IMG/VR virus record: IMGVR_UViG_3300023301_001182
Span: 28,164 to 92,163 of that record
Origin: a virus
DNA: 64,000 bases
Reading direction: 5' to 3' (one strand)
In this document: positions 1-64,000 of the stretch, piece by piece
How positions within the stretch are numbered: position 1 is the first letter of the stretch
Layout of the letters: each line of letters starts with the position of its first letter
Program-made: the position numbers and the translations under genes
Notes under the pieces: model-generated
Databases searched by the model: none
Seen by the model: the letters and a program-made list of their open reading frames with translations, nothing else
Told to the model about the DNA's origin: nothing

Positions 1-2856
1 ATGACACCTATTGATTATGATTTTATAAAAGATGATATATTACAATTGTTTCCAAGACAGGAAGAAAAGGATTTATTTCATTTTAATATTACAGAGGATA
101 TAAACTTAAAATATCAATTCTCTGCAGGTAAAGCTGGTGTAGGACAGACTGCTAATACTATGATGGATCATATAAGAGGTAGTATGGCAGATTTATCTTT
201 TCATAAGTACTATTTAGGTATTGGTGAATTTAGAATAAAAGATGGTATAAAAGAAACTATATTTGATACAAAAGAGACCTCTAAAGATATAAAAGAAAAA
301 GGCAATAATCAAAAAAGGATAAAAATAACTGATTCACTTTCTGCAATACTTAATGCATTTGTTGATATTGCAAAAGATCCTTATATTACTAGAGGAAATT
401 GGAATACTCAAACTGCTAATGTAGGATTTATGCTACTTAGAGCTGGTGTTCATCCTTTTCATGTAAATGCTTTATTAGGTCAACCTATTTTAAAGGAATA
501 TGTAGAATTTGTAACCAATTCAGAATCTAAAATTAATAATGATACTGGTAATTTATCTAAGAAATTCTTAAAAGAAAAATTTGGTGAAGAAAAACCATCT
601 TTAAAAATAGATCCTTTATTTGATATAGGTGATTTTACTTTAAAAGAATTAAGATCTCAAATTGCTAATACAGAAAGTGATGAATTTATTCAAAAAAATA
701 TATTTAAAACCTTTATTGAGTGGCAAAACCAATCTAAGAAAGTAGGAGAAAATAATAAAGCTTCTAAATTTGATGTAGAAGGGTATGGTAAAAATGTTAC
801 ATCTCTAATTGTATATAAAAACTTAATTAATAAATTACTAATTACTGGGGAATATGAAGCTGGTAATTTTAAAGGTTTTGCTAGTAAATTAAAAAAAGAT
901 GGTAAGAATACTTTCTTAGCACATTATAAGGAAGGTATCATTGATTTTATAGGGGATGTTATGGTAGCAAATCCAGGTACATTTTTAGTTGCACAACCTG
1001 ATATTATAGATACATTTAATGAAATATCTAAAGGTGTTACAGGGGATGTATTAACAAACGATGAATTAGCAACTAAATTGGAAACTGCATATTATTCATA
1101 CTTAATGTCTGGATTTAAGCCTTTTGATGTTACTAATGAAGATAAAGCTGTTTTACTAGAAAGTATTATTAAAGACTTATCTAATTATAAAAAGGGAAGT
1201 AAAAATATATTAATTCAAGAATTAGATATTAAATTAGCTGAACGAGTTGATGGTAAAGAAACTTTCTTTATTGGGATGAACAATAGAAAGAAATCTGTAA
1301 CTTATGAGACAGATTTAATTGCCGCTTGGTTAGATTTAATTGAAGATAATCCAAAATTAGCAGAGGATTTAATTAAATATTCATACATTACATCTGGATT
1401 TCAGATGAATATGAATCAATTTTATAATCTAATACCTTATCAATGGTTTGTTAGAAATGGTTTAAATGATCACATTAGAGCTCATGTAAGTAACTTAGAG
1501 GGCGTAGATACCATATTTATGAAAAACTTCTTTAAACATAGCTTAAAAGACGATCAGATAGTATCAAAGGTCTTCAACAGTATGAAAGATAGAAATTATA
1601 TTCGTGATGTATTCGGATTTGTTTTAAAGGATAAAGATAATGTTAAGAGTTATGTTAAACAAGACGTAGAGGTTAGTAAAGATATGCTTGGAGAACCAAT
1701 TTATAAAGCTAGATTATATGAATTAGTTGGATATACTAAGGATAATAAACCTGTATATATGGCTACATCTTCTAAAGGGAGTGTAGATAAAAAAGGTTTT
1801 AAAGTTTATGAATATTCACCTATTGAATCAGATAATAGTATCTTTAGTAAAAATAATGTAAAAGTACCTATAAAGAGACAAGATGAAATTAATAGATATA
1901 TAGCTCCTAAACAAGATATAGTTAATAGTAGTCCAGTGGCTAATGTAGAAATAGATATTGTGAATGATAATGATGTAGTAGTTGAGAAGGAAATAGAGGA
2001 TTTAATAGAACCTAAGACTTTAAAAGAATATGCAGATAAATATAATATTAGATTTTATCAAAATAGAGAAATTGTTACACAAGAAGATATTGATTATTAT
2101 GATGGTCAATTAAAAAGGTTACTGGATGGTGGCTCATTTAAATATGCAATGTTTGAATTTTTTGAAAATACTACAAATTTGAGAAATAAATCTTCTTTTA
2201 AACGTTACTATGATAAACTAATAGAAAAAGGATTTAAACCAGTAGAAGGGAAAGAATATATATTATCTAAAGGGGGTGTAAACCCTATAGATGAATTTAA
2301 TAAAGAATATAGAATAGGGAAAGTAAGTAATATAGTAGATACTTCTGAAATATATCAAAAAAGAAATATATTTACAGTAAAACCTATACAAGCAGTAGAT
2401 AAAAAAGCTATATCTAAAGCAAGTATAGCTACACAATATATAGGATTTGCTGAAGGAATTGAAGGTAGTTCTACAGCTTTATATGCTAAACAAGCAGGTG
2501 ATGTTGCTAATACAGGAGTTTATAACTTTAATGATGTAATATTTGTATCTGTAGGTGGAAAAAGAGGTACTGAAGTTATAAGACAAAAACAACAGGATAA
2601 GACTATTATAGAAGCTATTAAAGCATTAGAAAAGGGTGCTACTCTACTTACTGATAATAAAGAATATGTAGACAATAATCCTTATAATGAGGGAGAAAAG
2701 AAACTTAAATCTAAACTAGAAAGTGAAAGATATAACTATTCTGAAATTATAGTAGATGAAAATAAAATAGGAGTTTGGAATAAAGTAAATAATAAAAAAA
2801 TAAAACCAATAGATCCAAATCAACTGGATATATTTAATAACGAAGATAACTGTTAA
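1..2856 (+). CDS. Large virion-associated protein, probably 5'-truncated by the window
   Basis: The frame is open from base 1, so the 951 residues are probably the C-terminal part of a longer protein. No enzymatic motif is obvious in the first 800 residues, which are rich in Lys, Asn and Asp. The last 150 residues look like a separate compact domain (around 800-930: IGFAEG, SSTALY, ANTG, VFVSVGG, EKGATLLTD, YNEGE), reminiscent of Rossmann-like nucleotide-binding domains seen in phage proteins; this is inference. It is followed after 3 nt by another giant gene on the same strand. Its size and place at the end of the late module suggest a protein packaged in the virion, as in other crAss-like phages. 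Confidence 0.55.
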   Translation: MTPIDYDFIKDDILQLFPRQEEKDLFHFNITEDINLKYQFSAGKAGVGQTANTMMDHIRGSMADLSFHKYYLGIGEFRIKDGIKETIFDTKETSKDIKEKGNNQKRIKITDSLSAILNAFVDIAKDPYITRGNWNTQTANVGFMLLRAGVHPFHVNALLGQPILKEYVEFVTNSESKINNDTGNLSKKFLKEKFGEEKPSLKIDPLFDIGDFTLKELRSQIANTESDEFIQKNIFKTFIEWQNQSKKVGENNKASKFDVEGYGKNVTSLIVYKNLINKLLITGEYEAGNFKGFASKLKKDGKNTFLAHYKEGIIDFIGDVMVANPGTFLVAQPDIIDTFNEISKGVTGDVLTNDELATKLETAYYSYLMSGFKPFDVTNEDKAVLLESIIKDLSNYKKGSKNILIQELDIKLAERVDGKETFFIGMNNRKKSVTYETDLIAAWLDLIEDNPKLAEDLIKYSYITSGFQMNMNQFYNLIPYQWFVRNGLNDHIRAHVSNLEGVDTIFMKNFFKHSLKDDQIVSKVFNSMKDRNYIRDVFGFVLKDKDNVKSYVKQDVEVSKDMLGEPIYKARLYELVGYTKDNKPVYMATSSKGSVDKKGFKVYEYSPIESDNSIFSKNNVKVPIKRQDEINRYIAPKQDIVNSSPVANVEIDIVNDNDVVVEKEIEDLIEPKTLKEYADKYNIRFYQNREIVTQEDIDYYDGQLKRLLDGGSFKYAMFEFFENTTNLRNKSSFKRYYDKLIEKGFKPVEGKEYILSKGGVNPIDEFNKEYRIGKVSNIVDTSEIYQKRNIFTVKPIQAVDKKAISKASIATQYIGFAEGIEGSSTALYAKQAGDVANTGVYNFNDVIFVSVGGKRGTEVIRQKQQDKTIIEAIKALEKGATLLTDNKEYVDNNPYNEGEKKLKSKLESERYNYSEIIVDENKIGVWNKVNNKKIKPIDPNQLDIFNNEDNC

Positions 2857-2859
2857 AAA

Positions 2860-5800
2860 ATGGGATGTCCAATAAAAGTAAAATTAATCAACGACTTAAT
2901 AGATAAGGGAGCTATTAATAGTAAAGAAGAGGTTATTAATTTAGCCAAATTTAAAGATTTAAATGAATCATATACCAAATTAGCTAATGGAGAGTATGAT
3001 GTAAATACCTATGGTAAAGATTTATTTACTGTAGAAGATATATCTGTTAAAGGTAGGTCTATTACTAAAATTATCCCTAATACTACAGTTTTAGATTTAA
3101 TGACAGATGTTGTTGAAGATAGTAAAGTAGAAGAGACTGTTAATGAAGAAGTTATTATTGATAAAAAAAATATAACAGATTTACTTGATGAAAGTGCAGA
3201 TAACTTCTTATATACTGTAGAAGAATCAGTACAAACTGAAACCACTGATCCTAATATAAATAGTAAAATATTATTTGATAATCAAGATAGAACTTTTACA
3301 GCTAAAGAAGTGTTAGATAATATTAAACTAAATTATTCTGGATTGAATGAAGGTGTTATTGCTTTAATTGATAAATTATTACCAAAGTTATATACTACTA
3401 ATTCTAAGATTAAATTTGTATCAGAAGCAACATTATCTAACACTAATGATGTAATGGAGTATAATCCTATTACAAATGAAGTTTTAATATCAAAAGATAG
3501 ATTAGAAAAGTATAATACAGAAACTGTAATAGCTTCTTTTTTACACGAAGTAATTCATAGTACTGTTATTAAAGCCTATAAGAATCCTGTTACTATGGAA
3601 GAAAAGATGTTTAAATCTTTCATAGATGATATATTTGCAAAGTATAAGGATACTGCAGATTTCAAAGAACAAGGGTTTGATAATGAAATGGAATTCATGG
3701 CTAAGATAATGACTGATTCTGAGTTTCAAGATAAAATTAAGAACACTGAAAGTCTTTGGGATAGAATAGTAGATTATATTAGAACACTTATAGGGTTACC
3801 TAAAAATAGTGAATATAATAATATTATAGAGGAGATAACTAAAGTTATAGAAGAGAGTAATTATGTAGGTGGTATAAATGATATGTTATATCAAAGCAGA
3901 GCTGAACGTAATTATTATGATATATCATCTACAGAAAAAAGACAGAAGAAAGTATTAGATGGTATTAAAGATAATTTAGAAGAGAGTGTTAGAAGATATG
4001 ACAATCTTATTAAAAAATTAAAAGACCCAAGTAAATTATCTAAATATTCAGATAAATTAAAAGACATTTTTGATAATTTAGAAAATTTTGATGATACACA
4101 AGAATGGTTAGCAATTAGTACATTTGTTGGTCAATTAAGTAGAAATATTAATAATTTAAAAGAAAGTTTTAATAAAGTAGATATTACAGCAGATGATATA
4201 GAGAAAACTGTTAATTTATACGATAAATATTTAACATCACATTCTTTAATAGAAGAAATATCTGATTTTGTATCTAAAGCTAAAGCTGATGAACATTTTT
4301 CAATTAGTAGGGAAGATATAATAAAACTACAAAATGACCTATCTATTGCTAAAGGAGAATATGATGCTTTGAAAAAAGATATTCAAAGTATGAAAGAAAA
4401 ATTTGCAACAAATCTTTTAAATAATAGAAAATATGCTTCAGAAGTATTACATAAATGGGAAATTAAATTAGGTAAAAAATATAATACTTTAGGACTTAAA
4501 GAAAATAAAACTAATTGGGTAGGTAGACAAATGAATACTATCTATAAAGAAGAAATTGATGCAGATGTTAAAGAAAATGCTAATAAATTAGTTAATAATG
4601 TAGATTATGATATTACTAAGTTAACAGGATTATTTGTATCTGGGATTAGCACTAATTCCAAGTTAATTAAAATCATGCAAAATCTTGTAAATGAAGTTAG
4701 GGGAAATATTATTAAAACAATTAGAAATAAAGACTTTGAATTAAAACCTATCTTTGATAAATTTGTAAAAGCTAAAGGAAATAGTTCTCCATCTGTAATG
4801 AATAAAAATATTTTAGAATATGATAAAGATGGTACTGCTTATTTAAAAGGTGATTATAAATTAGAATTTAGAGAATTATATCAAACTAAATTAAAGGATT
4901 ATAATGCTGAAAAAATAGCAGTTGAATCTAAATTTGGAATTGCTTCCTCTGAGTATCAAAAATTATATATTGATTCTGAGTTTAAAAATTGGGTTGATAA
5001 TAATACTATTACTATATCAGATGAAATGGGTAATGAATATAAAAGACCTATTGATAAGTGGAAGAATGATTTATCAAAATTACCTATAGAAGATAGAGAG
5101 GTTATTGAGGCATTTAGAAAGATTTCACAAGATAGCAATAAGTCTACATTTAAAATACAATCTTTAATTAGTAAACCTTTATTTGGTGGTAGATACTATA
5201 GTTTACCTGTAGCTACTAAAACCGATTTAGAAAGAGTATTAGAGAAACAAGTTGTTGGTACTATAAAAGATAAATGGTATGATTTAACTAAGGTTAGACC
5301 TGATGATATAGGTTATGAAATTATTAATACAGATTTAGCTGGAAAACCTATTTATAATGTTAAAATACATTATAGGGGTAAGTTAGATCCGTCTCAACAA
5401 TCCTTAGATGTATTTACTTTATATAGGCTAGAAGCTAGAAATGGTATAAGCTTTGAAGAGAAGCACAATGCTGAAACTAATGTTAATATGTTAGTAGATA
5501 TTTCTAAACATAAAGAATACTATCGTAGTACTGGTACTAGAGTACCATTTTTAAATATAAATATTAATAGAAATAAAGAAGCTACTAAAAAAGGAGAAGA
5601 GTCTAATACATATAAAAGAATGATATCATTGATGGAATCAAATATTTATGATATATTATATAAAGATGCTGGAAAGACTGGTAAAATAGATAATAATAAA
5701 GCTGTTGCATTAGCTATAGGGTGGACAGCTAAAGTTGGTTTATGGATGGCTGGCGTAGCTGGTTCTGTTAATGTATTAAATGGTAAAGCTCAGTTATTTT

Positions 5801-7011
5801 TAGAAACTATTGCTGGTACAAGTATTACTAGAAGATCGTTAGGAGTAGCTGAGAAAAACTACTTTAAAGATATAAAAGCAAATATGCAAGATTTGACTAA
5901 CCCAATTAAAACATCTTTTACCAATCAAGTAAATGAAATGTTTGATACTTTTGGTACAATAAGTGTTAAAGTAGAGCAAGCATTTATAAGAAATACATTG
6001 GCCAAATCAGTATTAGATACACAATCTTTACAATTTGTACAAGAAAGTGGAGAACATTGGATGCAATCTACTTTAACTCAAGGTGTTTTAGAAGATATAA
6101 AAGTTATGGATAAAAATAATAACTTCTTAACTAAAACTGGAGAAATAACTACAGAGGAAAACGGAGCATCTATGTTGGATATGCTGTTTAAAAATCCTAT
6201 TACTGAGCAATTAGAATTAAACCCAAAAGTAGTTTATACCACTAGAAGCATTGGGGTGAAATATAATGAAGGCGGTAAAGAAATAGTTACTAGTCTTATA
6301 AAATTAAAGATATTACAAACAATGGGTAATTATGATAAAAATATGCAACCCGAGGCTATGCGGCATGCTCAATATAAAATGCTTATGACATTTAGAAGAT
6401 ACTTTGTAGAATTAGGGATAAATAGATTTAGAGGTTTTTCTCGTGTAGATATAGCAAGTAAAGATTTATTTGATGAAGAGAAATTTTATTCAGAAGAAGA
6501 ACAAGAGTATATAGAGGGAATGTATACTACAACTATACGATATATAATTCCAATTATAAAATCTTTAAATTATAAATTAGTCTCTACAAATTGGAAAGAA
6601 TTATCAGATTATGAAAAAAGTAATATTCATAAAACTATTGTAGAAGTAGCTATAACTAGTGCTGTATTACCAGCTATTGGTGCATTATTAGCAGCTTTAA
6701 AAGGAGATGATGATGATGAACGTATTTGGTTTTTAATGTTAATTAATAGAAGATTACAATCTGAATTATCTTCTTTTAGGAGTTTAAGTGAACAATATAA
6801 AATACTTGAATCCCCTATACCATCTATGAGGATGTTAGAAAATGCTACTAGGGTGATAGGTGATATAGCACAACCTTTGAATTGGAATGAAAGGGATAGT
6901 AAAGATAGATTAAAAATTATAAAAGATTTTAAGAAAATAACTCCAATCATAAATTCTACTAATTCTACATATAAACAAAAATATCAATATTTAATATATA
7001 TGACAAATTAA
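2860..7011 (+). CDS. Giant virion protein with HExxH metalloprotease motif
   Basis: The 1383-residue protein starts 4 nt after the previous stop. Residues 229-233 read HEVIH, a zincin-type zinc-binding motif, with a candidate third ligand in NEMEFMAKIM some 45 residues later. The middle (350-600) is helical and probably coiled coil. Residues near 955-985 (WTAKVGLWMAGVAGSVNVL) and 1255-1275 (ITSAVLPAIGALLAAL) are hydrophobic and could be membrane-active. Large proteins with protease and membrane-active segments next to tail genes are typical of ejected or cargo proteins of short-tailed phages. The role is inferred; the zinc motif is directly visible. Confidence 0.6.
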   Translation: MGCPIKVKLINDLIDKGAINSKEEVINLAKFKDLNESYTKLANGEYDVNTYGKDLFTVEDISVKGRSITKIIPNTTVLDLMTDVVEDSKVEETVNEEVIIDKKNITDLLDESADNFLYTVEESVQTETTDPNINSKILFDNQDRTFTAKEVLDNIKLNYSGLNEGVIALIDKLLPKLYTTNSKIKFVSEATLSNTNDVMEYNPITNEVLISKDRLEKYNTETVIASFLHEVIHSTVIKAYKNPVTMEEKMFKSFIDDIFAKYKDTADFKEQGFDNEMEFMAKIMTDSEFQDKIKNTESLWDRIVDYIRTLIGLPKNSEYNNIIEEITKVIEESNYVGGINDMLYQSRAERNYYDISSTEKRQKKVLDGIKDNLEESVRRYDNLIKKLKDPSKLSKYSDKLKDIFDNLENFDDTQEWLAISTFVGQLSRNINNLKESFNKVDITADDIEKTVNLYDKYLTSHSLIEEISDFVSKAKADEHFSISREDIIKLQNDLSIAKGEYDALKKDIQSMKEKFATNLLNNRKYASEVLHKWEIKLGKKYNTLGLKENKTNWVGRQMNTIYKEEIDADVKENANKLVNNVDYDITKLTGLFVSGISTNSKLIKIMQNLVNEVRGNIIKTIRNKDFELKPIFDKFVKAKGNSSPSVMNKNILEYDKDGTAYLKGDYKLEFRELYQTKLKDYNAEKIAVESKFGIASSEYQKLYIDSEFKNWVDNNTITISDEMGNEYKRPIDKWKNDLSKLPIEDREVIEAFRKISQDSNKSTFKIQSLISKPLFGGRYYSLPVATKTDLERVLEKQVVGTIKDKWYDLTKVRPDDIGYEIINTDLAGKPIYNVKIHYRGKLDPSQQSLDVFTLYRLEARNGISFEEKHNAETNVNMLVDISKHKEYYRSTGTRVPFLNININRNKEATKKGEESNTYKRMISLMESNIYDILYKDAGKTGKIDNNKAVALAIGWTAKVGLWMAGVAGSVNVLNGKAQLFLETIAGTSITRRSLGVAEKNYFKDIKANMQDLTNPIKTSFTNQVNEMFDTFGTISVKVEQAFIRNTLAKSVLDTQSLQFVQESGEHWMQSTLTQGVLEDIKVMDKNNNFLTKTGEITTEENGASMLDMLFKNPITEQLELNPKVVYTTRSIGVKYNEGGKEIVTSLIKLKILQTMGNYDKNMQPEAMRHAQYKMLMTFRRYFVELGINRFRGFSRVDIASKDLFDEEKFYSEEEQEYIEGMYTTTIRYIIPIIKSLNYKLVSTNWKELSDYEKSNIHKTIVEVAITSAVLPAIGALLAALKGDDDDERIWFLMLINRRLQSELSSFRSLSEQYKILESPIPSMRMLENATRVIGDIAQPLNWNERDSKDRLKIIKDFKKITPIINSTNSTYKQKYQYLIYMTN

Positions 7012-7047
7012 AGAAAAGGTCAAAAATTTTAGAAAAAGTCTAAAAAA

Positions 7048-7084
7048 AGAAAGGGAATTCCAAATTGATGGTTTTCCCTTTTCT
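7048..7084. terminator. Bidirectional terminator between convergent modules
   Basis: Inverted repeat AGAAAGGGAA / TTCCCTTTTCT with a 16-nt spacer, between the stop at 7011 (plus) and the stop at 7094 (minus). On the minus strand it is followed by a T-run (A7 on the plus strand); on the plus strand the 3' arm is T-rich. It fits termination of both converging operons. Confidence 0.7.
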
Positions 7085-7093
7085 TATTTCTAT

Positions 7094-7723
7094 TTACCAC
7101 ATAAATGAGCCGTCACTACAAATATTACTATTTCCAGTATTAGAAACAGCATTACCTCTTACAGAAGTAGTATTTCCAGTCCTAATTTGTTCCCAAATTC
7201 CTGGTCCACCTGTACCATTATTACTGATAGTAATAGGCTGTGTGACTGCAGCTCTTTGTTGAGCTGGTGTATTAAATATATCTCTTACAGCATCTTCAAT
7301 CTCGTCAATATCTGTTTCATATTTACCACAATTACCTTTCCATTTAAGTAACATCATAGTCATTTCTGAACCATTAGTGCTTTTATATGGTTGTTTAAAA
7401 ACCACATCTAGATAAGGTTCTAGTACCTTATTAAGTTCCCTCATATAACGATTATGAACATCTACTAAGATTTGACTACAAGTGTTTCTTTGTAGAACTT
7501 CTATAAACTTTTTAATATCTTCATTAATGATAAGTCTTATATTTTGTGCTAACCCAATAGAGGATATTTGACAGTTTTGTGTAGGATGTCTTATTATCAT
7601 TATATTCATACTATAATTATTAGGAGTTTTAAATCTTATTTTAGTATCATAACCTTCTCCTTTATAACTTTCTACTACCACTGTAGTTGTTACCTTTTCT
7701 TTTTCAACTTCTTTTATCTCCAT
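7094..7723 (-). CDS. Conserved protein, paralogue of the 40361-40801 gene
   Basis: This 209-residue protein is the last gene of the leftward operon. The pattern around residues 56-74 (HPTQNCQISSIGLAQN), then a helix, then KVLEPYLDVVF and STNGSEMTMMLL is repeated in the 146-residue protein at 40361-40801 (SPFHNCQMYSIGNAQF, KVLKPFKISF, NTNGSAMCMI), so the two are paralogues. The C-terminal 60 residues are Gly/Asn/Thr-rich and look disordered. The alternation of short strands and one amphipathic helix could be an acyltransferase-like fold, but no catalytic residue can be named. Function unknown. Confidence 0.7.
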   Translation of the reverse strand: MEIKEVEKEKVTTTVVVESYKGEGYDTKIRFKTPNNYSMNIMIIRHPTQNCQISSIGLAQNIRLIINEDIKKFIEVLQRNTCSQILVDVHNRYMRELNKVLEPYLDVVFKQPYKSTNGSEMTMMLLKWKGNCGKYETDIDEIEDAVRDIFNTPAQQRAAVTQPITISNNGTGGPGIWEQIRTGNTTSVRGNAVSNTGNSNICSDGSFMW

Positions 7724-7724
7724 A

Positions 7725-8645
7725 CTAATATATTCTATTTACTTTAGTTCTTGTTAATAAATTCCATTGTATAGCATCAGCCAAATAATCTGGAAAATAT
7801 TCATCGAAAGAACTCATTATTAATTTAAAATGTGTTAACATATAAGTAGTTAACCATGGATTATTAGGTTGTGAACATCTAAACATTATAGCTTTCTTAA
7901 ATAATCTAACTATATCCTGTGCAGTAGCATCAAACTCTACTAATTCATCTATAAGAAATTCATTAGCACAGTCAACATATAATCTTTCCATAATTAATTC
8001 TAATTTATTCTCATCAGAAAGACATTTCCATAACGCTTGTGATGGTTGTGTTTTACCTGATGTTAAACATAATAAACTATCTTGCCATAATGAAGAAGGT
8101 CTATCAAATTTAAAAAGGTCAAATAATGAATCTTCAGTAAATAAATCATAAGATTTATATTGATGTGGTATATAGCTTTGTTTATACCCCATTGCACCAA
8201 AGAATATTAAATACCTTGACCAAAGTTCTGTTCTCCTATGCCATTTGTTTGGTACATCTTTCATATAGGTTTCATATATATGAGAATGTGTTTTAATGTT
8301 ATCTTCCCAATCTTCAAGATTGCTACTTAAATATGTAGCTTTAGCTCTAGTCCAAGAGTATACAAATGACAATGGTGCAAGTGTAACTTTTGCCGTAGTA
8401 TAAGCATGTTTTTTAAAACTTTCAAATACTGCAACTTTTGTAGCGTCATGTATTGTATAATACTTACCCTCTGTATGGTAAGTTACACTTGCATTATTTG
8501 TATGACAAACATCTTTTTCTTTTACTTTTAATTTTTCTTTTATATTTTTTAATTCTTCGTTGTTCCAACATATAAATTCATTAGGTGGAAGTTCGTCCTC
8601 TAACCCTAAATATATATTGTTGGCTGTTCGCCCTACTATCATCAT
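7725..8645 (-). CDS. Unknown conserved phage protein
   Basis: 306 residues, 1 nt from the next gene. The N-terminus (YLGLEDELPPNEF, residues 12-24) closely resembles the start of the unrelated hydrolase at 24167-24853 (YIGVENELSPNEL). The rest is mostly helical with many aromatic residues (for example HRRTELWSRYLIFFGAMGY). The overall look recalls large nucleotidyltransferase-like crAss proteins, but the expected acidic pair is not visible, so no function is assigned. Confidence 0.6.
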   Translation of the reverse strand: MMIVGRTANNIYLGLEDELPPNEFICWNNEELKNIKEKLKVKEKDVCHTNNASVTYHTEGKYYTIHDATKVAVFESFKKHAYTTAKVTLAPLSFVYSWTRAKATYLSSNLEDWEDNIKTHSHIYETYMKDVPNKWHRRTELWSRYLIFFGAMGYKQSYIPHQYKSYDLFTEDSLFDLFKFDRPSSLWQDSLLCLTSGKTQPSQALWKCLSDENKLELIMERLYVDCANEFLIDELVEFDATAQDIVRLFKKAIMFRCSQPNNPWLTTYMLTHFKLIMSSFDEYFPDYLADAIQWNLLTRTKVNRIY

Positions 8646-8652
8646 AATGTTT

Positions 8653-9849
8653 CTATATTTTTAATGATGTTAAACATTCATTTATATTATTAAAATAGAT
8701 AGGTTTTAGATTTTGTATTCCTTCTGTCATTTTAGAAAACCACACTTCTTCTTGTGTATCTTCTGTTAACAAAATAAATACATAACCTACTGTCCCATCA
8801 TCTCTAAGTCTACCAATTCGTTGTATAAAATCTTTATCTGTACTATAATATGACATTATTATACAGTTATCTAATCCTACTAAATTAGCACCTTGTTTAA
8901 GTTTTTTAAAACTTCCTATTATATTGATTTTTCCTGTATCAAAAGCATATCTAATCCTATCATTAATTACTTCAGTATTCTTTGAACTAACTACATTAGG
9001 TGTTATTTTTAATAAACTTTCTAAACTATTACCAAATACAATAGTCTTTGTTGTTAGATGTTCTAGTAGTTTTTTAATAACTACTACTTTAGATTCTAAA
9101 TTATAAAGAATACTACTACGTTTATAAGCAGATATTCTAATCTTTAGTCTTTTATCATCTTCATCTAATATATACCAAGCTCTCTTATGAATCTTATCCC
9201 AATAATCATAAGCTGCTTTTTCTGTTTGATAAAATCTCTTACTTTTACTTCCTGCTACTATATTCTTAGTATCACTATCCAATTTATGTAATATTACATA
9301 TAATTGCAAAGAACGTGCAGTACCTTCTTTTTGTCCCTGATCAATCGAATATTTGAAACAAATAGGGGCTATACTTTTCAGTATCTCCCCTTTTGTCACC
9401 AATTTATCACTAATCATATATTTTACTGTCTTATTCACTGTTGCGGATAATCCAATAATAGCATCATAACTATTATTTTTATAAAACTGCGAATAAGCTG
9501 GACTTAAAGAATCATGAACCTCATCGCATATCACTAAACCATACTTATTACCTTTCAGTCTATAAGCAGATTGATAACATAGGAATTGTAAGTTATAATC
9601 ATTTGTCACATCTCTATTGAATATTTTATTAAACTTTTTGATGTCAGCGATTAAATCTTTTTTTCTTCCTACTGTTTCTGCCAAAAAGAGATGTATTTTA
9701 TTATCTCTAGGCATAGTATATAGGGCATGCAAACTAATGAAGGTTTTACCAAGACCTGTGATTATCTCACAAGTCCCGATTTTACCTGCATCTTGCCAAG
9801 CTTGCAAAGCCTTTTGTTGAATTTCATCTTTTTGTTTGTTAATCATCAT
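8653..9849 (-). CDS. SF2 (SNF2/DEAD-like) DNA helicase
   Basis: The 398-residue protein has the SF2 helicase motifs in order: Walker A TGLGKT (31-36), motif Ia region LFLAET, DEVH box (109-112), motif III LSAT (134-137) and motif VI QRIGRLRDDG near residue 350. It is compact, like the SNF2-type helicases of crAss-like phages, and probably acts in replication fork remodelling, repair or recombination. It overlaps the 86-residue gene upstream by 11 nt and precedes the unknown 306-residue gene, so it is within the operon. Helicase assignment is firm; the biological role is inferred. Confidence 0.88.
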   Translation of the reverse strand: MMINKQKDEIQQKALQAWQDAGKIGTCEIITGLGKTFISLHALYTMPRDNKIHLFLAETVGRKKDLIADIKKFNKIFNRDVTNDYNLQFLCYQSAYRLKGNKYGLVICDEVHDSLSPAYSQFYKNNSYDAIIGLSATVNKTVKYMISDKLVTKGEILKSIAPICFKYSIDQGQKEGTARSLQLYVILHKLDSDTKNIVAGSKSKRFYQTEKAAYDYWDKIHKRAWYILDEDDKRLKIRISAYKRSSILYNLESKVVVIKKLLEHLTTKTIVFGNSLESLLKITPNVVSSKNTEVINDRIRYAFDTGKINIIGSFKKLKQGANLVGLDNCIIMSYYSTDKDFIQRIGRLRDDGTVGYVFILLTEDTQEEVWFSKMTEGIQNLKPIYFNNINECLTSLKI

Positions 9850-10099
9850 CTATTAACTTCTTCAAACTATAAGTACTATTTTTAGTTTTAAAAGTATTCT
9901 TGTCTATTAATTTAGTAACTATTGATGTATATAAATGTTCTCTAGGATGATCTTTTCCCGTACCAAAACGAAACCTTTCTCCTACTTTAGGAGAAGATAT
10001 ATATCTTCCAACCCAATACATACCTTCCAATATGAAATTAGGATGATGATCATTAAATACATCATCAGTTAATTTTTCTAATTTATACATAATTTTCAT
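9839..10099 (-). CDS. Small conserved protein
   Basis: 86 residues, overlapping the helicase start by 11 nt and the phosphoesterase stop by 4 nt, which supports translation as part of the operon. Basic, with WVGRYISSPKVGERFRFG in the middle; no known motif. It might be a helicase accessory factor judging only by its position. Confidence 0.55.
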   Translation of the reverse strand: MKIMYKLEKLTDDVFNDHHPNFILEGMYWVGRYISSPKVGERFRFGTGKDHPREHLYTSIVTKLIDKNTFKTKNSTYSLKKLIDDD

Positions 10100-10773
10100 A
10101 GTTTTAATATATTACCATTACTACTAAGTACACCAAATTTACCATCAGTTACTACACTTCCATTACTAAAAATAGTATCTTGAATTGATAATTTCATTGT
10201 ACCAGCATTAATAATATCTTTATTATTATGAATATGACCAAATAACATAAGTTTAGGTTGTACCACTAACATTCTTTTCATTAATGCACTACAACCACAT
10301 CTTTCAATATAATTATTAAAATCATGAGAGTTATCAAGTATTCCTTTAGGTGGACCATGTACTACTACTATATCAGAATCATCTGGTATAGTCTTCCATA
10401 GTTTATCTAATTTATCCCTTTTTCTCATAAAAGACCAATTACCAAAAGTAGGAGTATATGGACTTCCCCATATTTTAATACCTTCTATTGTTATATCTTC
10501 ATTTTCTAAATATATTATATTTAATTCTTTACATAGTTCTCTAAATTTCTTTGACCATTTATAAGCCAAAGTATCATGATTACCTGAAATAAGAACTTTA
10601 TATTTAATATCTAATTTAGAATACCAATATAGAAAATTATGAGATTCACCTTCATTTTTATATACATCAAATGAATGACTATAATCTCCTGAATGTATTA
10701 TCATATCTATATCATTAGGTATTTTTAGTAATTCATGATATCCATGAGTGTCAGAAATATGATAAATTATCAT
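10096..10773 (-). CDS. Calcineurin-like metallophosphoesterase
   Basis: 225 residues with the complete metallophosphoesterase signature: HISDTHG (5-11), HSGDYSH (27-33), SGNHD near 64, VVHGPP near 139 and FGHIHNN near 177, which together form the two-metal site. The family hydrolyses phosphomonoesters or diesters, including cyclic nucleotides and nucleic acid ends. It overlaps both neighbours by 4 nt. A second, different phosphoesterase lies two genes upstream (11372-11965). Likely cytoplasmic; substrate unknown. Confidence 0.85.
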   Translation of the reverse strand: MIIYHISDTHGYHELLKIPNDIDMIIHSGDYSHSFDVYKNEGESHNFLYWYSKLDIKYKVLISGNHDTLAYKWSKKFRELCKELNIIYLENEDITIEGIKIWGSPYTPTFGNWSFMRKRDKLDKLWKTIPDDSDIVVVHGPPKGILDNSHDFNNYIERCGCSALMKRMLVVQPKLMLFGHIHNNKDIINAGTMKLSIQDTIFSNGSVVTDGKFGVLSSNGNILKL

Positions 10774-11375
10774 GGTATATATAAATTTGTTGGGTTATTT
10801 TTATGAATCTCTATATTTGGAAAATGTTCATGAAAATCTCTAATATCAAATGGGGATGTTATAATATGTTCACCATTTTTGCTTGGTATTCTACATATAA
10901 TATTATGATTCCCTTTATTTGGATTAACCTCATAAGTAAAATCTTTTATTAAGTTATATAACTTATCATTTACTTCACCATCTATATCTAAAATCCATTT
11001 TTTATCAATATCATCATTATGTAAACCTACAACAGAATTATAAGCTTTATGTGCTTTATTATGTGTTCCGTCTACTAATTGTAAAACAAGTTTACTAATA
11101 TGTTTCAATTGCATTTTTTTAAAACTTCTTCTATTAAGATTAATCCCAGCCCTAGCTTGAAATATTTCACAAAGTTGTATAATTTCTGGCATAACAAATT
11201 CAAAATGTTCTAAAGATTTAATATAATAACCTTTTACTAATCTTGAATTATTATTTGTACTATTAACTTTGCCTATTTTATGATCTTTCTTTCTTTGAAG
11301 AATTTGTATAAAATAAAAATCATCATCTGATCTAAAATCTAATAGTTCTTTTATTTGTTTATAATTATTTATCAT
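10770..11375 (-). CDS. Unknown protein, possibly minimal primase-polymerase-like
   Basis: 201 residues between two metallophosphoesterases, overlapping each by 4 nt. Two segments stand out: WILDIDGEVND, which fits an hhhDhD metal-binding motif, and SKNGEHIITSPFD, which resembles the second motif of archaeo-eukaryotic primase (AEP) folds. A real AEP normally has a third acidic motif that I cannot place with confidence. It could also belong to another nucleotidyl-transfer fold. The operon position (three genes coupled by ATGA overlaps) suggests it works with the flanking phosphoesterases on nucleic acid ends. Confidence 0.45.
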   Translation of the reverse strand: MINNYKQIKELLDFRSDDDFYFIQILQRKKDHKIGKVNSTNNNSRLVKGYYIKSLEHFEFVMPEIIQLCEIFQARAGINLNRRSFKKMQLKHISKLVLQLVDGTHNKAHKAYNSVVGLHNDDIDKKWILDIDGEVNDKLYNLIKDFTYEVNPNKGNHNIICRIPSKNGEHIITSPFDIRDFHEHFPNIEIHKNNPTNLYIP

Positions 11376-11965
11376 TTCTTTAACATTTGTTTAGTAATTT
11401 GCTCCTTAATATCTTGATAAGAATAAGGATAAAAATTGTTTGTATCAACACCTACATCCATTTGTGCAGGGTTATGATTCATAATACCTTTATTACTTAA
11501 TCCACCATGAACATGTCCAAATAATTGCCAAGAACCTCTATGAGACCCATTCCAACTATTCATTGGATAATGACACATTACTAAATGTTGTTCACCATAT
11601 GTAATTTCATCATCTTTAACAAATATTTCAGCTATATCAAATATATCTTCCCATAAAGATATGGTATATTCTTTAGCTAAAGCACATTTTTCATGATTAC
11701 CAATAATTAAATATTTCTTACCATTTAAAGAATTTATGATATGTTGAGTATCTCTACTATTAAGACCTAATGCAAAATCACCTAAATGAAAGACTATAGC
11801 ATCTTTTGGAATTTTTTCATTCCAATTTTTTACTAATGTTTGATTCATTTCAATTGAATTTTCAAAAGGTCTATCACAAAATTTAATTATATTAGTATGT
11901 CCAAAATGTGTATCTGATGTAAAAAATAATTTATCTTTATCAAATTTTATTCCTTTTATCTTCAT
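11372..11965 (-). CDS. Calcineurin-like metallophosphoesterase (YfcE/phage type)
   Basis: 197 residues with TSDTHFGHTNII (17-28), HLGDFAL, IGNHEK, MCHYPMNSWNGS and LFGHVHG, the typical motif set of phage metallophosphatases. All metal ligands (D, H, D, N, H, H, H) are present. It is only distantly like the phosphoesterase at 10096-10773, so the two are not recent duplicates. It starts 16 nt after the ribonucleotide reductase stop. Substrate unknown. Confidence 0.85.
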   Translation of the reverse strand: MKIKGIKFDKDKLFFTSDTHFGHTNIIKFCDRPFENSIEMNQTLVKNWNEKIPKDAIVFHLGDFALGLNSRDTQHIINSLNGKKYLIIGNHEKCALAKEYTISLWEDIFDIAEIFVKDDEITYGEQHLVMCHYPMNSWNGSHRGSWQLFGHVHGGLSNKGIMNHNPAQMDVGVDTNNFYPYSYQDIKEQITKQMLKK

Positions 11966-11981
11966 ATTTATTATTTTTTAA

Positions 11982-13005
11982 CTATCCACATTTACTTGAA
12001 CCACAATCTAGGCATCTTGAACACCCTTCTTCAAATATTACATTATTACTGCCACATGAGCTACATGTAGTAGAAGATTTTGAACCATTTGGAATAAATG
12101 TTTTTAATACCTTTGCTATTGCAAAATTAAATGAGAATAAACTACCACTAGTTTTATTTAGGTCATCTACTATATAATTAATACCTCGTCCATGTCTTAA
12201 TGAACCTGATATTAATCTAGTAATTATTTCTTGCTCTTCGTTCATTTTACCAGTAATAATACGATGTCTACTATTATCACCTTCTCCAAGAAATACATAA
12301 TTACCACTACCTTCTTTTAATATAGAACCTTTACCTACTTTAGTGCCACCTAAATAAGCAAAGACTTCATAAGGTTTATCATCCATTAATCCAACAAATA
12401 CACTATACTTTTTATCACCAGCAGCAGTAATAAACGCTTCACCTGTTACTTCTTTAGGGCGTTTTATACTATTATTAGTTGAAAATGTATCATTTTTAGA
12501 ATTATCAGTTATTAGAACTCCACTTCTAGAACCATCTCTGTAAACAGTGATTCCTTTAGTTCCTTTTTCCCAAGCCATTTTATAGATTTGAGAAACAGTT
12601 TCTTCTGATATATCTTTTGGTAAATTTATTGTAGATGAAATACTATGTGAAATATACTTTTGAATAGTAGATTGCACATTTACTCTATCTTCCCATTTAA
12701 TATCATTTGCTGTACATCCATACCAAGGAGACGTTTTAAAGAAATTATCTGTATCTATTTTTGAATACCATGATTCAAAAGATTCATTTGGATATTTATT
12801 TTTATATTTAATAAATAACCAATCTTGAAATTTAGGATGTAATACTTGAAATTCTTGCCAAGTATCTCCCATTTCATCAGTAAAATCTACCTTAACACCT
12901 TCATTATTAGCATTAATCTTTTTTCTACGTGTATAAAATGGTTGAAATAATGGTTCAATTCCAGATGTAGTTTGTGTCATTAAACTTACTGTACCAGTCG
13001 GAGCG
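11982..13005 (-). CDS. nrdJ: Class II (B12-dependent) ribonucleotide reductase, exon 2
   Basis: This is the C-terminal third of the reductase whose first exon is 13993-15596. Translation from the deduced 3' splice site gives APTGTVSLMTQTTSGIEP, the conserved active-site region, then NLPKDISEETVSQIYKMAW and ITVYRDGSRSG, typical of class II enzymes. The C-terminus carries the redox-type cysteine cluster CSSCGS...GCSRCLDCG. Without splicing an ATG at 12980 could only start a non-functional fragment. Both exons together are 2628 nt, exactly 876 codons. The enzyme makes deoxynucleotides from ribonucleotides using adenosylcobalamin, supplied by the host. Confidence 0.9.
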
Positions 13006-13165
13006 CATTTGTTATGTATAAGTTCTTTATCTTATACTCTCCTCTTTTCAAAGGAGTATCGGACTATATCATCATCCTTAGTAGGATGCTGGATTTTCGT
13101 GGGAGAGATTATTGTTAGGCTCACTCTCCTAGTCTCTGAACCTTCTAAACTCTTTTAACCTAAGT

Positions 13166-13843
13166 TTAGCTTGGCTGCTGATTAACATGTTTTACCACAT
13201 TATTACAAAATTGTATAAATTCTTTGTTATTTAAAATGTTTTTCATAATATTAACTTTTTTATCTAACCATTGAATATTACCTTCAATATAACCTTTAGA
13301 AGAGTCTATTCTATCTAATGATGCATTAAATATATTATAATTAATATTTCTATTTCCATTTTTAATATTTGTTATTGGTATTGTTTTATCTTCTGGTCTT
13401 AATATAATTTTTTTACCAGATAATGCACATTTATTATTTTGTTTATTAAATATATTCCATGCGTAATCTAAAGATATATCAAAAACTATATTTCTTCTTT
13501 TAGCACTATATTTATAATGATTAAATAACATCTTAGATAAATCACCTATTCCCTGATGTGAAGGAGAAAAGTCTTTTGAATGCATTTTATTTAATTTAAT
13601 ATTATTTAAATATTTTTCTTTATTAGAACATACTTTACATTGTCCTACTTGATTTGATTTTAATATATCAGCCCTAATAAATTTTTCATTTCCACATTTA
13701 CATTTAACTAACCAATAAGACTTTCTGTCTTTTGTAGTAGCTATATTAGTAGAAATTACTGTATAATTTTTAAATATTTTACCAATAACTGGGATTTCTT
13801 TTTTATGTGCCCCACACACAAGAATAAATTTATTATTTTTCAT
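13166..13843 (-). CDS. HNH homing endonuclease inside the group I intron
   Basis: 225 residues if started at the ATG at 13843, chosen because a host-type promoter (13861-13868) lies just upstream and a longer reading frame would run through it. The N-terminal half has a zinc-ribbon-like CKCGNEK...CKVC. The C-terminal half shows CALSG, NASLDRIDSSKGYIEGN and IQWLDKKVNIMKN, typical of HNH endonucleases of phage introns. It probably cleaves intronless reductase genes and spreads the intron. It sits in a peripheral loop, so the intron core is intact. Confidence 0.85.
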   Translation of the reverse strand: MKNNKFILVCGAHKKEIPVIGKIFKNYTVISTNIATTKDRKSYWLVKCKCGNEKFIRADILKSNQVGQCKVCSNKEKYLNNIKLNKMHSKDFSPSHQGIGDLSKMLFNHYKYSAKRRNIVFDISLDYAWNIFNKQNNKCALSGKKIILRPEDKTIPITNIKNGNRNINYNIFNASLDRIDSSKGYIEGNIQWLDKKVNIMKNILNNKEFIQFCNNVVKHVNQQPS

Positions 13844-13860
13844 AAGTGTACCGTTTGGTG

Positions 13861-13868
13861 CAAATATA
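13861..13868 (-). promoter_or_regulatory. Host-type promoter of the intron HNH gene
   Basis: Minus strand TATATTTG matches the Bacteroidota -7 box TAnnTTTG and lies 18 nt before the ATG at 13843. The local string CGTATATTTG recurs before the GIY-YIG gene (34536-34543) and, with one change, before the other HNH gene (23285-23292). Confidence 0.6.
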
Positions 13869-13992
13869 CGAAAAATAAGTTTAATTACCAAACATTTTAG
13901 TAATTATTTTATAATAATTTTTGTGATAAAATTTAGCTTTCCAGCAATTTATCCAATTTTTCAAAGTATATTACTATACTAAGCCGCCATTG

Positions 13993-15596
13993 ACGGTGCT
14001 CCATGATACATTTCTACGTCCAAAAGTCATCATCCTAAAAGCTTGTTTAGGAAATTCACTTAATATAAAATTATAAAAATCATTACCACCTTTATCTTCA
14101 TATGAACCACCTTCATTTGGATACTCTAACTTGTTATCCCATCCTTCAAATGTTCCTCTTAAAATAGCTAGGTCGATAGTACAATCTAGCTCAGATTCCA
14201 TTTTAGTGTACATTATAGAGTCTATAATCTTATTTGCTTCCTCTGAACCATACTTTAAACCTAATGCTGCTAGAACGTCTCCTAGAGCTGTAAAACCTAA
14301 ACCAGTTCTTCTACTTGATAAAGCAGTTAATCTTATTTTCTTCCATAATGCCATTTCTGTAAACTTCAGCATCATTGGTTCTGGGTCCATTTCAATCTTT
14401 GCAATGATTCTATCAATATGTTCAATGTCTAAATCAATAAGATTATCACTAAGTCTCATTGCTTCATAGTTGATTTCATAAAAATCATCAAGATTAAATT
14501 GTGCCTCTTTAGTAAATGGTTTCTCTACAAAGTTATACAAGTTCACTGCTATTAATCTACATGCGTCATAAGGTTGCATTCCTATTTCACTGCATGGATT
14601 TGTAGTAACTTGTTTAAATTGTGGATAAACTCCATCTGGACTGTAATTAACCATCTTATCCCAGTACATAAGTCCTGGTTCTGCTACACTATGTGCAGAT
14701 TTAATGATTTCATCCCAATATTCCTTAGCTTTAATCTTTTTAATATATACAGAATTACCTGTATCTCCATCATAAACACTATATGATGTATTATATTTAA
14801 ATGAGTCCCATCTTGGTTGCTTACTGGCTTCTTCTGTAGTAGCCCAATAAGCATTATCAATATTAACAGTTGTAGGAAATCTTAAAATATAATCTTCATC
14901 AGCTTCTACAGCTTTCATAAACTCATCATTAAGTTTAATAGAGATATTAGCACCTGTTACTTGTGACAAATCTCTTTTCATCTTAATAAAGTCCATAATA
15001 TCAGGATGTCTTACATCCATTGATATCATAAGAGCTCCTCTTCTACCATTCTGTGCAACTTCTCTAGTAGTATTACTAAATCTATGCATAAATGATACAG
15101 CTCCTGTAGAAGTCTTTGCAGCATTACTAGTTGGAGCCATATTAGGACGAAGTGTAGATATATCAATACCTACACCACCTCTTCTTTTTTCTAACTGTGC
15201 AATCTCCTCATCTTTTTGAAATATTCCTCCATATGAATCTTCAGGTTGACCTACAACAAAACAGTTGGAAAGACTGCCTATTGATGAACTACCTAATTGA
15301 GACATTATTGAACCTTGAGGTACTATATACTTAAAATCTTTAAATAGATTATAAATTATACCTTCAATATGTTCTTCTTTAAAGTCTCTATTTACTCCAT
15401 ATTCTGATAAAAATTCTATATTCTTGGAACTTTCTTCACTTTTGTTTTTTAATTCAATCCTAGCAAATTCTTTTGCTAATCTTTTGTGCATATCATCAGG
15501 AGTTTTCTCTCCTTGTAAAGCGTATTTATCTAACCACACTTGAGCAGCTAAATCATCACCTTTAAAATACTCTAATAATTCATCATTCATCTTCAT
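13993..15596 (-). CDS. nrdJ: Class II (B12-dependent) ribonucleotide reductase, exon 1
   Basis: The first 534 codons plus two bases of the split gene. It contains SNCFVVGQ (first active-site Cys), RRGGVGIDISTLRP, a Gly-rich NGRRGALMISM segment, and TNPCSEIGMQPYDACRL with the thiyl-radical Cys. Length and motifs fit adenosylcobalamin-dependent NrdJ rather than NrdA. The exon is followed by intron readthrough to a TAG at 13974, so an unspliced message would give a truncated protein. The start at 15596 is the first ATG of the frame after the neighbouring gene stop at 15649. It supplies DNA precursors for phage replication. Confidence 0.92.
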
Positions 15597-15648
15597 TCGT
15601 GTTTTTTACAAAACATTTACATATCACTCATCATTATTACAAATAATC

Positions 15649-16194
15649 TTATTTTATAATATTTGTTACCTCAAATGTCTCTCTTACCAGACAGGTTATA
15701 TCTGATAATTCAGCGCCTTCTGGTAGAGTTACATTTAATTTTTTTTCTAATTCTTGTTTTAATTTATTGTCTTGATATAATACTTGTTTTAAAGTCATTA
15801 AAAATTTTACTGCGTTTAAGTTACCTGCATAAATATTACCAAAGAAATTTATTATTGTATCTTTGGCATCTTTCCCATACTTAGAATACTTACCTTGTTT
15901 AAAAAGGTTATATTCTCTTATATATTCTTCTGGAAATTCAAATATATATAACACTTGGTTATCTATATCTACGGAATCTATAAAATACGGATTCTCTACT
16001 AATTTATGTTCATAAGCTGTAAACTCAGGGTTCTTAAATGAAAAATTGTATAATAAAAACATACAATTTTCATACTTTTCATTTGGATCCATTATATATG
16101 TATCTACCAAACTACTAAAGAACTTAATTTCAACTACTTCAGCTAATAATGGTAATAAGTAAGTTTTAGATTTATTATATCTAATATTACTCAT
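15649..16194 (-). CDS. Conserved hypothetical protein
   Basis: 181 residues, ending 52 nt before the reductase start and starting 5 nt after the nuclease gene. No catalytic motif is visible. It is rich in Tyr, Phe and Asn in the first half and has a helical C-terminus (LMTLKQVLYQDNKLKQELEKKL). Its position between a PD-(D/E)XK nuclease and a reductase suggests a replication or recombination accessory role, but that is only context. Confidence 0.6.
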   Translation of the reverse strand: MSNIRYNKSKTYLLPLLAEVVEIKFFSSLVDTYIMDPNEKYENCMFLLYNFSFKNPEFTAYEHKLVENPYFIDSVDIDNQVLYIFEFPEEYIREYNLFKQGKYSKYGKDAKDTIINFFGNIYAGNLNAVKFLMTLKQVLYQDNKLKQELEKKLNVTLPEGAELSDITCLVRETFEVTNIIK

Positions 16195-16199
16195 TTCTA

Positions 16200-17210
16200 T
16201 TATGTTTTAATATTAAAAAACTTATCGTTCAAGTCTATAGTACCTTTACCTTCTATAATATTTCTAGGAAATGTAAATTCCTTATTTGCAAAATGCCATA
16301 CTATTTCATCTAGGGTTTCATCTAATCCTTTATAAAGGTAACCACTAGTTGTAGTAAATCCATCGCAAGCTGCATCATGCCATTTTTGTGTTATATCAAA
16401 CACTAATGGTATTTGTTCAGTTCTTCCAATATATAGAAATTGAAATGGTAATACAGCGTAATCTTCTACACCAAGTTCTTTCATAATAGTAGGCACTGCT
16501 TTCATATAAATTGCTTCTTGAAAGTAATATCTATATTTTAAAAAACTTGTTAAAAATTCACTGGATTTTGATTGACCAGTTTTCAAATCAATTAATCTTA
16601 TTGTTTTTTGTTCATGGTCCAATATAACCATATCAATAATTCCTCTAAATTTAACATTTCTATATGTTATTTCAAATTTATATTGATCTTTCCTTTCAAA
16701 TCTATCTGAAAAGATATAACTTGAATGAGTATGCGTTTGTAGCACTAATGCTAAATCCATACCCAAATTCATTTGAGAGGTAGTAATAATAGTTTTCCCA
16801 TCTGTATTGTAGTGGGATTTAAGATAATCCCAAAACTCTGGAATATCAAAATTTGCAATCAAAGTTTCATCTTTACTTCTTTTCCAAAACTCATTCTTTT
16901 TAACTATACTTAATACTTCTTCTTTTGTTGGTATAGTAACATAATTTTTTAATATTATATCTACTACCTTACCTAATGTTGCTGTTGGTTTTTCACCATC
17001 AAATATTTCATATATACTATGAAATTTATCTCTACTAAATAGCCAATCATCAGTAATAGAACCTATCCTAACTCCTTCTGAGTTAAGTTCTCTTCTTGCT
17101 ATTAAAGCTCTAGGCCCATTTCTACTAAAATCAGATGTTCTACTATAACTTAAATAAATATCAACATCTACATTTGAGCCATACAGCTCGTCCAATCCTT
17201 CATCTTTCAT
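16200..17210 (-). CDS. PD-(D/E)XK nuclease (Cas4/RecB-like)
   Basis: 336 residues. The core FRGIIDMVILDHEQKTIRLI followed by DLKTGQSK (about residues 190-217) matches the D...(D/E)xK catalytic motif of the RecB/Cas4 nuclease superfamily, and FLKYRYYFQEAIYMKAV is the usual QxxxY helix. No iron-sulfur cysteine cluster is seen, so it is not a typical Cas4. PD-(D/E)XK nucleases are a hallmark of the crAss replication module and probably process DNA ends in recombination. It is followed after 5 nt by a conserved gene. Confidence 0.82.
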   Translation of the reverse strand: MKDEGLDELYGSNVDVDIYLSYSRTSDFSRNGPRALIARRELNSEGVRIGSITDDWLFSRDKFHSIYEIFDGEKPTATLGKVVDIILKNYVTIPTKEEVLSIVKKNEFWKRSKDETLIANFDIPEFWDYLKSHYNTDGKTIITTSQMNLGMDLALVLQTHTHSSYIFSDRFERKDQYKFEITYRNVKFRGIIDMVILDHEQKTIRLIDLKTGQSKSSEFLTSFLKYRYYFQEAIYMKAVPTIMKELGVEDYAVLPFQFLYIGRTEQIPLVFDITQKWHDAACDGFTTTSGYLYKGLDETLDEIVWHFANKEFTFPRNIIEGKGTIDLNDKFFNIKT

Positions 17211-17220
17211 AATTTGTTTA

Positions 17221-17469
17221 CTATGTTGCGTCTATTAAAACATCTAATACAAGATTTTCTAATTCTTGACAATATAATAATTGTTTTACATCAACTTCAT
17301 CTGTTGTAAAAGAAGCTGTAATATCTAAAAACTCACACTTTTCATCTACTAATAATCTAAGGTCGGTTAATTTATTAGTTTGTAAATAGTTTATTGCTTT
17401 AATATATTCTTTATCTTCAAAAACAAATTTAAATAAATTGATAATTTCTAGTCTTGTTTCTCTAGTCAT
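17221..17469 (-). CDS. Small hypothetical protein
   Basis: 82 residues, acidic and helical, 10 nt before the nuclease gene and 1 nt after the RusA-like gene. No motif recognised; spacing supports it as an operon member. Confidence 0.55.
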   Translation of the reverse strand: MTRETRLEIINLFKFVFEDKEYIKAINYLQTNKLTDLRLLVDEKCEFLDITASFTTDEVDVKQLLYCQELENLVLDVLIDAT

Positions 17470-17470
17470 T

Positions 17471-17953
17471 TTAAAATATTTTTATAAATACTCCTGGGTT
17501 TACTGAATCTACAGTAAACCATCTTGTTGTTCTTAGATTTTTTGTAGTTGGTAATTCACCATCTATACTCATAGGAATAGGGAAGACAAATTCTACATTG
17601 TCATCCTCTATAAAATTATGTGCAGTAAATAAATCTTGAATAATCTCAACACTATTGCTGAAATCAAACAATCTTTTACTACCTCTCACATGGTGATAAC
17701 CTATAAATAATGGGTTTTCTTTACCAATCTTCATTTCTTCAAATTGAACTCTAAGATTTTCAATTTGATTAGGACGTGTAATATCTACATATCCTTTCAC
17801 TTCCTTCTTTCTAGAATTAAAGGACTGAATACCCAGCTTCCTAATGTATTTGTTTACAGTAGGAGAGCTGAATATGCCTTTACTAGTTTTTACTTTTGAG
17901 TTTTTTAAACTCGGTACATTATTTGGTATCCAAATCATTTCTTTCTTTTTCAT
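17471..17953 (-). CDS. RusA-like Holliday junction resolvase
   Basis: 160 residues. It begins with WIPNNVPSLKNSK, the usual N-terminal loop of RusA-family proteins, and has RLFDFSNSVEIIQDLFTAHNFIEDDNVEF, matching the D-x-D/N-L...D...I-x-DD pattern that holds the Mg-binding acidic residues. One of the usual aspartates is replaced (DFSN). It would resolve branched DNA before packaging. It overlaps the upstream gene by 35 nt; starting at the second Met (17938) would cut the overlap to 20 nt. Confidence 0.75.
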   Translation of the reverse strand: MKKKEMIWIPNNVPSLKNSKVKTSKGIFSSPTVNKYIRKLGIQSFNSRKKEVKGYVDITRPNQIENLRVQFEEMKIGKENPLFIGYHHVRGSKRLFDFSNSVEIIQDLFTAHNFIEDDNVEFVFPIPMSIDGELPTTKNLRTTRWFTVDSVNPGVFIKIF

Positions 17954-18269
17954 TGTAATATTTAATAAAGCCTATTATTTGGTCATAAACATGATTAATA
18001 TTAATACTTAGCTTAATTTCTTTAGAAAATTGCCCTGATGTAAGAATATAATCATAATAATCATCTAAATTATATATTCTTCCAACAACTGGCATTAACC
18101 AATCCCAAGAAACATTATAAGCTAATTCATACCTATCAGATTCATATGAAATATCCGACCAATACGGAACTTTTCTTGATTTATCTTTATTAATTACATA
18201 GTCTTTACCATATATAGGATGAGTTTTCCATCCCATAAATTCTGCAATAAGTTTATTATTTTCTACCAT
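17919..18269 (-). CDS. Small conserved phage protein
   Basis: 116 residues. NKLIAEFMGW at the N-terminus and SWDWLMPVVGRIYNLDDYYDY in the middle are a recurrent combination in small proteins of Bacteroidota phages and prophages; the function is not known. It overlaps the UDG gene by 7 nt and the RusA-like gene by 35 nt. Confidence 0.6.
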   Translation of the reverse strand: MVENNKLIAEFMGWKTHPIYGKDYVINKDKSRKVPYWSDISYESDRYELAYNVSWDWLMPVVGRIYNLDDYYDYILTSGQFSKEIKLSININHVYDQIIGFIKYYNEKERNDLDTK

Positions 18270-18991
18270 ATTATTTTATTTGATTCTCCTCCTAACTGCT
18301 CTAAAATATCATTAGCCTCTTTAGTAAATGAAGCGTCAAATTTTCTTTTATTTGCTATAGATTCAGCAGGGTGTTCAGCACATACTATATGATTATTTCC
18401 TGTAATATAAGGTTTAAAAGCCTGTGCTTCATCACCTAATAGAATAAATACAGTATTTTGATGCCATGAACAAATTGTTTTAATTACCTCTCTAGTAAAG
18501 TTTTTCCAATATAACTTATGTTGCATTGGTTCTTTTGCTAAACTAGAAGTTAAAGCAACATCCATAAAGAATACGCCTTGGTTAATAATATCTTTAAATG
18601 TAGGATCTTGATGCATTTTAAATCCATCATACTCACTTTTCTCAATACCTTTAATAAAAGCTATTAATTCTTGTGAGAAAACATGACCATACGCATCGTT
18701 ATTACCTAATGGTATACCCATACTTCTAAAATTTGTGTAAGGTTCTCTACATAGTATTACAGTTTTAATAGTTGCAAAACTAGTGTCTTTAAAACATTTA
18801 AAAATATCTTCTTTTTTGGGATACATATTCCCTCCTTTATACTTTTCATGAAGAAATAACATAAGATTTTCCATATATGGAGTATCGAGCAGACTATCTT
18901 TCAATACGTCTGCCCAATCTTGTTCCATAAGTTTGTCATGATCTATGTTTAAATCATAGTCAATGTTAACTATACTCATTATCCTCTCCAT
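18263..18991 (-). CDS. ung: Uracil-DNA glycosylase-like protein with altered active site
   Basis: 242 residues (or 238 from the second Met). The protein follows family 1 UDG from end to end: VILCREPYTNF (79-88) in place of GQDPYH, GVFFMDVALTSS (139-150) in place of the LLLNxxLT uracil-binding strand, the helix YWKNFTREVIKTI, VFILLGDEAQ, and CAEHPAES with catalytic His207. The catalytic Asp is replaced by Glu83 and the uracil-reading Asn by Asp144, while the Tyr that excludes thymine is kept (Tyr85). This suggests either changed specificity or loss of activity. It overlaps the amidoligase gene by 13 nt. Confidence 0.8.
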   Translation of the reverse strand: MERIMSIVNIDYDLNIDHDKLMEQDWADVLKDSLLDTPYMENLMLFLHEKYKGGNMYPKKEDIFKCFKDTSFATIKTVILCREPYTNFRSMGIPLGNNDAYGHVFSQELIAFIKGIEKSEYDGFKMHQDPTFKDIINQGVFFMDVALTSSLAKEPMQHKLYWKNFTREVIKTICSWHQNTVFILLGDEAQAFKPYITGNNHIVCAEHPAESIANKRKFDASFTKEANDILEQLGGESNKIIW

Positions 18992-20724
18992 ATAACTTGA
19001 CCAGGTGCTACAACCTCAGGCATAGGTGCAACATCCTCATCTATCATACCTCTAATTTGAGCAGCCATACCACGCCCACCATCAATAAAATTAGGATTAA
19101 AATCTCCACCAATTCTTTCATCGAACCCATAGTTAACTATATAATCCTTATCATTACCACGTTTACTAACACGAGTTTTAGATAATTCTATATCATCATC
19201 TGTAGCTTTACTCCAAACAATACGTTTTCTATTTTTAAAATTATCCTCATCCCCATTAATAATACCTTGTCTTGCATCACCATAAAAATGATCTTTTCTA
19301 TATCTAAGATACTCATAAAGATATCCAGCATAGATATTTATGTCATTATTTCCATATTTAGTATATCCAGCCATTTTATAACCTATATCTGAAATACTTA
19401 AACCGTTTAAGATTTCAGGTTTTTCAAGAATAGCTTTTTCATTCTCTATTACAAAATTTATAATAGATGCACATAGCATTAGGTAATACATAATTTTTTC
19501 ATGGTCATATGTTGGAGTATGTAATCTAAACTCCACGGTCTGCTTATTTCCAAATAATAATGGAATAAGATTAACCCAATGATAACGACTTCTAATATTC
19601 CATTTACTGTTCCCACGAGGGTCAGATGGATGATATTCTACATTACTTAAATCATATCCTACATTTTTATACTTTTGGCCCATTGATAAATAACTATAAA
19701 GTATACTAAAATTATCTTTTAATTTACTTTTAGTAATTACTTTATCAAATTGAAACATTGTCTCATTAAAAGGATAAGGTCTAGTATAATGTTTTCTTTT
19801 CACACCATAATTAAATTGTTTATATAGTGGGAAAATTTCATACATTTGGTTTTCAAGTGTACACAATGTTTTAAACAATGCTAACATAAAACCTTCAGTT
19901 CTAGGAACATTACCTATATGATAATGAATAGAACAAGACTTATCATATGTAGTATACTTTTTTAATGCGTCTACACTATTAATAAGAGTTTGTAATCCTT
20001 TTTCTCCTTGTAAAGGTATGGTTGCATATTCTAACCCGCCTATACTACCATCTCTTAAAGCTATCATACCTACTTCATTAGTCAACGATTGAGGTACTTG
20101 CCCTTTAATGGTTTCAAATTCTACACCAAATGTTAAATCTCCTAATAACTTACCATATTTTGAAACATTAGAACTAATAGTTGGTTTATAAACATCTTGA
20201 TGATATTTAATTAAACTACTCATTTGTCCTCTTGAATCATATGGTAAACCATTTTTAATATTACTATTAACTTGCCCTGGGTTTATAAATTCCTCAACAC
20301 GATGTTTTAATCTATGAGCATAAGCATTAAAACGAAGATTCATTAAATATCCTCCACCTTTTATTACTTCATTACTTACACATGCATATTGGTCTCCTTC
20401 TGGTGTAACTAATTTTGGTAAATCAATACCAGCTTCATTACTAAAGAAACCTTTAATTAGTTTATCACCATGTAAACCTACAACTCCTTCAATAAGGTTA
20501 GTAGCATTCTTAATAACATACTGTTTTAAAGTATGATCAAATATTATATAACCAGTATTACTTTTATAATACTTTTCGTTAATAATATAACATTGTCCTG
20601 AGTCTTCTATTGAAATATCGCCAATTTTATAAAAAATGCCGTTAATTCTTCTGCAATCAGACCGTTTTTCAGTAGTATCATTTATTGTTACTACCATTTC
20701 ATTGTCTTTTATGAGTTGTGCCAT
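18979..20724 (-). CDS. Amidoligase family enzyme
   Basis: 581 residues. The C-terminal two thirds fit the glutamine-synthetase-like amidoligase family: LTFGVEFETIKG (197-208), ALRDGSIGGLEYATIPL, SCSIHYHIGNVPRTEG and KQTVEFRLHTPTYDHEKI, the acidic and His residues that bind Mg-ATP. These enzymes make amide or isopeptide bonds. It is the first of a contiguous set with a class II glutamine amidotransferase, a COOH-NH2 ligase, a C26-type hydrolase, an ATP-grasp enzyme and a gamma-glutamylcyclotransferase. The product could be a peptide tag on proteins or a wall-derived metabolite; neither can be told from sequence. Confidence 0.82.
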   Translation of the reverse strand: MAQLIKDNEMVVTINDTTEKRSDCRRINGIFYKIGDISIEDSGQCYIINEKYYKSNTGYIIFDHTLKQYVIKNATNLIEGVVGLHGDKLIKGFFSNEAGIDLPKLVTPEGDQYACVSNEVIKGGGYLMNLRFNAYAHRLKHRVEEFINPGQVNSNIKNGLPYDSRGQMSSLIKYHQDVYKPTISSNVSKYGKLLGDLTFGVEFETIKGQVPQSLTNEVGMIALRDGSIGGLEYATIPLQGEKGLQTLINSVDALKKYTTYDKSCSIHYHIGNVPRTEGFMLALFKTLCTLENQMYEIFPLYKQFNYGVKRKHYTRPYPFNETMFQFDKVITKSKLKDNFSILYSYLSMGQKYKNVGYDLSNVEYHPSDPRGNSKWNIRSRYHWVNLIPLLFGNKQTVEFRLHTPTYDHEKIMYYLMLCASIINFVIENEKAILEKPEILNGLSISDIGYKMAGYTKYGNNDINIYAGYLYEYLRYRKDHFYGDARQGIINGDEDNFKNRKRIVWSKATDDDIELSKTRVSKRGNDKDYIVNYGFDERIGGDFNPNFIDGGRGMAAQIRGMIDEDVAPMPEVVAPGQVIWRG

Positions 20725-20726
20725 AA

Positions 20727-22742
20727 TTATTCTTTTAATTCTATTGCAATTAATACTGTAGCGTCTTTTACTAATTTATTCAAAATAGCAGAAGCTATAT
20801 TTGCTCTACTATTTTTATATTTTTCTAACCTTTTCATATAGGCTGGAAACTTTTGCAAGGCATCCTTAAACATATCATTAATATCATCATCAAGCTCATC
20901 TTCACTAGAAGTATCTAGTGCAATAACTTTGGTTTCTTTTTTTATGATATTATTTTCAAGTTCCTCTAAATTACCAACTATTAAATTTAGTTTTGTTTGA
21001 TCAACCTTACCAGATTCAATAATCTTTTTAGTATCCTTCTCACAGTTAATTCTACTATCTCTAATAACTGATCTACTAATACAATTACCTGCCTCTACTA
21101 CATATACTTTTTCTGAGCCTAATGGGCAGAATGTATCTGTAACTAGATTACCATTATACATAATCTCTTGACTTGCATGATTTTTAAACATAGAAGTAAG
21201 GTCAACAATAGGATGAGCAGCACAATATGATAATTGTTCTGCCGTAAGTTCTTGTAAATTCTTTTCACCCATAGACGTACAAGCAGTATAATCAGATTTG
21301 CTTCTTAACCTAATACCATTATGAAAATAATGAAAAGGCATAATAGTTATTGGATGTTCATCATTACTAATAAACGGATAAAATGCAGCATCTCTATCTT
21401 TAAATTGTATATCTTCTATACTAGAAAATTCATACTTAAAGAATAACTGATTAGTTATTGTTTTAAATTTACGTTTAGCTTCTTTTTCATCAAACCCTAA
21501 AAAGTAAAACCCAAAGCCTTCTACAAATGTAAAAATACCATTTATTTTATGACCATTTCTCCAATAACGTAACATATTCATATAGATACGATTACCATAG
21601 AAATTAAGTTTCTCAGCAGGTGTTTCTGTATAAATATTATTATTTATCTGTATTTGTAACAAATTAGTGTTAGTTGCAGCATTATGAGCATTATTAACTT
21701 CAGCATCTCTTTTATCTTTCTTGTCTTTTCTCATCTGCCAAGTTTCAATTGGTAGTTGACAAGTTGATGCATCATTGTCATCATTAGGATTATAATCATT
21801 CATTTCAAACCTACTATTATGTCTTGCATAATCATTATGAACAACTGTTTTGGTCATAGCTGGACCAGTTTGAAAACTAGTAGCTCTACTAATTTTAGTT
21901 CTTTTAGCATTTTTTACATCACCATCAGTAATTTCATAAATTACATTAGGTGCAAATGACCAAGAATTCTTAGTAGTTGCACCAATACCTAGTAAGCTAG
22001 AGAAAATTGATGAAATATATACACTATTTTTAGATTCTTGATAGAAATACAAAGGTCTTTCTATTTCCACGTCAGAATCTTTCCAATCACGTTTTCTTGA
22101 TTCACCATGAAAACAATACATTACATTAGGTTTATCTGTATCTGTCCACACTAAAGCAGCAGCACCAGTATATTCACTTAAAACTTTATAATTTTTAGTT
22201 TTAGAAATAATCTCTAAAATTATTTCACTATCAATTTTAGTTCTAGTTAATGGAAATCTACTAGCTGATTCTCCATTAGGAGCTTCTGTATCAATTCCAT
22301 ATTGTTTTGCTAATGGGGTATGATTTAACAAGGTTCCATTATGTACTCCAATCATCTTATACCCTCCACCTCTACTAGTACCATATCCAAAAGGATGGGC
22401 ATTAGCTATTGTATGAGCTCCGTAGGTACTTTGTCTAGTATGTCCAAGTACTAAAGGGTATAGTTTTGGATTATCATAACTAGAATTTGCTAAGAAATTT
22501 CTAAATAATTTTTGTTCATCAATTCCAATTGATATTTCTCCATCTTTACTGATACCACAAGAATGTACTCCTCTGGTCTCATTATGTATTCCTAATATAT
22601 TTAACTTATTTCTATTAAATTTCTTTGGGTCTTTCCCAGCCCATCCAAAAATTCCACATGTTAATGTGTCTAATTTAGGTTTAAAAATTAATATACTTAA
22701 TGTATGGATAATTAATAAACCTAATATTATATTTACTATCAT
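20727..22742 (-). CDS. Class II glutamine amidotransferase (Ntn hydrolase)
   Basis: CGIFGWAG (residues 29-36) is the nucleophile region of class II amidotransferases (GFAT, PurF and AsnB type), followed by GHTRQSTYG and HPFGYG and, later, IGVHNGTLLNH. The catalytic Cys should be residue 1 after removal of Met, but here a 28-residue hydrophobic leader precedes it. The leader comes right after an inserted HNH gene, and an orphan ATG-TGT (Met-Cys) lies at 23325-23330 on the other side. Joining that to 22655 would give MCGIFGW in frame. The C-terminal 400 residues are unfamiliar and probably hold the acceptor domain. See findings. Confidence 0.8.
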   Translation of the reverse strand: MIVNIILGLLIIHTLSILIFKPKLDTLTCGIFGWAGKDPKKFNRNKLNILGIHNETRGVHSCGISKDGEISIGIDEQKLFRNFLANSSYDNPKLYPLVLGHTRQSTYGAHTIANAHPFGYGTSRGGGYKMIGVHNGTLLNHTPLAKQYGIDTEAPNGESASRFPLTRTKIDSEIILEIISKTKNYKVLSEYTGAAALVWTDTDKPNVMYCFHGESRKRDWKDSDVEIERPLYFYQESKNSVYISSIFSSLLGIGATTKNSWSFAPNVIYEITDGDVKNAKRTKISRATSFQTGPAMTKTVVHNDYARHNSRFEMNDYNPNDDNDASTCQLPIETWQMRKDKKDKRDAEVNNAHNAATNTNLLQIQINNNIYTETPAEKLNFYGNRIYMNMLRYWRNGHKINGIFTFVEGFGFYFLGFDEKEAKRKFKTITNQLFFKYEFSSIEDIQFKDRDAAFYPFISNDEHPITIMPFHYFHNGIRLRSKSDYTACTSMGEKNLQELTAEQLSYCAAHPIVDLTSMFKNHASQEIMYNGNLVTDTFCPLGSEKVYVVEAGNCISRSVIRDSRINCEKDTKKIIESGKVDQTKLNLIVGNLEELENNIIKKETKVIALDTSSEDELDDDINDMFKDALQKFPAYMKRLEKYKNSRANIASAILNKLVKDATVLIAIELKE

Positions 22743-23263
22743 TCGTCTTTGTTTTTAAATTTTTTTATTATGTTTTCTGAAAAAGTTATTAACTCCTCTT
22801 TAGTTGCCATTCCTTTCATAGAATTAGCTAATCTTGATACTATCCAAACATTACCAGGGATATACCCTTTCGTATTATCTATTCTATCTATACTAGCAGC
22901 ATTCCAATTAAATACACCTTTAGTTATTTTGTAATCTAACTTTATATTTAATAATGGGCAATACTCTACTACATCTAGATGTGTCTCTTCTATATTAAAT
23001 TCTAAATTTCTACCAGAGTACTTTATTTTAGATTTTAAGGTAGATAATTTATGTTTTAAATAATTTTTATTTACATATTCTACTTTAGAATTTTTATACT
23101 CTTCAGATGAATAATAGGATTGCATTTTATCAGATTTACGATAACTTATATCATATTCTTTTTTACAATCCTTACACCATCTGTATAACCCATCTTTTGA
23201 TGTCTTATCTTTGTGAAAATTATTTAATTTAATATCTTTTTTACATTTACTACAATATTTCAT
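22739..23263 (-). CDS. HNH homing endonuclease
   Basis: 174 residues. It has an N-terminal zinc ribbon (CSKCKKDIKL...CKDCKK, residues 4-33) and a C-terminal HNH core with CPLLN, AASIDRIDNTKGYIPGN and VWIVSRLANSMKGMATKEEL, as in many phage homing endonucleases. The stop overlaps the amidotransferase ATG (ATGA). It has its own host-type promoter. No group I intron core is visible around it, so it is either free-standing or in an intron of unknown type. Confidence 0.85.
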   Translation of the reverse strand: MKYCSKCKKDIKLNNFHKDKTSKDGLYRWCKDCKKEYDISYRKSDKMQSYYSSEEYKNSKVEYVNKNYLKHKLSTLKSKIKYSGRNLEFNIEETHLDVVEYCPLLNIKLDYKITKGVFNWNAASIDRIDNTKGYIPGNVWIVSRLANSMKGMATKEELITFSENIIKKFKNKDE

Positions 23264-23284
23264 ATCTTTATATTTTTATTTATG

Positions 23285-23292
23285 CAAAGATA
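23285..23292 (-). promoter_or_regulatory. Host-type promoter of the HNH gene
   Basis: Minus strand TATCTTTG, followed by CATAAATA, matches the Bacteroidota -7 box and lies 22 nt before the ATG at 23263. The same 16 bases TATCTTTGCATAAATA occur in front of the rightward early genes (47818). Confidence 0.65.
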
Positions 23293-23354
23293 CGATATTT
23301 ATGTGAGATATCCTAATGATTTCTACACATTTTTATAATAAATATAATTATTTT

Positions 23355-24155
23355 TTATTTTACTAATTTTTCTTCTTTTACTTTTTTAATCTCCTGTAAT
23401 AATTCAATAGCACCGCCTTTATCATTTGTATCAATGATTTTTTTAGCTTGATCTGAATATTTAGCGATAATTTCAGGAAGAAATCCTGAATTTACTAAAT
23501 CAATAGCTTCCATTGTTTTATTATATGCCCATTCAATTAATTCATCGTTTTGAATCCAAAAATTAGATAAAGTTCTATACTCTACTCCATATTCTTTAAA
23601 TCTAAAACATCCTGCATTACCATACATTTCTCTTCTTCTATCATCTGTATCTAGATTAATAGATTCAAGACCTAATGTAAAGTCCATTGCATAGACTATT
23701 TGTTCACTAACTTCTTGTTCTGGGTTTTCATATCCAATATGAATGTGCCCACCACAAGTACGTAAATTACCACCTGCTTGAGGTGCTATATTAAATTCTT
23801 TTAAATGGACATTTAAATCTGGATCACATCCAAATAATAAAGCTTGTTCAGTTTGAAGATGTTTAGGATCTAATTCAGCAGAAGCAGAGATGTTTAATTT
23901 TCCACCATGTATTGTTGCTAATGCTTCTAAATAATCTTTTACCTGATTAATATTATTTTTAAAATCAAGTGATGAACCTGAAGGTGGAATGTTAAACTCT
24001 ATCATAACATTATCTTCTTGTATATAATGACCATCTTCACTAATAGCTCTTGGTTCTTCTTTAGTCCCTCCTATTAGGCCTTCAGCAGAAATGATTTCTC
24101 CATTTACTTCTAAAAATAATTCAGGGTCTGCACCTAGTGTTACATTTTTTATCAT
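23355..24155 (-). CDS. Phage COOH-NH2 ligase type 2 (amidoligase)
   Basis: 266 residues. TLGADPELFLEVNG at the N-terminus, EDNVMIEFNIPPSGS, the LRTCGGHIHIGYE segment and RTLSNFW are characteristic of the phage-encoded COOH-NH2 ligase type 2 family, a branch of the glutamine-synthetase-like superfamily. The enzyme should activate a carboxylate with ATP and join it to an amine. It lies between the amidotransferase and the C26-type hydrolase, 11 nt from the latter, consistent with a shared pathway. Confidence 0.85.
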   Translation of the reverse strand: MIKNVTLGADPELFLEVNGEIISAEGLIGGTKEEPRAISEDGHYIQEDNVMIEFNIPPSGSSLDFKNNINQVKDYLEALATIHGGKLNISASAELDPKHLQTEQALLFGCDPDLNVHLKEFNIAPQAGGNLRTCGGHIHIGYENPEQEVSEQIVYAMDFTLGLESINLDTDDRRREMYGNAGCFRFKEYGVEYRTLSNFWIQNDELIEWAYNKTMEAIDLVNSGFLPEIIAKYSDQAKKIIDTNDKGGAIELLQEIKKVKEEKLVK

Positions 24156-24166
24156 TTGTTAAATTT

Positions 24167-24853
24167 TTAAATTAAATAGTCTTCAATTAGGTTTAAGCAC
24201 ATTTCTTTTGTACGTTTATCACAACTATCAAATTCAGGGTGACCTTGAATAGCCAAACTTCTTGTCATAGGATAGTATACAATTTCTGATTCTACAAATT
24301 TTTCTGGTAATTCTATTTGTGTATCATTACCATCTAAATAAACCAAACTTCTATGTTTAGTTGACCAAGCTAAAATATTGTATTTATGTTTAGGGAGGTT
24401 AAAAGGAAACATCATTTGATGATGTGTAGATGTTATTTTATATATACTAGGTTGAGAATTTCCTTCAAAATGCATAGTAATATCATGTGTATTACCATGT
24501 CCTTCAACATGTTGAATTAACTTACCACCTGACATAGCAGTTACAAATTGAGAGCCTCTACATATACCTAATTTTGGTGTAGTTACATAGATTTCAAATA
24601 TCTCTTTACATAAAGAATCTCTCTCTGCACTAATCATAGTTCTTGAGCCTTTATTTCCTTCTCCATATAAGATAGGTGATACATCTGCACCTCCACTAAA
24701 ATAGATAAAATTCAATGATTGCCTTTTTTTCAATAAATCACTAAATAAGATTTGTTTTACAGAAAACCTACTACTAAAGAAATCTAATTCATTAGGTGAA
24801 AGTTCATTTTCTACACCTATATATAGGCTTCTTTTTTTATTATTATCGCTCAT
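24167..24853 (-). CDS. Class I glutamine amidotransferase-like hydrolase (peptidase C26 type)
   Basis: 228 residues. It contains SGGADVSPILYGE (oxyanion loop), LGICRGSQ with the nucleophilic Cys, and QGHPEFD with the His-Glu pair, so the Cys-His-Glu triad is complete. This arrangement is closest to gamma-glutamyl hydrolases and PuuD-like enzymes that cut gamma-glutamyl bonds. Residues 10-22 (YIGVENELSPNEL) match the N-terminus of the unrelated 306-residue protein at 7725. It overlaps the ATP-grasp start region by 11 nt. Confidence 0.85.
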   Translation of the reverse strand: MSDNNKKRSLYIGVENELSPNELDFFSSRFSVKQILFSDLLKKRQSLNFIYFSGGADVSPILYGEGNKGSRTMISAERDSLCKEIFEIYVTTPKLGICRGSQFVTAMSGGKLIQHVEGHGNTHDITMHFEGNSQPSIYKITSTHHQMMFPFNLPKHKYNILAWSTKHRSLVYLDGNDTQIELPEKFVESEIVYYPMTRSLAIQGHPEFDSCDKRTKEMCLNLIEDYLI

Positions 24854-25679
24854 GTTTTTCTAAAATTAATTTTGTTAATTCTGTTTTATATTTTTCAATT
24901 GTAATATCTCCAAAAGATGGAGCTGAATTAATCTCTACAATAATAAAATTTGGATCATTACGAACCACACCTTTATTATTAGTAGATGATTGTATTCTTA
25001 AATCAACTGCACCAATATCTAATCCTACTGCATTTAATGCTTTAACAGATTCTTCAAGTACTTTATCCCAATTACTTGGTTTATCAAATAATTCATTTTC
25101 TTCAAGAATCCAAACACAATGTTCATCATTACGATACCATTTGTCTTTATCTTCTGTGTCTTGTTTTAACATCTTTCTACAAGTATAAAAACAACCACTA
25201 TTTGTGATGTGTAATCTATATTCTCTAGAATAGTTATAATACTTTTCAAATATATAATGTGAAGTATTTTTACCTACTAACCAAGCTGCTAATGCTTCAG
25301 CAGAGTCATGCTTTGCATTTCCTTGGTTTCTACTTCCAAAATAACTTTTAGAAATAATAGGATAAGGTAAATTTTCTAATGTATTATTTACATCTTTACC
25401 TACAAATCCTCCATTACGGTATGTCCACCAATCAGCTGTTTTTACATTACCATCTGCAAAACATTGTTTCATTAGCATTTTACTAGATGAATTCTTAATA
25501 GCTTGTACTGTATTTATCTCTAACCTATTTCCACCATTTGATACAGCATCATCATATTCAGTAGTTGAACCGAAACGAATTACTGATTTAAATGGGAACA
25601 TAGGAAATGTTCCTCTTACTCTTAAAGGTGCGTGAGAAGGATGTCTACTTCTAACTCTAGTTCTAAAATATTTAAGCAT
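24843..25679 (-). CDS. ATP-grasp ligase
   Basis: 278 residues. The protein has RTRVRSRHPSHAPLRVRG at the N-terminus, an adenine-binding strand region (PYPIISKSYFGSRNQG), FEKYYNYSREYRLHI, and the C-terminal metal-binding segment VDLRI...FIIVEINSAPSFG, as in RimK-like and phage ATP-grasp enzymes. It forms amide bonds through an acyl phosphate. The gene overlaps the cyclotransferase gene by 8 nt and the hydrolase gene by 11 nt, so the three are translationally coupled. Confidence 0.82.
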   Translation of the reverse strand: MLKYFRTRVRSRHPSHAPLRVRGTFPMFPFKSVIRFGSTTEYDDAVSNGGNRLEINTVQAIKNSSSKMLMKQCFADGNVKTADWWTYRNGGFVGKDVNNTLENLPYPIISKSYFGSRNQGNAKHDSAEALAAWLVGKNTSHYIFEKYYNYSREYRLHITNSGCFYTCRKMLKQDTEDKDKWYRNDEHCVWILEENELFDKPSNWDKVLEESVKALNAVGLDIGAVDLRIQSSTNNKGVVRNDPNFIIVEINSAPSFGDITIEKYKTELTKLILEKHER

Positions 25680-26073
25680 ATTGATTTATCTTTTTTTGTT
25701 CCACATATTCTTTCCAATCTCCTGTTGTACAAGTTTCATAATGTGCTGCGCGACCTTCATCTGCATAAAAATAAACTGATGCTTCTCCATAAGGAGTTTT
25801 AATAGTTTCTTTATTATACATATTAAGTTCATGGCCTGGTCCTGAATAACCTTCTAATGTATCAATTCTATTTGCTACTTCTTGTGTCACTCTATAAACC
25901 TCCATAACTACAGAGGTATGACCATGTTTTAAAAGACCTGGAAATGCACTTAATGATTTTAATACATAAATAGGTGCTGTTTCAAACATACCCATATATG
26001 TTGCTTCTTTTGTGTCTAATAATCTGTGGTTTCCAAAACCTTTTCTAAGTGATCCGTATACTGCTACTAACAT
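25672..26073 (-). CDS. Gamma-glutamylcyclotransferase-like (AIG2/GGCT)
   Basis: 133 residues. VAVYGSLRKGFGNHRLL is the substrate-binding YGSL motif of the GGCT/AIG2 fold, DTLEGY carries the catalytic Glu, and EASVYFYA is the usual C-terminal strand. Family members release a gamma-glutamyl group as 5-oxoproline. It is the first gene of the coupled block with the ATP-grasp enzyme and hydrolase, and could act as an editing or release step for a gamma-glutamyl peptide. Confidence 0.85.
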   Translation of the reverse strand: MLVAVYGSLRKGFGNHRLLDTKEATYMGMFETAPIYVLKSLSAFPGLLKHGHTSVVMEVYRVTQEVANRIDTLEGYSGPGHELNMYNKETIKTPYGEASVYFYADEGRAAHYETCTTGDWKEYVEQKKINQYA

Positions 26074-26093
26074 ATTTATTTTTTGTTTTAATT

Positions 26094-27146
26094 TTAAAAT
26101 GGTGCTCCTGTGAAGTCTTTATCATGTTGATGCATTAATACATCTAACAATAATATTGCCGTCTCAGTGTCTTTGTGTTTAATTAAATCACTATAATCTT
26201 TTGATTTATATAATGATGGTATTTCGATATTGGGTATATTAAGTAAATCTGCTAAATTTTCAGCATATTCTCTTCCCCAATTAGTTTCTTTATCATAATC
26301 ATTATCATATAAAATCCAGATTCTTTTGAATCTACCTCTTAATTCTTGGATTATGTGTAATTTAGGTGTTGTAGTCTCTGATTGTAATGACACACTTGGA
26401 ATACCTGTAGTTGAATAAATAGCCATAACATCTTTCAATGATTTAGTTATTATTAACTCCTTACCAATAGTTGGTAATTGACTCCAACCTTGCCAAATTG
26501 AACTATCATGATTATTTAACCATTTATATTTTTCACTATATGGTTGATAAATCTTATAAGTTTCTTGTCTACCTTTATGTTCAGTAAATGCATAGGCATA
26601 CTTATCAGCTTTAATAGGTGATTCATTTATAAAAATATAATCAATAGGCTGAACTCTATATTTTAATAACGTTTCAGAGTCTATTCCAAACTGTAGCCAA
26701 AATGCATAATCATATGCCATCCATCTTCTACCTCTTTTACCTAAGTTCATTTGTCCTTTTTCTTTAATTAGGTTTTCTCTTGTCATTACTTTAGTACTTG
26801 GTTTATAATTAGATGAAGTTTGTTCAATTCTTTTTACTATAAATTTGTCAGCAATTCCAAAATCAAGTGCTATTTTACTCATAGCTTCAAAGAAATTCAA
26901 ACTAAAAAATTTTTGTACAAATTTAATACAATCTCCTGAACCTAGTACAAAATCATTATAACATATTTCTCCTGATTCACCAACGAAAAATCCAAATGAT
27001 GGATCCTCTTCATCTCTTAATGGTGATAATATCTTGTGAGACATATCAATTTCTTTACCTATATAAAATCTATAAATATCTATGTCTTGGATATGCTTTA
27101 ATAGTTCTCCTTTAGTTATGTGTTTTCTGTTTAAATCTATTACCAT
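26094..27146 (-). CDS. DnaG-like primase (TOPRIM)
   Basis: 350 residues. The N-terminal 100 residues resemble a CHC2-like domain (HKILSPLRDEEDPSFGFF...CYNDFVLGSGDCIKFV) but lack the complete set of zinc ligands. The C-terminal half has the TOPRIM features IITKSLKDVMAIYSTTGIP with a Lys in place of the usual Glu, and WILYDNDYDKETNWGREYA with the DxD pair. Crass-like phages encode such a primase beside the SSB and the DnaB helicase. It should lay primers for replication. Confidence 0.82.
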   Translation of the reverse strand: MVIDLNRKHITKGELLKHIQDIDIYRFYIGKEIDMSHKILSPLRDEEDPSFGFFVGESGEICYNDFVLGSGDCIKFVQKFFSLNFFEAMSKIALDFGIADKFIVKRIEQTSSNYKPSTKVMTRENLIKEKGQMNLGKRGRRWMAYDYAFWLQFGIDSETLLKYRVQPIDYIFINESPIKADKYAYAFTEHKGRQETYKIYQPYSEKYKWLNNHDSSIWQGWSQLPTIGKELIITKSLKDVMAIYSTTGIPSVSLQSETTTPKLHIIQELRGRFKRIWILYDNDYDKETNWGREYAENLADLLNIPNIEIPSLYKSKDYSDLIKHKDTETAILLLDVLMHQHDKDFTGAPF

Positions 27147-27163
27147 ATTTTTAGAAATGAAAA

Positions 27164-27187
27164 ATAAGGGGAAATTAATCCCCTTAT
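27164..27187 (-). terminator. Intrinsic terminator or attenuator before the primase gene
   Basis: Perfect 8-bp inverted repeat ATAAGGGG / CCCCTTAT with an 8-nt loop followed on the minus strand by a T-rich run. It lies between the SSB gene (27199) and the primase gene (27146), so it would reduce primase expression relative to SSB. Confidence 0.65.
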
Positions 27188-27198
27188 CTTAGTTTATA

Positions 27199-27762
27199 TT
27201 ATACCCAACTTTCTTTTTTAGAGTCTGTTGCAGAGTCCGCTGGTGCATCTTGTGCAATTCTTTCTAATAAGTCATTAGGTGTTGCTTTTAATCTAGATGG
27301 GTCAGTTCCTGCTGGCTCAATAAAATTAAAATAACGTAATCCAAGAAACTTACCTGGATAACCTGTTGTTCCATAAGAAGCAAATACATTTACTTTTATA
27401 TTAGGAGCTTTTTCTCCTATTAAAGCAAATAATGTATCATATGCTTCTTTTGCATTACTTACAGTAGGGAAAGTATAATCATTTCCTACTACAGCTTTTG
27501 CAACGTGTATTACTCTCCCAACTTCTCTAACTGCAGCTTGGGCATTCTGGTCTTCTGTTTTAGCAGAATTAGCTTTAGGATAATAAAACCCTTGATTAAT
27601 CTGGGCTGTACCATCACTTACTATTAGTTTATAATCAGGGTGATTATCTGGTTCATCTTGTTTTCTCTTCTCCACAGAAATATCAACATTTTTCACTACT
27701 CCACCTTGTCCGTTATTAAATATAACAGATCCTCCAAATTTCTTCTCATTCAAATCAAACAT
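27199..27762 (-). CDS. Putative single-stranded DNA-binding protein
   Basis: 187 residues. It begins FDLNEKKFGGSVIFNNG and has short strand-rich segments followed by a tail with Asp and Ser/Lys ending KKESWV, an aromatic tip as in SSBs that contact partners. Proteins of this type lie next to the Sak4-like ATPase and primase in crAss-like phages and are annotated as SSB. No OB-fold signature can be proved by eye. A terminator hairpin follows, which fits a highly expressed protein. Confidence 0.55.
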   Translation of the reverse strand: MFDLNEKKFGGSVIFNNGQGGVVKNVDISVEKRKQDEPDNHPDYKLIVSDGTAQINQGFYYPKANSAKTEDQNAQAAVREVGRVIHVAKAVVGNDYTFPTVSNAKEAYDTLFALIGEKAPNIKVNVFASYGTTGYPGKFLGLRYFNFIEPAGTDPSRLKATPNDLLERIAQDAPADSATDSKKESWV

Positions 27763-27777
27763 AATCTTTCTTTCGTT

Positions 27778-28545
27778 TTATTTATTTATAAATATTTGAG
27801 ACCAATCTACTTTTAGTTGTCCTGCCTCATCAGACTTAGCCACTACAATTTCTTTACCTTTTAGATGATCACATCTAGACCCTGATAATAAATTCTCAGA
27901 GGCAATAAAGTTAATTATAGTTTCTTTTTCTTTTCTATAAAGGTATCCTACTGCATCTACTTGAGAACATAAGATTGATGACTGTCTTCCTGTTAGGGCT
28001 AAACCACGTTCATTCATTTCTTTACCTTCTTTTTCAACTAGTTTATCCTTAACATGTCCTAGTAATATTAATGTATCACATACATCTTCTAACTCACTTA
28101 GAACCATACTTAATGCTTTTCTAGTATATCCATATCCTGCTCCATTTGGTAGAGATATAACATCGTCTCCTTGCCAATTACGACCAACACTAGTTTCACG
28201 ATACATTTTACCAGCTAAAGGTAATACAATTTCTTCTAAAGCAGTTACAGTATCTATTGCTAGATATTTATATGTGTAACCTTTTTTAGCTTGATTGCTT
28301 TCCTCTATATCATTAATTAATTCTTTAAGGACTACTATTGGTAGTTTATTTTCCTCTTTAGAAACTTTTAAAACATCGTATTTTAGGGCATCTACAAAAT
28401 GACTCCCACTCTCTAAATCTATAATCAAACAATTATCTAATTCAGACACTACACTGGTTTTACCCATCTTAGGTTGACTAAAAATAACCATTGATTTTGG
28501 ATTTACTCTTGATGCTTTACTCTTTTTACTCGGTAATTCACTCAT
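27778..28545 (-). CDS. RecA-like ATPase (Sak4/AAA_24 type)
   Basis: 255 residues with Walker A FSQPKMGKTS (22-31), LIIDLESGSHFV, Walker B YLAIDTVTALEE and LILLGHVKDK. This is the compact RecA core of phage Sak4-type recombinases, which anneal or pair single strands together with an SSB; the gene is followed after 15 nt by the SSB-like gene. The final residues are basic. Confidence 0.82.
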   Translation of the reverse strand: MSELPSKKSKASRVNPKSMVIFSQPKMGKTSVVSELDNCLIIDLESGSHFVDALKYDVLKVSKEENKLPIVVLKELINDIEESNQAKKGYTYKYLAIDTVTALEEIVLPLAGKMYRETSVGRNWQGDDVISLPNGAGYGYTRKALSMVLSELEDVCDTLILLGHVKDKLVEKEGKEMNERGLALTGRQSSILCSQVDAVGYLYRKEKETIINFIASENLLSGSRCDHLKGKEIVVAKSDEAGQLKVDWSQIFINK

Positions 28546-28584
28546 TCATTCTATCTCCGTCCTCTTCATCCACTATTAAGTTAA

Positions 28585-28707
28585 TTAATAATCAGATATA
28601 TACCTATGTTTAGCACGAACTAATAATTTATAACTCGCACTACCAGGCCCAACCTGATTAATCAAATTATTTAGGTATTCTATACCTTTTGTAAATTTTG
28701 TTACCAT
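28585..28707 (-). CDS. Small hypothetical protein (40 aa)
   Basis: Starts with ATG at 28707, overlapping the stop of the DUF1937-like gene by 7 nt (ATGGTAA). The 40 residues (KFTKGIEYLNNLINQVGPGS...) are helical and basic. The overlap supports translation. The next gene starts 40 nt further. Confidence 0.45.
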   Translation of the reverse strand: MVTKFTKGIEYLNNLINQVGPGSASYKLLVRAKHRYISDY

Positions 28708-29087
28708 TTTACGTTAATTTTCTCAAATAGTTTTCCATTTCTAACCTCTACAAATTGTACAGGTCTATTATGTAATTTTGCATACTCTATTTCTGCACAT
28801 ACTCCAGTTGACTTACGTAAACGGTCTATACCCTCATCAGGTATTAATACCCATAATTCATCCGCCCAATCAATAAATTGATAATCTATATGTTGCCAGT
28901 AATCCCAAGTATGGGGTACTTCAAATTTATCAATTAATGTTAGTGGGTGAGAATGGGTTATTGGACTATACACATTAAATCCTTTATTTAGTATTAAAAC
29001 AGAAGCTATATTAGCTTGTTTAAAACTACTTTCAGTCATTCCTGTATATGATATAGCCAAATAAATTTTTCTTAGTTTTTTATCCAT
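28701..29087 (-). CDS. DUF1937/nucleoside deoxyribosyltransferase-like protein
   Basis: 128 residues. IYLAISYTG, then VYSPITHSHPL, HTWDYWQHIDYQFIDWADELWVL, and STGVCAEIEYAKLHNRPVQF follow the Rossmann-like pattern of DUF1937 and nucleoside 2-deoxyribosyltransferases, including the acidic residue in the last helix (AEIEYA). It may handle nucleotides or sugars. It overlaps the upstream gene by 8 nt. Confidence 0.75.
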   Translation of the reverse strand: MDKKLRKIYLAISYTGMTESSFKQANIASVLILNKGFNVYSPITHSHPLTLIDKFEVPHTWDYWQHIDYQFIDWADELWVLIPDEGIDRLRKSTGVCAEIEYAKLHNRPVQFVEVRNGKLFEKINVKW

Positions 29088-29718
29088 ATTTATTATCTGT
29101 TAAAAACTTATTCATTGAAGTTCCTCTAAATTTTAACAAAGAATCTACATTCTTTGGTATAATATCACATATAACTAAAGAATGGTTTCCCCAAGAATTA
29201 TAAGTTGTATCTATAGGCATAACTATATTCTTGTTTACAAGTTCCATTAAAAAATACAGAGGGTCAGTTATAATTCTATCTTTAGCTCTTAAATCTATAA
29301 AAAATTGTTTATGATTAAAAACACATGGTTTATACCAAATCATTCTTAAAAAGTTTAATAATACTAAATTATTATAATATTTACTTTCACTTATTAAATC
29401 ATATCTAATATATGTTTCTTTAAATTTAGTTACAATTTTACATGGTGTTATCATATTAATAATATCTACCATAGCTTTTGTAGCTGCTAAAGAGTTAATA
29501 TTGGTTCTAAAATCACTAATATAAATTTGCTTAATTGATGGTCCTTTATAAGTATAGTGTATTAAACAATTATATTTATTTATCGTTCCATCAGTATAAT
29601 TAACTATAGTTGGGTACATTAAGCTATACCAACAAGCACTATTTTTAACCTTTACTAACTGTTTTTCTCTGCCAATATCTATATGATAATGACAACTATA
29701 ATGACTCTCTGTTCTCAT
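29080..29718 (-). CDS. Conserved hypothetical protein
   Basis: 212 residues, no recognised motif. Rich in aromatic and hydrophobic strands (CNCLIHYTYKG-like N-terminal half) with a helix LAATKAMVDIINMI. The general pattern (strand-rich N-terminus, one amphipathic helix, strand) resembles the 7094/40361 paralogue family, but the signature NCQ..SIG.AQ is absent. Coupled by 8-nt overlap to the next gene. Confidence 0.55.
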   Translation of the reverse strand: MRTESHYSCHYHIDIGREKQLVKVKNSACWYSLMYPTIVNYTDGTINKYNCLIHYTYKGPSIKQIYISDFRTNINSLAATKAMVDIINMITPCKIVTKFKETYIRYDLISESKYYNNLVLLNFLRMIWYKPCVFNHKQFFIDLRAKDRIITDPLYFLMELVNKNIVMPIDTTYNSWGNHSLVICDIIPKNVDSLLKFRGTSMNKFLTDNKYG

Positions 29719-29732
29719 TTTTTAAATTTTAA

Positions 29733-30062
29733 TTATTCTTCTTTTGTAAAGTTTTTATCTTTAAACCTATCATCTAGGTCTTTTCTAAATAAATACATAT
29801 AAGATAAGAACATTGCATTACACATTATATGTCCTACGTGGTCTAAACCACTTTCCTTATCTTTATCTACTCCATCTGAAAAGGAATTTATATGTCGTTG
29901 CATGCTATCTAAAGTTTCAGAATATTTTAGACCTTTTCTCCAATTATGGTCATCATATTTTTTAGCACCAAACATTAGTACTCTAACTAAAGGTTCTAAT
30001 GCTTTCCAACTAACTAACCCCCATCTTAATTTCCCTTCATTCTTTCTTTCTCCTAATTCCAT
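29733..30062 (-). CDS. DUF5664-like nucleotide hydrolase
   Basis: 109 residues. GAKKYDDHNWRKGLKYSETLDSMQRHINSF and ESGLDHVGHIMCNAMFLSYM match the phage dATP/dGTP diphosphohydrolase-like (DUF5664) group, all-alpha proteins distantly related to MazG. Conserved His and Asp residues are present. A role in nucleotide pool control fits the neighbouring nucleotide genes. Confidence 0.75.
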   Translation of the reverse strand: MELGERKNEGKLRWGLVSWKALEPLVRVLMFGAKKYDDHNWRKGLKYSETLDSMQRHINSFSDGVDKDKESGLDHVGHIMCNAMFLSYMYLFRKDLDDRFKDKNFTKEE

Positions 30063-30064
30063 AT

Positions 30065-31003
30065 TTACCTTCCTGTTGTAGACTCAATGAAATTATAAAC
30101 CTCTTTTATGTTAGCATTATCATAAGGTAAAGGTAGTTCTCTAAAAAAGTTTACAGCTCCATCAAAGAATAGTGGACAAACTGTGCCACCACCACCACTT
30201 CTACCACCAAGTATTTCTAAAAACCTTATATTATCTCTAAAAAAGGTTATATCATATCCTTGGTACTCTCTTATCTCGTGTCTAAACGGACTAAATAGTC
30301 CTATTATAACATTAGCATCCCGTTGAGTTAATTTGCAATCGCCAAGACCATCTAATGAAGGTTTTAATCGACCTACCTTCATATTCTCGACTGATTCTTG
30401 TGCACTTGCTTGTTGTTGAATAACAACTGGAATGTAGTTATATTTATTCCTGAGTCTTAAAAGATAATCTGAAGACAATTTAACAATAGAAGCATGTAAG
30501 CTCATTTTGTGTCCATTTTCTTCTTCTGTAGAAATTAAACCTACATGGTCAATAAAGACCATAACATACTCTTCTGGATCATTAGGTTCATAATAATCAT
30601 CAATCTCTGTTAATGTACCTTTGATATTGATAGTTTTTTTGTACTGTGTCCCATTGGCTTGTGCATAGGAACGGACAAATTTATAAATACCTGTAGGATT
30701 TCTAATATCATCAATGAACTCTACTATTTCTTCAATCTTCTTGAAATATGGTTCATATTTTGCTATTAACTCTAAAATTTTAATATCTAATATTTTATCT
30801 GCTTTAGTACTTCTAAGGTCAGTAGGAGGAATTCTTACCCCTTCTTTAACATATATAATGTTAGAGAATGCTGATAACATTTTCTCCTCCTTAGACATCT
30901 CTAAAGTAAAATAAAATATCTTCAATCTAATGTTTAAAGATTTATCAATTACTTGTTGAATAGTATTATACAAAAATAGCCAATCAGCTATTTGAGTTTT
31001 CAA
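30065..31003 (-). CDS. DnaB-like replicative helicase, C-terminal part (split gene)
   Basis: The frame opens with KTQIADWLFLYN, which continues the P-loop begun by the fragment at 34608-34799 (YYLITANSN). The 312 residues carry DnaB motif H2 (FTLEM), H3 (VFIDHVGLIS), a helicase Gln (VVIQQQASAQES) and H4 (LTQRDANVIIGLF). There is no good start: the apparent initiator is TTG at 31003 inside the helicase domain, and the G of GKT is missing. Only 11 nt separate it from the stop of an unrelated ORF upstream. A functional helicase needs rejoining with the fragment 3.6 kb upstream. Confidence 0.8.
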   Translation of the reverse strand: MKTQIADWLFLYNTIQQVIDKSLNIRLKIFYFTLEMSKEEKMLSAFSNIIYVKEGVRIPPTDLRSTKADKILDIKILELIAKYEPYFKKIEEIVEFIDDIRNPTGIYKFVRSYAQANGTQYKKTINIKGTLTEIDDYYEPNDPEEYVMVFIDHVGLISTEEENGHKMSLHASIVKLSSDYLLRLRNKYNYIPVVIQQQASAQESVENMKVGRLKPSLDGLGDCKLTQRDANVIIGLFSPFRHEIREYQGYDITFFRDNIRFLEILGGRSGGGGTVCPLFFDGAVNFFRELPLPYDNANIKEVYNFIESTTGR

Positions 31004-31014
31004 TTTTGTTATTT

Positions 31015-31482
31015 CTAACGATTACTAAAATATTTCTTATTTTCAAAAAATTTTTTAAGTTCTATACCAAATTCATCAACTCCTCTACGTGGAGCATATA
31101 AACGCCAGTAACTTCCTGTGTAATTAGTAGTAGAATCTCTAACTCTATATACTTGTTTGTTTATATCATTACAAAACATACCAACTAAATTATCAAGTGA
31201 CATTACAGTATTAAAAAACTCTTCATATGTGGCTTTAGGATAATAATTTAAACAGATCCTGTATAAATCTCCCATAGATCTATTGCAATCCTTTCCACAT
31301 TGTTTTCTGTTACTTTTAAGATGATATGTTTTATTACTGTATATATATCTTGATAATAATAATCTTACAAAATTCTTAAAAACTTTAGAATAAATTTTAT
31401 GTTTTGTAATGCCAGCTTTTGAAAGGTATAATATTCCTCTTCCTCTTAATTTTATTTCTATTTTATTAAATTTTTGTTTCAT
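31015..31482 (-). CDS. Hypothetical protein inside the helicase interruption
   Basis: 155 residues, basic. DLYRICLNYYPKATYEEFFNTVMSLDN...INKQVYRV aligns by eye with DLFKYYKQKGATEKMVLQALYETKF...INKVIFYSF of the next upstream gene (31523-31927), so the two are probably a diverged duplication. Its stop is only 11 nt from the helicase fragment. Function unknown. Confidence 0.55.
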   Translation of the reverse strand: MKQKFNKIEIKLRGRGILYLSKAGITKHKIYSKVFKNFVRLLLSRYIYSNKTYHLKSNRKQCGKDCNRSMGDLYRICLNYYPKATYEEFFNTVMSLDNLVGMFCNDINKQVYRVRDSTTNYTGSYWRLYAPRRGVDEFGIELKKFFENKKYFSNR

Positions 31483-31522
31483 ATTTTAGAAATTTAGAAA
31501 GTTAAGTCATTTCTACTTAACT

Positions 31523-31927
31523 CTATAATTTAATATCAATTTTTAATGAATCAAATAGTTTATCAATATAAGCAGCATCATATTTAGTATCCTTTGTACT
31601 TCTACCATAGTTAAATGTAACAGAATTTACATGACCTGGTATAATTTTACTAGCCCATATAGATATAGATGGCTTTTGACATTTCTCATAAAAGCTATAA
31701 AATATTACTTTATTAATACCACCACATACTCTTGCTCTGAATTTAGTTTCATATAAAGCTTGTAATACCATCTTTTCAGTTGCTCCTTTTTGTTTATAAT
31801 ATTTAAACAAATCATCAAAGCTTCTTCTATCATAGATCCCTTTGTCTTTTTTAAATAGAGTACTTCTAAAATACCTCTTATGATTTACTTTATTTAATAA
31901 ATCTTTTTTTAACTCCTTTAAATTCAT
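31523..31927 (-). CDS. Hypothetical protein, paralogue of the 31015 gene
   Basis: 134 residues, basic, with the shared pattern described for the 31015 gene and a C-terminal strand SISIWASKIIPGHV. Lies in the 3.6-kb segment that splits the DnaB-like helicase. Function unknown. Confidence 0.55.
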   Translation of the reverse strand: MNLKELKKDLLNKVNHKRYFRSTLFKKDKGIYDRRSFDDLFKYYKQKGATEKMVLQALYETKFRARVCGGINKVIFYSFYEKCQKPSISIWASKIIPGHVNSVTFNYGRSTKDTKYDAAYIDKLFDSLKIDIKL

Positions 31928-31971
31928 CTTTAATTAATTTTTATTTTTATAGTTCGGACTATCTCATCAAC

Positions 31972-32424
31972 CTATCTATGTATTACACATTTACAGTCAT
32001 AATCATGATGTCCTTTTAATGCATCATTATAACATTCTGTACAACATTGTATACCTTCTGTTATAATTGTTGCAATATTATCACAATCTGTACATAGTAT
32101 AGGTTGCCCATTGTTAGTCTCTACGTCCTTTTGAATTTTTGATATTGTATTATCTATAGTTGATTGAAATCTATCATCACAACTATATCCAGCTTTATAA
32201 TAAGCTAAACCTTTCATAATATTTTCAATATTTCTTTTATTCAACTGTGACACGGGATTGCCTTCTTTTTTTTCAGTTTCTACACCGTTTTGTAAAGCAA
32301 GTCTAACTCCTACTGAAACTCCTAGTTTATAATCATCCCACCATTTAGGACTTCCTAAAAATTTAGTTAATCGTTTTACTTCTTTCTCAAGTGATAGCAT
32401 AGGATTGCTTTCTGTTTTTTCCAT
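31972..32424 (-). CDS. Zinc-finger-containing hypothetical protein
   Basis: 150 residues. The C-terminal third has CTDC...CCTEC...CKCVIHR, a probable zinc site; the N-terminal part is helical (SLEKEVKRLTKFLG). Its start overlaps the stop of the next gene by 1 nt. The sequence right after its stop resembles the S element of a group I intron (see findings). Function unknown. Confidence 0.55.
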   Translation of the reverse strand: MEKTESNPMLSLEKEVKRLTKFLGSPKWWDDYKLGVSVGVRLALQNGVETEKKEGNPVSQLNKRNIENIMKGLAYYKAGYSCDDRFQSTIDNTISKIQKDVETNNGQPILCTDCDNIATIITEGIQCCTECYNDALKGHHDYDCKCVIHR

Positions 32425-32735
32425 TATAAATCATCTCTAGTTAAGTTCTTAATATACATCTGTAAATCTCCATTAGGATAACCTACCCTTCTTGCAAAGG
32501 TATGTTTGTATTCAAATCCTAATGTTTTTAGATTGGATCTTAATAAGTGCTCATTTGGAGATACTATTACAAAGACAGCTGTCTGGCCTCTACCATATGT
32601 ATAATCTACTTCTTTATTAATAAGCATTTCCATAGTAAGCCGTTTTAACTTAGCTTTAAATTCATCTAAAGTTGTGTCATCTCCTACATTATTTAATTGA
32701 CATAATGCACAGCATGCTGTTGTTGTTTTTTCCAT
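32424..32735 (-). CDS. Hypothetical protein
   Basis: 103 residues, beginning MEKTTTACCALCQLN with a Cys-rich N-terminus, then a strand-helix arrangement (GQTAVFVIVSPNEHLLRSNLKTLGF). No motif recognised. Starts with MEKT like its neighbour at 31972. Confidence 0.5.
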   Translation of the reverse strand: MEKTTTACCALCQLNNVGDDTTLDEFKAKLKRLTMEMLINKEVDYTYGRGQTAVFVIVSPNEHLLRSNLKTLGFEYKHTFARRVGYPNGDLQMYIKNLTRDDL

Positions 32736-32766
32736 TATAATGTTTTTTTAAAAAAGGGTTTCCCCG

Positions 32767-33288
32767 TTAGCTAATTATTTTTAACAAATACTTTTTTAAC
32801 CAAGACTTAGAAGTAAATTCTCCAAGTTTAATTAATTGTTCAATTGTTAAAATTCCTTTTTTCTTTCTTTTTAATATTATTTCTTTTGCTATTCCATCTT
32901 GTTTAAATCTTGCAACATAGCCATCTCTATTTCTGATTTGATATTTAGTAAAATATGTTGCAAAATATTGGAAGCCATAACCATAACCTGTTGGTATTGC
33001 TACACAAGATATTAATATAAAATATTTTGCTAAATTTTCAACATATAATTTGGATGTTACATTTATTGAAAATGTTACTTTCTGAGCTGCATGTAATACT
33101 TTAGCCACTCTTTCTATAGCTTTAGGTGTACACAGTGATGCAAAACTTGATACTTGATCTAAGTAACAATGTTTACAATTACCAATTGCGTCTTGGTAAA
33201 AAATTGTACTATAATCTGAAAGATACACTTTATATACATCTGTGTCACACATATTTGGAATACAGTCTTCTAGTCTTATATTTATCAT
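32767..33288 (-). CDS. Hypothetical protein, possible member of the NCQ/SIG paralogue family
   Basis: 173 residues. YQDAIGNCKHCYLDQVSSFASL followed by a helix (AIERVAKVLHAAQ) and KVTFSINVTSKLYVENLAKYF has the same order of elements as the 7094 and 40361 proteins (NCQ, helix, FxMDI, KVLxP). The similarity is weak. The gene lies just after the 3' end of the group I intron in the helicase interruption. Confidence 0.5.
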   Translation of the reverse strand: MINIRLEDCIPNMCDTDVYKVYLSDYSTIFYQDAIGNCKHCYLDQVSSFASLCTPKAIERVAKVLHAAQKVTFSINVTSKLYVENLAKYFILISCVAIPTGYGYGFQYFATYFTKYQIRNRDGYVARFKQDGIAKEIILKRKKKGILTIEQLIKLGEFTSKSWLKKYLLKIIS

Positions 33289-33757
33289 TTTTTCTTAATT
33301 AACCCCCATTTCTGGGATTCTGAGTTCAATTACATATTACTATGCAAAGGGGCAAAATCTACCTACTTTCGTTTATATTCCACATAAGACGTAACTCTTA
33401 TATGCGTTTATGATAAATAGTATATATGGTAGGTCTATCCTCAATAACTTTTAAGATATTGGTTATTTTCCACGAGTACTGTACCTGCTTATACTTCTTA
33501 ATACTATTTACTTTAACTGCTATATATTTCTATATAGACTGGACTATATCTTCATCTACTTGAGATGGCTTCCATTTCCAATACCATTAACTTGTATTGT
33601 ACGTGCTCTATTGCACTAGTCTCTGAACGTTACTATTTCTAGTCTTCGCTGCTGATTGTCTTATATAAAAAAGACACTATATTAGTGTCTTAATTATACT
33701 TAGAGTTTCCAGCAATTAAAAAGCTAATCATCTAGATGTCACCATCTAGCGTAGCAA

Positions 33758-34519
33758 TTAAATTGTTATTAATAAATATTGTTTTTTAAATTTTTGTTGT
33801 ACTTTTATTGCATAACTTATACTAGGTCTGTGTGTTTTAAAATATTCAGCACATTCTTTTAAAGAATTAAATTCCATAATTAATTCTCTTGTACTATAAT
33901 CTAATACTTGGACTTTCTTATATAAATATTCCATATTTTTAGTATCTTTTTTATAAGGAGATAATATTTCTTTATAATCATATGACCATAAATAATTACC
34001 TGCTTTTTTATAAGTACCATTAATATATCTACATATAGATGATTTAGAAATATCACACTCAGATGAAGCTTCATTAAGGCTATTATATTTACATATATAT
34101 TCTCCATTTAAAGAGTACTTATATATAACTTTAGTAGCTAATATTATTTCACCTATTTTAATTTTGTATTTCCTTGTATTAGATTGTTTAAGTCTAGACT
34201 CTTTAGGAAGGATATTTCTATCTACTTCTAAAGTAATATTATATAAAGGTTTTAATATATCTATATAAAATTGTTCTCTACTTATTAACTTATTTTCTTC
34301 ACATTTTTCTAATATATAAAAATTAAAGTCATTCTCTGTATTATTATTCCAAGAATTTTGTAATAATATATTACAATGCTTTAATTTTTTTAATGTATAA
34401 AAATGATTATATAACCTAGTTCTAATGTTTTTAGAACTACCTATATATTGTTTACCATTTTTAATATTTATTATGCAGTAAATACCACTGCAGTTATAAT
34501 CTTTTGTTATTTTCTTCAT
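33758..34519 (-). CDS. GIY-YIG homing endonuclease
   Basis: 253 residues. GIYCIINIKNGKQYIGSSKN (residues 13-32) is the GIY-YIG catalytic module with Tyr and the conserved Arg in IRTRLYNHF, then E of EKCEENKLISREQFYID. The C-terminal half has modular DNA-binding repeats (NSLNEASSECDISKSSICRYING and NSLKECAEYFKTHRPSISYAI), as in SegA/I-TevI-like enzymes. It is carried by the group I intron and probably drives its homing into helicase genes. Confidence 0.88.
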   Translation of the reverse strand: MKKITKDYNCSGIYCIINIKNGKQYIGSSKNIRTRLYNHFYTLKKLKHCNILLQNSWNNNTENDFNFYILEKCEENKLISREQFYIDILKPLYNITLEVDRNILPKESRLKQSNTRKYKIKIGEIILATKVIYKYSLNGEYICKYNSLNEASSECDISKSSICRYINGTYKKAGNYLWSYDYKEILSPYKKDTKNMEYLYKKVQVLDYSTRELIMEFNSLKECAEYFKTHRPSISYAIKVQQKFKKQYLLITI

Positions 34520-34535
34520 AATTTATATATTTATA

Positions 34536-34543
34536 CAAATATA
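34536..34543 (-). promoter_or_regulatory. Host-type promoter of the GIY-YIG gene
   Basis: Minus strand CG-TATATTTG-TATAAATAT contains the TAnnTTTG box 17 nt before the ATG at 34519, nearly the same string as before the two HNH genes. Confidence 0.6.
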
Positions 34544-34607
34544 CGAAATTAAATTCAATAATCCTAATTTATAACTGCTAATTTTATAACTTTATTTATT
34601 ATAACTA

Positions 34608-34799
34608 ATTACTATTCGCTGTAATTAAATAATATTTACCTTGCTCAATGCCAGGTAATTCATTTTCAAACCGAGGTAACCCCCATGGTATACAATTAAT
34701 TTGCCCATTAAGTAACCTCTGTCTCTTTTCTATGATATTGTCATAGACTCTTGTATATAAACTTGTTTCTTTCATATTTAATTTAATTTTGAAGTCCAT
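34608..34799 (-). CDS. DnaB-like replicative helicase, N-terminal exon (split gene)
   Basis: 64 codons ending in the first half of the P-loop. The sequence INCIPWGLPRFENELPGIEQGKYYLITANSN is the entry to the RecA-like ATPase domain of crAss-type DnaB helicases. Only a short helical segment precedes it, so the phage protein lacks the classical N-terminal DnaB domain. A TAG follows three bases after 34608. It overlaps the upstream gene by 22 nt. See 30065-31003 for the C-terminal part. Confidence 0.8.
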
Positions 34800-35386
34800 T
34801 CATCTCTACTAGGTAATCCTATCTCCTCTATATAAGCAGATAATCTGGATGACTCTTCACGATTGTTCTCTTGTTTAAATATAAAATAATCAGCACGTTG
34901 TAAGAATCTATAATCTCCATGTAAGCTGTCAATATAAATATCAACTGCTTTTAGGATATCATCGAATGTATATTTAGAGTTTTCTTTCATCCATCTTGTA
35001 AGTTTAATTTCACATGACTTTGGACTACCCATAGAACCAGCTTTTAACCCTTTCCATTTGTCTCTAAATAATTCAATTCTACCATCAATCTCTTGATTAA
35101 TAGTTCTTTGTGATCTTTTAGTAGTCTTCTTAGAAGGCTCTAAAGCATCAGGTATTTCTACTGTTAAAAACTCTAATAGTTCTACAGATTTCTCCCTTAA
35201 TATATATTTTGTCTTTTCTTCATCTGTTATAATTTTTATTAGTTTTTCTCTTTGTAATTTTTGTAAGTCTATATTAGCTATATTAACTTCTTTCTCTTCA
35301 AATAAGTTATATAGAAATAAGAGATCTTCTACAGAAATATTGAAATCATTTAGTACAGTAAAATTTAGTACTAAGTTTTTTCTCAT
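34778..35386 (-). CDS. Conserved protein next to the helicase, possible helicase loader
   Basis: 202 residues. The N-terminal 70 residues look like a winged helix (ISVEDLLFLYNLFEEKEVNIANIDLQKLQREKLIKI), then a basic linker (KKTTKRSQR), then a helical domain with KLTRWMKENSKYTFDDILKAVDIY and YFIFKQ. A DNA-binding domain plus a helical domain directly upstream of a DnaB-like gene suggests a loader or initiator, but this is contextual inference. Confidence 0.55.
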   Translation of the reverse strand: MRKNLVLNFTVLNDFNISVEDLLFLYNLFEEKEVNIANIDLQKLQREKLIKIITDEEKTKYILREKSVELLEFLTVEIPDALEPSKKTTKRSQRTINQEIDGRIELFRDKWKGLKAGSMGSPKSCEIKLTRWMKENSKYTFDDILKAVDIYIDSLHGDYRFLQRADYFIFKQENNREESSRLSAYIEEIGLPSRDEWTSKLN

Positions 35387-35395
35387 TCAATATAT

Positions 35396-35551
35396 TTAAA
35401 ATTCATTTAATTTTTCGTCTATTAATGATTCAGATAATTCTTTATCGATCATACCATCACCTTTACAAAATCTGCATAGTTTAAGATACTTTCCTTTAAT
35501 TACTTCTTCACCAACCCCTAGACAATTGGGGCATTCTACTAGTTTACTCAT
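35396..35551 (-). CDS. DnaJ-type zinc-finger microprotein (51 aa)
   Basis: Starts with ATG at 35551, overlapping the stop of the 142-residue gene by 8 nt (ATGAGTAA). It has two CxxC pairs, CPNCLGVGEE and CRFCKGDG, the CxxCxGxG pattern of DnaJ-type zinc ribbons, followed by an acidic helix. Likely a zinc-binding adaptor; partner unknown. Confidence 0.65.
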   Translation of the reverse strand: MSKLVECPNCLGVGEEVIKGKYLKLCRFCKGDGMIDKELSESLIDEKLNEF

Positions 35552-35972
35552 TATTTAATATTTCTAAAGATTCATATAAAGCACTCTCTAATGCAGATTC
35601 ATAATTAAGAAACTTTCTCATAGGATTATCAGTAATATCAAATGAAATTAAAGGTACATATGTACCATCTAATTCAACATCTGTACCTATATAATGTATT
35701 TCATAATCCCATTCAATACCTTCTTCATCATCAATAAAATCATCTATTTTGATATGAATATTATGAACTTTTCTTAACCATCTTTGTAATAATGATTGAC
35801 TATGTCTTAATAACCATGTATCTGGGCTTAATAATAACGTATCTCTTTGAACATTAAACATCTCAGATCTATCTTCTAAATCAAAAATGTGATTAAAGAC
35901 ATCAAGTTCTATATTAAGTCCCTTTTTCTTAGCTAATTTAGCTGTGTCAAATGTTATTAATTGTTCTTTCAT
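35544..35972 (-). CDS. Hypothetical protein
   Basis: 142 residues, acidic. QRDTLLLSPDTWLLRHSQSLLQRWLRKVHNIHIKIDDFID in the middle resembles small phage proteins described as unknown; no motif assigned. Coupled by overlap to the zinc microprotein and 2 nt from the next gene. Confidence 0.55.
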   Translation of the reverse strand: MKEQLITFDTAKLAKKKGLNIELDVFNHIFDLEDRSEMFNVQRDTLLLSPDTWLLRHSQSLLQRWLRKVHNIHIKIDDFIDDEEGIEWDYEIHYIGTDVELDGTYVPLISFDITDNPMRKFLNYESALESALYESLEILNNE

Positions 35973-35974
35973 AA

Positions 35975-36274
35975 TTATAAATAGATTAAAAATACCATAG
36001 TAATATTTGGATAAAACCTCTTTAATTCATTAGTTAAATGTTGATTAAATATTGGTTTCTCTTCTTCTGTTTTTAAACCCTCTATTTCATAAAAATGATT
36101 TAAAGAATTAAACTTTCCATAAAGTTCTATACTTCCTTCATTAGTATATACTCCAACTGTTCCATCGTTCATTTTAATAGTAATTTCTGTATTTGGATAT
36201 AAATCTAATAATGTAGGTGGTTTTTCTGGTACTATAACTAATGTACTTAATTTATTTACACTTGGTATTAACAT
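35975..36274 (-). CDS. Hypothetical protein
   Basis: 99 residues, strand-rich (VIVPEKPPTLLDLYPNTEITIKMNDG), no recognised motif. It begins 7 nt after the polymerase gene's stop, in operon spacing. Confidence 0.5.
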   Translation of the reverse strand: MLIPSVNKLSTLVIVPEKPPTLLDLYPNTEITIKMNDGTVGVYTNEGSIELYGKFNSLNHFYEIEGLKTEEEKPIFNQHLTNELKRFYPNITMVFLIYL

Positions 36275-36281
36275 AATTTAA

Positions 36282-38255
36282 TTAATTTAATGAATTAATA
36301 ATTTTATTACAATCATCTATATAATATTGATAATTTATATCATATTCTTCTTTAATGAAGTTATTAAATAGTTTACATTTCCATCCTGATTCTATATTAG
36401 TTTCTCTGTCACTAGGGTCTACTAATGTTTCATCATCTATAATGTCAAAGATATTACCTTGTGTAGCATCTACAGTCATACGATGTTTATCAGTTTGTGT
36501 AAGATAATTTTTTTCTAATGGTTCTAATATTTTTATTAGTTCTACTCCTGAATCAGATATATAATATCTATTCATTTTATTTAGAGTTTCTTCTATAATA
36601 TTACTACCTATTATCTTTCTACTTGTTAATCTATTAGTACCTTTCATTTTAGAACCAATACAAAAATCATATACACCATATGTTTTACCAAATGTATAAT
36701 CAACTTTATCTAATAGATGAGAATGTATTGTATCTTCTACTGATATATTGTTTATAAAGTAATTAGCTAATGCTAATGGTACAATACGTTTACTATGATT
36801 TTTATGATAATCTCTATCTATTTCAAAGCATCCTTTAAACTTAATATAATCACCTTTAATAATATTAATATAATTATTAACATCTTTAGCAATAATTTTT
36901 TCACATACTTGAACTTCTAATGGTATATTTACAATGGATTCCGTAAGCTTACAAGCTTCTTCTAAATCTTTCAATTTATTTCTTGGAATTCTATACATTG
37001 CTCCATCAGTATTTTCAAATATAATTTGAGCATCTGGTATAACATCAAATACTTTTTCAGTAAGTAATGTTAATATTAACTGACCATTAATACAGATTGC
37101 TAATTGCCATTTAGGGTCATATAAGAAAGCATTTTTATCTTTACTTAAACCATAACTTCCATTAAGAATAATTTTTAATACATAATTTCTAGGGTCACTT
37201 TTAGGAAACTCTTTTCTTTTATCATAAAAACCTTCATATAATTCATTAAATACTTTAGCTGGAATATGTTCAGGATGTAAACCATTTCTAAAAGACAAAT
37301 GTGGATAATAGGATGCAAAATCTACATCTACTAATATATAATCATCATCTGATTCATAAATACCTGGTTTACCAAAGGAATGTAATCCTCCCTCAGCATA
37401 TTCTCTCACTACATTTTTATATTTAGTTGAAAAACTAATAGTATGTAGTTTTGCTTTTTCAATAGACATTTCAGAAGTATCAATCCAATTATATGATTTA
37501 AATCTTCTTAATGTGTCTTTATTTACTGAATCATTAAATTCAATATAATCAAATAATATATCTGTAACAGGAAAAGTATCACGATATGTTCTTAAAGCTT
37601 TAATATCTTTAACAGACATACCCATTTCTTTAGCAAGATATTTACTAAAGATTTCTTTACTCATCTTTATTTCAGAAGCATTAATTAAATTAAGCTGTTC
37701 AAAATCTGAATAGAACTGTCTTATTTCAATATGTTTCTTACTTTTGTTAAAGAACTCTTGTGTAGCTATAATATCGTTTCTACAATATAATATAGTTAAG
37801 TCTTTTTCTTCATCATTTAAAATACTACCAACTTTATAAGGTAAATCTGCTACATTTGGCATTCTCATAGCAAACTCTAACCATTTTAAACTAGTAGACT
37901 TATTCTTATTATCATAATGCCATATCTTAAATAAGTCTAATTGAGGTATTTTAGTTTGGTTATCCCATATACTTGAATACTTATTATTAATAACTATTTT
38001 AACTACTTCATATATTTGTTCAGAAGACCAGTCATCATTATTTTTTAATACAGTATGGTGTAATATAGGATAATCGAAATTTATATTATTAAAACCAACT
38101 AACATTAAGTTAGGTTGCTTTAAGAACAATCTCAATTGTTTTAAATCATTCTTTCTATCACTAATTTCAAACTCATAATATTCATCTGAATTTATAGGTT
38201 TAAATGTAGCTAAGAAAAAATTAGGGTATGTTTCTAAATCATAGATACATATCAT
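36282..38255 (-). CDS. Family B DNA polymerase with 3'-5' exonuclease
   Basis: 657 residues. Exonuclease motifs: YDLETYPNFF (5-14), GFNNINFDYPIL and YCRNDIIATQEFF. Polymerase motifs: A, VDVDFASYYPHL; B, KIILNGSYGLSKDKNAF; C, ENTDGAMYRIP. In motif C the second Asp is replaced by Gly-Ala (TDGA), which also occurs in some crAss-type polymerases. It is shorter than T4 or RB69 polymerase and lacks a uracil-binding N-terminal domain. It is the replicative enzyme of this phage. Confidence 0.9.
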   Translation of the reverse strand: MICIYDLETYPNFFLATFKPINSDEYYEFEISDRKNDLKQLRLFLKQPNLMLVGFNNINFDYPILHHTVLKNNDDWSSEQIYEVVKIVINNKYSSIWDNQTKIPQLDLFKIWHYDNKNKSTSLKWLEFAMRMPNVADLPYKVGSILNDEEKDLTILYCRNDIIATQEFFNKSKKHIEIRQFYSDFEQLNLINASEIKMSKEIFSKYLAKEMGMSVKDIKALRTYRDTFPVTDILFDYIEFNDSVNKDTLRRFKSYNWIDTSEMSIEKAKLHTISFSTKYKNVVREYAEGGLHSFGKPGIYESDDDYILVDVDFASYYPHLSFRNGLHPEHIPAKVFNELYEGFYDKRKEFPKSDPRNYVLKIILNGSYGLSKDKNAFLYDPKWQLAICINGQLILTLLTEKVFDVIPDAQIIFENTDGAMYRIPRNKLKDLEEACKLTESIVNIPLEVQVCEKIIAKDVNNYINIIKGDYIKFKGCFEIDRDYHKNHSKRIVPLALANYFINNISVEDTIHSHLLDKVDYTFGKTYGVYDFCIGSKMKGTNRLTSRKIIGSNIIEETLNKMNRYYISDSGVELIKILEPLEKNYLTQTDKHRMTVDATQGNIFDIIDDETLVDPSDRETNIESGWKCKLFNNFIKEEYDINYQYYIDDCNKIINSLN

Positions 38256-38340
38256 TGTGTCTGTTTTTCATCATCATCATTTTCATTAATTTAATAAGTT
38301 TGCCTAACTTATCATTACCTCTAAGGACTAGAGTCTACCG

Positions 38341-38574
38341 TTAAAATATATCATAAGTTTTTACCTCTTTTTTTAAAATAAGTAAAATAGTGCCTGCATT
38401 TAAACAGCTTAATAAAAACCCTAATGTAAAAATAGTGTACACCCCATTAATTGGCATACATTTAACTTTATATGTAATACCAGAAGAATAGACCTTATCT
38501 ACAGTTTCTATATGATTACTTCTTTCACTTTTAAATTTAAAACCTGGTATAATATCGTTCTTAGTATATTTCAT
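38341..38574 (-). CDS. Small protein of the tandem overlap array (1)
   Basis: 77 residues. Starts MKYTKNDIIPGFKF and ends TYDIF. Residues 40-65 are hydrophobic (YTIFTLGFLLSCLNAGTILLIL), possibly one membrane segment, although other members lack it. The start overlaps the previous gene's stop by 14 nt. Last of five genes joined this way. Confidence 0.6.
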   Translation of the reverse strand: MKYTKNDIIPGFKFKSERSNHIETVDKVYSSGITYKVKCMPINGVYTIFTLGFLLSCLNAGTILLILKKEVKTYDIF

Positions 38575-38827
38575 AAGTTCCTGATTTTAGTAATTTAAGA
38601 CGTGTTACACCGTCCGTTAATATCCCAGACTTATTATTAATTTTAAAACACCAACTTTTACTATATCCTAATCTATTTGATATACTGTATCCAGTTCTTT
38701 GATCTTGACATATAAAATATAGTCCACCTTGTTTATTTAGTTTACCATCTTTTATAATCGTAATATCAATCTTACAGGTAATAGCTTTACCTATCATCCT
38801 GTCTAATATTTCTTCAGTATATATCAT
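38561..38827 (-). CDS. Small protein of the tandem overlap array (2)
   Basis: 88 residues, starting MIYTEEILDRMIGKAITCKI and ending TYEIY. The layout (short start, beta-rich centre with aromatic residues, basic C-terminus) is shared with its neighbours, suggesting an SH3-like or beta-barrel microprotein family. Overlaps both neighbours by 14 nt. Confidence 0.6.
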   Translation of the reverse strand: MIYTEEILDRMIGKAITCKIDITIIKDGKLNKQGGLYFICQDQRTGYSISNRLGYSKSWCFKINNKSGILTDGVTRLKLLKSGTYEIY

Positions 38828-39038
38828 AATCTTCGCCTATTTTTATAAGTTTAACTTCTTTAACAAATAAAGTAAATTTATTTTTAATATCATCATCACC
38901 TTTTTTCAATACTTGTATTGTAAGACCTCCAGACATTGTATCTATATTAGTCTCTTGATTTATTAAATAAACTACTTTATTTAGTAGATTATATTCGTGA
39001 ATATATTTAGCTTTACTAATAACTCTAAAATATTTCAT
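38814..39038 (-). CDS. Small protein of the tandem overlap array (3)
   Basis: 74 residues, MKYFRVISKAKYI...EDYDIY. Strand-rich with QVLKKGDDD and FTLFVKEVKLIKI. Overlaps both neighbours by exactly 14 nt. Confidence 0.6.
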   Translation of the reverse strand: MKYFRVISKAKYIHEYNLLNKVVYLINQETNIDTMSGGLTIQVLKKGDDDIKNKFTLFVKEVKLIKIGEDYDIY

Positions 39039-39264
39039 ATGTTTTCTTTTTAGGTAAAGATACTATCTTATAAGTGTTATTATCTATACAACGTATTAAA
39101 CTTGTTATACTAATTGGAAAAGGTTTATAAGTACTAGATCCTGTTTGAACAATTATAAAATCTATTTTATTTTTACTAACTATTTTATAGTTAGGTGTAT
39201 GATTATTAGCAGTAACAGTAAATACTGCACCAATATAATCTTTAGGTTCTTTAAAATATTTCAT
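39025..39264 (-). CDS. Small protein of the tandem overlap array (4)
   Basis: 79 residues when started at the ATG at 39264 (MKYFKEPKDYIGAVFTV); this start is preferred because it recreates the same 14-nt overlap seen at the other three junctions. Ends KTYEIF. Beta-rich: FTVTANNHTPNYKIVSKNKIDFIIVQTG. Confidence 0.6.
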   Translation of the reverse strand: MKYFKEPKDYIGAVFTVTANNHTPNYKIVSKNKIDFIIVQTGSSTYKPFPISITSLIRCIDNNTYKIVSLPKKKTYEIF

Positions 39265-39481
39265 AGTTCTTTCTTTTTGAATTAACTTCTGGTGGTTTTG
39301 GAAAGTTGTAATAATCGTTATCAAATTGTCTTTTTAAACCTCGATAATCTGTATTATTGACTGTAGATCCATCACTATCTTTAATAATATACATATTATT
39401 ATTTAAAGAAAAGATAACTCTATAACAACCACTACGTTGAAAAACTTGTCCTACTTTAAAATTATATTTTTTATCTTCCAT
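39251..39481 (-). CDS. Small protein of the tandem overlap array (5)
   Basis: 76 residues, MEDKKYNFKVGQVFQRSGCYRVIFSL...KNYEIF. First of the five genes in transcription order joined by 14-nt overlaps; it follows the 103-residue gene after 2 nt. Confidence 0.6.
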   Translation of the reverse strand: MEDKKYNFKVGQVFQRSGCYRVIFSLNNNMYIIKDSDGSTVNNTDYRGLKRQFDNDYYNFPKPPEVNSKRKNYEIF

Positions 39482-39483
39482 AA

Positions 39484-39795
39484 TTAAAATGTTTCATAAT
39501 TTGTATTATTAAAATAATCTTTAAATTTAATACATTTATATGTTTTAGGTCGTGATTCATAATAATTTGCTGCTGAATATGTATTAAACCTTTGTTGAAT
39601 TAGATGGCACATACCTTTAAATGTAAAACCTTGTCTTTTATATTTTCCTTCCCAAGGCATCCTACCTGATAAATCATTTACCTCATAAGGAAATTTAAAG
39701 GAAAATAATTTTATAGCTTCTTCTTTACTTTCACAAATAATTGCTATTTCTAAATTATCTTCGAGCTTTTTTAAAGCTAATAATTTATCTTTCAT
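39484..39795 (-). CDS. Small hypothetical protein, related by its C-terminus to the array
   Basis: 103 residues. The end TNYETF is like the array members, but there is no overlap with the next ATG (2-nt gap). The central MPWEGKYKRQGFTFKGMCHLIQQRF and a regular helix at the N-terminus differ from the others. Function unknown. Confidence 0.55.
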   Translation of the reverse strand: MKDKLLALKKLEDNLEIAIICESKEEAIKLFSFKFPYEVNDLSGRMPWEGKYKRQGFTFKGMCHLIQQRFNTYSAANYYESRPKTYKCIKFKDYFNNTNYETF

Positions 39796-39813
39796 ATGTA
39801 ATAATTTTAAAAC

Positions 39814-39839
39814 AAATAGGGATATTTCTACCCCTATTT
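39814..39839 (-). terminator. Hairpin after the 159-residue gene
   Basis: Inverted repeat AAATAGGG / CCCTATTT with a 10-nt loop, followed on the minus strand by a T-rich stretch. It lies between the genes at 39862 and 39795. Confidence 0.6.
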
Positions 39840-39861
39840 CTTAATTATAATAATATATTTT

Positions 39862-40341
39862 TTAATCTGCAGCTAATAATTCAGCAATCTTTTTCAAATC
39901 TGTTGCTAATTTAGCTTCAGCTGATAGATTTGCTTCTAATAGAGCTTTGGTTTGTTGTAATTTAACTAGTTCAGCTTTGTTTGCAACAATTGCTATTCTA
40001 GTTTTAATATCTTCATTCCATTGTCCTGCAGTACAACCATCTAATTTAAATGGATATTTTTTAATATCAATACCTAATGCTTCAGCTGATGCTTTATAAG
40101 CATTTGCTTTACCATTAACACTTGAATGTGCTGCAATTAGAGTTGATACTGATTCAATTTTATCAATTTCATCAAATCCACTTAATACTTTACCTTTAGT
40201 AGAATTTTCAACTGGACCATTGCCACTTAATTGTTTAATCTTTTCTACTACTAATTTTAACATTCCTGGAATGTCTTTTTGAGTGTAAGATGCTAAATCT
40301 TTTGCTGTTTCTGTACTAACTCCTGTTTCTTTTTTTTTCAT
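39862..40341 (-). CDS. Conserved hypothetical protein
   Basis: 159 residues with a Lys-rich start (MKKKET) and a long helical, Ala/Lys/Leu-rich C-terminus (VANKAELVKLQQTKALLEANLSAEAKLATDLKKIAELLAAD), probably coiled coil. A terminator hairpin follows. It may be an abundant protein given the terminator, but its role is unknown. Confidence 0.6.
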   Translation of the reverse strand: MKKKETGVSTETAKDLASYTQKDIPGMLKLVVEKIKQLSGNGPVENSTKGKVLSGFDEIDKIESVSTLIAAHSSVNGKANAYKASAEALGIDIKKYPFKLDGCTAGQWNEDIKTRIAIVANKAELVKLQQTKALLEANLSAEAKLATDLKKIAELLAAD

Positions 40342-40360
40342 GATTGTTACTTAATTTAAT

Positions 40361-40801
40361 TTAATTATTATGGTTAATTGTGAAATTTGCATATTTTTTA
40401 ATCAAATTTTGATTATCATATATGTCTCTTAATTTTCTATAATCTAATTTACAAATTATCATGCACATGGCACTTCCATTTGTATTAGTGTAATACATAG
40501 ATTGAAATGAAATCTTAAAAGGTTTAAGAACTTTACGTATATGTTTACTATGTTCAATTTTAATATCCATAGTAAACATATATTTACCATAGTAATGTAT
40601 TACTTTATATAAAGTATAAGCTAATTGTTCTTCAGTCATACCTATCATAAACTGAGCATTACCAATTGAATACATTTGACAGTTATGGAATGGACTTCTA
40701 TGAATATCAAAACCTTTTGTATATCCAAGTCCTTTTACTCTGTACTGAACATAAAAGCTAGTATTACTAAGTCTAGGGGACATTGTTAAGTCATACATCA
40801 T
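40361..40801 (-). CDS. Conserved protein, paralogue of the 7094-7723 gene
   Basis: 146 residues. HNCQMYSIGNAQF, the helix TEEQLAYTLYKVIHYYG, FTMDIKIEHSKHIRKVLKPFK and NTNGSAMCMIIC align in order with the 7094 protein. This one lacks the disordered tail. Function unknown; an acyltransferase-like fold is possible. Confidence 0.65.
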   Translation of the reverse strand: MMYDLTMSPRLSNTSFYVQYRVKGLGYTKGFDIHRSPFHNCQMYSIGNAQFMIGMTEEQLAYTLYKVIHYYGKYMFTMDIKIEHSKHIRKVLKPFKISFQSMYYTNTNGSAMCMIICKLDYRKLRDIYDNQNLIKKYANFTINHNN

Positions 40802-41037
40802 TATATACTGAAGTATTTAGCACCCAAATCATGTTGAATACATTTTAAATCCTCAATAACAATATGGGCTTTCTTACCTTTAAGAAATATATCTGTTAAC
40901 TGCTGAACAATTGTTGTTTTATCATGAAACATAAATGTTACTTGATGTGATTGTGCTTTGTTTTTAAGTAGACGCTCTACTTTATCTTGCAAACTTACTC
41001 TTATTCGGTTGGCAGGATGGAATTGTGGTTTATTCAC
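40801..41037 (-). CDS. Small hypothetical protein
   Basis: 78 residues, starting MNKPQFHPANRIRVSLQDK; basic N-terminus, then a strand-helix pattern. Overlaps the next gene by 1 nt and the upstream gene by 8 nt. Function unknown. Confidence 0.5.
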   Translation of the reverse strand: MNKPQFHPANRIRVSLQDKVERLLKNKAQSHQVTFMFHDKTTIVQQLTDIFLKGKKAHIVIEDLKCIQHDLGAKYFSI

Positions 41038-41737
41038 TTTTTATTTTTCTTATTATTAATCTCATTAAAGCATCAATAGGTATAGAACTATATCCTAATC
41101 CTTTAATATCATTAATAGACAAACAAGGTTTATTCATTAATATATATTCTTCAGCACTTTTTTTACTTGAAAATGAAAGAGATGGTTTATTTTTTTCGTA
41201 ATATTCAGAAGCTATTTGCCTACAAGAAACTTTATTATTTATATCATTAAATGGAGAAGATATTATATAAAACTCATCATTTTTAATTATATCAACACAG
41301 TCTTCTGTTGTGAATAATGGTTTTTTAGATTTAAGTAAATTAGATAAATCTATAGTCCCAAGAATTTCAAATGGTGAAATTTTTATACGATTATCTATAG
41401 GGTCAATAAATATATTGTGAATGGTGTATTTACCAATAGCACAGTATAATTCATCTTTAACAGTAAATACTTCATTATCTGACAATCTCTTAACTTGCCA
41501 AATAACTTTTTGTAAATTATTAGAAAATCTTATTTCTAATATTTCATAATCTTTCTCTACAACTTCTTCCCAAAATTCTGGATAAGTCATAGGATATTTA
41601 ATTCTAAATGAACTGTCACCTTTAGGCATATAAGTAATAGAGTTACCTACAGAAGAAGTAAATACAGTTGATTCTATAATTACTGTACCTAACTCAGGAC
41701 TACCTGGATAGGTTTTAATGAGTTTAAATTTTTTCAT
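41030..41737 (-). CDS. Hypothetical protein with regular repeated strands
   Basis: 235 residues. KLIKTYPGSPELGTVII at the N-terminus and repeated xYPEFWEEV, FEVLGTIDL-like elements resemble phage proteins made of repeated beta modules that bind nucleic acids or proteins; the last third contains KKSAEEYILMNKPCLSINDI, a motif often seen before the C-terminus of Bacteroidota phage proteins. Function unknown. Confidence 0.55.
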   Translation of the reverse strand: MKKFKLIKTYPGSPELGTVIIESTVFTSSVGNSITYMPKGDSSFRIKYPMTYPEFWEEVVEKDYEILEIRFSNNLQKVIWQVKRLSDNEVFTVKDELYCAIGKYTIHNIFIDPIDNRIKISPFEILGTIDLSNLLKSKKPLFTTEDCVDIIKNDEFYIISSPFNDINNKVSCRQIASEYYEKNKPSLSFSSKKSAEEYILMNKPCLSINDIKGLGYSSIPIDALMRLIIRKIKSE

Positions 41738-41785
41738 TTAAATATATTTTTAAGTTGTTTATACTATTTTATATAATAATATAAA

Positions 41786-41872
41786 ATCTTCTTATTGGGC
41801 TCGAACCAATAACTCCAAACCTGTTTTAAAAGGGTATTCTAACCAATTTTGCTATTATAGGATAAAGAAGAT
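41786..41872 (-). tRNA. Degenerate tRNA-like gene, possibly Leu(UAA)
   Basis: A T-arm ATTGG-TTCGAGC-CCAAT and D-loop-like AATTGGTTAGAATA are present. The ends AATCTTCTT / AAGAAGATT pair, and pairing can extend to 11 bp. The anticodon loop appears to be TTTAAAA, which would give anticodon UAA, but the anticodon stem (CCCT/CAGG) has two mismatches and about 8 extra bases lie between acceptor and D-arm. Either a decayed tRNA or one I cannot fold by eye. Confidence 0.5.
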
Positions 41873-41880
41873 TTTATTTT

Positions 41881-42174
41881 TTACCATATTCGTTCATATT
41901 TTAATTTTGGTACAGACATATGGTTTCTTTTATACTTGATTATAGTATTAGTACATTCTTCTATATTATTATGTCTACATACATTAAATTTAAACCATTC
42001 TGATGTTAAATCCCCATACTTATTAAAATGTATAAATTTAGGTATAAAAAATAACTTTCTTGTTTTTACATAGTAATGGCCACTCTTTGTAGTATTTCTG
42101 TAGATGAAGAATCTTCTTCTAAAAATATTTAGAGTACGTATTCTAAATAATAATGTTCTTATTAATTCGTTCAT
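41881..42174 (-). CDS. Small basic hypothetical protein
   Basis: 97 residues, Arg/Lys rich (RTLLFRIRTLNIFRRRFFIYRN). Overlaps the upstream membrane protein gene by 4 nt. Possibly nucleic-acid binding; function unknown. Confidence 0.5.
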   Translation of the reverse strand: MNELIRTLLFRIRTLNIFRRRFFIYRNTTKSGHYYVKTRKLFFIPKFIHFNKYGDLTSEWFKFNVCRHNNIEECTNTIIKYKRNHMSVPKLKYERIW

Positions 42175-42410
42175 TTTCTTACTCTATTTTTTAATATTCT
42201 TATGTAATTCTTCTCTTTAAACGTTGCTACTTTATAAAACTTTCTAAGCCCTTTATAATGTTCAACCATAATAACTTCTCCTTTAGGTGTTTTAAGTCGT
42301 TTAATACGACCAGTTAAATACTCACTACAAGGATGTGGTTTCTTATAATCTTCATATTTTGATAGTAGCACTAACATAATTATGAATGCTAATATTAAAA
42401 TTGGTGTCAT
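42171..42410 (-). CDS. Small membrane protein
   Basis: 79 residues. TPILILAFIIMLVLLSKYEDY is a single N-terminal membrane segment, followed by a basic soluble tail. Start overlaps the previous gene's stop (ATGA). Probably in the inner membrane. Confidence 0.55.
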   Translation of the reverse strand: MTPILILAFIIMLVLLSKYEDYKKPHPCSEYLTGRIKRLKTPKGEVIMVEHYKGLRKFYKVATFKEKNYIRILKNRVRK

Positions 42411-42580
42411 ATCTTTTTTATTATAGTTTTTCTTCGCTCAATTCTGTTATAAGTAACTTGTCTTTCAAAGAGACTGTAACCATCTGCTTGTTCATCAAAT
42501 ATCTCTTCAACAGATACTATTTCATCTACTGAATAACAATGATTGATTATTATAGCATATTCACCTATTGAGAATTTCAT
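42407..42580 (-). CDS. Small hypothetical protein (57 aa)
   Basis: ATG at 42580 to TGA at 42407, overlapping the next ATG (ATGA). Sequence begins MKFSIGEYAIIINHCYSVDE and is acidic in the middle with a basic end. The coupling to the membrane protein supports it as a gene. Confidence 0.5.
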   Translation of the reverse strand: MKFSIGEYAIIINHCYSVDEIVSVEEIFDEQADGYSLFERQVTYNRIERRKTIIKKI

Positions 42581-42664
42581 ATTCTATGATTTTATGAAAT
42601 AGCTATATATAAAATAAAATATATATTATTTCTTTTGGTTCTTTTCTTTGTTGACTATTAAATA

Positions 42665-42827
42665 AAAAATATAAAAGCTTTGTTTATCTCACCCATTGTG
42701 TATTCCTGATCTACTAGAAGTCACCCTAGAATACTTTTTCCATAATATACTTATCTAGCAAGTATATTTTTTGTGATGCAGGTATAATTTAACCAGGTTA
42801 CCTCTTAATCTGGACTTTTATATTTTT
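42665..42827 (-). ncRNA. Structured intergenic RNA R1, closed by 13 bp
   Basis: The ends AAAAATATAAAAG and CTTTTATATTTTT are perfectly complementary. Inside are a hairpin of about 9 bp (AATATACTT...AAGTATATT) and a CCAG...CTGG pairing. About 163 nt; no ORF over 30 codons. No known family recognised. Confidence 0.5.
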
Positions 42828-42831
42828 GTAT

Positions 42832-42940
42832 TAATAATAAGTTTTTCGGGTCTTTCAGGGATACTCTTACTTTAAATATGATATTGGGGTTATCCCTTAC
42901 ACATAGCCAATATCGTACAGAGCTTTACTACTTATTATTA
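42832..42940 (-). ncRNA. Structured intergenic RNA R2, closed by 11 bp
   Basis: Ends TAATAATAAGT / ACTTATTATTA. Inside, minus strand GATATTGG...CCAATATC forms an 8-bp hairpin whose loop (GGGATA) can pair with TATCCC downstream, giving a pseudoknot. Follows R1 after 4 nt. Confidence 0.5.
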
Positions 42941-42965
42941 AATACTTCTCTTTTTTAGTTAAAAT

Positions 42966-43053
42966 AAAGCATTCTAAGACACAATATTATATGGTCTGGA
43001 TATCATATATCATTTACATATAATAATAGAGTCAGAATATCTTAAAATGCTTT
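42966..43053 (-). ncRNA. Structured intergenic RNA R3, closed by 14 bp
   Basis: Ends AAAGCATTCTAAGA / TCTTAAAATGCTTT on the plus strand, 14 bp with one wobble. Inside, minus strand TATTATATG/CATATAATA adds 9 bp, so most of the 88 nt folds into one long arm. Confidence 0.5.
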
Positions 43054-43069
43054 AAAATTATATAGTTAG

Positions 43070-43210
43070 TTATATTTTATGCTTCAAAGTTTTAATTACT
43101 ACTTGTGGAACAGGGTTTTTAATATATCTGTTCTTAACTTGACCGCTTTTAGTGGTATATTGTCCAACTAAGATTTTAGCTGGCTCTGATGTAATATTTT
43201 GTAATCTCAT
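43070..43210 (-). CDS. Small hypothetical protein (46 aa)
   Basis: ATG at 43210 to TAA at 43070. MRLQNITSEPAKILVGQYTT...KHKI, basic, with KNRYIKNPVPQVVIK; composition is protein-like. It lies between structured RNAs R3 and R4. Function unknown. Confidence 0.5.
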   Translation of the reverse strand: MRLQNITSEPAKILVGQYTTKSGQVKNRYIKNPVPQVVIKTLKHKI

Positions 43211-43233
43211 TCTATCGTCTTTTATGTTTTTAG

Positions 43234-43330
43234 AAAGAGAATATGACCTTGGTACATGTCATGCCTCATATAATCCTTGATACTCTAACTAGTATGTTAG
43301 TATATAATTATATGTTATCATATTCTCTTT
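43234..43330 (-). ncRNA. Structured intergenic RNA R4, closed by 13 bp
   Basis: Ends AAAGAGAATATGA / TCATATTCTCTTT perfectly paired; inside, CATATAAT...ATTATATG and ATACT...AGTAT make nested helices. 97 nt. It lies between two small genes. No family recognised. Confidence 0.5.
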
Positions 43331-43343
43331 GTATATTTATAAT

Positions 43344-43523
43344 TTAATATGTTATAATACCTATATAAAAACATAATAATGCTGATATAAAGTATATTAT
43401 AACTTTTAATACTGGTCTAGTTGTTGTATATGTATAATAACTCAAAATAATCATTAAATTATCCCAAACATTATACAAACATACAACACCTATTACTAAA
43501 AATAATACAGATAGTGCTCCCAT
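43344..43523 (-). CDS. Small membrane protein (59 aa)
   Basis: ATG at 43523. Two hydrophobic segments: GALSVLFLVIGVVCLYNVW and VIIYFISALLCFYIGIIT, separated by a short polar loop; likely a two-span inner membrane protein. It starts 6 nt after the 27-residue gene, in the same operon. Confidence 0.55.
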   Translation of the reverse strand: MGALSVLFLVIGVVCLYNVWDNLMIILSYYTYTTTRPVLKVIIYFISALLCFYIGIITY

Positions 43524-43528
43524 TATTC

Positions 43529-43612
43529 TTATTTTTCAAAGTCAAAAGATCCTAAATCAAATGTAGGATCAGTTACTACTACTCCGTTAATTACTTGAAA
43601 ATGTGCTTTCAT
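43529..43612 (-). CDS. Microprotein (27 aa)
   Basis: ATG at 43612 overlaps the stop of the 72-residue gene (ATGA). MKAHFQVINGVVVTDPTFDL and an acidic end SFDFEK. Small but coupled at both ends, so probably translated. Confidence 0.45.
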   Translation of the reverse strand: MKAHFQVINGVVVTDPTFDLGSFDFEK

Positions 43613-43827
43613 GATAATGCAAATCCTTTAGTAGTTGCAAACCTGCAATGACTATTTTTCATAGCCCTATATATTTTGTCAGTGCTTTTAAAGGTTTTAA
43701 CACCTTTATTACTTCTTGTTTTACCATAACTATGTCCTGTTGGAATAAGTTGTTGGTCTTTACGATTGAATAAATTCATTGCCATTCCTATGAATGCAAG
43801 TACTGCTAATTTAAAATAGTTTTTCAT
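43609..43827 (-). CDS. Small protein with N-terminal membrane or signal segment
   Basis: 72 residues. MKNYFKLAVLAFIGMAMNLF is a short hydrophobic N-terminus, followed by a basic Lys/Arg/Thr-rich region. Might be exported or membrane-anchored. TGA stop couples to the 27-residue gene. Confidence 0.5.
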   Translation of the reverse strand: MKNYFKLAVLAFIGMAMNLFNRKDQQLIPTGHSYGKTRSNKGVKTFKSTDKIYRAMKNSHCRFATTKGFALS

Positions 43828-43855
43828 GATTGTAATTGTTTAATTAATTTAGGTT

Positions 43856-43906
43856 AATGTAAAAAGGGGAGTCGAACCCCTATTACTGTTACTCATACTT
43901 TACATT
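43856..43906 (-). ncRNA. T-arm minihelix resembling a tRNA/tmRNA 3' end
   Basis: AGGGG-TTCGACT-CCCCT is a perfect T-arm, with the same loop as the tmRNA just upstream. The ends AATGTAAA / TTTACATT pair, giving an acceptor-like stem, but only 16 nt lie between them and the T-arm, so D and anticodon arms are missing. It follows the tmRNA by 24 nt. Confidence 0.45.
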
Positions 43907-43930
43907 ACTCGTTTAGAGTATTGTTATTTG

Positions 43931-44309
43931 TGGACCTGCGCGGAGTCGAACCGCGGTATCCCAACATATTTCATAATAATTCTTATACAGCTTCACGTTT
44001 GTTTAAATTCTTTACGCTAGAGTAGGAACGATTGGATTACAATCGAATCTCCACCACTTGGTTTTTGTAGAACCTAGAAACTAGTGTTGCCTTTGTTTTT
44101 ATTGCTTAGGCTGCAAATGCTAACTCAACAGTTAACTCATCAGAACCTTGTTCTGCAGTTACTGTATTATTAAGTATAGAATGAACCACACTCATGTTAG
44201 CGACGATTTGATCTGTGTTGTTTCCATTTAAGAAAATTCACCTTAGTTTACAGTTATCTCTCTGGCTGTTCATTATTAATCTACATATCAAGGCATTCCA
44301 GTCAAGCCC
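43931..44309 (-). ncRNA. ssrA: Transfer-messenger RNA (tmRNA)
   Basis: The 5' end GGGCTTG pairs fully (two wobbles) with CAGGTCC at the 3' end, forming the acceptor stem. The 3' end has the tmRNA-type T-arm CGCGG-TTCGACT-CCGCG, then the acceptor strand and an A; CCA is not encoded. After the 5' acceptor comes CTGGAAT, like the CTGGATTCGAC of tmRNAs, and TAATAAT pairs with ATTATTA near the 3' end as P2. Between lie a resume-type GTCGCTAAC, an open frame ending in LAFAA and a stop inside a TTGC/GCAA stem, then pseudoknot-capable segments. Length 379 nt is typical. A phage tmRNA would rescue stalled ribosomes or tag proteins during infection. Confidence 0.82.
44106..44201 (-). other. tmRNA tag reading frame
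   Basis: If translation resumes at GCT (44201), the tag is 31 residues, begins ANMSVVHSILNNTV and ends ELTVELAFAA. The Ala-Phe-Ala-Ala end resembles the ALAA-type degrons read by ClpXP. It is longer than the roughly 10-residue tags usual in Bacteroidota, so a later resume codon, such as GCA at residue 16 (AEQGSDEL...), is also possible. Confidence 0.65.
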
Positions 44310-44316
44310 ATATTGT

Positions 44317-44508
44317 TTAAGATATAATTAATAATCCTACTATACAGTTAATAACAATCCAAAAGGCAGCTATTATCCATAAATAAATAGGATCAGTATT
44401 AAATTTTTTTTCAAGTATATTATAAATAGTTACTATAGGTATGAATATATATAGTATAGTAATTATTATTATAATAATTGTTATAAACATAAATTTTAAT
44501 TCATTCAT
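44317..44508 (-). CDS. Small two-span membrane protein
   Basis: 63 residues with two hydrophobic segments (FMFITIIIIIITILYIFIP and YLWIIAAFWIVINCIVGLLI) separated by a polar loop NILEKKFNTDP. It ends 8 nt before the tmRNA start. Function unknown; could be a membrane-acting small protein. Confidence 0.5.
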   Translation of the reverse strand: MNELKFMFITIIIIIITILYIFIPIVTIYNILEKKFNTDPIYLWIIAAFWIVINCIVGLLIIS

Positions 44509-44534
44509 AATATTTGGTTTAATTAGTTAAATTA

Positions 44535-44629
44535 AAAACACTTATTATTTATTACAATTTCAAAGGACTAGTTTAGCGGAGTGTGTATCCTTTTTGCTCT
44601 AGTAGTAATATAGTTATAATAAGTGTTTT
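44535..44629 (-). ncRNA. Structured intergenic RNA R6, closed by 14 bp
   Basis: Ends AAAACACTTATTAT / ATAATAAGTGTTTT perfectly paired. Inside, CTAG...CTAG and AAAGGA...TCCTTT interleave and could form an H-type pseudoknot on the minus strand. 95 nt. Confidence 0.5.
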
Positions 44630-44638
44630 ATGATAAAA

Positions 44639-44832
44639 AACTCTTTGTCCTATCAGGGAATATAAATATACAGTGGTCCTGTTATTATGTTCCTGTACTT
44701 ATATCTTTAAATAAACATCACTGCTGATACAGTTTTATAATAATACTACTACCCTTATATCCACTGTAGTAAACCTAATTTTAAGGCGGGATTATGTGTG
44801 TTTTTATTTTGTTTATCTTTAAGCAAAGAGTT
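44639..44832 (-). ncRNA. Structured intergenic RNA R7, closed by 9 bp
   Basis: Ends AACTCTTTG / CAAAGAGTT. Inside, minus strand TACAGTGG pairs with CCACTGTA. About 194 nt without an ORF; it starts 9 nt from R6. No family recognised. Confidence 0.5.
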
Positions 44833-44835
44833 AGT

Positions 44836-45123
44836 CTATTTAATGTTATCAAGTGGGTAAGCATCTAAAATTGAAGATTTACTTACTGTAATTGTAACAT
44901 CTCCATCATCGTAGTTATCTATAAAACTAAGTGTTTCATTAGTGTTATTTTCTGAAACTCTCATTTTACTGTTTAGAAATGCTTGATCTAATGCTTTTGT
45001 TACATGAAGTTTAGCAAGCTCGGTAGCTACATTGATTACCAATAATTGTAATCCTTCAGGTGTTAAAGGCGAAGAAAAATTTTTAGCCTCTTCTATTAGT
45101 AGTTGTTCTACTGTCGGTATCAT
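44836..45123 (-). CDS. Small conserved protein
   Basis: 95 residues from the Met at 45123 (MIPTVEQLLIEEAKNFSS), chosen over an upstream Met because the MIPTxEQ start is frequent in small phage proteins. Mostly helical with an acidic C-terminus. Function unknown. Confidence 0.55.
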   Translation of the reverse strand: MIPTVEQLLIEEAKNFSSPLTPEGLQLLVINVATELAKLHVTKALDQAFLNSKMRVSENNTNETLSFIDNYDDGDVTITVSKSSILDAYPLDNIK

Positions 45124-45243
45124 AATTAAATTTTTATGTTGTATTGTTATAATATAAATAGCTGCAGTCATGATTTGCTATTTAACCCTACTACACACAA
45201 TTAAGTCCGTAAGGCACTATTTATATTAATATTATATAAAAAA

Positions 45244-45299
45244 AGAGAACTTTACTCAATATAAAAATACTTCAGTTTAATATACCTTTAAAGCTCTCT
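45244..45299 (-). terminator. Hairpin followed by T-run
   Basis: 11-bp stem AGAGAACTTTA / TAAAGCTCTCT (one wobble) with a long AT-rich loop, followed on the minus strand by seven or more Ts. It is directly downstream of element B and may end it. Confidence 0.5.
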
Positions 45300-45311
45300 C
45301 TTTTGCATTCT

Positions 45312-45465
45312 AAACTTTCACAAGGTCGCACCCTGTTATTTTTAGTGCGTATAAAGATAATCAGATGGTATCTAATAATATATCTATAATAAATTATAAA
45401 TATAGTATATCAACAATGGATTATATATTTATGTACACTAATCACCTGCAATTAGATAAAAGTTT
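45312..45465 (-). ncRNA. Repeated structured RNA, copy B
   Basis: Plus strand ends: AAACTTTCACAAGGTCGCAC at 45312 and CTGCAATTAGATAAAAGTTT near 45446-45465. They match copy A (46151-46323) over 15 of 17 bases at one end and 17 of 20 at the other, while the middle differs. The ends pair (AAACTTTTA / TGAAAGTTT on the minus strand), and one pair that is T.G here is C-G in copy A. A hairpin CAGGGT-GCG-ACCTTG is also conserved. It overlaps no gene and lies downstream of the 45472 gene. Confidence 0.6.
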
Positions 45466-45471
45466 ACATCT

Positions 45472-45843
45472 TTATAATTGTATTGTAATCTTTGTACCTT
45501 TAGGATATATACTTTTTAATAGATATACAGCCTTTATATATTTTCTATAAGCTAATTCATCTTCTAATAATACTTTCCAAGTTCTATTAGTTATTTGTCT
45601 ATATGGACCAAAACACTTAGATACCATTGTTAATGAATTCTTTAAATGCTTATCATCCATATCTTTTACAAGTAAATTATCTAACCATAATAGAGACTTT
45701 CTAATCTCTATATATGTTGTAGCTTTCTTTACTTCGTTACATTCTGTTGTAACAATAATTAACCCAAATTTACAGGTTAATTCAACTTCTTCTTTTACTA
45801 TTTCTATAGTATGATATAAACCTTTTATAATATTTATTTTCAT
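45472..45843 (-). CDS. Hypothetical protein
   Basis: 123 residues. Strand-rich N-terminus (KINIIKGLYHTIEIVKEEVELTC) and helical middle, ending GTKITIQL. No motif recognised. Copy B of the repeated RNA follows 6 nt after its stop. Confidence 0.55.
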   Translation of the reverse strand: MKINIIKGLYHTIEIVKEEVELTCKFGLIIVTTECNEVKKATTYIEIRKSLLWLDNLLVKDMDDKHLKNSLTMVSKCFGPYRQITNRTWKVLLEDELAYRKYIKAVYLLKSIYPKGTKITIQL

Positions 45844-45875
45844 GTGATTGTGATTTAAGTTATTTAATTATTATT

Positions 45876-46058
45876 TTATGTTATATTACACCCCTCTAAT
45901 ATATAATCAAGAGTAATATTTTTACCACCATCAGTTGTTGAAGGTGTTATAAATTTAACAGCCCATCCCTCATTAAGATACTTGTTTAATTTATCTATAA
46001 CTCGTTCAGTATTAGATCATTCATGAGGATATATTCTAATCATTATTTGTTTTTTCAT
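45876..46058 (-). pseudogene. Small gene with an in-frame TGA (codon 14)
   Basis: ATG at 46058, stop at 45876, 60 sense-length codons interrupted by TGA at 46017-46019. Before it: MKKQIMIRIYPHE; after it: SNTERVIDKLNKYLNEGWAVKFITPS, typical of small DUF4177-like proteins (EGWxVxFxTPS). Trp would fit at the TGA. Neighbouring genes use TGA as a true stop, so this is more likely a nonsense mutation than recoding. It could also restart downstream. Confidence 0.5.
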
Positions 46059-46090
46059 AATTTTAAATGTTTAATTATATATGTAAAACT

Positions 46091-46113
46091 AAAAAGGTGC
46101 TGTTGTCACACCC
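46091..46113 (-). terminator. Possible intrinsic terminator
   Basis: Minus strand GGTGT-(7 nt)-GCACC, a 5-bp hairpin followed by TTTTTAG. Short stem, so weak. It lies between copy A and the broken small gene. Confidence 0.4.
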
Positions 46114-46150
46114 TTAATATATTTAGATTTCATAGTCTTATATTTTATTA

Positions 46151-46323
46151 AAATTCTCACAAGGTTGCACCTTGAATATAATTTTCAGATTAGTGGTCTT
46201 AATAATTATACCTTCTCATGGTTTTTGGGTATAGTCACATACTAAAGAACTACCAATAGTAATTAGCTAACTTCCAACCCTCACATGTTACTAATTATCA
46301 TCCCTGCAATTGGATGAGAGTTT
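46151..46323 (-). ncRNA. Repeated structured RNA, copy A
   Basis: Plus strand ends AAATTCTCACAAGGTTGCAC and CTGCAATTGGATGAGAGTTT match copy B. Minus strand AAACTCTCA pairs with TGAGAATTT (8 of 9). The hairpin CAAGGT-GCA-ACCTTG is kept with compensatory change relative to copy B. The middle can form CATCC...GGATG and other hairpins. It begins 2 nt after the stop of the 46326 gene. Confidence 0.6.
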
Positions 46324-46325
46324 TA

Positions 46326-46679
46326 TTATTTAATTGGTTTAAACCAATTTGCTGGTAATGATTTAGTATAAGAGTGTGTTGATTTAATTTCTTCTAACTC
46401 TAATAATACAGATGGACAACCTCCTCCAAAATAATGTATATCTTTAATAGTATATATTTTATTAGGTTTAAGTGTTACAAATGTATGTTCTTTTTTATTA
46501 TAATAACAATTACAAGGTGCACTACAAGGATTATAATGTAGTTTAATTTTATCACCTATACTATAACTTTTATGTTCAAAGTTATTATGTAGTTGATTAT
46601 CTATGTCCCTATACTCATCTAAGTTTTCCTTTGTTGGATTATTTATTTGATATAGTCTTTTTAAATCTGATCGTATCAT
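46326..46679 (-). CDS. Hypothetical protein with Cys-rich segment
   Basis: 117 residues. The centre has GDKIKLHYNPCSAPCNCYYNKKEH, possibly metal-binding, and YFGGGCPSVLLELEEI. The pattern of a short beta domain (KIYTIKDIH) resembles small phage proteins for binding or sensing. Function unknown. Followed by copy A of the repeated RNA. Confidence 0.55.
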   Translation of the reverse strand: MIRSDLKRLYQINNPTKENLDEYRDIDNQLHNNFEHKSYSIGDKIKLHYNPCSAPCNCYYNKKEHTFVTLKPNKIYTIKDIHYFGGGCPSVLLELEEIKSTHSYTKSLPANWFKPIK

Positions 46680-46773
46680 AATATTTTATTTATATTGTTA
46701 AACCTGACATATTAAATCTTATTAGAAGTTTTATCGCATAACCTTATTCTCTTCTTATTTTATTTACTTAACT

Positions 46774-46861
46774 TTAGGCTTTTATTTACTCTTCCTAAAG
46801 ACGTATAACTGTTATTTTATAAGTAAGTTTATTTGTTCTAATATGTTTCGTCTTAGCCTAA
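46774..46861 (-). ncRNA. Structured intergenic RNA, nested helices
   Basis: Minus strand TTAGGCT...AGCCTAA (7 bp) encloses AAGACG...CGTCTT (6 bp). It is in a gene-free stretch of 555 nt between the 46326 and 47235 genes. No family recognised. Confidence 0.4.
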
Positions 46862-46949
46862 TCATAGGTTATATGTTTATAGTCTTCTAAGATGACTTAA
46901 TTGTAATAGCTATAGTATTAATTGATTAGTTAGTTTTAAAGGGAAATAT

Positions 46950-47003
46950 ATAAGTGAAAAGGTTGATTAGTAGCTCTAACTACATTCACAACCCTTCACT
47001 TAT
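46950..47003 (-). ncRNA. Imperfect long hairpin
   Basis: Arms ATAAGTGAAAAGGTTG and CAACCCTTCACTTAT pair over about 14 bp, with a GTAG...CTAC inner helix. 54 nt; may be a processing site or terminator. Nothing else recognisable lies between 46679 and 47199. Confidence 0.4.
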
Positions 47004-47198
47004 GTACCACAATCACGTATTAGCACAATAGTCAGTGTACTTATAAGTTAATTGTGTTGTTGACTACTCGTCTAATAAGATTATACCTGAGCAAGTGTAG
47101 CTCCTATAAGTATAGTCTAAGATATAGACAGTTTAAGTGTAGTCTTGTTTAGTGATGTATATGTTGCATATGTTATGTCAAGATAATATCACTACGTT

Positions 47199-47226
47199 AA
47201 AAAAAGAACAGTCTGTTAAGACTGTC
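47199..47226 (-). terminator. Intrinsic terminator after the first leftward gene
   Basis: Minus strand ACAGTCT-TAAC-AGACTGT followed by TTCTTTTTTT, immediately after the stop at 47235. It should separate the first leftward gene from the RNA-rich region. Confidence 0.75.
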
Positions 47227-47234
47227 CTGTACTA

Positions 47235-47747
47235 TTACACTGATTCCTTAACCTCTGTTTGGTCAACTTTGGTAACAATCTCTTCAGCATCCCAACTACC
47301 TAATGCTTCTAATATTGCTTTATGGTCTGTTGGTAATCCTTGTAAGTGAGACATACGTGCAAATACTACCTTTTCACCTGGATTAGTAGTACTCTCAACT
47401 CTACTCAATGTAGATAGGTACGATTCACCAGTGTTAAAGGTTTGTCCACTCTCTTCCATACGAGTTAGTGTAGCCTTAGCAATGGAAACTGTTATGGGTA
47501 ACTTTACACCATTGTCCTCCATTTCAGCGTTGGCAATCTTATAGAACTTCTTAGTTCCCTCAGCATTTGTATACTCAAGCCACTTATCACTTGGTATTGC
47601 TTTTAGCGTCAATCCGCCGATTTTCTCAATTAATCCTGTAAAAGGATTTAGTTTATTTACAAACATATGATTGGTTTTAAAGCAAAGCACCATAGGGGTA
47701 CCCGCAAAATTAAAAAAGAGTGGGGGATGAATTTTATAATAGATCAC
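47235..47747 (-). CDS. Conserved protein at the start of the leftward module
   Basis: 170 residues, or about 143 from the Met at 47666 (MFVNKLNPFTGLIEKIGGL), which is a likelier start because the first 27 residues look random. It contains KLPITVSIAKATLTRMEESG, and a C-terminal acidic end. First gene leftward of the divergent region and followed by its own strong terminator, so probably transcribed separately and early. Base composition is less AT-rich than its neighbours. Function unknown. Confidence 0.6.
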   Translation of the reverse strand: MIYYKIHPPLFFNFAGTPMVLCFKTNHMFVNKLNPFTGLIEKIGGLTLKAIPSDKWLEYTNAEGTKKFYKIANAEMEDNGVKLPITVSIAKATLTRMEESGQTFNTGESYLSTLSRVESTTNPGEKVVFARMSHLQGLPTDHKAILEALGSWDAEEIVTKVDQTEVKESV

Positions 47748-47817
47748 TCACCCATTAATAAAAAAAATATTTTTTAAAAAAAGTAGTAAAAAATTAGGAT
47801 ATATGGATTATTTATTG

Positions 47818-47825
47818 TATCTTTG
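47818..47825 (+). promoter_or_regulatory. Host-type promoter of the rightward early operon
   Basis: TATCTTTG followed by CATAAATA, 18 nt before the ATG at 47843, in the divergent region between the two arms. It matches the Bacteroidota -7 box. Confidence 0.7.
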
Positions 47826-47842
47826 CATAAATATTAAAATAT

Positions 47843-48007
47843 ATGAAATTAGATTTTCAAGAATTTGGTAAACATGCTATGAGTAAAAGTATGCATATAG
47901 CTATAGAGCATTTATTTAGAAATGGAGAGATATCAGTATCTGAATACACCTTATATATATTAGATGAAACAAATACCTATAGACCTAAATTAATTAAAGA
48001 TGAATAA
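47843..48007 (+). CDS. Small hypothetical protein (54 aa)
   Basis: ATG at 47843, just after the host-type promoter, so likely an immediate early gene. MKLDFQEFGKHAMSKSMHIA... ends KLIKDE. It overlaps the next gene by 8 nt. Function unknown. Confidence 0.55.
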   Translation: MKLDFQEFGKHAMSKSMHIAIEHLFRNGEISVSEYTLYILDETNTYRPKLIKDE

Positions 48008-48200
48008 AAAAACAGAAGAAGTTATTATAGAAAAGTATAACATTTTAGATATTGTATTAGTAGAAGAATATCTTCGTAAAATAGTAGAGGATGTATTTAA
48101 AGATTATAAAGATCCTACTGAACATATGACTATTGGACAGAAGAAACTATTTGATAAAGCATTTAAGAAATTAGTTAAAGAACAATATGATAAAAAATAA
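48000..48200 (+). CDS. Small acidic/basic hypothetical protein
   Basis: 66 residues, helical (VEEYLRKIVEDVFKDYKD). Overlaps the 54-residue gene by 8 nt and the next by 1 nt. Function unknown. Confidence 0.5.
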   Translation: MNKKTEEVIIEKYNILDIVLVEEYLRKIVEDVFKDYKDPTEHMTIGQKKLFDKAFKKLVKEQYDKK

Positions 48201-48448
48201 TGGAAGAATTACAAGAAATACCCTTAGAGATATTTAAACCTATCACAATTAAGATAAGACTTAATGGTTGGGCTAATAGAGGAGATGGTAAGTATGTTAT
48301 ATCATGGTTTGATAATACATTAAAGGTATTAGATTATGATGTTTTACAATACTATGAATATGATTTTAACTTGGCTTTACAACAAGTAGCTGAGATATAT
48401 AAACGTAATCAGAAGAGTATAAAAAGTATTAAATTAAGTACAATATAA
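48200..48448 (+). CDS. Small hypothetical protein
   Basis: 82 residues. Strand-rich N-terminal half (ITIKIRLNGWANRGDGKYVISWFDN) and a basic C-terminus. Last gene of the first rightward cluster; the structured element at 48479-48546 follows. Confidence 0.5.
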   Translation: MEELQEIPLEIFKPITIKIRLNGWANRGDGKYVISWFDNTLKVLDYDVLQYYEYDFNLALQQVAEIYKRNQKSIKSIKLSTI

Positions 48449-48478
48449 GCAATTAGCTATATTATATTAACAATTTTG

Positions 48479-48546
48479 CACCGTAGGCAGTTGACAGGGA
48501 ATTTCGCTACACTATGGACACTGAGAGGGGAGTAGTGACCCCTCTT
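48479..48546 (+). ncRNA. GC-rich structured element
   Basis: CCGTAG (48481) pairs with CTATGG (48512), enclosing a 25-nt region, followed by a strong hairpin AGAGGGG-AGTAGTGA-CCCCTCT. Much richer in G and C than the surroundings. It precedes the 48565 gene by 19 nt and may be a leader regulator or terminator with weak T-run. Confidence 0.5.
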
Positions 48547-48564
48547 ACCTAAAACTAAAAAGAT

Positions 48565-48882
48565 ATGAATGAAGTAACATTAGTAGGTTGGAAAAACCTA
48601 GCAATACAAAGAATTGATCTAAGATATCCTAAAATAGATTTAATGGTATACCCACCAAATTCAATTGGAGGAATTGGAACTATAATGTTAACTACACTTA
48701 TCCATAATAAAGATAAGTCTAGATTAGTATTAATAGATGATACTTTTAAATATAATACAAGTACAGATATATGGGATATATTAGATAAATTTAAACAAAG
48801 ATTTATAAGTAGATGTGAATTAAATAAAGAGAGTTATATATTTAATAAAGAGACAAGTGTATATGAGCCTTATGGAAGATAA
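48565..48882 (+). CDS. Hypothetical protein
   Basis: 105 residues, starts MNEVTLVGWKNLAIQRIDL; alternation of strands and a C-terminal helix. It follows a structured element that may control it. Overlaps the zinc microprotein by 11 nt. Confidence 0.5.
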   Translation: MNEVTLVGWKNLAIQRIDLRYPKIDLMVYPPNSIGGIGTIMLTTLIHNKDKSRLVLIDDTFKYNTSTDIWDILDKFKQRFISRCELNKESYIFNKETSVYEPYGR

Positions 48883-49027
48883 TAATTGGGAAGATCAGAG
48901 GTCATCTATGTTTGATGCATGGAGAAGAAAAGAGGATATAAAACAAAAAAATTGTAATCATCAATGGAATACAGTTGAACCTATTTACTGTTTAAAATGC
49001 TCATTTAAAAAAATAAATGTAAAATAA
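48872..49027 (+). CDS. Zinc-binding microprotein (51 aa)
   Basis: ATG at 48872 inside the end of the previous gene. NCNHQWNTVEPIYCLKCSFKK gives one C-x-H and one CxxC, a possible zinc site. Function unknown. Confidence 0.45.
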   Translation: MEDNNWEDQRSSMFDAWRRKEDIKQKNCNHQWNTVEPIYCLKCSFKKINVK

Positions 49028-49062
49028 ATACGATTTTATTAGGAATTGTCATTTTTATTTCG

Positions 49063-49070
49063 TACCTTTG
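49063..49070 (+). promoter_or_regulatory. Host-type promoter
   Basis: TACCTTTG followed by CATAAG, with TTG about 19 nt upstream (AATTGTCAT at 49044). It precedes the 49122 gene and starts the long run of overlapping small genes. Confidence 0.65.
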
Positions 49071-49121
49071 CATAAGTTTACAAAATAGCAACAAAGAAAG
49101 TAACAAAGAAATATAGTTATA

Positions 49122-49298
49122 ATGAAAGAAACAAGAGATTTAACAGAAGAAGAGATTGAGCATGTAGGGATGTTTTTAGAGTATACTAAGAATGTAGCAT
49201 CTATTGCAATGAAAGCTCCAGTAAGAGTATCACATTCTTTAGGAGATTTAACAATACATTTTTATATTGAAATCAATAGTCCACTAAACAATAAGTAA
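49122..49298 (+). CDS. Small hypothetical protein (58 aa)
   Basis: ATG at 49122, first gene after the promoter at 49063. Helical and acidic (ETRDLTEEEIEHVGMFLEY). Stop overlaps the next ATG by 1 nt. Function unknown. Confidence 0.5.
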   Translation: MKETRDLTEEEIEHVGMFLEYTKNVASIAMKAPVRVSHSLGDLTIHFYIEINSPLNNK

Positions 49299-49582
49299 TG
49301 ACAAACGAAGAAGATGCAGTATTTAATAAGTATTTAACAATTAAACAAGATCTTATTAATAATCTTGATGAAGTATTCAATAAACAACATACATACACTC
49401 ACAAGTACAGAGGTAATCTTATAACAGATATAAACGTATCACTTGATTATGGAGCTAATAACGAAAAGATTATACAGATATTTGTAAGGAATAACAATAA
49501 ATGGATTAGAGATAGATTATCAATATTTGGAGGAAGAATTTATGATAGTGAAATTAAAACAAACATATTATACAATGAGTAG
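49298..49582 (+). CDS. Small hypothetical protein
   Basis: 94 residues, begins MTNEEDAVFNKYLTIKQDL; strand-rich middle. Coupled to the previous gene by 1-nt overlap. Function unknown. Confidence 0.5.
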   Translation: MTNEEDAVFNKYLTIKQDLINNLDEVFNKQHTYTHKYRGNLITDINVSLDYGANNEKIIQIFVRNNNKWIRDRLSIFGGRIYDSEIKTNILYNE

Positions 49583-49901
49583 AAAGGAAGAATTATTACA
49601 AGACCACGTTTATATAGTAGGTGGTAAAGTACAGGAGAACGTAGATGCACCAAACGGAATAGTATTTAAAGATGAAATTGAATCAATGCAACAAGAGTTG
49701 TTAACATTTACAATGGAACATTTAATATCTACTCTAATAGATGTAGAGAAAACGTATCCAAAAGAAGATACAATGAATATTAAATTAACTACAGACTTTG
49801 TAGTTATGAGAAGAGAAGATTTTGATGAGTTGTATAGAGAAGATGATATTAATAAATATCCAGAAACATTAACTAATTGTGACTCACAAGACAATGAGTA
49901 A
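49575..49901 (+). CDS. Small acidic hypothetical protein
   Basis: 108 residues from the ATG at 49575, which overlaps the previous stop by 8 nt; an upstream ATG would overlap by 56 nt and is less likely. Helical and acidic with VVMRREDFDELYREDD near the end. Function unknown. Confidence 0.5.
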   Translation: MSRKEELLQDHVYIVGGKVQENVDAPNGIVFKDEIESMQQELLTFTMEHLISTLIDVEKTYPKEDTMNIKLTTDFVVMRREDFDELYREDDINKYPETLTNCDSQDNE

Positions 49902-50148
49902 TTTCATGACAAAGGGGAGTCGTAAAGCAGAAGTAGCTGAGAGAAGACAAGTTAAACACCATATCAAGTATATGTACAAGATTATGGATGAGATTAAATT
50001 GATAGCTAAGGATATTCATAAATCAGGAGTAGAGTGGACTGAAGATAATATAGAGGATGTAGCATCAGAGTTTACAGAATTAAAGATTGCTGATATGGAG
50101 AAGTTTCTACTATTAGGTAACCTACAAATGTTGAAAGATGAAAAATAA
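49894..50148 (+). CDS. Small basic helical protein
   Basis: 84 residues from the ATG at 49894 (ATGAGTAA overlap with the previous stop). Basic N-terminus (SRKAEVAERRQVKHHI), then helical. Possibly nucleic-acid or host-protein binding. Function unknown. Confidence 0.5.
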   Translation: MSNFMTKGSRKAEVAERRQVKHHIKYMYKIMDEIKLIAKDIHKSGVEWTEDNIEDVASEFTELKIADMEKFLLLGNLQMLKDEK

Positions 50149-50371
50149 ATTTTATTTAAATGGTATACCAGTTTATAGGATTATACTAGAAGATAATAAG
50201 AGAAAATATAGATTGTATGAAGATGTTGATACAGGCTCTATATTAATAACATCAGGTAAAAATTCTGAAATAATGGATTGGCAGCTTGTATTAGAAGTTA
50301 TACAGTCTGATTTTAGTAAATCAGTTAAATCTTTATCTAAAGTTAATGAATCATTAGAAATTATAGTATAA
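50138..50371 (+). CDS. Small hypothetical protein
   Basis: 77 residues, strand-rich (KFYLNGIPVYRIILEDNKRKY). Overlaps its neighbours by 11 and 1 nt. Function unknown. Confidence 0.5.
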   Translation: MKNKFYLNGIPVYRIILEDNKRKYRLYEDVDTGSILITSGKNSEIMDWQLVLEVIQSDFSKSVKSLSKVNESLEIIV

Positions 50372-50670
50372 TGAAATTAAATCAGATAACGATAAGTAAT
50401 GTTAAATCCTTTATAGAGGGGTACTCAAAAGAGTTTTATAATAGATTAATAGGATTACCTATTCATATACAAGAGCAGGTATCTTATAGGCACTTAAAAT
50501 GTAAAGATGATTGTATACCTCAAGAAGGTTGTATTCATTGTGGATGTGATCCAATAGGTAAACATTTTACAAACAAATCATGTAATGGTGGAGAGAGATT
50601 TCCAGATTTGATGAATAATGAAGAATGGGAAGAATTTAAAAAGACTTTAGATGAAAATGAATTACATTAG
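50371..50670 (+). CDS. Cys-rich small protein
   Basis: 99 residues. The middle (CKDDC...CIHCGCDPIGKHFTNKSC) holds five to six cysteines in CxxxC, CxxC and CxC spacing, probably zinc. The pattern CIHCGCDPIGK is seen in phage and mobilome proteins of unknown role. Overlaps its neighbours. Confidence 0.55.
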   Translation: MKLNQITISNVKSFIEGYSKEFYNRLIGLPIHIQEQVSYRHLKCKDDCIPQEGCIHCGCDPIGKHFTNKSCNGGERFPDLMNNEEWEEFKKTLDENELH

Positions 50671-50857
50671 AAAAGAAGCAAACCTAACCTCTCTATTAAA
50701 TGAAATAGAAACTTTTGAAGAAGGTATGGTTAAATTTATTGACAAACATCCTAATTATAAATATAATCTAAAGTTAGAGCGAAGTGAGCTAGAAAGCGAA
50801 TGGGTAGTCAATGTAAATATAGAGAAAGATGAACCAGAAAATATTACTATTACTTAA
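50651..50857 (+). CDS. Small hypothetical protein
   Basis: 68 residues (or 66 from the second Met at 50657). Helical start, acidic strand end (VVNVNIEKDEPENITIT). Function unknown. Confidence 0.45.
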   Translation: MKMNYIRKEANLTSLLNEIETFEEGMVKFIDKHPNYKYNLKLERSELESEWVVNVNIEKDEPENITIT

Positions 50858-51149
50858 CCAACTACTAGAACATGTGACTTATTATAATAAGCTATCACCT
50901 TTTCCAGTATTCGATACAGAGTATGTAAACGATATAAAATTAAAAATAGATAAGATGAATACTAATAAAATAAACTATGATGAACTGCCAGTAGTTGCGT
51001 GTAATCATTGTATGAGTTTATGGATAGAAAATGATGAGCTTGAAAATGATGTCTGCATGAGATGTGGAGCAGTTAACGATATAGCAATATTCAATGATAT
51101 AGACCATTATTTAAACGTAAAAGATGCCAAGCAAAACGCAGAAGACTAA
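50829..51149 (+). CDS. Small zinc-ribbon protein
   Basis: 106 residues. ACNHCMSLWIENDELENDVCMRCGAVNDI is a four-cysteine zinc ribbon (CxxC...CxxC). Likely nucleic-acid or protein binding. It overlaps the next gene by 26 nt. Confidence 0.55.
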   Translation: MNQKILLLLNQLLEHVTYYNKLSPFPVFDTEYVNDIKLKIDKMNTNKINYDELPVVACNHCMSLWIENDELENDVCMRCGAVNDIAIFNDIDHYLNVKDAKQNAED

Positions 51150-51516
51150 AGAAGCAAATGCTAATATATACATTAAAGATTTATTCTTTAGGTGGTTAGA
51201 GATTACAAGTTTCTTACATGGCTTAACTAAGCAACAGAAGCATGTATTAAGTCTTTTCTTATACCATCATTATAAGTTAAAGCAAGAGATTTCCAATAAT
51301 AGATTACTATGGAAGTTAGTCTTTGATTATGATATTAAGCATCAAATAAAGGAAGAACTGAAAATAAAAGATTCAGTACTCCAGAACATACTTTCTAAAT
51401 TCAGGAAACTGGGGATTATTACAGACAATGTTATATCCCCTGTTTTCATACCAGATTTAGAAAAAGAAACAACTAACTTTAAAATAATATTTAACTTTAA
51501 CATTATACATGATTAA
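51124..51516 (+). CDS. Possible winged-helix DNA-binding protein
   Basis: 130 residues. LTKQQKHVLSLFLYHHYKL, then DSVLQNILSKFRKLGIITDN followed by strands, looks like a helix-turn-helix with a wing. A regulator or replication/structural role is possible. Basic at the N-terminus. Overlaps neighbours on both sides. Confidence 0.5.
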   Translation: MPSKTQKTKEANANIYIKDLFFRWLEITSFLHGLTKQQKHVLSLFLYHHYKLKQEISNNRLLWKLVFDYDIKHQIKEELKIKDSVLQNILSKFRKLGIITDNVISPVFIPDLEKETTNFKIIFNFNIIHD

Positions 51517-51790
51517 CATTGATAAAAATAAAGTAGATATATTGATACATAAGTTTGGATTAAAATATCACATGTCAGATAAGGATATAAAAAGATTAGT
51601 AGAATCACCATATGAATTTACATATGAAGAAATAAGGAAGTTGGACTTAACTACTGTGAGTACAGAAGAACAACTAAAAAGTTTAAAGACTAACTTCCTT
51701 TATAAATCATTTGGAAAGATATATGTAAGTTTTACAGAAATAGAAAGAAATATTAAGCAGATTAAAGCAAGAAGTAAATGGAAGAAATAA
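51509..51790 (+). CDS. Small hypothetical protein
   Basis: 93 residues, helical (MSDKDIKRLVESPYEFTYEEIRKLDL), with a basic C-terminus. It lies directly before the GroES-like gene, overlapping it by 13 nt. Function unknown. Confidence 0.5.
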   Translation: MINIDKNKVDILIHKFGLKYHMSDKDIKRLVESPYEFTYEEIRKLDLTTVSTEEQLKSLKTNFLYKSFGKIYVSFTEIERNIKQIKARSKWKK

Positions 51791-52140
51791 CAAATTTAAC
51801 ACAGGATGATGTATTAGGTCTTATAACAGACTTTCCAGTACAGCCTAGACATAGTAAAGTAATTATTACTATCAACACAGAAGATGTGGATGGTGAATTA
51901 GTACTAGAGAGTAATTCATTCTCAGAAGTACAATATGTAATGGCTAGTGGACCACATTGTCTTGATCTTAAACCAGGTCAGAAAGTAATACTAGATATTG
52001 AGAAGATGTTAGTATATGAGCAATCAGAAACTAACTCTTATGAGAAGATTAGTAGAATTAAGATTAAACCAGTAGAGGTTGACGGGAAAATGTATGCCCT
52101 AGTAAATGATACAGTAATTGATTCAATAGATAATAGATAA
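51778..52140 (+). CDS. GroES-like co-chaperonin
   Basis: 120 residues. The sequence SEVQYVMASGPHCLDLKPGQKVILD resembles the GroES core (V..VG.G...VK.GD.VL), and PVEVDGKMYALVNDTVIDSID resembles the C-terminal strands with the DILA-type end. The mobile loop would be the region near LVYEQSETNSYEK or the N-terminal SNSF segment. A GroEL-like gene lies 1.5 kb downstream. Family assignment is tentative but the pairing supports it. Confidence 0.55.
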   Translation: MEEITNLTQDDVLGLITDFPVQPRHSKVIITINTEDVDGELVLESNSFSEVQYVMASGPHCLDLKPGQKVILDIEKMLVYEQSETNSYEKISRIKIKPVEVDGKMYALVNDTVIDSIDNR

Positions 52141-52328
52141 TGGAAATATTAGAAAATATTTATATAGATTGGTGTGGTCCATACGTAGGAGTTTTATTAG
52201 GCTTTGAATATGAACCATTAATTATAGTAAAAAATGAGGATACAGGAGAAATATTAAACTTCAAAATATTTTCATTAGGGTTTTTACTTTTTAGAATAGA
52301 TTTATTAATAAAAATAGAAGAAGAATAA
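52140..52328 (+). CDS. Small hypothetical protein
   Basis: 62 residues, hydrophobic (YVGVLLGFEYEPLIIVK, LNFKIFSLGFLLFRIDLLI). Possibly membrane-associated. Overlaps the GroES-like stop by 1 nt. Confidence 0.45.
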   Translation: MEILENIYIDWCGPYVGVLLGFEYEPLIIVKNEDTGEILNFKIFSLGFLLFRIDLLIKIEEE

Positions 52329-52330
52329 TT

Positions 52331-52510
52331 ATGAACACAGAACAAGCATTACAAGTATTAAAACAAGCTATTGATTTAGCTGTAGGAGCAGGATCATTTA
52401 AATCTGCTCAGGATGTATCAACTATTGCTATGGCAATGGAAACGGTACTAAAAGAATTTCAAGGATCTGCAGAATTGGTTAATAAAGAACCACAGTCTAA
52501 AAAGAAATAA
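52331..52510 (+). CDS. Small helical protein (59 aa)
   Basis: ATG at 52331, TAA at 52508 overlapping the next ATG. TEQALQVLKQAIDLAVGAGSF and MAMETVLKEFQGS are helical and Ala/Gln-rich with a Lys end; similar short proteins occur before head genes in phages. Function unknown. Confidence 0.5.
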   Translation: MNTEQALQVLKQAIDLAVGAGSFKSAQDVSTIAMAMETVLKEFQGSAELVNKEPQSKKK

Positions 52511-53070
52511 TGAAATTATTTGAAATGAAAAATTGGCAGTTAACAATCTCCTCAGAAGTGTGGGGATTGTCTGCGTTTAAGACACTTTTAGATAGAGATA
52601 AATCTAAAGGTAAAACACGAGCTAATGCTGAGATGTTATTTGTATTCTATTACTGTGATATTAAATCTGATTATTTAACAATAGCAGATAATTTAAGGAC
52701 AGAAGAACTTATACATGATATACCAGACTTAGATGATAAATGGGTTATAGATGAAGCAATGCAAGATGCTATTGATTTATATAAAAGGATAAGTCAAACT
52801 GTTATTGGAAAGCTTTATAAACAATCATTACAATCAGCAACAGATGTAGGTAACTACTTAGAAAATACTGCTGAATTATTAAACGAAAGAGATAATCAAG
52901 GTAAACCTATTACTAAGATTGCGGATATAACTAGAGGCCTAAAGGATGTTAAGTTTATTATGCGTGACCTAAAGGCCGCTGAGAAAGAACTTATTAAAGA
53001 ACAGGAAGATAATGAAAACAAGAAAAGTGGGTCAAGAGCCTTTAATCAATTTGAAGACGGTTTCCACTAA
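52510..53070 (+). CDS. Conserved protein upstream of terminase, candidate small terminase
   Basis: 186 residues, all helical and acidic. GLSAFKTLLDRDKSKGKTRANAEMLFVFYY at the N-terminus and a long C-terminal helix with EKELIKEQEDNEN. It is the last conserved gene before the chaperonin and TerL, which suggests packaging or head role; a small terminase is possible but the usual helix-turn-helix is not evident. A broken GIY-YIG gene follows directly. Confidence 0.5.
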   Translation: MKLFEMKNWQLTISSEVWGLSAFKTLLDRDKSKGKTRANAEMLFVFYYCDIKSDYLTIADNLRTEELIHDIPDLDDKWVIDEAMQDAIDLYKRISQTVIGKLYKQSLQSATDVGNYLENTAELLNERDNQGKPITKIADITRGLKDVKFIMRDLKAAEKELIKEQEDNENKKSGSRAFNQFEDGFH

Positions 53071-53071
53071 T

Positions 53072-53612
53072 ATAAAACATTCCATTTTATATTTAACTAA
53101 AAATATAATAAATCAAAAAATATATATTGGAGTTCATTCTACATATAATATTAATGATGGGTATCTTGGCTCTGGTAAATTATTAAAAAAAAGCTGTTAA
53201 AAAACATGGTAGACATAATTTTAGAAGATATATATTACAAATATCTCTTGATATTGATTTTATATATAATTTAGAAAATAAAATTGTAACCCAATTATTT
53301 GTAGAAAAAGATTTTAATTATAATCTTGAGATAGGTGGTAATAAAGTTGCACACAGTATATCTACAAAAAATAAAATAGGACTAGCGCATAAAGGAATAC
53401 CAGTTCCTAAAGAATTACGAAAAATATGGTCAGATTTAAAAAAGAATAAAGGTCTTTTGTCTGACAATAATAACTCTAAAAAAGTAATAAATTTAGATAC
53501 TAATATAGTTTTTAACAGTGTTAAAGAGGCTGCTATATTTGAAAATAAAAATTATTCTACTTTTAAATGGGCTGTAAAGCATAAGAAGACCTTTAATTAT
53601 AAATTTATATAA
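53072..53612 (+). pseudogene. GIY-YIG homing endonuclease with frameshift
   Basis: The first frame gives HSILYLTKNIINQKIYIGVHSTYN...GYLGSGKLLKK, the GIY-YIG catalytic part, and stops at 53198. At an A8 run (53175-53182) a shift into the other frame continues AVKKHGRHNFRRYIL, as expected for this family, through to NYKFI at 53610. Removing one A restores one 180-residue protein. There is no ATG before the domain. It lies between the 186-residue gene and the GroEL-like gene. Pseudogene, programmed frameshift or assembly error in a homopolymer. Confidence 0.7.
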
Positions 53613-55067
53613 ATGGATTCGAGCAAAGAAATTAAACTAGGAAATGATGTTAGGGATAAACTAATGTTGGGTATTAATAAGTTAGCATCAGTAGTATTAA
53701 CTACAATGGGGCCATCTGGTAGTACTGTTATTATAGCAGATGAATATGGTGATCCATATATAACTAAAGACGGTGTATCTGTTTCTAACTATATTAAACT
53801 AGAAGACCCAGTAGAGAATATTGCTGCTACTTTATTAAAACAGGTAGCACAAAATACAGTTGAACAGGCAGGAGATGGTACAACTACCTCTATTTGTCTA
53901 GCACAGTCACTAATTACTGAAGGGTATAAATTATTAGGTAAGGGAGAATCTTATAATGATTTAAAGGTTGAGTTAGAGAAATTAGAAGAGTACACAGTTA
54001 ATAATCTTGCCTGTGCTTCTAAAGAATTAAAGAATAAAAATATAGTTGACGTAGCTACTATCTCATCTAATAATGATGGAGTTATTGGTGATATTATTCA
54101 GAAAGCATATAATCATTCTACCATAGTTAAAGTTCAAGAAGGTAATAGTAATCTAGATGAATTAACTCTTATAAATGGTATGGAATTAGATACTAGTTAT
54201 ATTGATAATGCCTTTATAAATAAACCTCATCAACAAGCTGTAGAGCATACAGAACCCTTGGTAATGCTAGTAGATGGGAAATTAGAGTCATTGGATAACA
54301 TTAAAAGAGTAATATTAGAAGTTAAGAGTAGGCCTATAGTTATTATAGCAGATCATTTTGGAGAACAAGTTCTTAAATTATTAAAAGAGAATTATAATAA
54401 AGGAGCTTTAAATGTTGTATTAGTTAAGTCTCCAGGATTTGCTAATCATAGAAAGAATCTAATGGATGATATAGCTGATTACACAGGAGCCACTGTACTT
54501 AATCCATCTACAACATATACTAATATAAATGTATTAGGTACACTAGATAGTATTTATATTACAAAGCATACGTGCACATTATTAAACGAAGGTAATTTAT
54601 TAGCATCTAATGAAAAGTTAGCAAACTTAAAATCAACATTAGCTATATCTACAGATAGTAATGATATAGTATTATTACAACAACGTATAACTAATCTTAC
54701 AGGTAAGGTTGCAATCATTAGAGTTGGTGGTAATTCTGAAGTGGAGATGAAAGAACGTAAGGATAGAATAGAAGATGCAGTATTAGCTGTCCAGTGTGGA
54801 TTAGAAGAAGGAATTATTGAAGGGGGAGGAGTTGCACTATATAAGATAGCAAATACCTCAAAGAATAAATTTAAAGATTGTCTTCGTGATCCATTATATA
54901 CAATACTAGAGAATGGTGCAGTTATAGATTTTGAAACGTCAATGTTTAAACAGAATATTATTGATCCATTAAAGGTTACTAGATGTGCATTACAAAATGC
55001 TATATCAGTATCTAAAACTATACTTAGTACTAAAGCTATTGTATTAAATGAAAGATTATGGAAGTAA
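53613..55067 (+). CDS. groL: GroEL-like chaperonin
   Basis: 484 residues. Equatorial and ATP motifs are present: TTMGPSG (30-36), TKDGVSVS (51-58), GDGTTTS (87-93, same place as in E. coli GroEL), and KERKDRIEDAVLAVQCGLEEGIIEGGGVAL with the catalytic Asp. NITNLTGKVAII-like segment (ITNLTGKVAIIRVGG) is also canonical. The apical part is diverged, and the C-terminal equatorial part is about 50 residues shorter than in bacteria, without a GGM tail. It probably folds capsid or other head proteins. A GroES-like gene lies upstream. Confidence 0.9.
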   Translation: MDSSKEIKLGNDVRDKLMLGINKLASVVLTTMGPSGSTVIIADEYGDPYITKDGVSVSNYIKLEDPVENIAATLLKQVAQNTVEQAGDGTTTSICLAQSLITEGYKLLGKGESYNDLKVELEKLEEYTVNNLACASKELKNKNIVDVATISSNNDGVIGDIIQKAYNHSTIVKVQEGNSNLDELTLINGMELDTSYIDNAFINKPHQQAVEHTEPLVMLVDGKLESLDNIKRVILEVKSRPIVIIADHFGEQVLKLLKENYNKGALNVVLVKSPGFANHRKNLMDDIADYTGATVLNPSTTYTNINVLGTLDSIYITKHTCTLLNEGNLLASNEKLANLKSTLAISTDSNDIVLLQQRITNLTGKVAIIRVGGNSEVEMKERKDRIEDAVLAVQCGLEEGIIEGGGVALYKIANTSKNKFKDCLRDPLYTILENGAVIDFETSMFKQNIIDPLKVTRCALQNAISVSKTILSTKAIVLNERLWK

Positions 55068-55261
55068 TAAGAGTAAAGACAAAATATATTAAACCAGATT
55101 ATAATTTAAAAACTAAAGAGGAAAAAGAAAAGTTTGAAAATGATAATATAAAAATATATTTAGATAAGTATAATATACTAATTAATAAAAATGGACATTT
55201 TTACACTACTAAAGTAAATACAGGTAAACCATTATTAATATTAGAAATTCTTAGAGATTAA
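55058..55261 (+). CDS. Small basic hypothetical protein
   Basis: 67 residues, Lys-rich (VKTKYIKPDYNLKTKEEKEK), strand C-terminus. Overlaps the chaperonin stop by 10 nt. Function unknown. Confidence 0.5.
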   Translation: MEVIRVKTKYIKPDYNLKTKEEKEKFENDNIKIYLDKYNILINKNGHFYTTKVNTGKPLLILEILRD

Positions 55262-55265
55262 TATT

Positions 55266-57566
55266 ATGGAAATAAAGATGAATAAATTCCAGACCCCAAT
55301 CAATGATGCTCTTAAAGAGTCTCTTCATAGTGAGGTGTGGGAGGATTTATTAGAATATATATCAACAGTAAAATTTATACAAAACTTAATTGCACCTGAA
55401 GAGAGTAGAGGGTTTATTAAAGATAGACCTAGAATGACCTATCTAAAGAATAACAAGAAAGTAGAGTATGAAGATGGTAGAAGAGAAATAGATATAACAA
55501 ATCCACATATACTAGAAGATTTAGATTACTTTAGAGAAAGAGCTATATTCTTTGAGAAGAATGGTAGATACACTAATATCATACCTAATAGTAATCCTAA
55601 GTCTGAATATGCGGCATTTTGGAAAGAAGAACTAAGACGTTGGAAACATGGGTTGGTAAGAGATGAGGATGGTGAATGGATTCCTGGTGAATTATACTTC
55701 TATTGGAATTATGCACCTATATGGTTAGTAGAAAAAGCAGAAGGAAGTAAAAGTGATAAAGAAGGAGAAAGGATGCGTAAGTTTCCTAAACCTTGGTCAG
55801 GTGATTATTTATTCTTTCATTATGTATCTGCCGCTAAGAAGTTAGGTAGTCATGGTAAGTTATTAAAGACAAGGGGTATTGGTTTTAGTTTTAAAACAGC
55901 TGCTTGGAGTCCTAGAAACTTATATGTATATCCAGGATCTGGTAATCCAAACTTTCACTTAGCTTCTGAGAAAGGTTTCTTATCTGGAGATAAAGGTGTA
56001 TGGGGTAAAGTACTAGATACATTAGACTGGATAGCAGATAATACTCCATTACCTCGTATGAGATTAGTGGATGGTAAAAAGGCTATGGAGATACAGCTTG
56101 GTTACTTAGATGAGTATGGAACAAGGAGAGGTTTCTTATCATCTATATTTGGCATATCATTAAAGGATAACCCAGATAAGGCTAGGGGTATACGTGGTAA
56201 ACTAATACATTACGAGGAAGATGGTTTATTTCCTAACTTAGAAAAAGCTTGGAACGTAAATAGAAAAGCTGTGGAAGATGGAGGGGTAACCTTTGGGTTT
56301 ATGTTAGCAGGTGGAACAGGTGGAGTTGAAGGTGCATCATTTGCAGGCTCAGAGAAACTATTCTATAGCCCTAATGCATATAATGTCTATGGTATACCTA
56401 ATGTATACGATAGAAATACTAATGGAGATACAATATGTGGTTTCTTTTGGGGTGCTTATATGAATAGACATAATTGTTATGATATAGATACAGGAGAATC
56501 AGATGTAATTAAAGCTTTACTAGAAATACTAGAAGATAGGTTTATAGTAAAATATAGTTCATCAGATTCAAGAGCTATTACACAGAAGAAAGCAGAGGAA
56601 TGTATTACACCTCAAGAGGCTGTAATGCGTACAGAAGGAACATTATTTCCTGTTGCTGATTTAAAAGAACATTTAGAAAGTATAGCTGTTAAGAAAGAAA
56701 GTTTTGTAGCAGAACATTATGTTGGTGATTTAGTCTATAACCCAGATGGTTCATTATCTTGGAAACCTAGAAGTGATATTTCACCTCTTAGATCATATGA
56801 TATAGCTAGTGGAGATAGAACTGGTGCATTAGAAATATTTGAAATGCCTAGAAAGAATGCTAATGGTGATATAACTCGTGGTAGATACATCGCAGGAATT
56901 GACCCTATTGATGCTGATACAGGAGGTTCATTATTTAGTATCTTAGTTATGGATACATTTACTGATAGAATTGTAGCAGAGTATTCAGGTAGGCCTAGAA
57001 CAGCTAATGAAGCATATGACTTAGCATTAAGAACATTACAGTTCTATGATGCAGAAGCAAACTATGAGAGTAACCTAAAAGGTTTATTTAGTTACTTTGA
57101 TAGAAAGAATGCATTAAGATACTTATGTGATGTACCACAGATATTAAAAGATATGGACTTTGTAAAAGCTACAAATCTATATGGTAATAAAGCTAAAGGT
57201 ACACATGCTAATGCATCTATAAATGGTTGGGGTAGATTACTACAAGCCGATTGGATGATTACTAAAGCACATGGAGATGATGAAGATGCTAGATTAAACT
57301 TACATAGGTTAAGAAGTCTAGGATATATTGAAGAGTGTATTAAGTGGAATTCTGATGGTAACTTTGATAGAGTATCAGCAGGAGGAATGTTATTTATTCT
57401 AAGAGAAGATAGGGTAAAAAGAACTGCATCTGCAAAAGCTAATGGAGGGATGCCTAAGAAAAGTTTATCAAGTGATCCATTTTTTAGTAGGAATTTTCAG
57501 ACAGTACAGGACGTGGATGACCGCTTTAAAATAGCTATTGATAATAAAAGAAATGATTCAATATAA
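55266..57566 (+). CDS. terL: Terminase large subunit
   Basis: 766 residues. The ATPase has a diverged Walker A (KTRGIGFSFKTA, about 200-211), Walker B GKLIHYEEDGLF with the catalytic acidic pair, and a coupling-type segment LAGGTGGVEGASF. The nuclease domain shows GIDPIDADTGG (first Asp), ANYESNLKG and an acidic residue near SDGNFDRVS. Size and motifs fit crAss-type TerL. It packages DNA into the procapsid through the portal encoded just downstream. A second in-frame Met 4 residues later is another possible start. Confidence 0.93.
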   Translation: MEIKMNKFQTPINDALKESLHSEVWEDLLEYISTVKFIQNLIAPEESRGFIKDRPRMTYLKNNKKVEYEDGRREIDITNPHILEDLDYFRERAIFFEKNGRYTNIIPNSNPKSEYAAFWKEELRRWKHGLVRDEDGEWIPGELYFYWNYAPIWLVEKAEGSKSDKEGERMRKFPKPWSGDYLFFHYVSAAKKLGSHGKLLKTRGIGFSFKTAAWSPRNLYVYPGSGNPNFHLASEKGFLSGDKGVWGKVLDTLDWIADNTPLPRMRLVDGKKAMEIQLGYLDEYGTRRGFLSSIFGISLKDNPDKARGIRGKLIHYEEDGLFPNLEKAWNVNRKAVEDGGVTFGFMLAGGTGGVEGASFAGSEKLFYSPNAYNVYGIPNVYDRNTNGDTICGFFWGAYMNRHNCYDIDTGESDVIKALLEILEDRFIVKYSSSDSRAITQKKAEECITPQEAVMRTEGTLFPVADLKEHLESIAVKKESFVAEHYVGDLVYNPDGSLSWKPRSDISPLRSYDIASGDRTGALEIFEMPRKNANGDITRGRYIAGIDPIDADTGGSLFSILVMDTFTDRIVAEYSGRPRTANEAYDLALRTLQFYDAEANYESNLKGLFSYFDRKNALRYLCDVPQILKDMDFVKATNLYGNKAKGTHANASINGWGRLLQADWMITKAHGDDEDARLNLHRLRSLGYIEECIKWNSDGNFDRVSAGGMLFILREDRVKRTASAKANGGMPKKSLSSDPFFSRNFQTVQDVDDRFKIAIDNKRNDSI

Positions 57567-57577
57567 TTAAAAATAAA

Positions 57578-57608
57578 TTGACTTTTCCAATTTATTTTAG
57601 TATATTAA
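57578..57608 (+). promoter_or_regulatory. Possible late promoter before the portal gene
   Basis: TTGACTTTT at 57578, 20-nt spacing, then TATATTAA at 57601. The same TTGACTTTT occurs before the scaffold gene (60066). The -7 box deviates from TAnnTTTG at two bases. Confidence 0.45.
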
Positions 57609-57626
57609 CTAGTTAATAACAATTTC

Positions 57627-60017
57627 ATGGCAAGAATAAATAGTGTAACGCTTCCACCTCAGAGATTAGCTTATGTCAAAAAGACTAAGGAGTGGAGAAT
57701 AGATAATGTGGATCATGCAGATACTCATTCTTTCTATCATAATGAATCTGTAAGGAAGACGTTGAAAAATAAAGTAATAAATCTCAACATGTATAATGGT
57801 ATTATAGATGTTAGAGATCTAACAACTGTATTGAATCCATCTAATATAGATGCATCATATATACCTGATAATATACCTCATAATCCTATTGTAGTTCCTA
57901 AAATTGATTTATTAGTAGGGGAAGAAATCAAGAGAAGATTTGATTGGCAAGTTATTGTTACTAATCAGAATGCAGTAAGTAAGAAAGAGGATGATAAGAA
58001 AAAAGCTCTAATGGAGAAGCTTGTCCAATTCTTACAGTCTAATTATAAAGAAGATGAACTCCAAACTAAAATGCAGGAGCTAGAAGACTTTATGAAATAT
58101 GATTGGCAAGACATTCGTGAAAAGATGGCTAATCAGATATTAAGACATTACTGGGCAGAACAAGACTTTGATACTAAATTCAATAATGGATTTAAGGATG
58201 CTTTAATAATGGCAGAGGAAATATATCAGATTGATATAGTTCATGATGAGCCAGTATTAGATAAGTTAAATCCTTTAAAGGTTCACTCTGTTAGATCAGG
58301 TAACTCTGATAGAATAGAGGATTCATCTATTATTATTATAGAGGACCATTGGAGTCCAGGTAAAATAGTAGATTATTTTCATGACCAACTAAAACCTGAA
58401 GATATAGATCATATATTAGAGTATACAACTGTATCATCTAGAGGCAGTTATTCTGATGATGATAACAATCATACTTTACTTAGAGATGGTAGAGATAGTA
58501 TTGATAGTTTATTAGGTGGAATGGATGCTGTATTTAATATAGCAGAGATTAATGGTCACCAATTTAGTTCTGATTTTACAGATGAGAATGGTAATGTTAG
58601 AGTATTACGTGTTTACTGGAGGTCTTTAAAAAAGGTTAAGAAAGTTAAATACTATACTGAATATGGAGAAGAAGATTATAAGATAAGATCTGAAGAATAT
58701 ATACTAGATAAGAATACTGGAGAAGAGTCTAAAGATTTATGGGTTAATGAATGGTGGGAAGGTACTAAGATAGGTAAGGATGTTTATGTAAATATGCGAC
58801 CAAGGCCAGTACAGTTTAATAAAGTTAATAATCCATCATATTGTCATCCTGGTATTATAGGGCAAGTATATAATACTAACCAAGGTAAAGCAGTATCATT
58901 ATTAGATAGATGTAAAAACTATCAATATTTATACGATGTTTTATTTGATAGATTGAATAAAGCTATTGCTACTAACTATGGTAAGATATTTGAATTAGAT
59001 TTAGCTAAAGTACCAGAGAATTGGGAAATAGATAAATGGTTGCATTTTGCAGTAGTTAATAAGATAGCAGTAATTGATTCCTTTAAAGAAGGTAATCAAG
59101 GAGCAGCAACTGGTAAACTTGCAGGTAGTTTCAACACACAAGGTGGTAGAGCTATTGATATGGAAACTGGTAGTTATATACAACAACATATTCAACTATT
59201 AGAATTCATTAAAATGGAAATGGGTGAAATTGCTGGTGTATCTGCTCAAAGACAAGGACAGATTTCTAGTAATGAAACTGTAGGTGGAGTAGAACGATCA
59301 GTCAACCAATCCTCTCATATTACAGAGTTCTGGTTTAATACACACGAGAAGGTTAAGCTTAGAGTACTCACTGCGTTCCTAGAGACAGCCAAGGTTGCAC
59401 TTAAAGGAAATAATAAGAAGGTACAGTACATATTAGATGATCAGACCATAGAGATGCTTAATATCGATGGTGAAGATTTCGCTGAAGCAGATTATGGTAT
59501 GGTTTGTACTAGTTCATCTAAAGCATTAGAATTAGAACAAGCACTTAAACAATATGCTCAAGCATTTCTACAAAATGGTGGTAGTATGTCTAGTGTTATG
59601 GATATTTACTTTAGTCCTAGTCTATCTGATATGAGAAGAAAACTTGAGATAGCTGAAGAGAAATTAAATACAAGGAATTCTAAAGCTGCTGATGATAATA
59701 ATAAGTTAGCTCAACAAGCTCAACAAGATGCTAAGGAATTAGAATTTAATAAAGTTAGAATAGAAGAAGAAAAAAATATTAGAGATGATGATACTAAACG
59801 TTATATTGCAGAACTAGGTATTGATTCTTCTAATGAGATTGAAGAGCCAGAAGATGATGGTATTCAAGAGGATAAGCTAGATCTTGATAGAGATAAAGCT
59901 AAGAAGGATCACTTACTTAAAATGCGTGCATTGGATGATGATATGAAGAAACATTCTGATAAAATGAAACGTGAGGATAAGAAAATTAGTGTATCTAGAC
60001 AAAAGAAGTCAGTATAA
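57627..60017 (+). CDS. Portal protein
   Basis: 796 residues. Place (between TerL and scaffold/capsid), size and the long C-terminal coiled coil (KELEFNKVRIEEEKNIRDDDTKRYIAEL) fit crAss-type portals. The central part has MEMGEIAGVSAQRQGQISSNETVGGVERSVNQSSHITEF, a segment typical of these portals, followed by helices. It forms the 12-fold ring through which DNA enters and leaves. The C-terminus is very charged (KMKREDKKISVSRQKKSV). Confidence 0.9.
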   Translation: MARINSVTLPPQRLAYVKKTKEWRIDNVDHADTHSFYHNESVRKTLKNKVINLNMYNGIIDVRDLTTVLNPSNIDASYIPDNIPHNPIVVPKIDLLVGEEIKRRFDWQVIVTNQNAVSKKEDDKKKALMEKLVQFLQSNYKEDELQTKMQELEDFMKYDWQDIREKMANQILRHYWAEQDFDTKFNNGFKDALIMAEEIYQIDIVHDEPVLDKLNPLKVHSVRSGNSDRIEDSSIIIIEDHWSPGKIVDYFHDQLKPEDIDHILEYTTVSSRGSYSDDDNNHTLLRDGRDSIDSLLGGMDAVFNIAEINGHQFSSDFTDENGNVRVLRVYWRSLKKVKKVKYYTEYGEEDYKIRSEEYILDKNTGEESKDLWVNEWWEGTKIGKDVYVNMRPRPVQFNKVNNPSYCHPGIIGQVYNTNQGKAVSLLDRCKNYQYLYDVLFDRLNKAIATNYGKIFELDLAKVPENWEIDKWLHFAVVNKIAVIDSFKEGNQGAATGKLAGSFNTQGGRAIDMETGSYIQQHIQLLEFIKMEMGEIAGVSAQRQGQISSNETVGGVERSVNQSSHITEFWFNTHEKVKLRVLTAFLETAKVALKGNNKKVQYILDDQTIEMLNIDGEDFAEADYGMVCTSSSKALELEQALKQYAQAFLQNGGSMSSVMDIYFSPSLSDMRRKLEIAEEKLNTRNSKAADDNNKLAQQAQQDAKELEFNKVRIEEEKNIRDDDTKRYIAELGIDSSNEIEEPEDDGIQEDKLDLDRDKAKKDHLLKMRALDDDMKKHSDKMKREDKKISVSRQKKSV

Positions 60018-60065
60018 AATAGCTATTAGTAAATAGACTATATAAAATAATTATAAATAATTATG

Positions 60066-60096
60066 TTGACTTTTGTCACAAAAAAGATTATATTTG
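60066..60096 (+). promoter_or_regulatory. Promoter before the scaffold gene
   Basis: TTGAC at 60066 and TATATTTG at 60089 with a 20-nt spacing, the standard Bacteroidota -33/-7 arrangement, 26 nt before the ATG at 60122. It would boost scaffold and capsid expression. Confidence 0.65.
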
Positions 60097-60121
60097 TAAA
60101 TTAACGGGAGAATAATATATT

Positions 60122-61267
60122 ATGGAAGGAAATGATAACACACTTGGAATGGGTTTATTTGATAGTGCAGATGACTTTGAAATTAACTATAATCCAGATG
60201 AAATAGATTATGAAGAGTCTATTGGAGAAGAAGAAGAAAACTTAGAAGGTAATCCTATAGAAGAAGAAGGTGAGCCTGAAGAAACAGAAACAGAAAAGCT
60301 CGATGAGGATGGAAATCCAGAGGAAGTAGTTGAGGACGAAGATCAAACAGAAGAGGGTGAAGAAGCCACTGATGAAGATAGTTCTCCCAACATTTATTCT
60401 TCCTTTGCATCAGTTCTTAGTGAGCAAGGTTTGTTGCCCTCTCTAGATCTTCTTGGAGATAAAAAAATAACAAATGCTGAAGAATTATCAGAAGCATTTA
60501 AATCTGAAATTGATGGTCAAGTTAGACAAAATTTGATTGATAAAATAGGAGAGCAAGGATGGGACGCCTTAGAGAAAGGAATAAGTCTATCTGAGTATCA
60601 ACAATATCAAGATAATGTTAATACATTAGATGGAATAGATGATGAATCACTGTCCTCAGATATTGAATTAAGTAAAAAAATTATATACCAAGATTACATT
60701 GGACAAGGTATTGATGAATCAAGAGCAATGAGACTTTTGAAAAAATCAATTGATGCTGGTGAAGACGTTCTTTTAGAAGATGCTAAAGAGTCTTTAGATA
60801 GTTTAAGAGTTATTGAAGGTAAGAGATTAGATAAATTAACAGTTGAAAGGCAAGCTAACCAACAGGCTCAGGTTGCAGAACAAGAAAAGATTGATAATGA
60901 TTTAAAAAATTCTATCTATAATACTGCTGAGATAATTAAAGGTGTAAAATTAAACAAAACAATACAGGATAAGATATACAATAGTATTACCAAGGTTGTT
61001 GGAAAAAATGAGAATGGAATCATGGAAAACCAACTAATGAAAGATAGGAGAACAAATCCTGTTGACTTTGATACTAAGTTATATTATCTATATGAGATGA
61101 CGAAAGGTTTTTCAGATTTCTCTAAGATTACAAGTAAGTCAGAAAGCTCTGCAGTAAGTAAGTTAGAGAAACAATTAAGAAAAACTAAGTTTGAAGGGTC
61201 TGGAACTCCAGCTTTTTTAAGTGATCCAGATAGTTATGGTGGTATAGGTTCTGAAATTGTATTTTAA
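60122..61267 (+). CDS. Probable scaffolding protein
   Basis: 381 residues. The first 90 residues are extremely acidic with repeated Glu and Gly-Glu (GEPEETETEKLDEDGNPEEV), the centre is helical, and there is a coiled coil with TVERQANQQAQVAEQEKIDNDL. The end is basic (KLEKQLRKTKF). The place right before the capsid gene and this composition are typical of scaffold or head-assembly proteins. It has its own promoter. Confidence 0.75.
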   Translation: MEGNDNTLGMGLFDSADDFEINYNPDEIDYEESIGEEEENLEGNPIEEEGEPEETETEKLDEDGNPEEVVEDEDQTEEGEEATDEDSSPNIYSSFASVLSEQGLLPSLDLLGDKKITNAEELSEAFKSEIDGQVRQNLIDKIGEQGWDALEKGISLSEYQQYQDNVNTLDGIDDESLSSDIELSKKIIYQDYIGQGIDESRAMRLLKKSIDAGEDVLLEDAKESLDSLRVIEGKRLDKLTVERQANQQAQVAEQEKIDNDLKNSIYNTAEIIKGVKLNKTIQDKIYNSITKVVGKNENGIMENQLMKDRRTNPVDFDTKLYYLYEMTKGFSDFSKITSKSESSAVSKLEKQLRKTKFEGSGTPAFLSDPDSYGGIGSEIVF

Positions 61268-61322
61268 AAAATAAGTAAATAAGTAAATAAATAAAAATTA
61301 ATTAATTAAAAAAGTTTAAAAG

Positions 61323-62831
61323 ATGAGTTTAAGTAAATTCGTGATGACCCGTGGAAAAAGTTGGTCAGGCCTAACACTAAAGAATCACATTGGTGCAATT
61401 TTTGGTTCACAGCCACAATTAGTATCACCCCTTACAACTGTACTTTTACAAAATTCTGGAATGAAAAACCTAGACACTACTCTCTCACTTTTTCCTGAGA
61501 AAGTTCTAGAAACTTCTGATGATTTTGTATGGAAAGTAGTAGGGAGTGATGAACGTAATATTCCTTTAGTGGAAGCACGTTATAATGGAGCTGTAGTGCT
61601 AGATAGTGACACTGGTATTGGTGCTGCAAGAACACGCATCGAATTAGTATTTGGTGAACAATATTTTAGTCAAGTACACGTTATCGTTGGAGCTCGACCT
61701 GATATTTATCAATTTAGATTGATATCTGATGGGGAAGAAGAAAGTGGTAATTTTGTGTATCAAGCAGAAATATTTGGTGGACAAGAAACATTAGCTGGAG
61801 TACCAGGTGATGAATTACTTGCAGGAAATAGATTTAGTATAGAATCTGCATACGTTGAAGACGAACTGTCTACTCGTGGTGCTGATATTCAATTCACTTC
61901 ACCTTATTTGATGAGAAACTCTGTTTCTACATTAAGAATGGAACATAAAGTTTCAGGTGCTATGATTGATGTAAAAGTAAAACCTGTTTATTTCGCTGGT
62001 ATTGAAACCAGAGATCCAAACTCAGGTAAAGTACATAAATCTGTTACATGGATGCAAGAGGTATACTGGCAATTTGAGAAATCACTTTCTCGTATTAAAG
62101 CTAGAACTCTTATGTTTGGTAGAACAAACAGAGATGAAAATGGAAGATTCTTAAACAAAGGAAATTCTAATATTGAGATTAAAGCTGGTTCTGGAATTAG
62201 AGAGCAAATGGAAGTTAGTAATACTACTACTTACAATAAATTCTCTATCCGTATCCTAGAAGATTTACTATCTGAATTAGTAGAAGGTAAATTAGATTTC
62301 ACAGAACGTAAATTTATGTTACGTACAGGTGAGAGAGGTGCAGCTCAGTTCTCTAGAGCAGTAACTGCTGAAGCATCTGGATGGTTAAATATTGGATTTG
62401 ATAATACTGGTACACAAGCTATCACTAAAGTATCATCTAAATTTAATTCCAATGCATATTCTGCAGGATTCCAATTCACAGAATGGACCGCTCCGAATAA
62501 CATTCATGTAATGTTAGAGGTAGATCCAATGTATGATGATAAAGTAAGAAACAAAATTCTTCACCCAGATGGTGGTGTAGCTGAGTCTTATAGATATGAT
62601 ATCTTATATATCGGTTCAATGGAAGAACCTAATATCCAAAAAATTAAAGTACGTGGTGACGATGAACTACGTGGTTATAAAGCTGGTATTAGAGATCCAT
62701 TTAGTGGACGTAGAGGTGGAATTATGCAACATATGGAAGATTCTGCTATCATGAGTGCCATGTGTGGTACTGGTGCAATGCTGAAAGACCCTTCTAGAAC
62801 TGCAACATTAAAACCTGCAATATTAGAATAA
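61323..62831 (+). CDS. Major capsid protein
   Basis: 502 residues. MSLSKFVMTRGKSWSGLTLKNHIG and the segments WMQEVYWQFEKSLSRIKARTLMFGRT and RTGERGAAQFSRAVTAEASGWL match the HK97-fold capsid proteins of crAss-like phages. The N-terminus is not a separate delta domain, in agreement with the separate scaffold gene. Base composition is less AT-rich than average, as in other highly expressed genes. A terminator follows. Confidence 0.92.
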   Translation: MSLSKFVMTRGKSWSGLTLKNHIGAIFGSQPQLVSPLTTVLLQNSGMKNLDTTLSLFPEKVLETSDDFVWKVVGSDERNIPLVEARYNGAVVLDSDTGIGAARTRIELVFGEQYFSQVHVIVGARPDIYQFRLISDGEEESGNFVYQAEIFGGQETLAGVPGDELLAGNRFSIESAYVEDELSTRGADIQFTSPYLMRNSVSTLRMEHKVSGAMIDVKVKPVYFAGIETRDPNSGKVHKSVTWMQEVYWQFEKSLSRIKARTLMFGRTNRDENGRFLNKGNSNIEIKAGSGIREQMEVSNTTTYNKFSIRILEDLLSELVEGKLDFTERKFMLRTGERGAAQFSRAVTAEASGWLNIGFDNTGTQAITKVSSKFNSNAYSAGFQFTEWTAPNNIHVMLEVDPMYDDKVRNKILHPDGGVAESYRYDILYIGSMEEPNIQKIKVRGDDELRGYKAGIRDPFSGRRGGIMQHMEDSAIMSAMCGTGAMLKDPSRTATLKPAILE

Positions 62832-62856
62832 TCTAATAAGGTAATAAAAAGTTTCA

Positions 62857-62890
62857 AAGGGTGTACTTAATTAAACACCCTTTATTTTTA
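62857..62890 (+). terminator. Intrinsic terminator after the capsid gene
   Basis: AAAGGGTGT...ACACCCTTT, a perfect 9-bp stem with a 10-nt loop, followed by ATTTTTA. It lies 26 nt after the capsid stop and likely limits readthrough, giving high capsid mRNA relative to downstream genes. Confidence 0.8.
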
Positions 62891-62915
62891 CGTTTAATTT
62901 AAGGGAGAACATATT

Positions 62916-63782
62916 ATGGAAACAAAGGAAGTAAAAAGTAAAAGTAATTTTACACTACCAAATGATATAGTAGTAGTAAAGTTTATTAAAAGAAAAAGAG
63001 GAATGGCATCACACGTAGATGAGAATCACGTAATATCAGGTGGTATGTTGTCAGGCTCTAAAAAGAAATTTTGTGCACCGTTAACACGTAGTAATACAAT
63101 TGCTAACGTATTAACTAAAGATGAAAAAGAGTATCTAGAGGCAGAAACAGGTCTTAACCTATCTGTCTATGGTGATTTTTGGACAACTTTTTATGTATCA
63201 TTATGGAAAGATGATGCTAATAATAGATTTGATATGGCTGATCCTATGGATTTCATTTCAATTAGATTGTTAGAATCTCTTAAAAATGACATTGCACCAA
63301 GTTGGAATGAAAGAAATAAAAAACAAAGTTATCAATTCGTTATTACTAGAACTGATGAAGAGTTCAAAGAAAAGAAAGCTAAGTTAGATACTAAGAAACA
63401 AGCTTTCAAAACTTATGGTAAAATTGAAGATGATAAAGAGAAATTAATTGGTATTCTTAAACTATTAACAAATCAACCTTTCTCTAGTGATTCAACACTA
63501 AGTTGGATACAAGGTAAAGTTGAAGAATATTTAGATACAATGCCATCAGCATTCTTAGCTATTATAGATGATCCATCGTTTGATACGAAAGTATTAATTA
63601 ATAAAGGCGTAGATAATGGTGCAATTGTTAAGAATAGTAATAAGTATAGTACTATTGATGGGTTGGATCTATGTGAAAATGGAAGTATACCATCATTTGA
63701 TAATGCTGTAAAGTATTTAGATAATGTAAAGAATCAAGAAGTTAGGCATCTTATTGAAGCAAGGATTAATAATAGTAAATAA
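62916..63782 (+). CDS. Conserved head-associated protein downstream of the capsid gene
   Basis: 288 residues. VVVKFIKRKRGMASHVDENHVISGGM at the N-terminus, then FWTTFYVSLWKDDANNRFDMADPMDFISIRLL. A protein like this follows the capsid gene in many crAss-like phages, so a head or neck role is likely, but the exact place in the virion cannot be read from the sequence. The preceding AAGGGAG at 62900 is a purine-rich, possible ribosome-binding site. Confidence 0.65.
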   Translation: METKEVKSKSNFTLPNDIVVVKFIKRKRGMASHVDENHVISGGMLSGSKKKFCAPLTRSNTIANVLTKDEKEYLEAETGLNLSVYGDFWTTFYVSLWKDDANNRFDMADPMDFISIRLLESLKNDIAPSWNERNKKQSYQFVITRTDEEFKEKKAKLDTKKQAFKTYGKIEDDKEKLIGILKLLTNQPFSSDSTLSWIQGKVEEYLDTMPSAFLAIIDDPSFDTKVLINKGVDNGAIVKNSNKYSTIDGLDLCENGSIPSFDNAVKYLDNVKNQEVRHLIEARINNSK

Positions 63783-63784
63783 TT

Positions 63785-64000
63785 ATGACTACTAAGGAAC
63801 TGAGCAATGAGTTTGATATTTTATACAATAGTATTGCAACTAATGCAGCACCAGGTATAGACCTATATGAGAAGTCAGTTTATCTAACTAAAGCTCAATT
63901 AGAAATTGTAAAGAATTATTTTAATCCTAAAGGTAATAAATACCAAACGGGGTTTGAAGGAAGTACAAAGAGAAGAAATGATTTAAATGAATTAATTAAA
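63785..64000 (+). CDS. Structural protein (head-tail region), 3'-truncated by the window
   Basis: ATG at 63785; 72 codons are open to the window end. It begins MTTKELSNEFDILYNSIATN and continues APGIDLYEKSVYLTKAQLEI and STKRRNDLNELI, a start shared by many Bacteroidota phage proteins that lie after the capsid gene and probably form part of the neck. 2 nt after the previous stop. Confidence 0.65.
   Translation, partial: MTTKELSNEFDILYNSIATNAAPGIDLYEKSVYLTKAQLEIVKNYFNPKGNKYQTGFEGSTKRRNDLNELIK

Follow-up and report, generated by a model that had tools for sequence, protein, structure and literature searches.

tmRNA frees ribosomes that have stalled and attaches a tag to the incomplete protein. 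To our knowledge, Mycoplasma and Mesoplasma hosts do not possess ClpXP. The ssrA tag of these bacteria is long and, in the form in which the work is cited in PMC8138137, goes along with a switch to the Lon protease (Gur and Sauer, 2008); Mycoplasma tags end in AFA rather than ALAA (PMC3985003). By analogy, such a Lon-read tag of unusual length and sequence is the best functional precedent for the phage gene described here. Phage-borne ssrA genes have been found in the mycobacteriophages Bxz1, Cali and Wildcat, in Bacillus phage G and in the OM43 phage Melnitz, where a supporting role in translation or protein turnover during infection is assumed, and these sources describe no conserved long tag module for any of the tmRNAs (PMC4131195, PMC9004378). 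The tmRNA of the Melnitz type consists of two pieces and has its relatives among those of alphaproteobacteria, whereas the gene reported here is one-piece. In total, tmRNA was identified in 402 of 18,146 phage genomes, a share of 2.3% being given for isolate phages (PMC9004378), and a tmRNA database from 2025 holds 79 unique phage sequences, the commonest tag length being 10 aa (PMC11915505). One tmRNA gene was also reported for Cellulophaga phage Calle (PMC8776804, MT732432), of whose tag we found no published analysis.

The closest cellular counterparts are the tmRNAs of Bacteroidota hosts, with which the phage gene has in common the one-piece organization, a GGN resume codon following TTTAAAC and a tag ending in a hydrophobic residue and two alanines. 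The two differ in the tag, which comprises 9 aa of the GENNYALAA type in the hosts, as retrieved by a pattern that presupposes such tags and thus shows their type rather than their frequency, but 24-49 aa with a QxxANMxxVxxLL insert in the phages. In addition, the hosts have a longer PK1 region, while that of the phages is rebuilt.

The gene lies in a virus record of 92,163 bases, of which a stretch of 64 kb (the window) was analysed. The contig represents a crAss-like phage related to Cellulophaga phage phi14:2 (Crassvirales, Steigviridae). The major capsid proteins of these two share 60% identity, compared to 46-48% between that of the contig and those of gut crAss-like phages; the contig also encodes PHROG portal 6547, terminase 6681 and head protein 11589. 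A tmRNA gene (ssrA) of 379 nt, including the discriminator A, occupies positions 43931-44309 on the minus strand, on which all elements of the gene given below are located. By cmscan, the Rfam model RF00023 matched over its full length (model positions 1-374) with 51.5 bits against a gathering threshold of 47 (E 2.3e-17), ARAGORN independently called the same gene, and no other Rfam family reached its gathering threshold in the 64-kb window. The acceptor is formed by GGGCTTG (44303-44309), which holds the G3 of the G3:U70 alanine identity pair, and CAGGTCC followed by the discriminator A (43931-43938), with all seven pairs in place; the gene thus runs from G1 to the discriminator, and CCA is absent from its encoded 3' end. 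The adjoining T arm (CGCGG-TTCGACT-CCGCG, 43939-43955) carries the tmRNA-type loop on a stem of 5 bp. There is no anticodon arm, helix H2 is long, and the tag frame has a resume codon, a stop and small or hydrophobic residues at its end. The first-pass annotation had placed the gene at exactly this span, had named the same acceptor pairing and T-loop, and had suggested a covariance search with RF00023 and a comparison with related phages, both of which bore out its assignment. In this gene, the stop is surrounded by the sequence of a candidate TTGC/GCAA stem. A permuted, two-piece tmRNA was ruled out, as both acceptor strands lie at the ends of one continuous gene. Judged by these sequence features, 43931-44309 is almost certainly a tmRNA.

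Constraint on the RNA became evident from a set of 75 distinct complete genes, including the one at 43931-44309. Acceptor (7/7 pairs) and T stem (5/5 pairs, with compensatory changes) were intact throughout this set, which was compiled by a script demanding near-full pairing of both; the G:U at 3-70 and the discriminator A, neither of which had been selected for, likewise occurred in 75/75. In a consensus fold of both gene ends, 2449 of 2545 cells were paired, and two-sided changes were numerous in the acceptor, the T stem and H2, whose strands (44265-44293 and 43961-43991) covary with each other. At the place of PK1, a hairpin (44251-44264) with a CAG/CTG stem and the near-invariant loop AGAGATAA was found; in relatives its stem covaries, appearing as CAG/CTG, GTG/CAC, GAG/CTC, CGG/CCG, CTG/CAG, GGG/CCC or TAG/CTA. 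No consistent second stem was found at this place across the relatives' hairpins, and, by eye, the loop showed no consistent pairing to downstream sequence of the kind expected for a standard PK1 pseudoknot. Between hairpin and resume codon lies the conserved block AAACTAAGGTGAA (44237-44249). The predicted fold of 44170-44309 was no better than that of shuffles (z 1.3), so that single-sequence folding was uninformative and comparison was used instead. The gene is a member of the tmRNA family in which the PK1 region and the tag differ from known forms, and as a simpler hairpin takes the place of PK1 in the hosts, selection of the resume site could differ from the standard.

The pattern AGAGATAACTGN{1,8}AAACTAAGGTGAA recovered at least 119 stretches, distributed over more than 100 viral contigs, and gave no match in 84,980 bacterial and archaeal species, each represented by one genome; a further pattern, which combined the strict block with a hairpin of the GAG/CTC type, had no matches. 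The 5' half of the tmRNA was also detected by blastn in the Cellulophaga phages phi14:2, phi38:1, phi40:1 and Calle, and 29 Flavobacterium psychrophilum phage records contained it as well. Only in Calle is the gene annotated, while it is unannotated in phi14:2, phi38:1, phi40:1 and the Flavobacterium FpV4-type phages; the Calle tmRNA belongs to the same lineage and has a tag of 30 aa, GNNTNAVNAQIEANMEAVNAILNLEVAVGV. In the reference genome of Akihdevirus balticus (phi14:2), hypothetical ORFs that are likely spurious overlap the unannotated tmRNA at 2471-2940. The crAss-like portal phrog_6547 was present in 28 of 29 records carrying the RNA pattern, which argues against a spread over unrelated phage families and indicates that, among the records sampled, only crAss-like phages in the wide sense have this lineage. 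When contigs were chosen by capsid similarity alone, 11 of 32, many of them fragments, contained a full-length tmRNA. The expectation that few phages carry tmRNA hence holds in general (PMC9004378, PMC11915505) but not within the crAss-like group. From the sequences sampled, these genes constitute a phage-only tmRNA lineage that is large and little-described.

Several other elements were noted around the gene and in related phages. Just downstream, at 43860-43915 (-), a second T-arm-like hairpin (AGGGG-TTCGACT-CCCCT) precedes a TTTTACA that is complementary to TGTAAAG located 16 nt upstream of the arm; neither ARAGORN nor Rfam called a tRNA here, and the element is a candidate tRNA remnant or minimal tRNA-like element. 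No tRNA gene was called in the window, while three of the related contigs (L093, L187 and L116) have 20, 7 and 9 tRNAs, respectively, clustered near the tmRNA. A RAGATH-1 hammerhead ribozyme match at 46818-46898 (-) was sub-threshold (27.4 bits against a gathering threshold of 56.3, E 0.2) and is probably due to chance. A GroEL/Cpn60-like chaperonin gene (53613-55067, +) adjoins the terminase and portal genes, and adjacent genes for an amidoligase and a glutamine amidotransferase (18979-22742, -) perhaps form a pair for peptide or surface modification. Two very large proteins of 951 and 1383 aa, encoded at 1-7011 (+), had no Pfam or PHROG match and could, by analogy to the large proteins of crAss-like phages, represent a divergent virion RNA polymerase.

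The tag frame of the gene extends from GGA to TAA (44106-44225) and encodes 39 aa, GNNTDQIVANMSVVHSILNNTVTAEQGSDELTVELAFAA. For comparison, 122 copies were available, corresponding to 82 distinct ORFs and 79 peptides. In all 122, the frame is open between a GGC, GGA or GAC that directly follows the conserved block and the terminating TAA or TAG. In-frame stops occurred in none of the 82 distinct ORFs, while the other two frames contained stops in 54 and 25 of them. The distance from this GGN/GAC to the ANM motif falls into nine length classes (5, 6, 8, 9, 10, 12, 13, 14 and 17 codons), all of them whole codons; as a control, the spacer from the PK1-place hairpin to GGN measures 10-13 nt and does not vary in threes. 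It is at gene positions 85-90 that other tmRNAs resume. The GGA occupies gene position 85, the GGN/GAC codons of the relatives lie at 85-90, and in several relatives (L090, L102, L126, L127, L139, L162, L173 and L182) ARAGORN itself picks a GGA, GGC or GAC within this range. Taken together, the open and conserved frame, the whole-codon lengths, the position and the GGN context of the hosts indicate a tag of 39 aa, which on these sequence comparisons very probably starts at GGA 85. Tags in the lineage measure 24-45 aa with a median of 35, and the complete gene of L116 specifies a tag of 49 aa without ANM. For phi14:2, the GGN start predicts that the tagged C-terminal peptide begins with GNDTDNTQLKANM.

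Other start sites have been proposed further downstream. The first-pass annotation took GTCGCTAAC as resume-like and assumed a tag of 31 residues from GCT 109, and ARAGORN gave a tag of 16 aa, AEQGSDELTVELAFAA, from GCA 154, which is too short by the evidence of frame and length. Resume codons are commonly GCN, conservation within the tag is highest at ANM, and in some relatives ARAGORN chooses starts at ANM or later. However, the frame remains open and conserved for 8 codons upstream of GCT 109 and is stop-free in 82/82 ORFs with its nine whole-codon length classes, the Q at -3 is invariant with synonymous CAA and CAG codons and is followed by V or I at -2, and the GGN/GAC codons are found in the host context TTAAAC-GGN at the position used by other tmRNAs. 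In addition, the copies differ by up to 37 nt in how far GCT lies from the hairpin, and by 3 nt in the spacing between conserved block and GGN. A start at either GCT 109 or GCA 154 is accordingly highly improbable, and ARAGORN misses or mis-calls tags in the crAss-like tmRNA lineage. The tag proposed initially was indeed unusually long, and with the GGA start it is even longer than assumed.

Within the tag, the stretch QIVANMSVVHSIL (44172-44210) forms a conserved module with the consensus Q-[VI]-x-A-N-M-x-x-V-x-x-[LI]-[LI]. Over 69 distinct modules, which were located through their GCN-AAY-ATG codons, dN/dS from Q(-3) to +10 around ANM was 0.23, and 0.33 when these locating codons were left out. 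Codon position 3 was the most variable and position 2 the least, and the near-invariant Q, A, N, M and V include residues encoded by synonymous codons (CAA or CAG for Q, four for A, both for N and three for V). This substitution pattern marks the tag frame as protein-coding and under purifying selection, which means that the tag itself, beyond the release of ribosomes, matters to these phages. A search with the tag pattern only retrieved further tmRNAs with diverged hairpins, indicating that conservation of the peptide reaches further than that of the RNA hairpin. The relatives found by capsid similarity have the same kind of tag: it could be read in 10 of the 11 (L329 was left out), and (A/S)NM was present in 9 of these 10. 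The module is not universal, as L327, one of these relatives, has a tag of 29 aa without NM, and L116 lacks ANM. Both the acceptor pairing and the tag frame are conserved in related phages. It is conceivable that the ATG of ANM also starts a free micropeptide (MSVVHSILNN...AFAA), and the codon is present in 69/69 modules. This count arises partly by construction from the motif used to locate them, though, M has a single codon and its invariance is nothing special, and the preceding Q, A and N are equally conserved with synonymous changes, so that we regard such a second product as very unlikely.

AlphaFold predicted a helix for residues 3-24 with a pLDDT of about 81 and a poorly defined remainder; overall confidence of the tag model was moderate (mean pLDDT 68, pTM 0.37), and the model carries no information on a binding partner. 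V/I(-2), M(+2), V(+5) and L/I(+9) are spaced 4-3-4, which suggests an amphipathic arrangement. As 18 tags gave no match in Pfam and the tag none in the PDB, it does not represent a known domain. A role of the helix as a docking element is tentatively proposed; the module could also serve something other than protein routing.

At its C-terminus, the tag ends in AFAA followed by the TAA stop (44106-44120). The third-last residue is V, M, L, I, A, E, F or Y in the lineage, whereas 76 of 82 distinct ORFs retain -AA at their end. The weight originally given to FAA in place of LAA is therefore not justified, and the C-terminus resembles a usual degron end of the ssrA type. A degradative fate of the tagged proteins appears rather likely. 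In their C-terminus, the phage tags do not correspond to the long Mycoplasma-type tags directed to Lon, which lack the final -AA, and the ANM module is new in comparison to these. No SmpB gene was found in the source contig or in 29 other phage records, and neither ClpP nor Lon was detected above the cut-off in the phages searched, with a single sub-threshold ClpP-like match (in G039), which implies that host factors are needed.

We therefore favour, with a probability of roughly 0.8, a working tmRNA of a phage-specific lineage that combines ribosome rescue with a host-type degron end and a helix for a second recognition. After infection, host AlaRS would charge the phage tmRNA with alanine and host SmpB would bind it, upon which it would enter ribosomes stalled on broken mRNAs and supplement ribosome rescue. 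Translation would resume at GGA, so that rescued chains would end in A-GNNTDQIVANMSVVHSILNNTVTAEQGSDELTVELAFAA, and with their hydrophobic-A-A end these chains would still reach a ClpXP-type AAA+ protease of the host. A short amphipathic helix, formed by the inserted QxxANMxxVxxLL, would provide a second recognition step through an adaptor, a different protease or a phage partner. As a result, the phage would exert its own control over rescued proteins while ribosomes are kept free.

The shared G-x-N-N start and hydrophobic-A-A end of host and phage tags make a common ancestry with Bacteroidota tmRNA likely, and would also fit a host tmRNA that the phage has taken up and that drifts there as an unused gene. 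This is extremely unlikely, as acceptor, T arm, G3:U70 and discriminator are intact in 75/75 genes, the RNA covaries, dN/dS is 0.23 across diverse contigs, and the RNA pattern is absent from the 84,980 bacterial and archaeal genomes. More plausible, though still doubtful, is that the gene chiefly serves as a reserve for cases in which host defences or nucleases disable the host tmRNA, the tag sequence being secondary. With the rebuilt PK1 region, the loop AGAGATAA and the block AAACTAAGGTGAA, the RNA is unlike that of the host and would evade a nuclease directed at the host molecule; however, no nuclease of this sort was identified, and the selection on the tag peptide is left unexplained. A somewhat lower likelihood is attributed to a long tag that stabilizes or recruits, its helix binding a phage or host protein and thereby protecting or relocating tagged proteins. 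The conserved helix with its 4-3-4 hydrophobics is in line with such a function, as is the lack of a Pfam or PDB match and thus of a known degron adaptor motif, but -AA in 76/82 points to proteolysis. Within the favoured reading of a working phage tmRNA, a two-part tag is possible but somewhat short of an even chance; in it, a host-type degron end would be joined to a conserved helical module for docking, through which rescued polypeptides are passed on to a specific partner from the host or the phage.

The openly accessible literature yielded no description of the lineage, its tag module or any analysis of phage tags, and none on limits to tag length. As far as could be found, no conserved tag module had been reported for phages before, and with more than 75 distinct complete phage genes, compared to 79 phage sequences in the 2025 database, an isolated curiosity becomes a lineage. 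It has cultured members, the Cellulophaga phages phi14:2, phi38:1 and Calle, and is thus testable. With tags of 24-49 aa as opposed to 9 in the hosts, these phages may alter the fate of rescued proteins, and if the two-part tag holds true, this would represent a viral reprogramming of the output of ribosome rescue by crAss-like phages of Bacteroidota.
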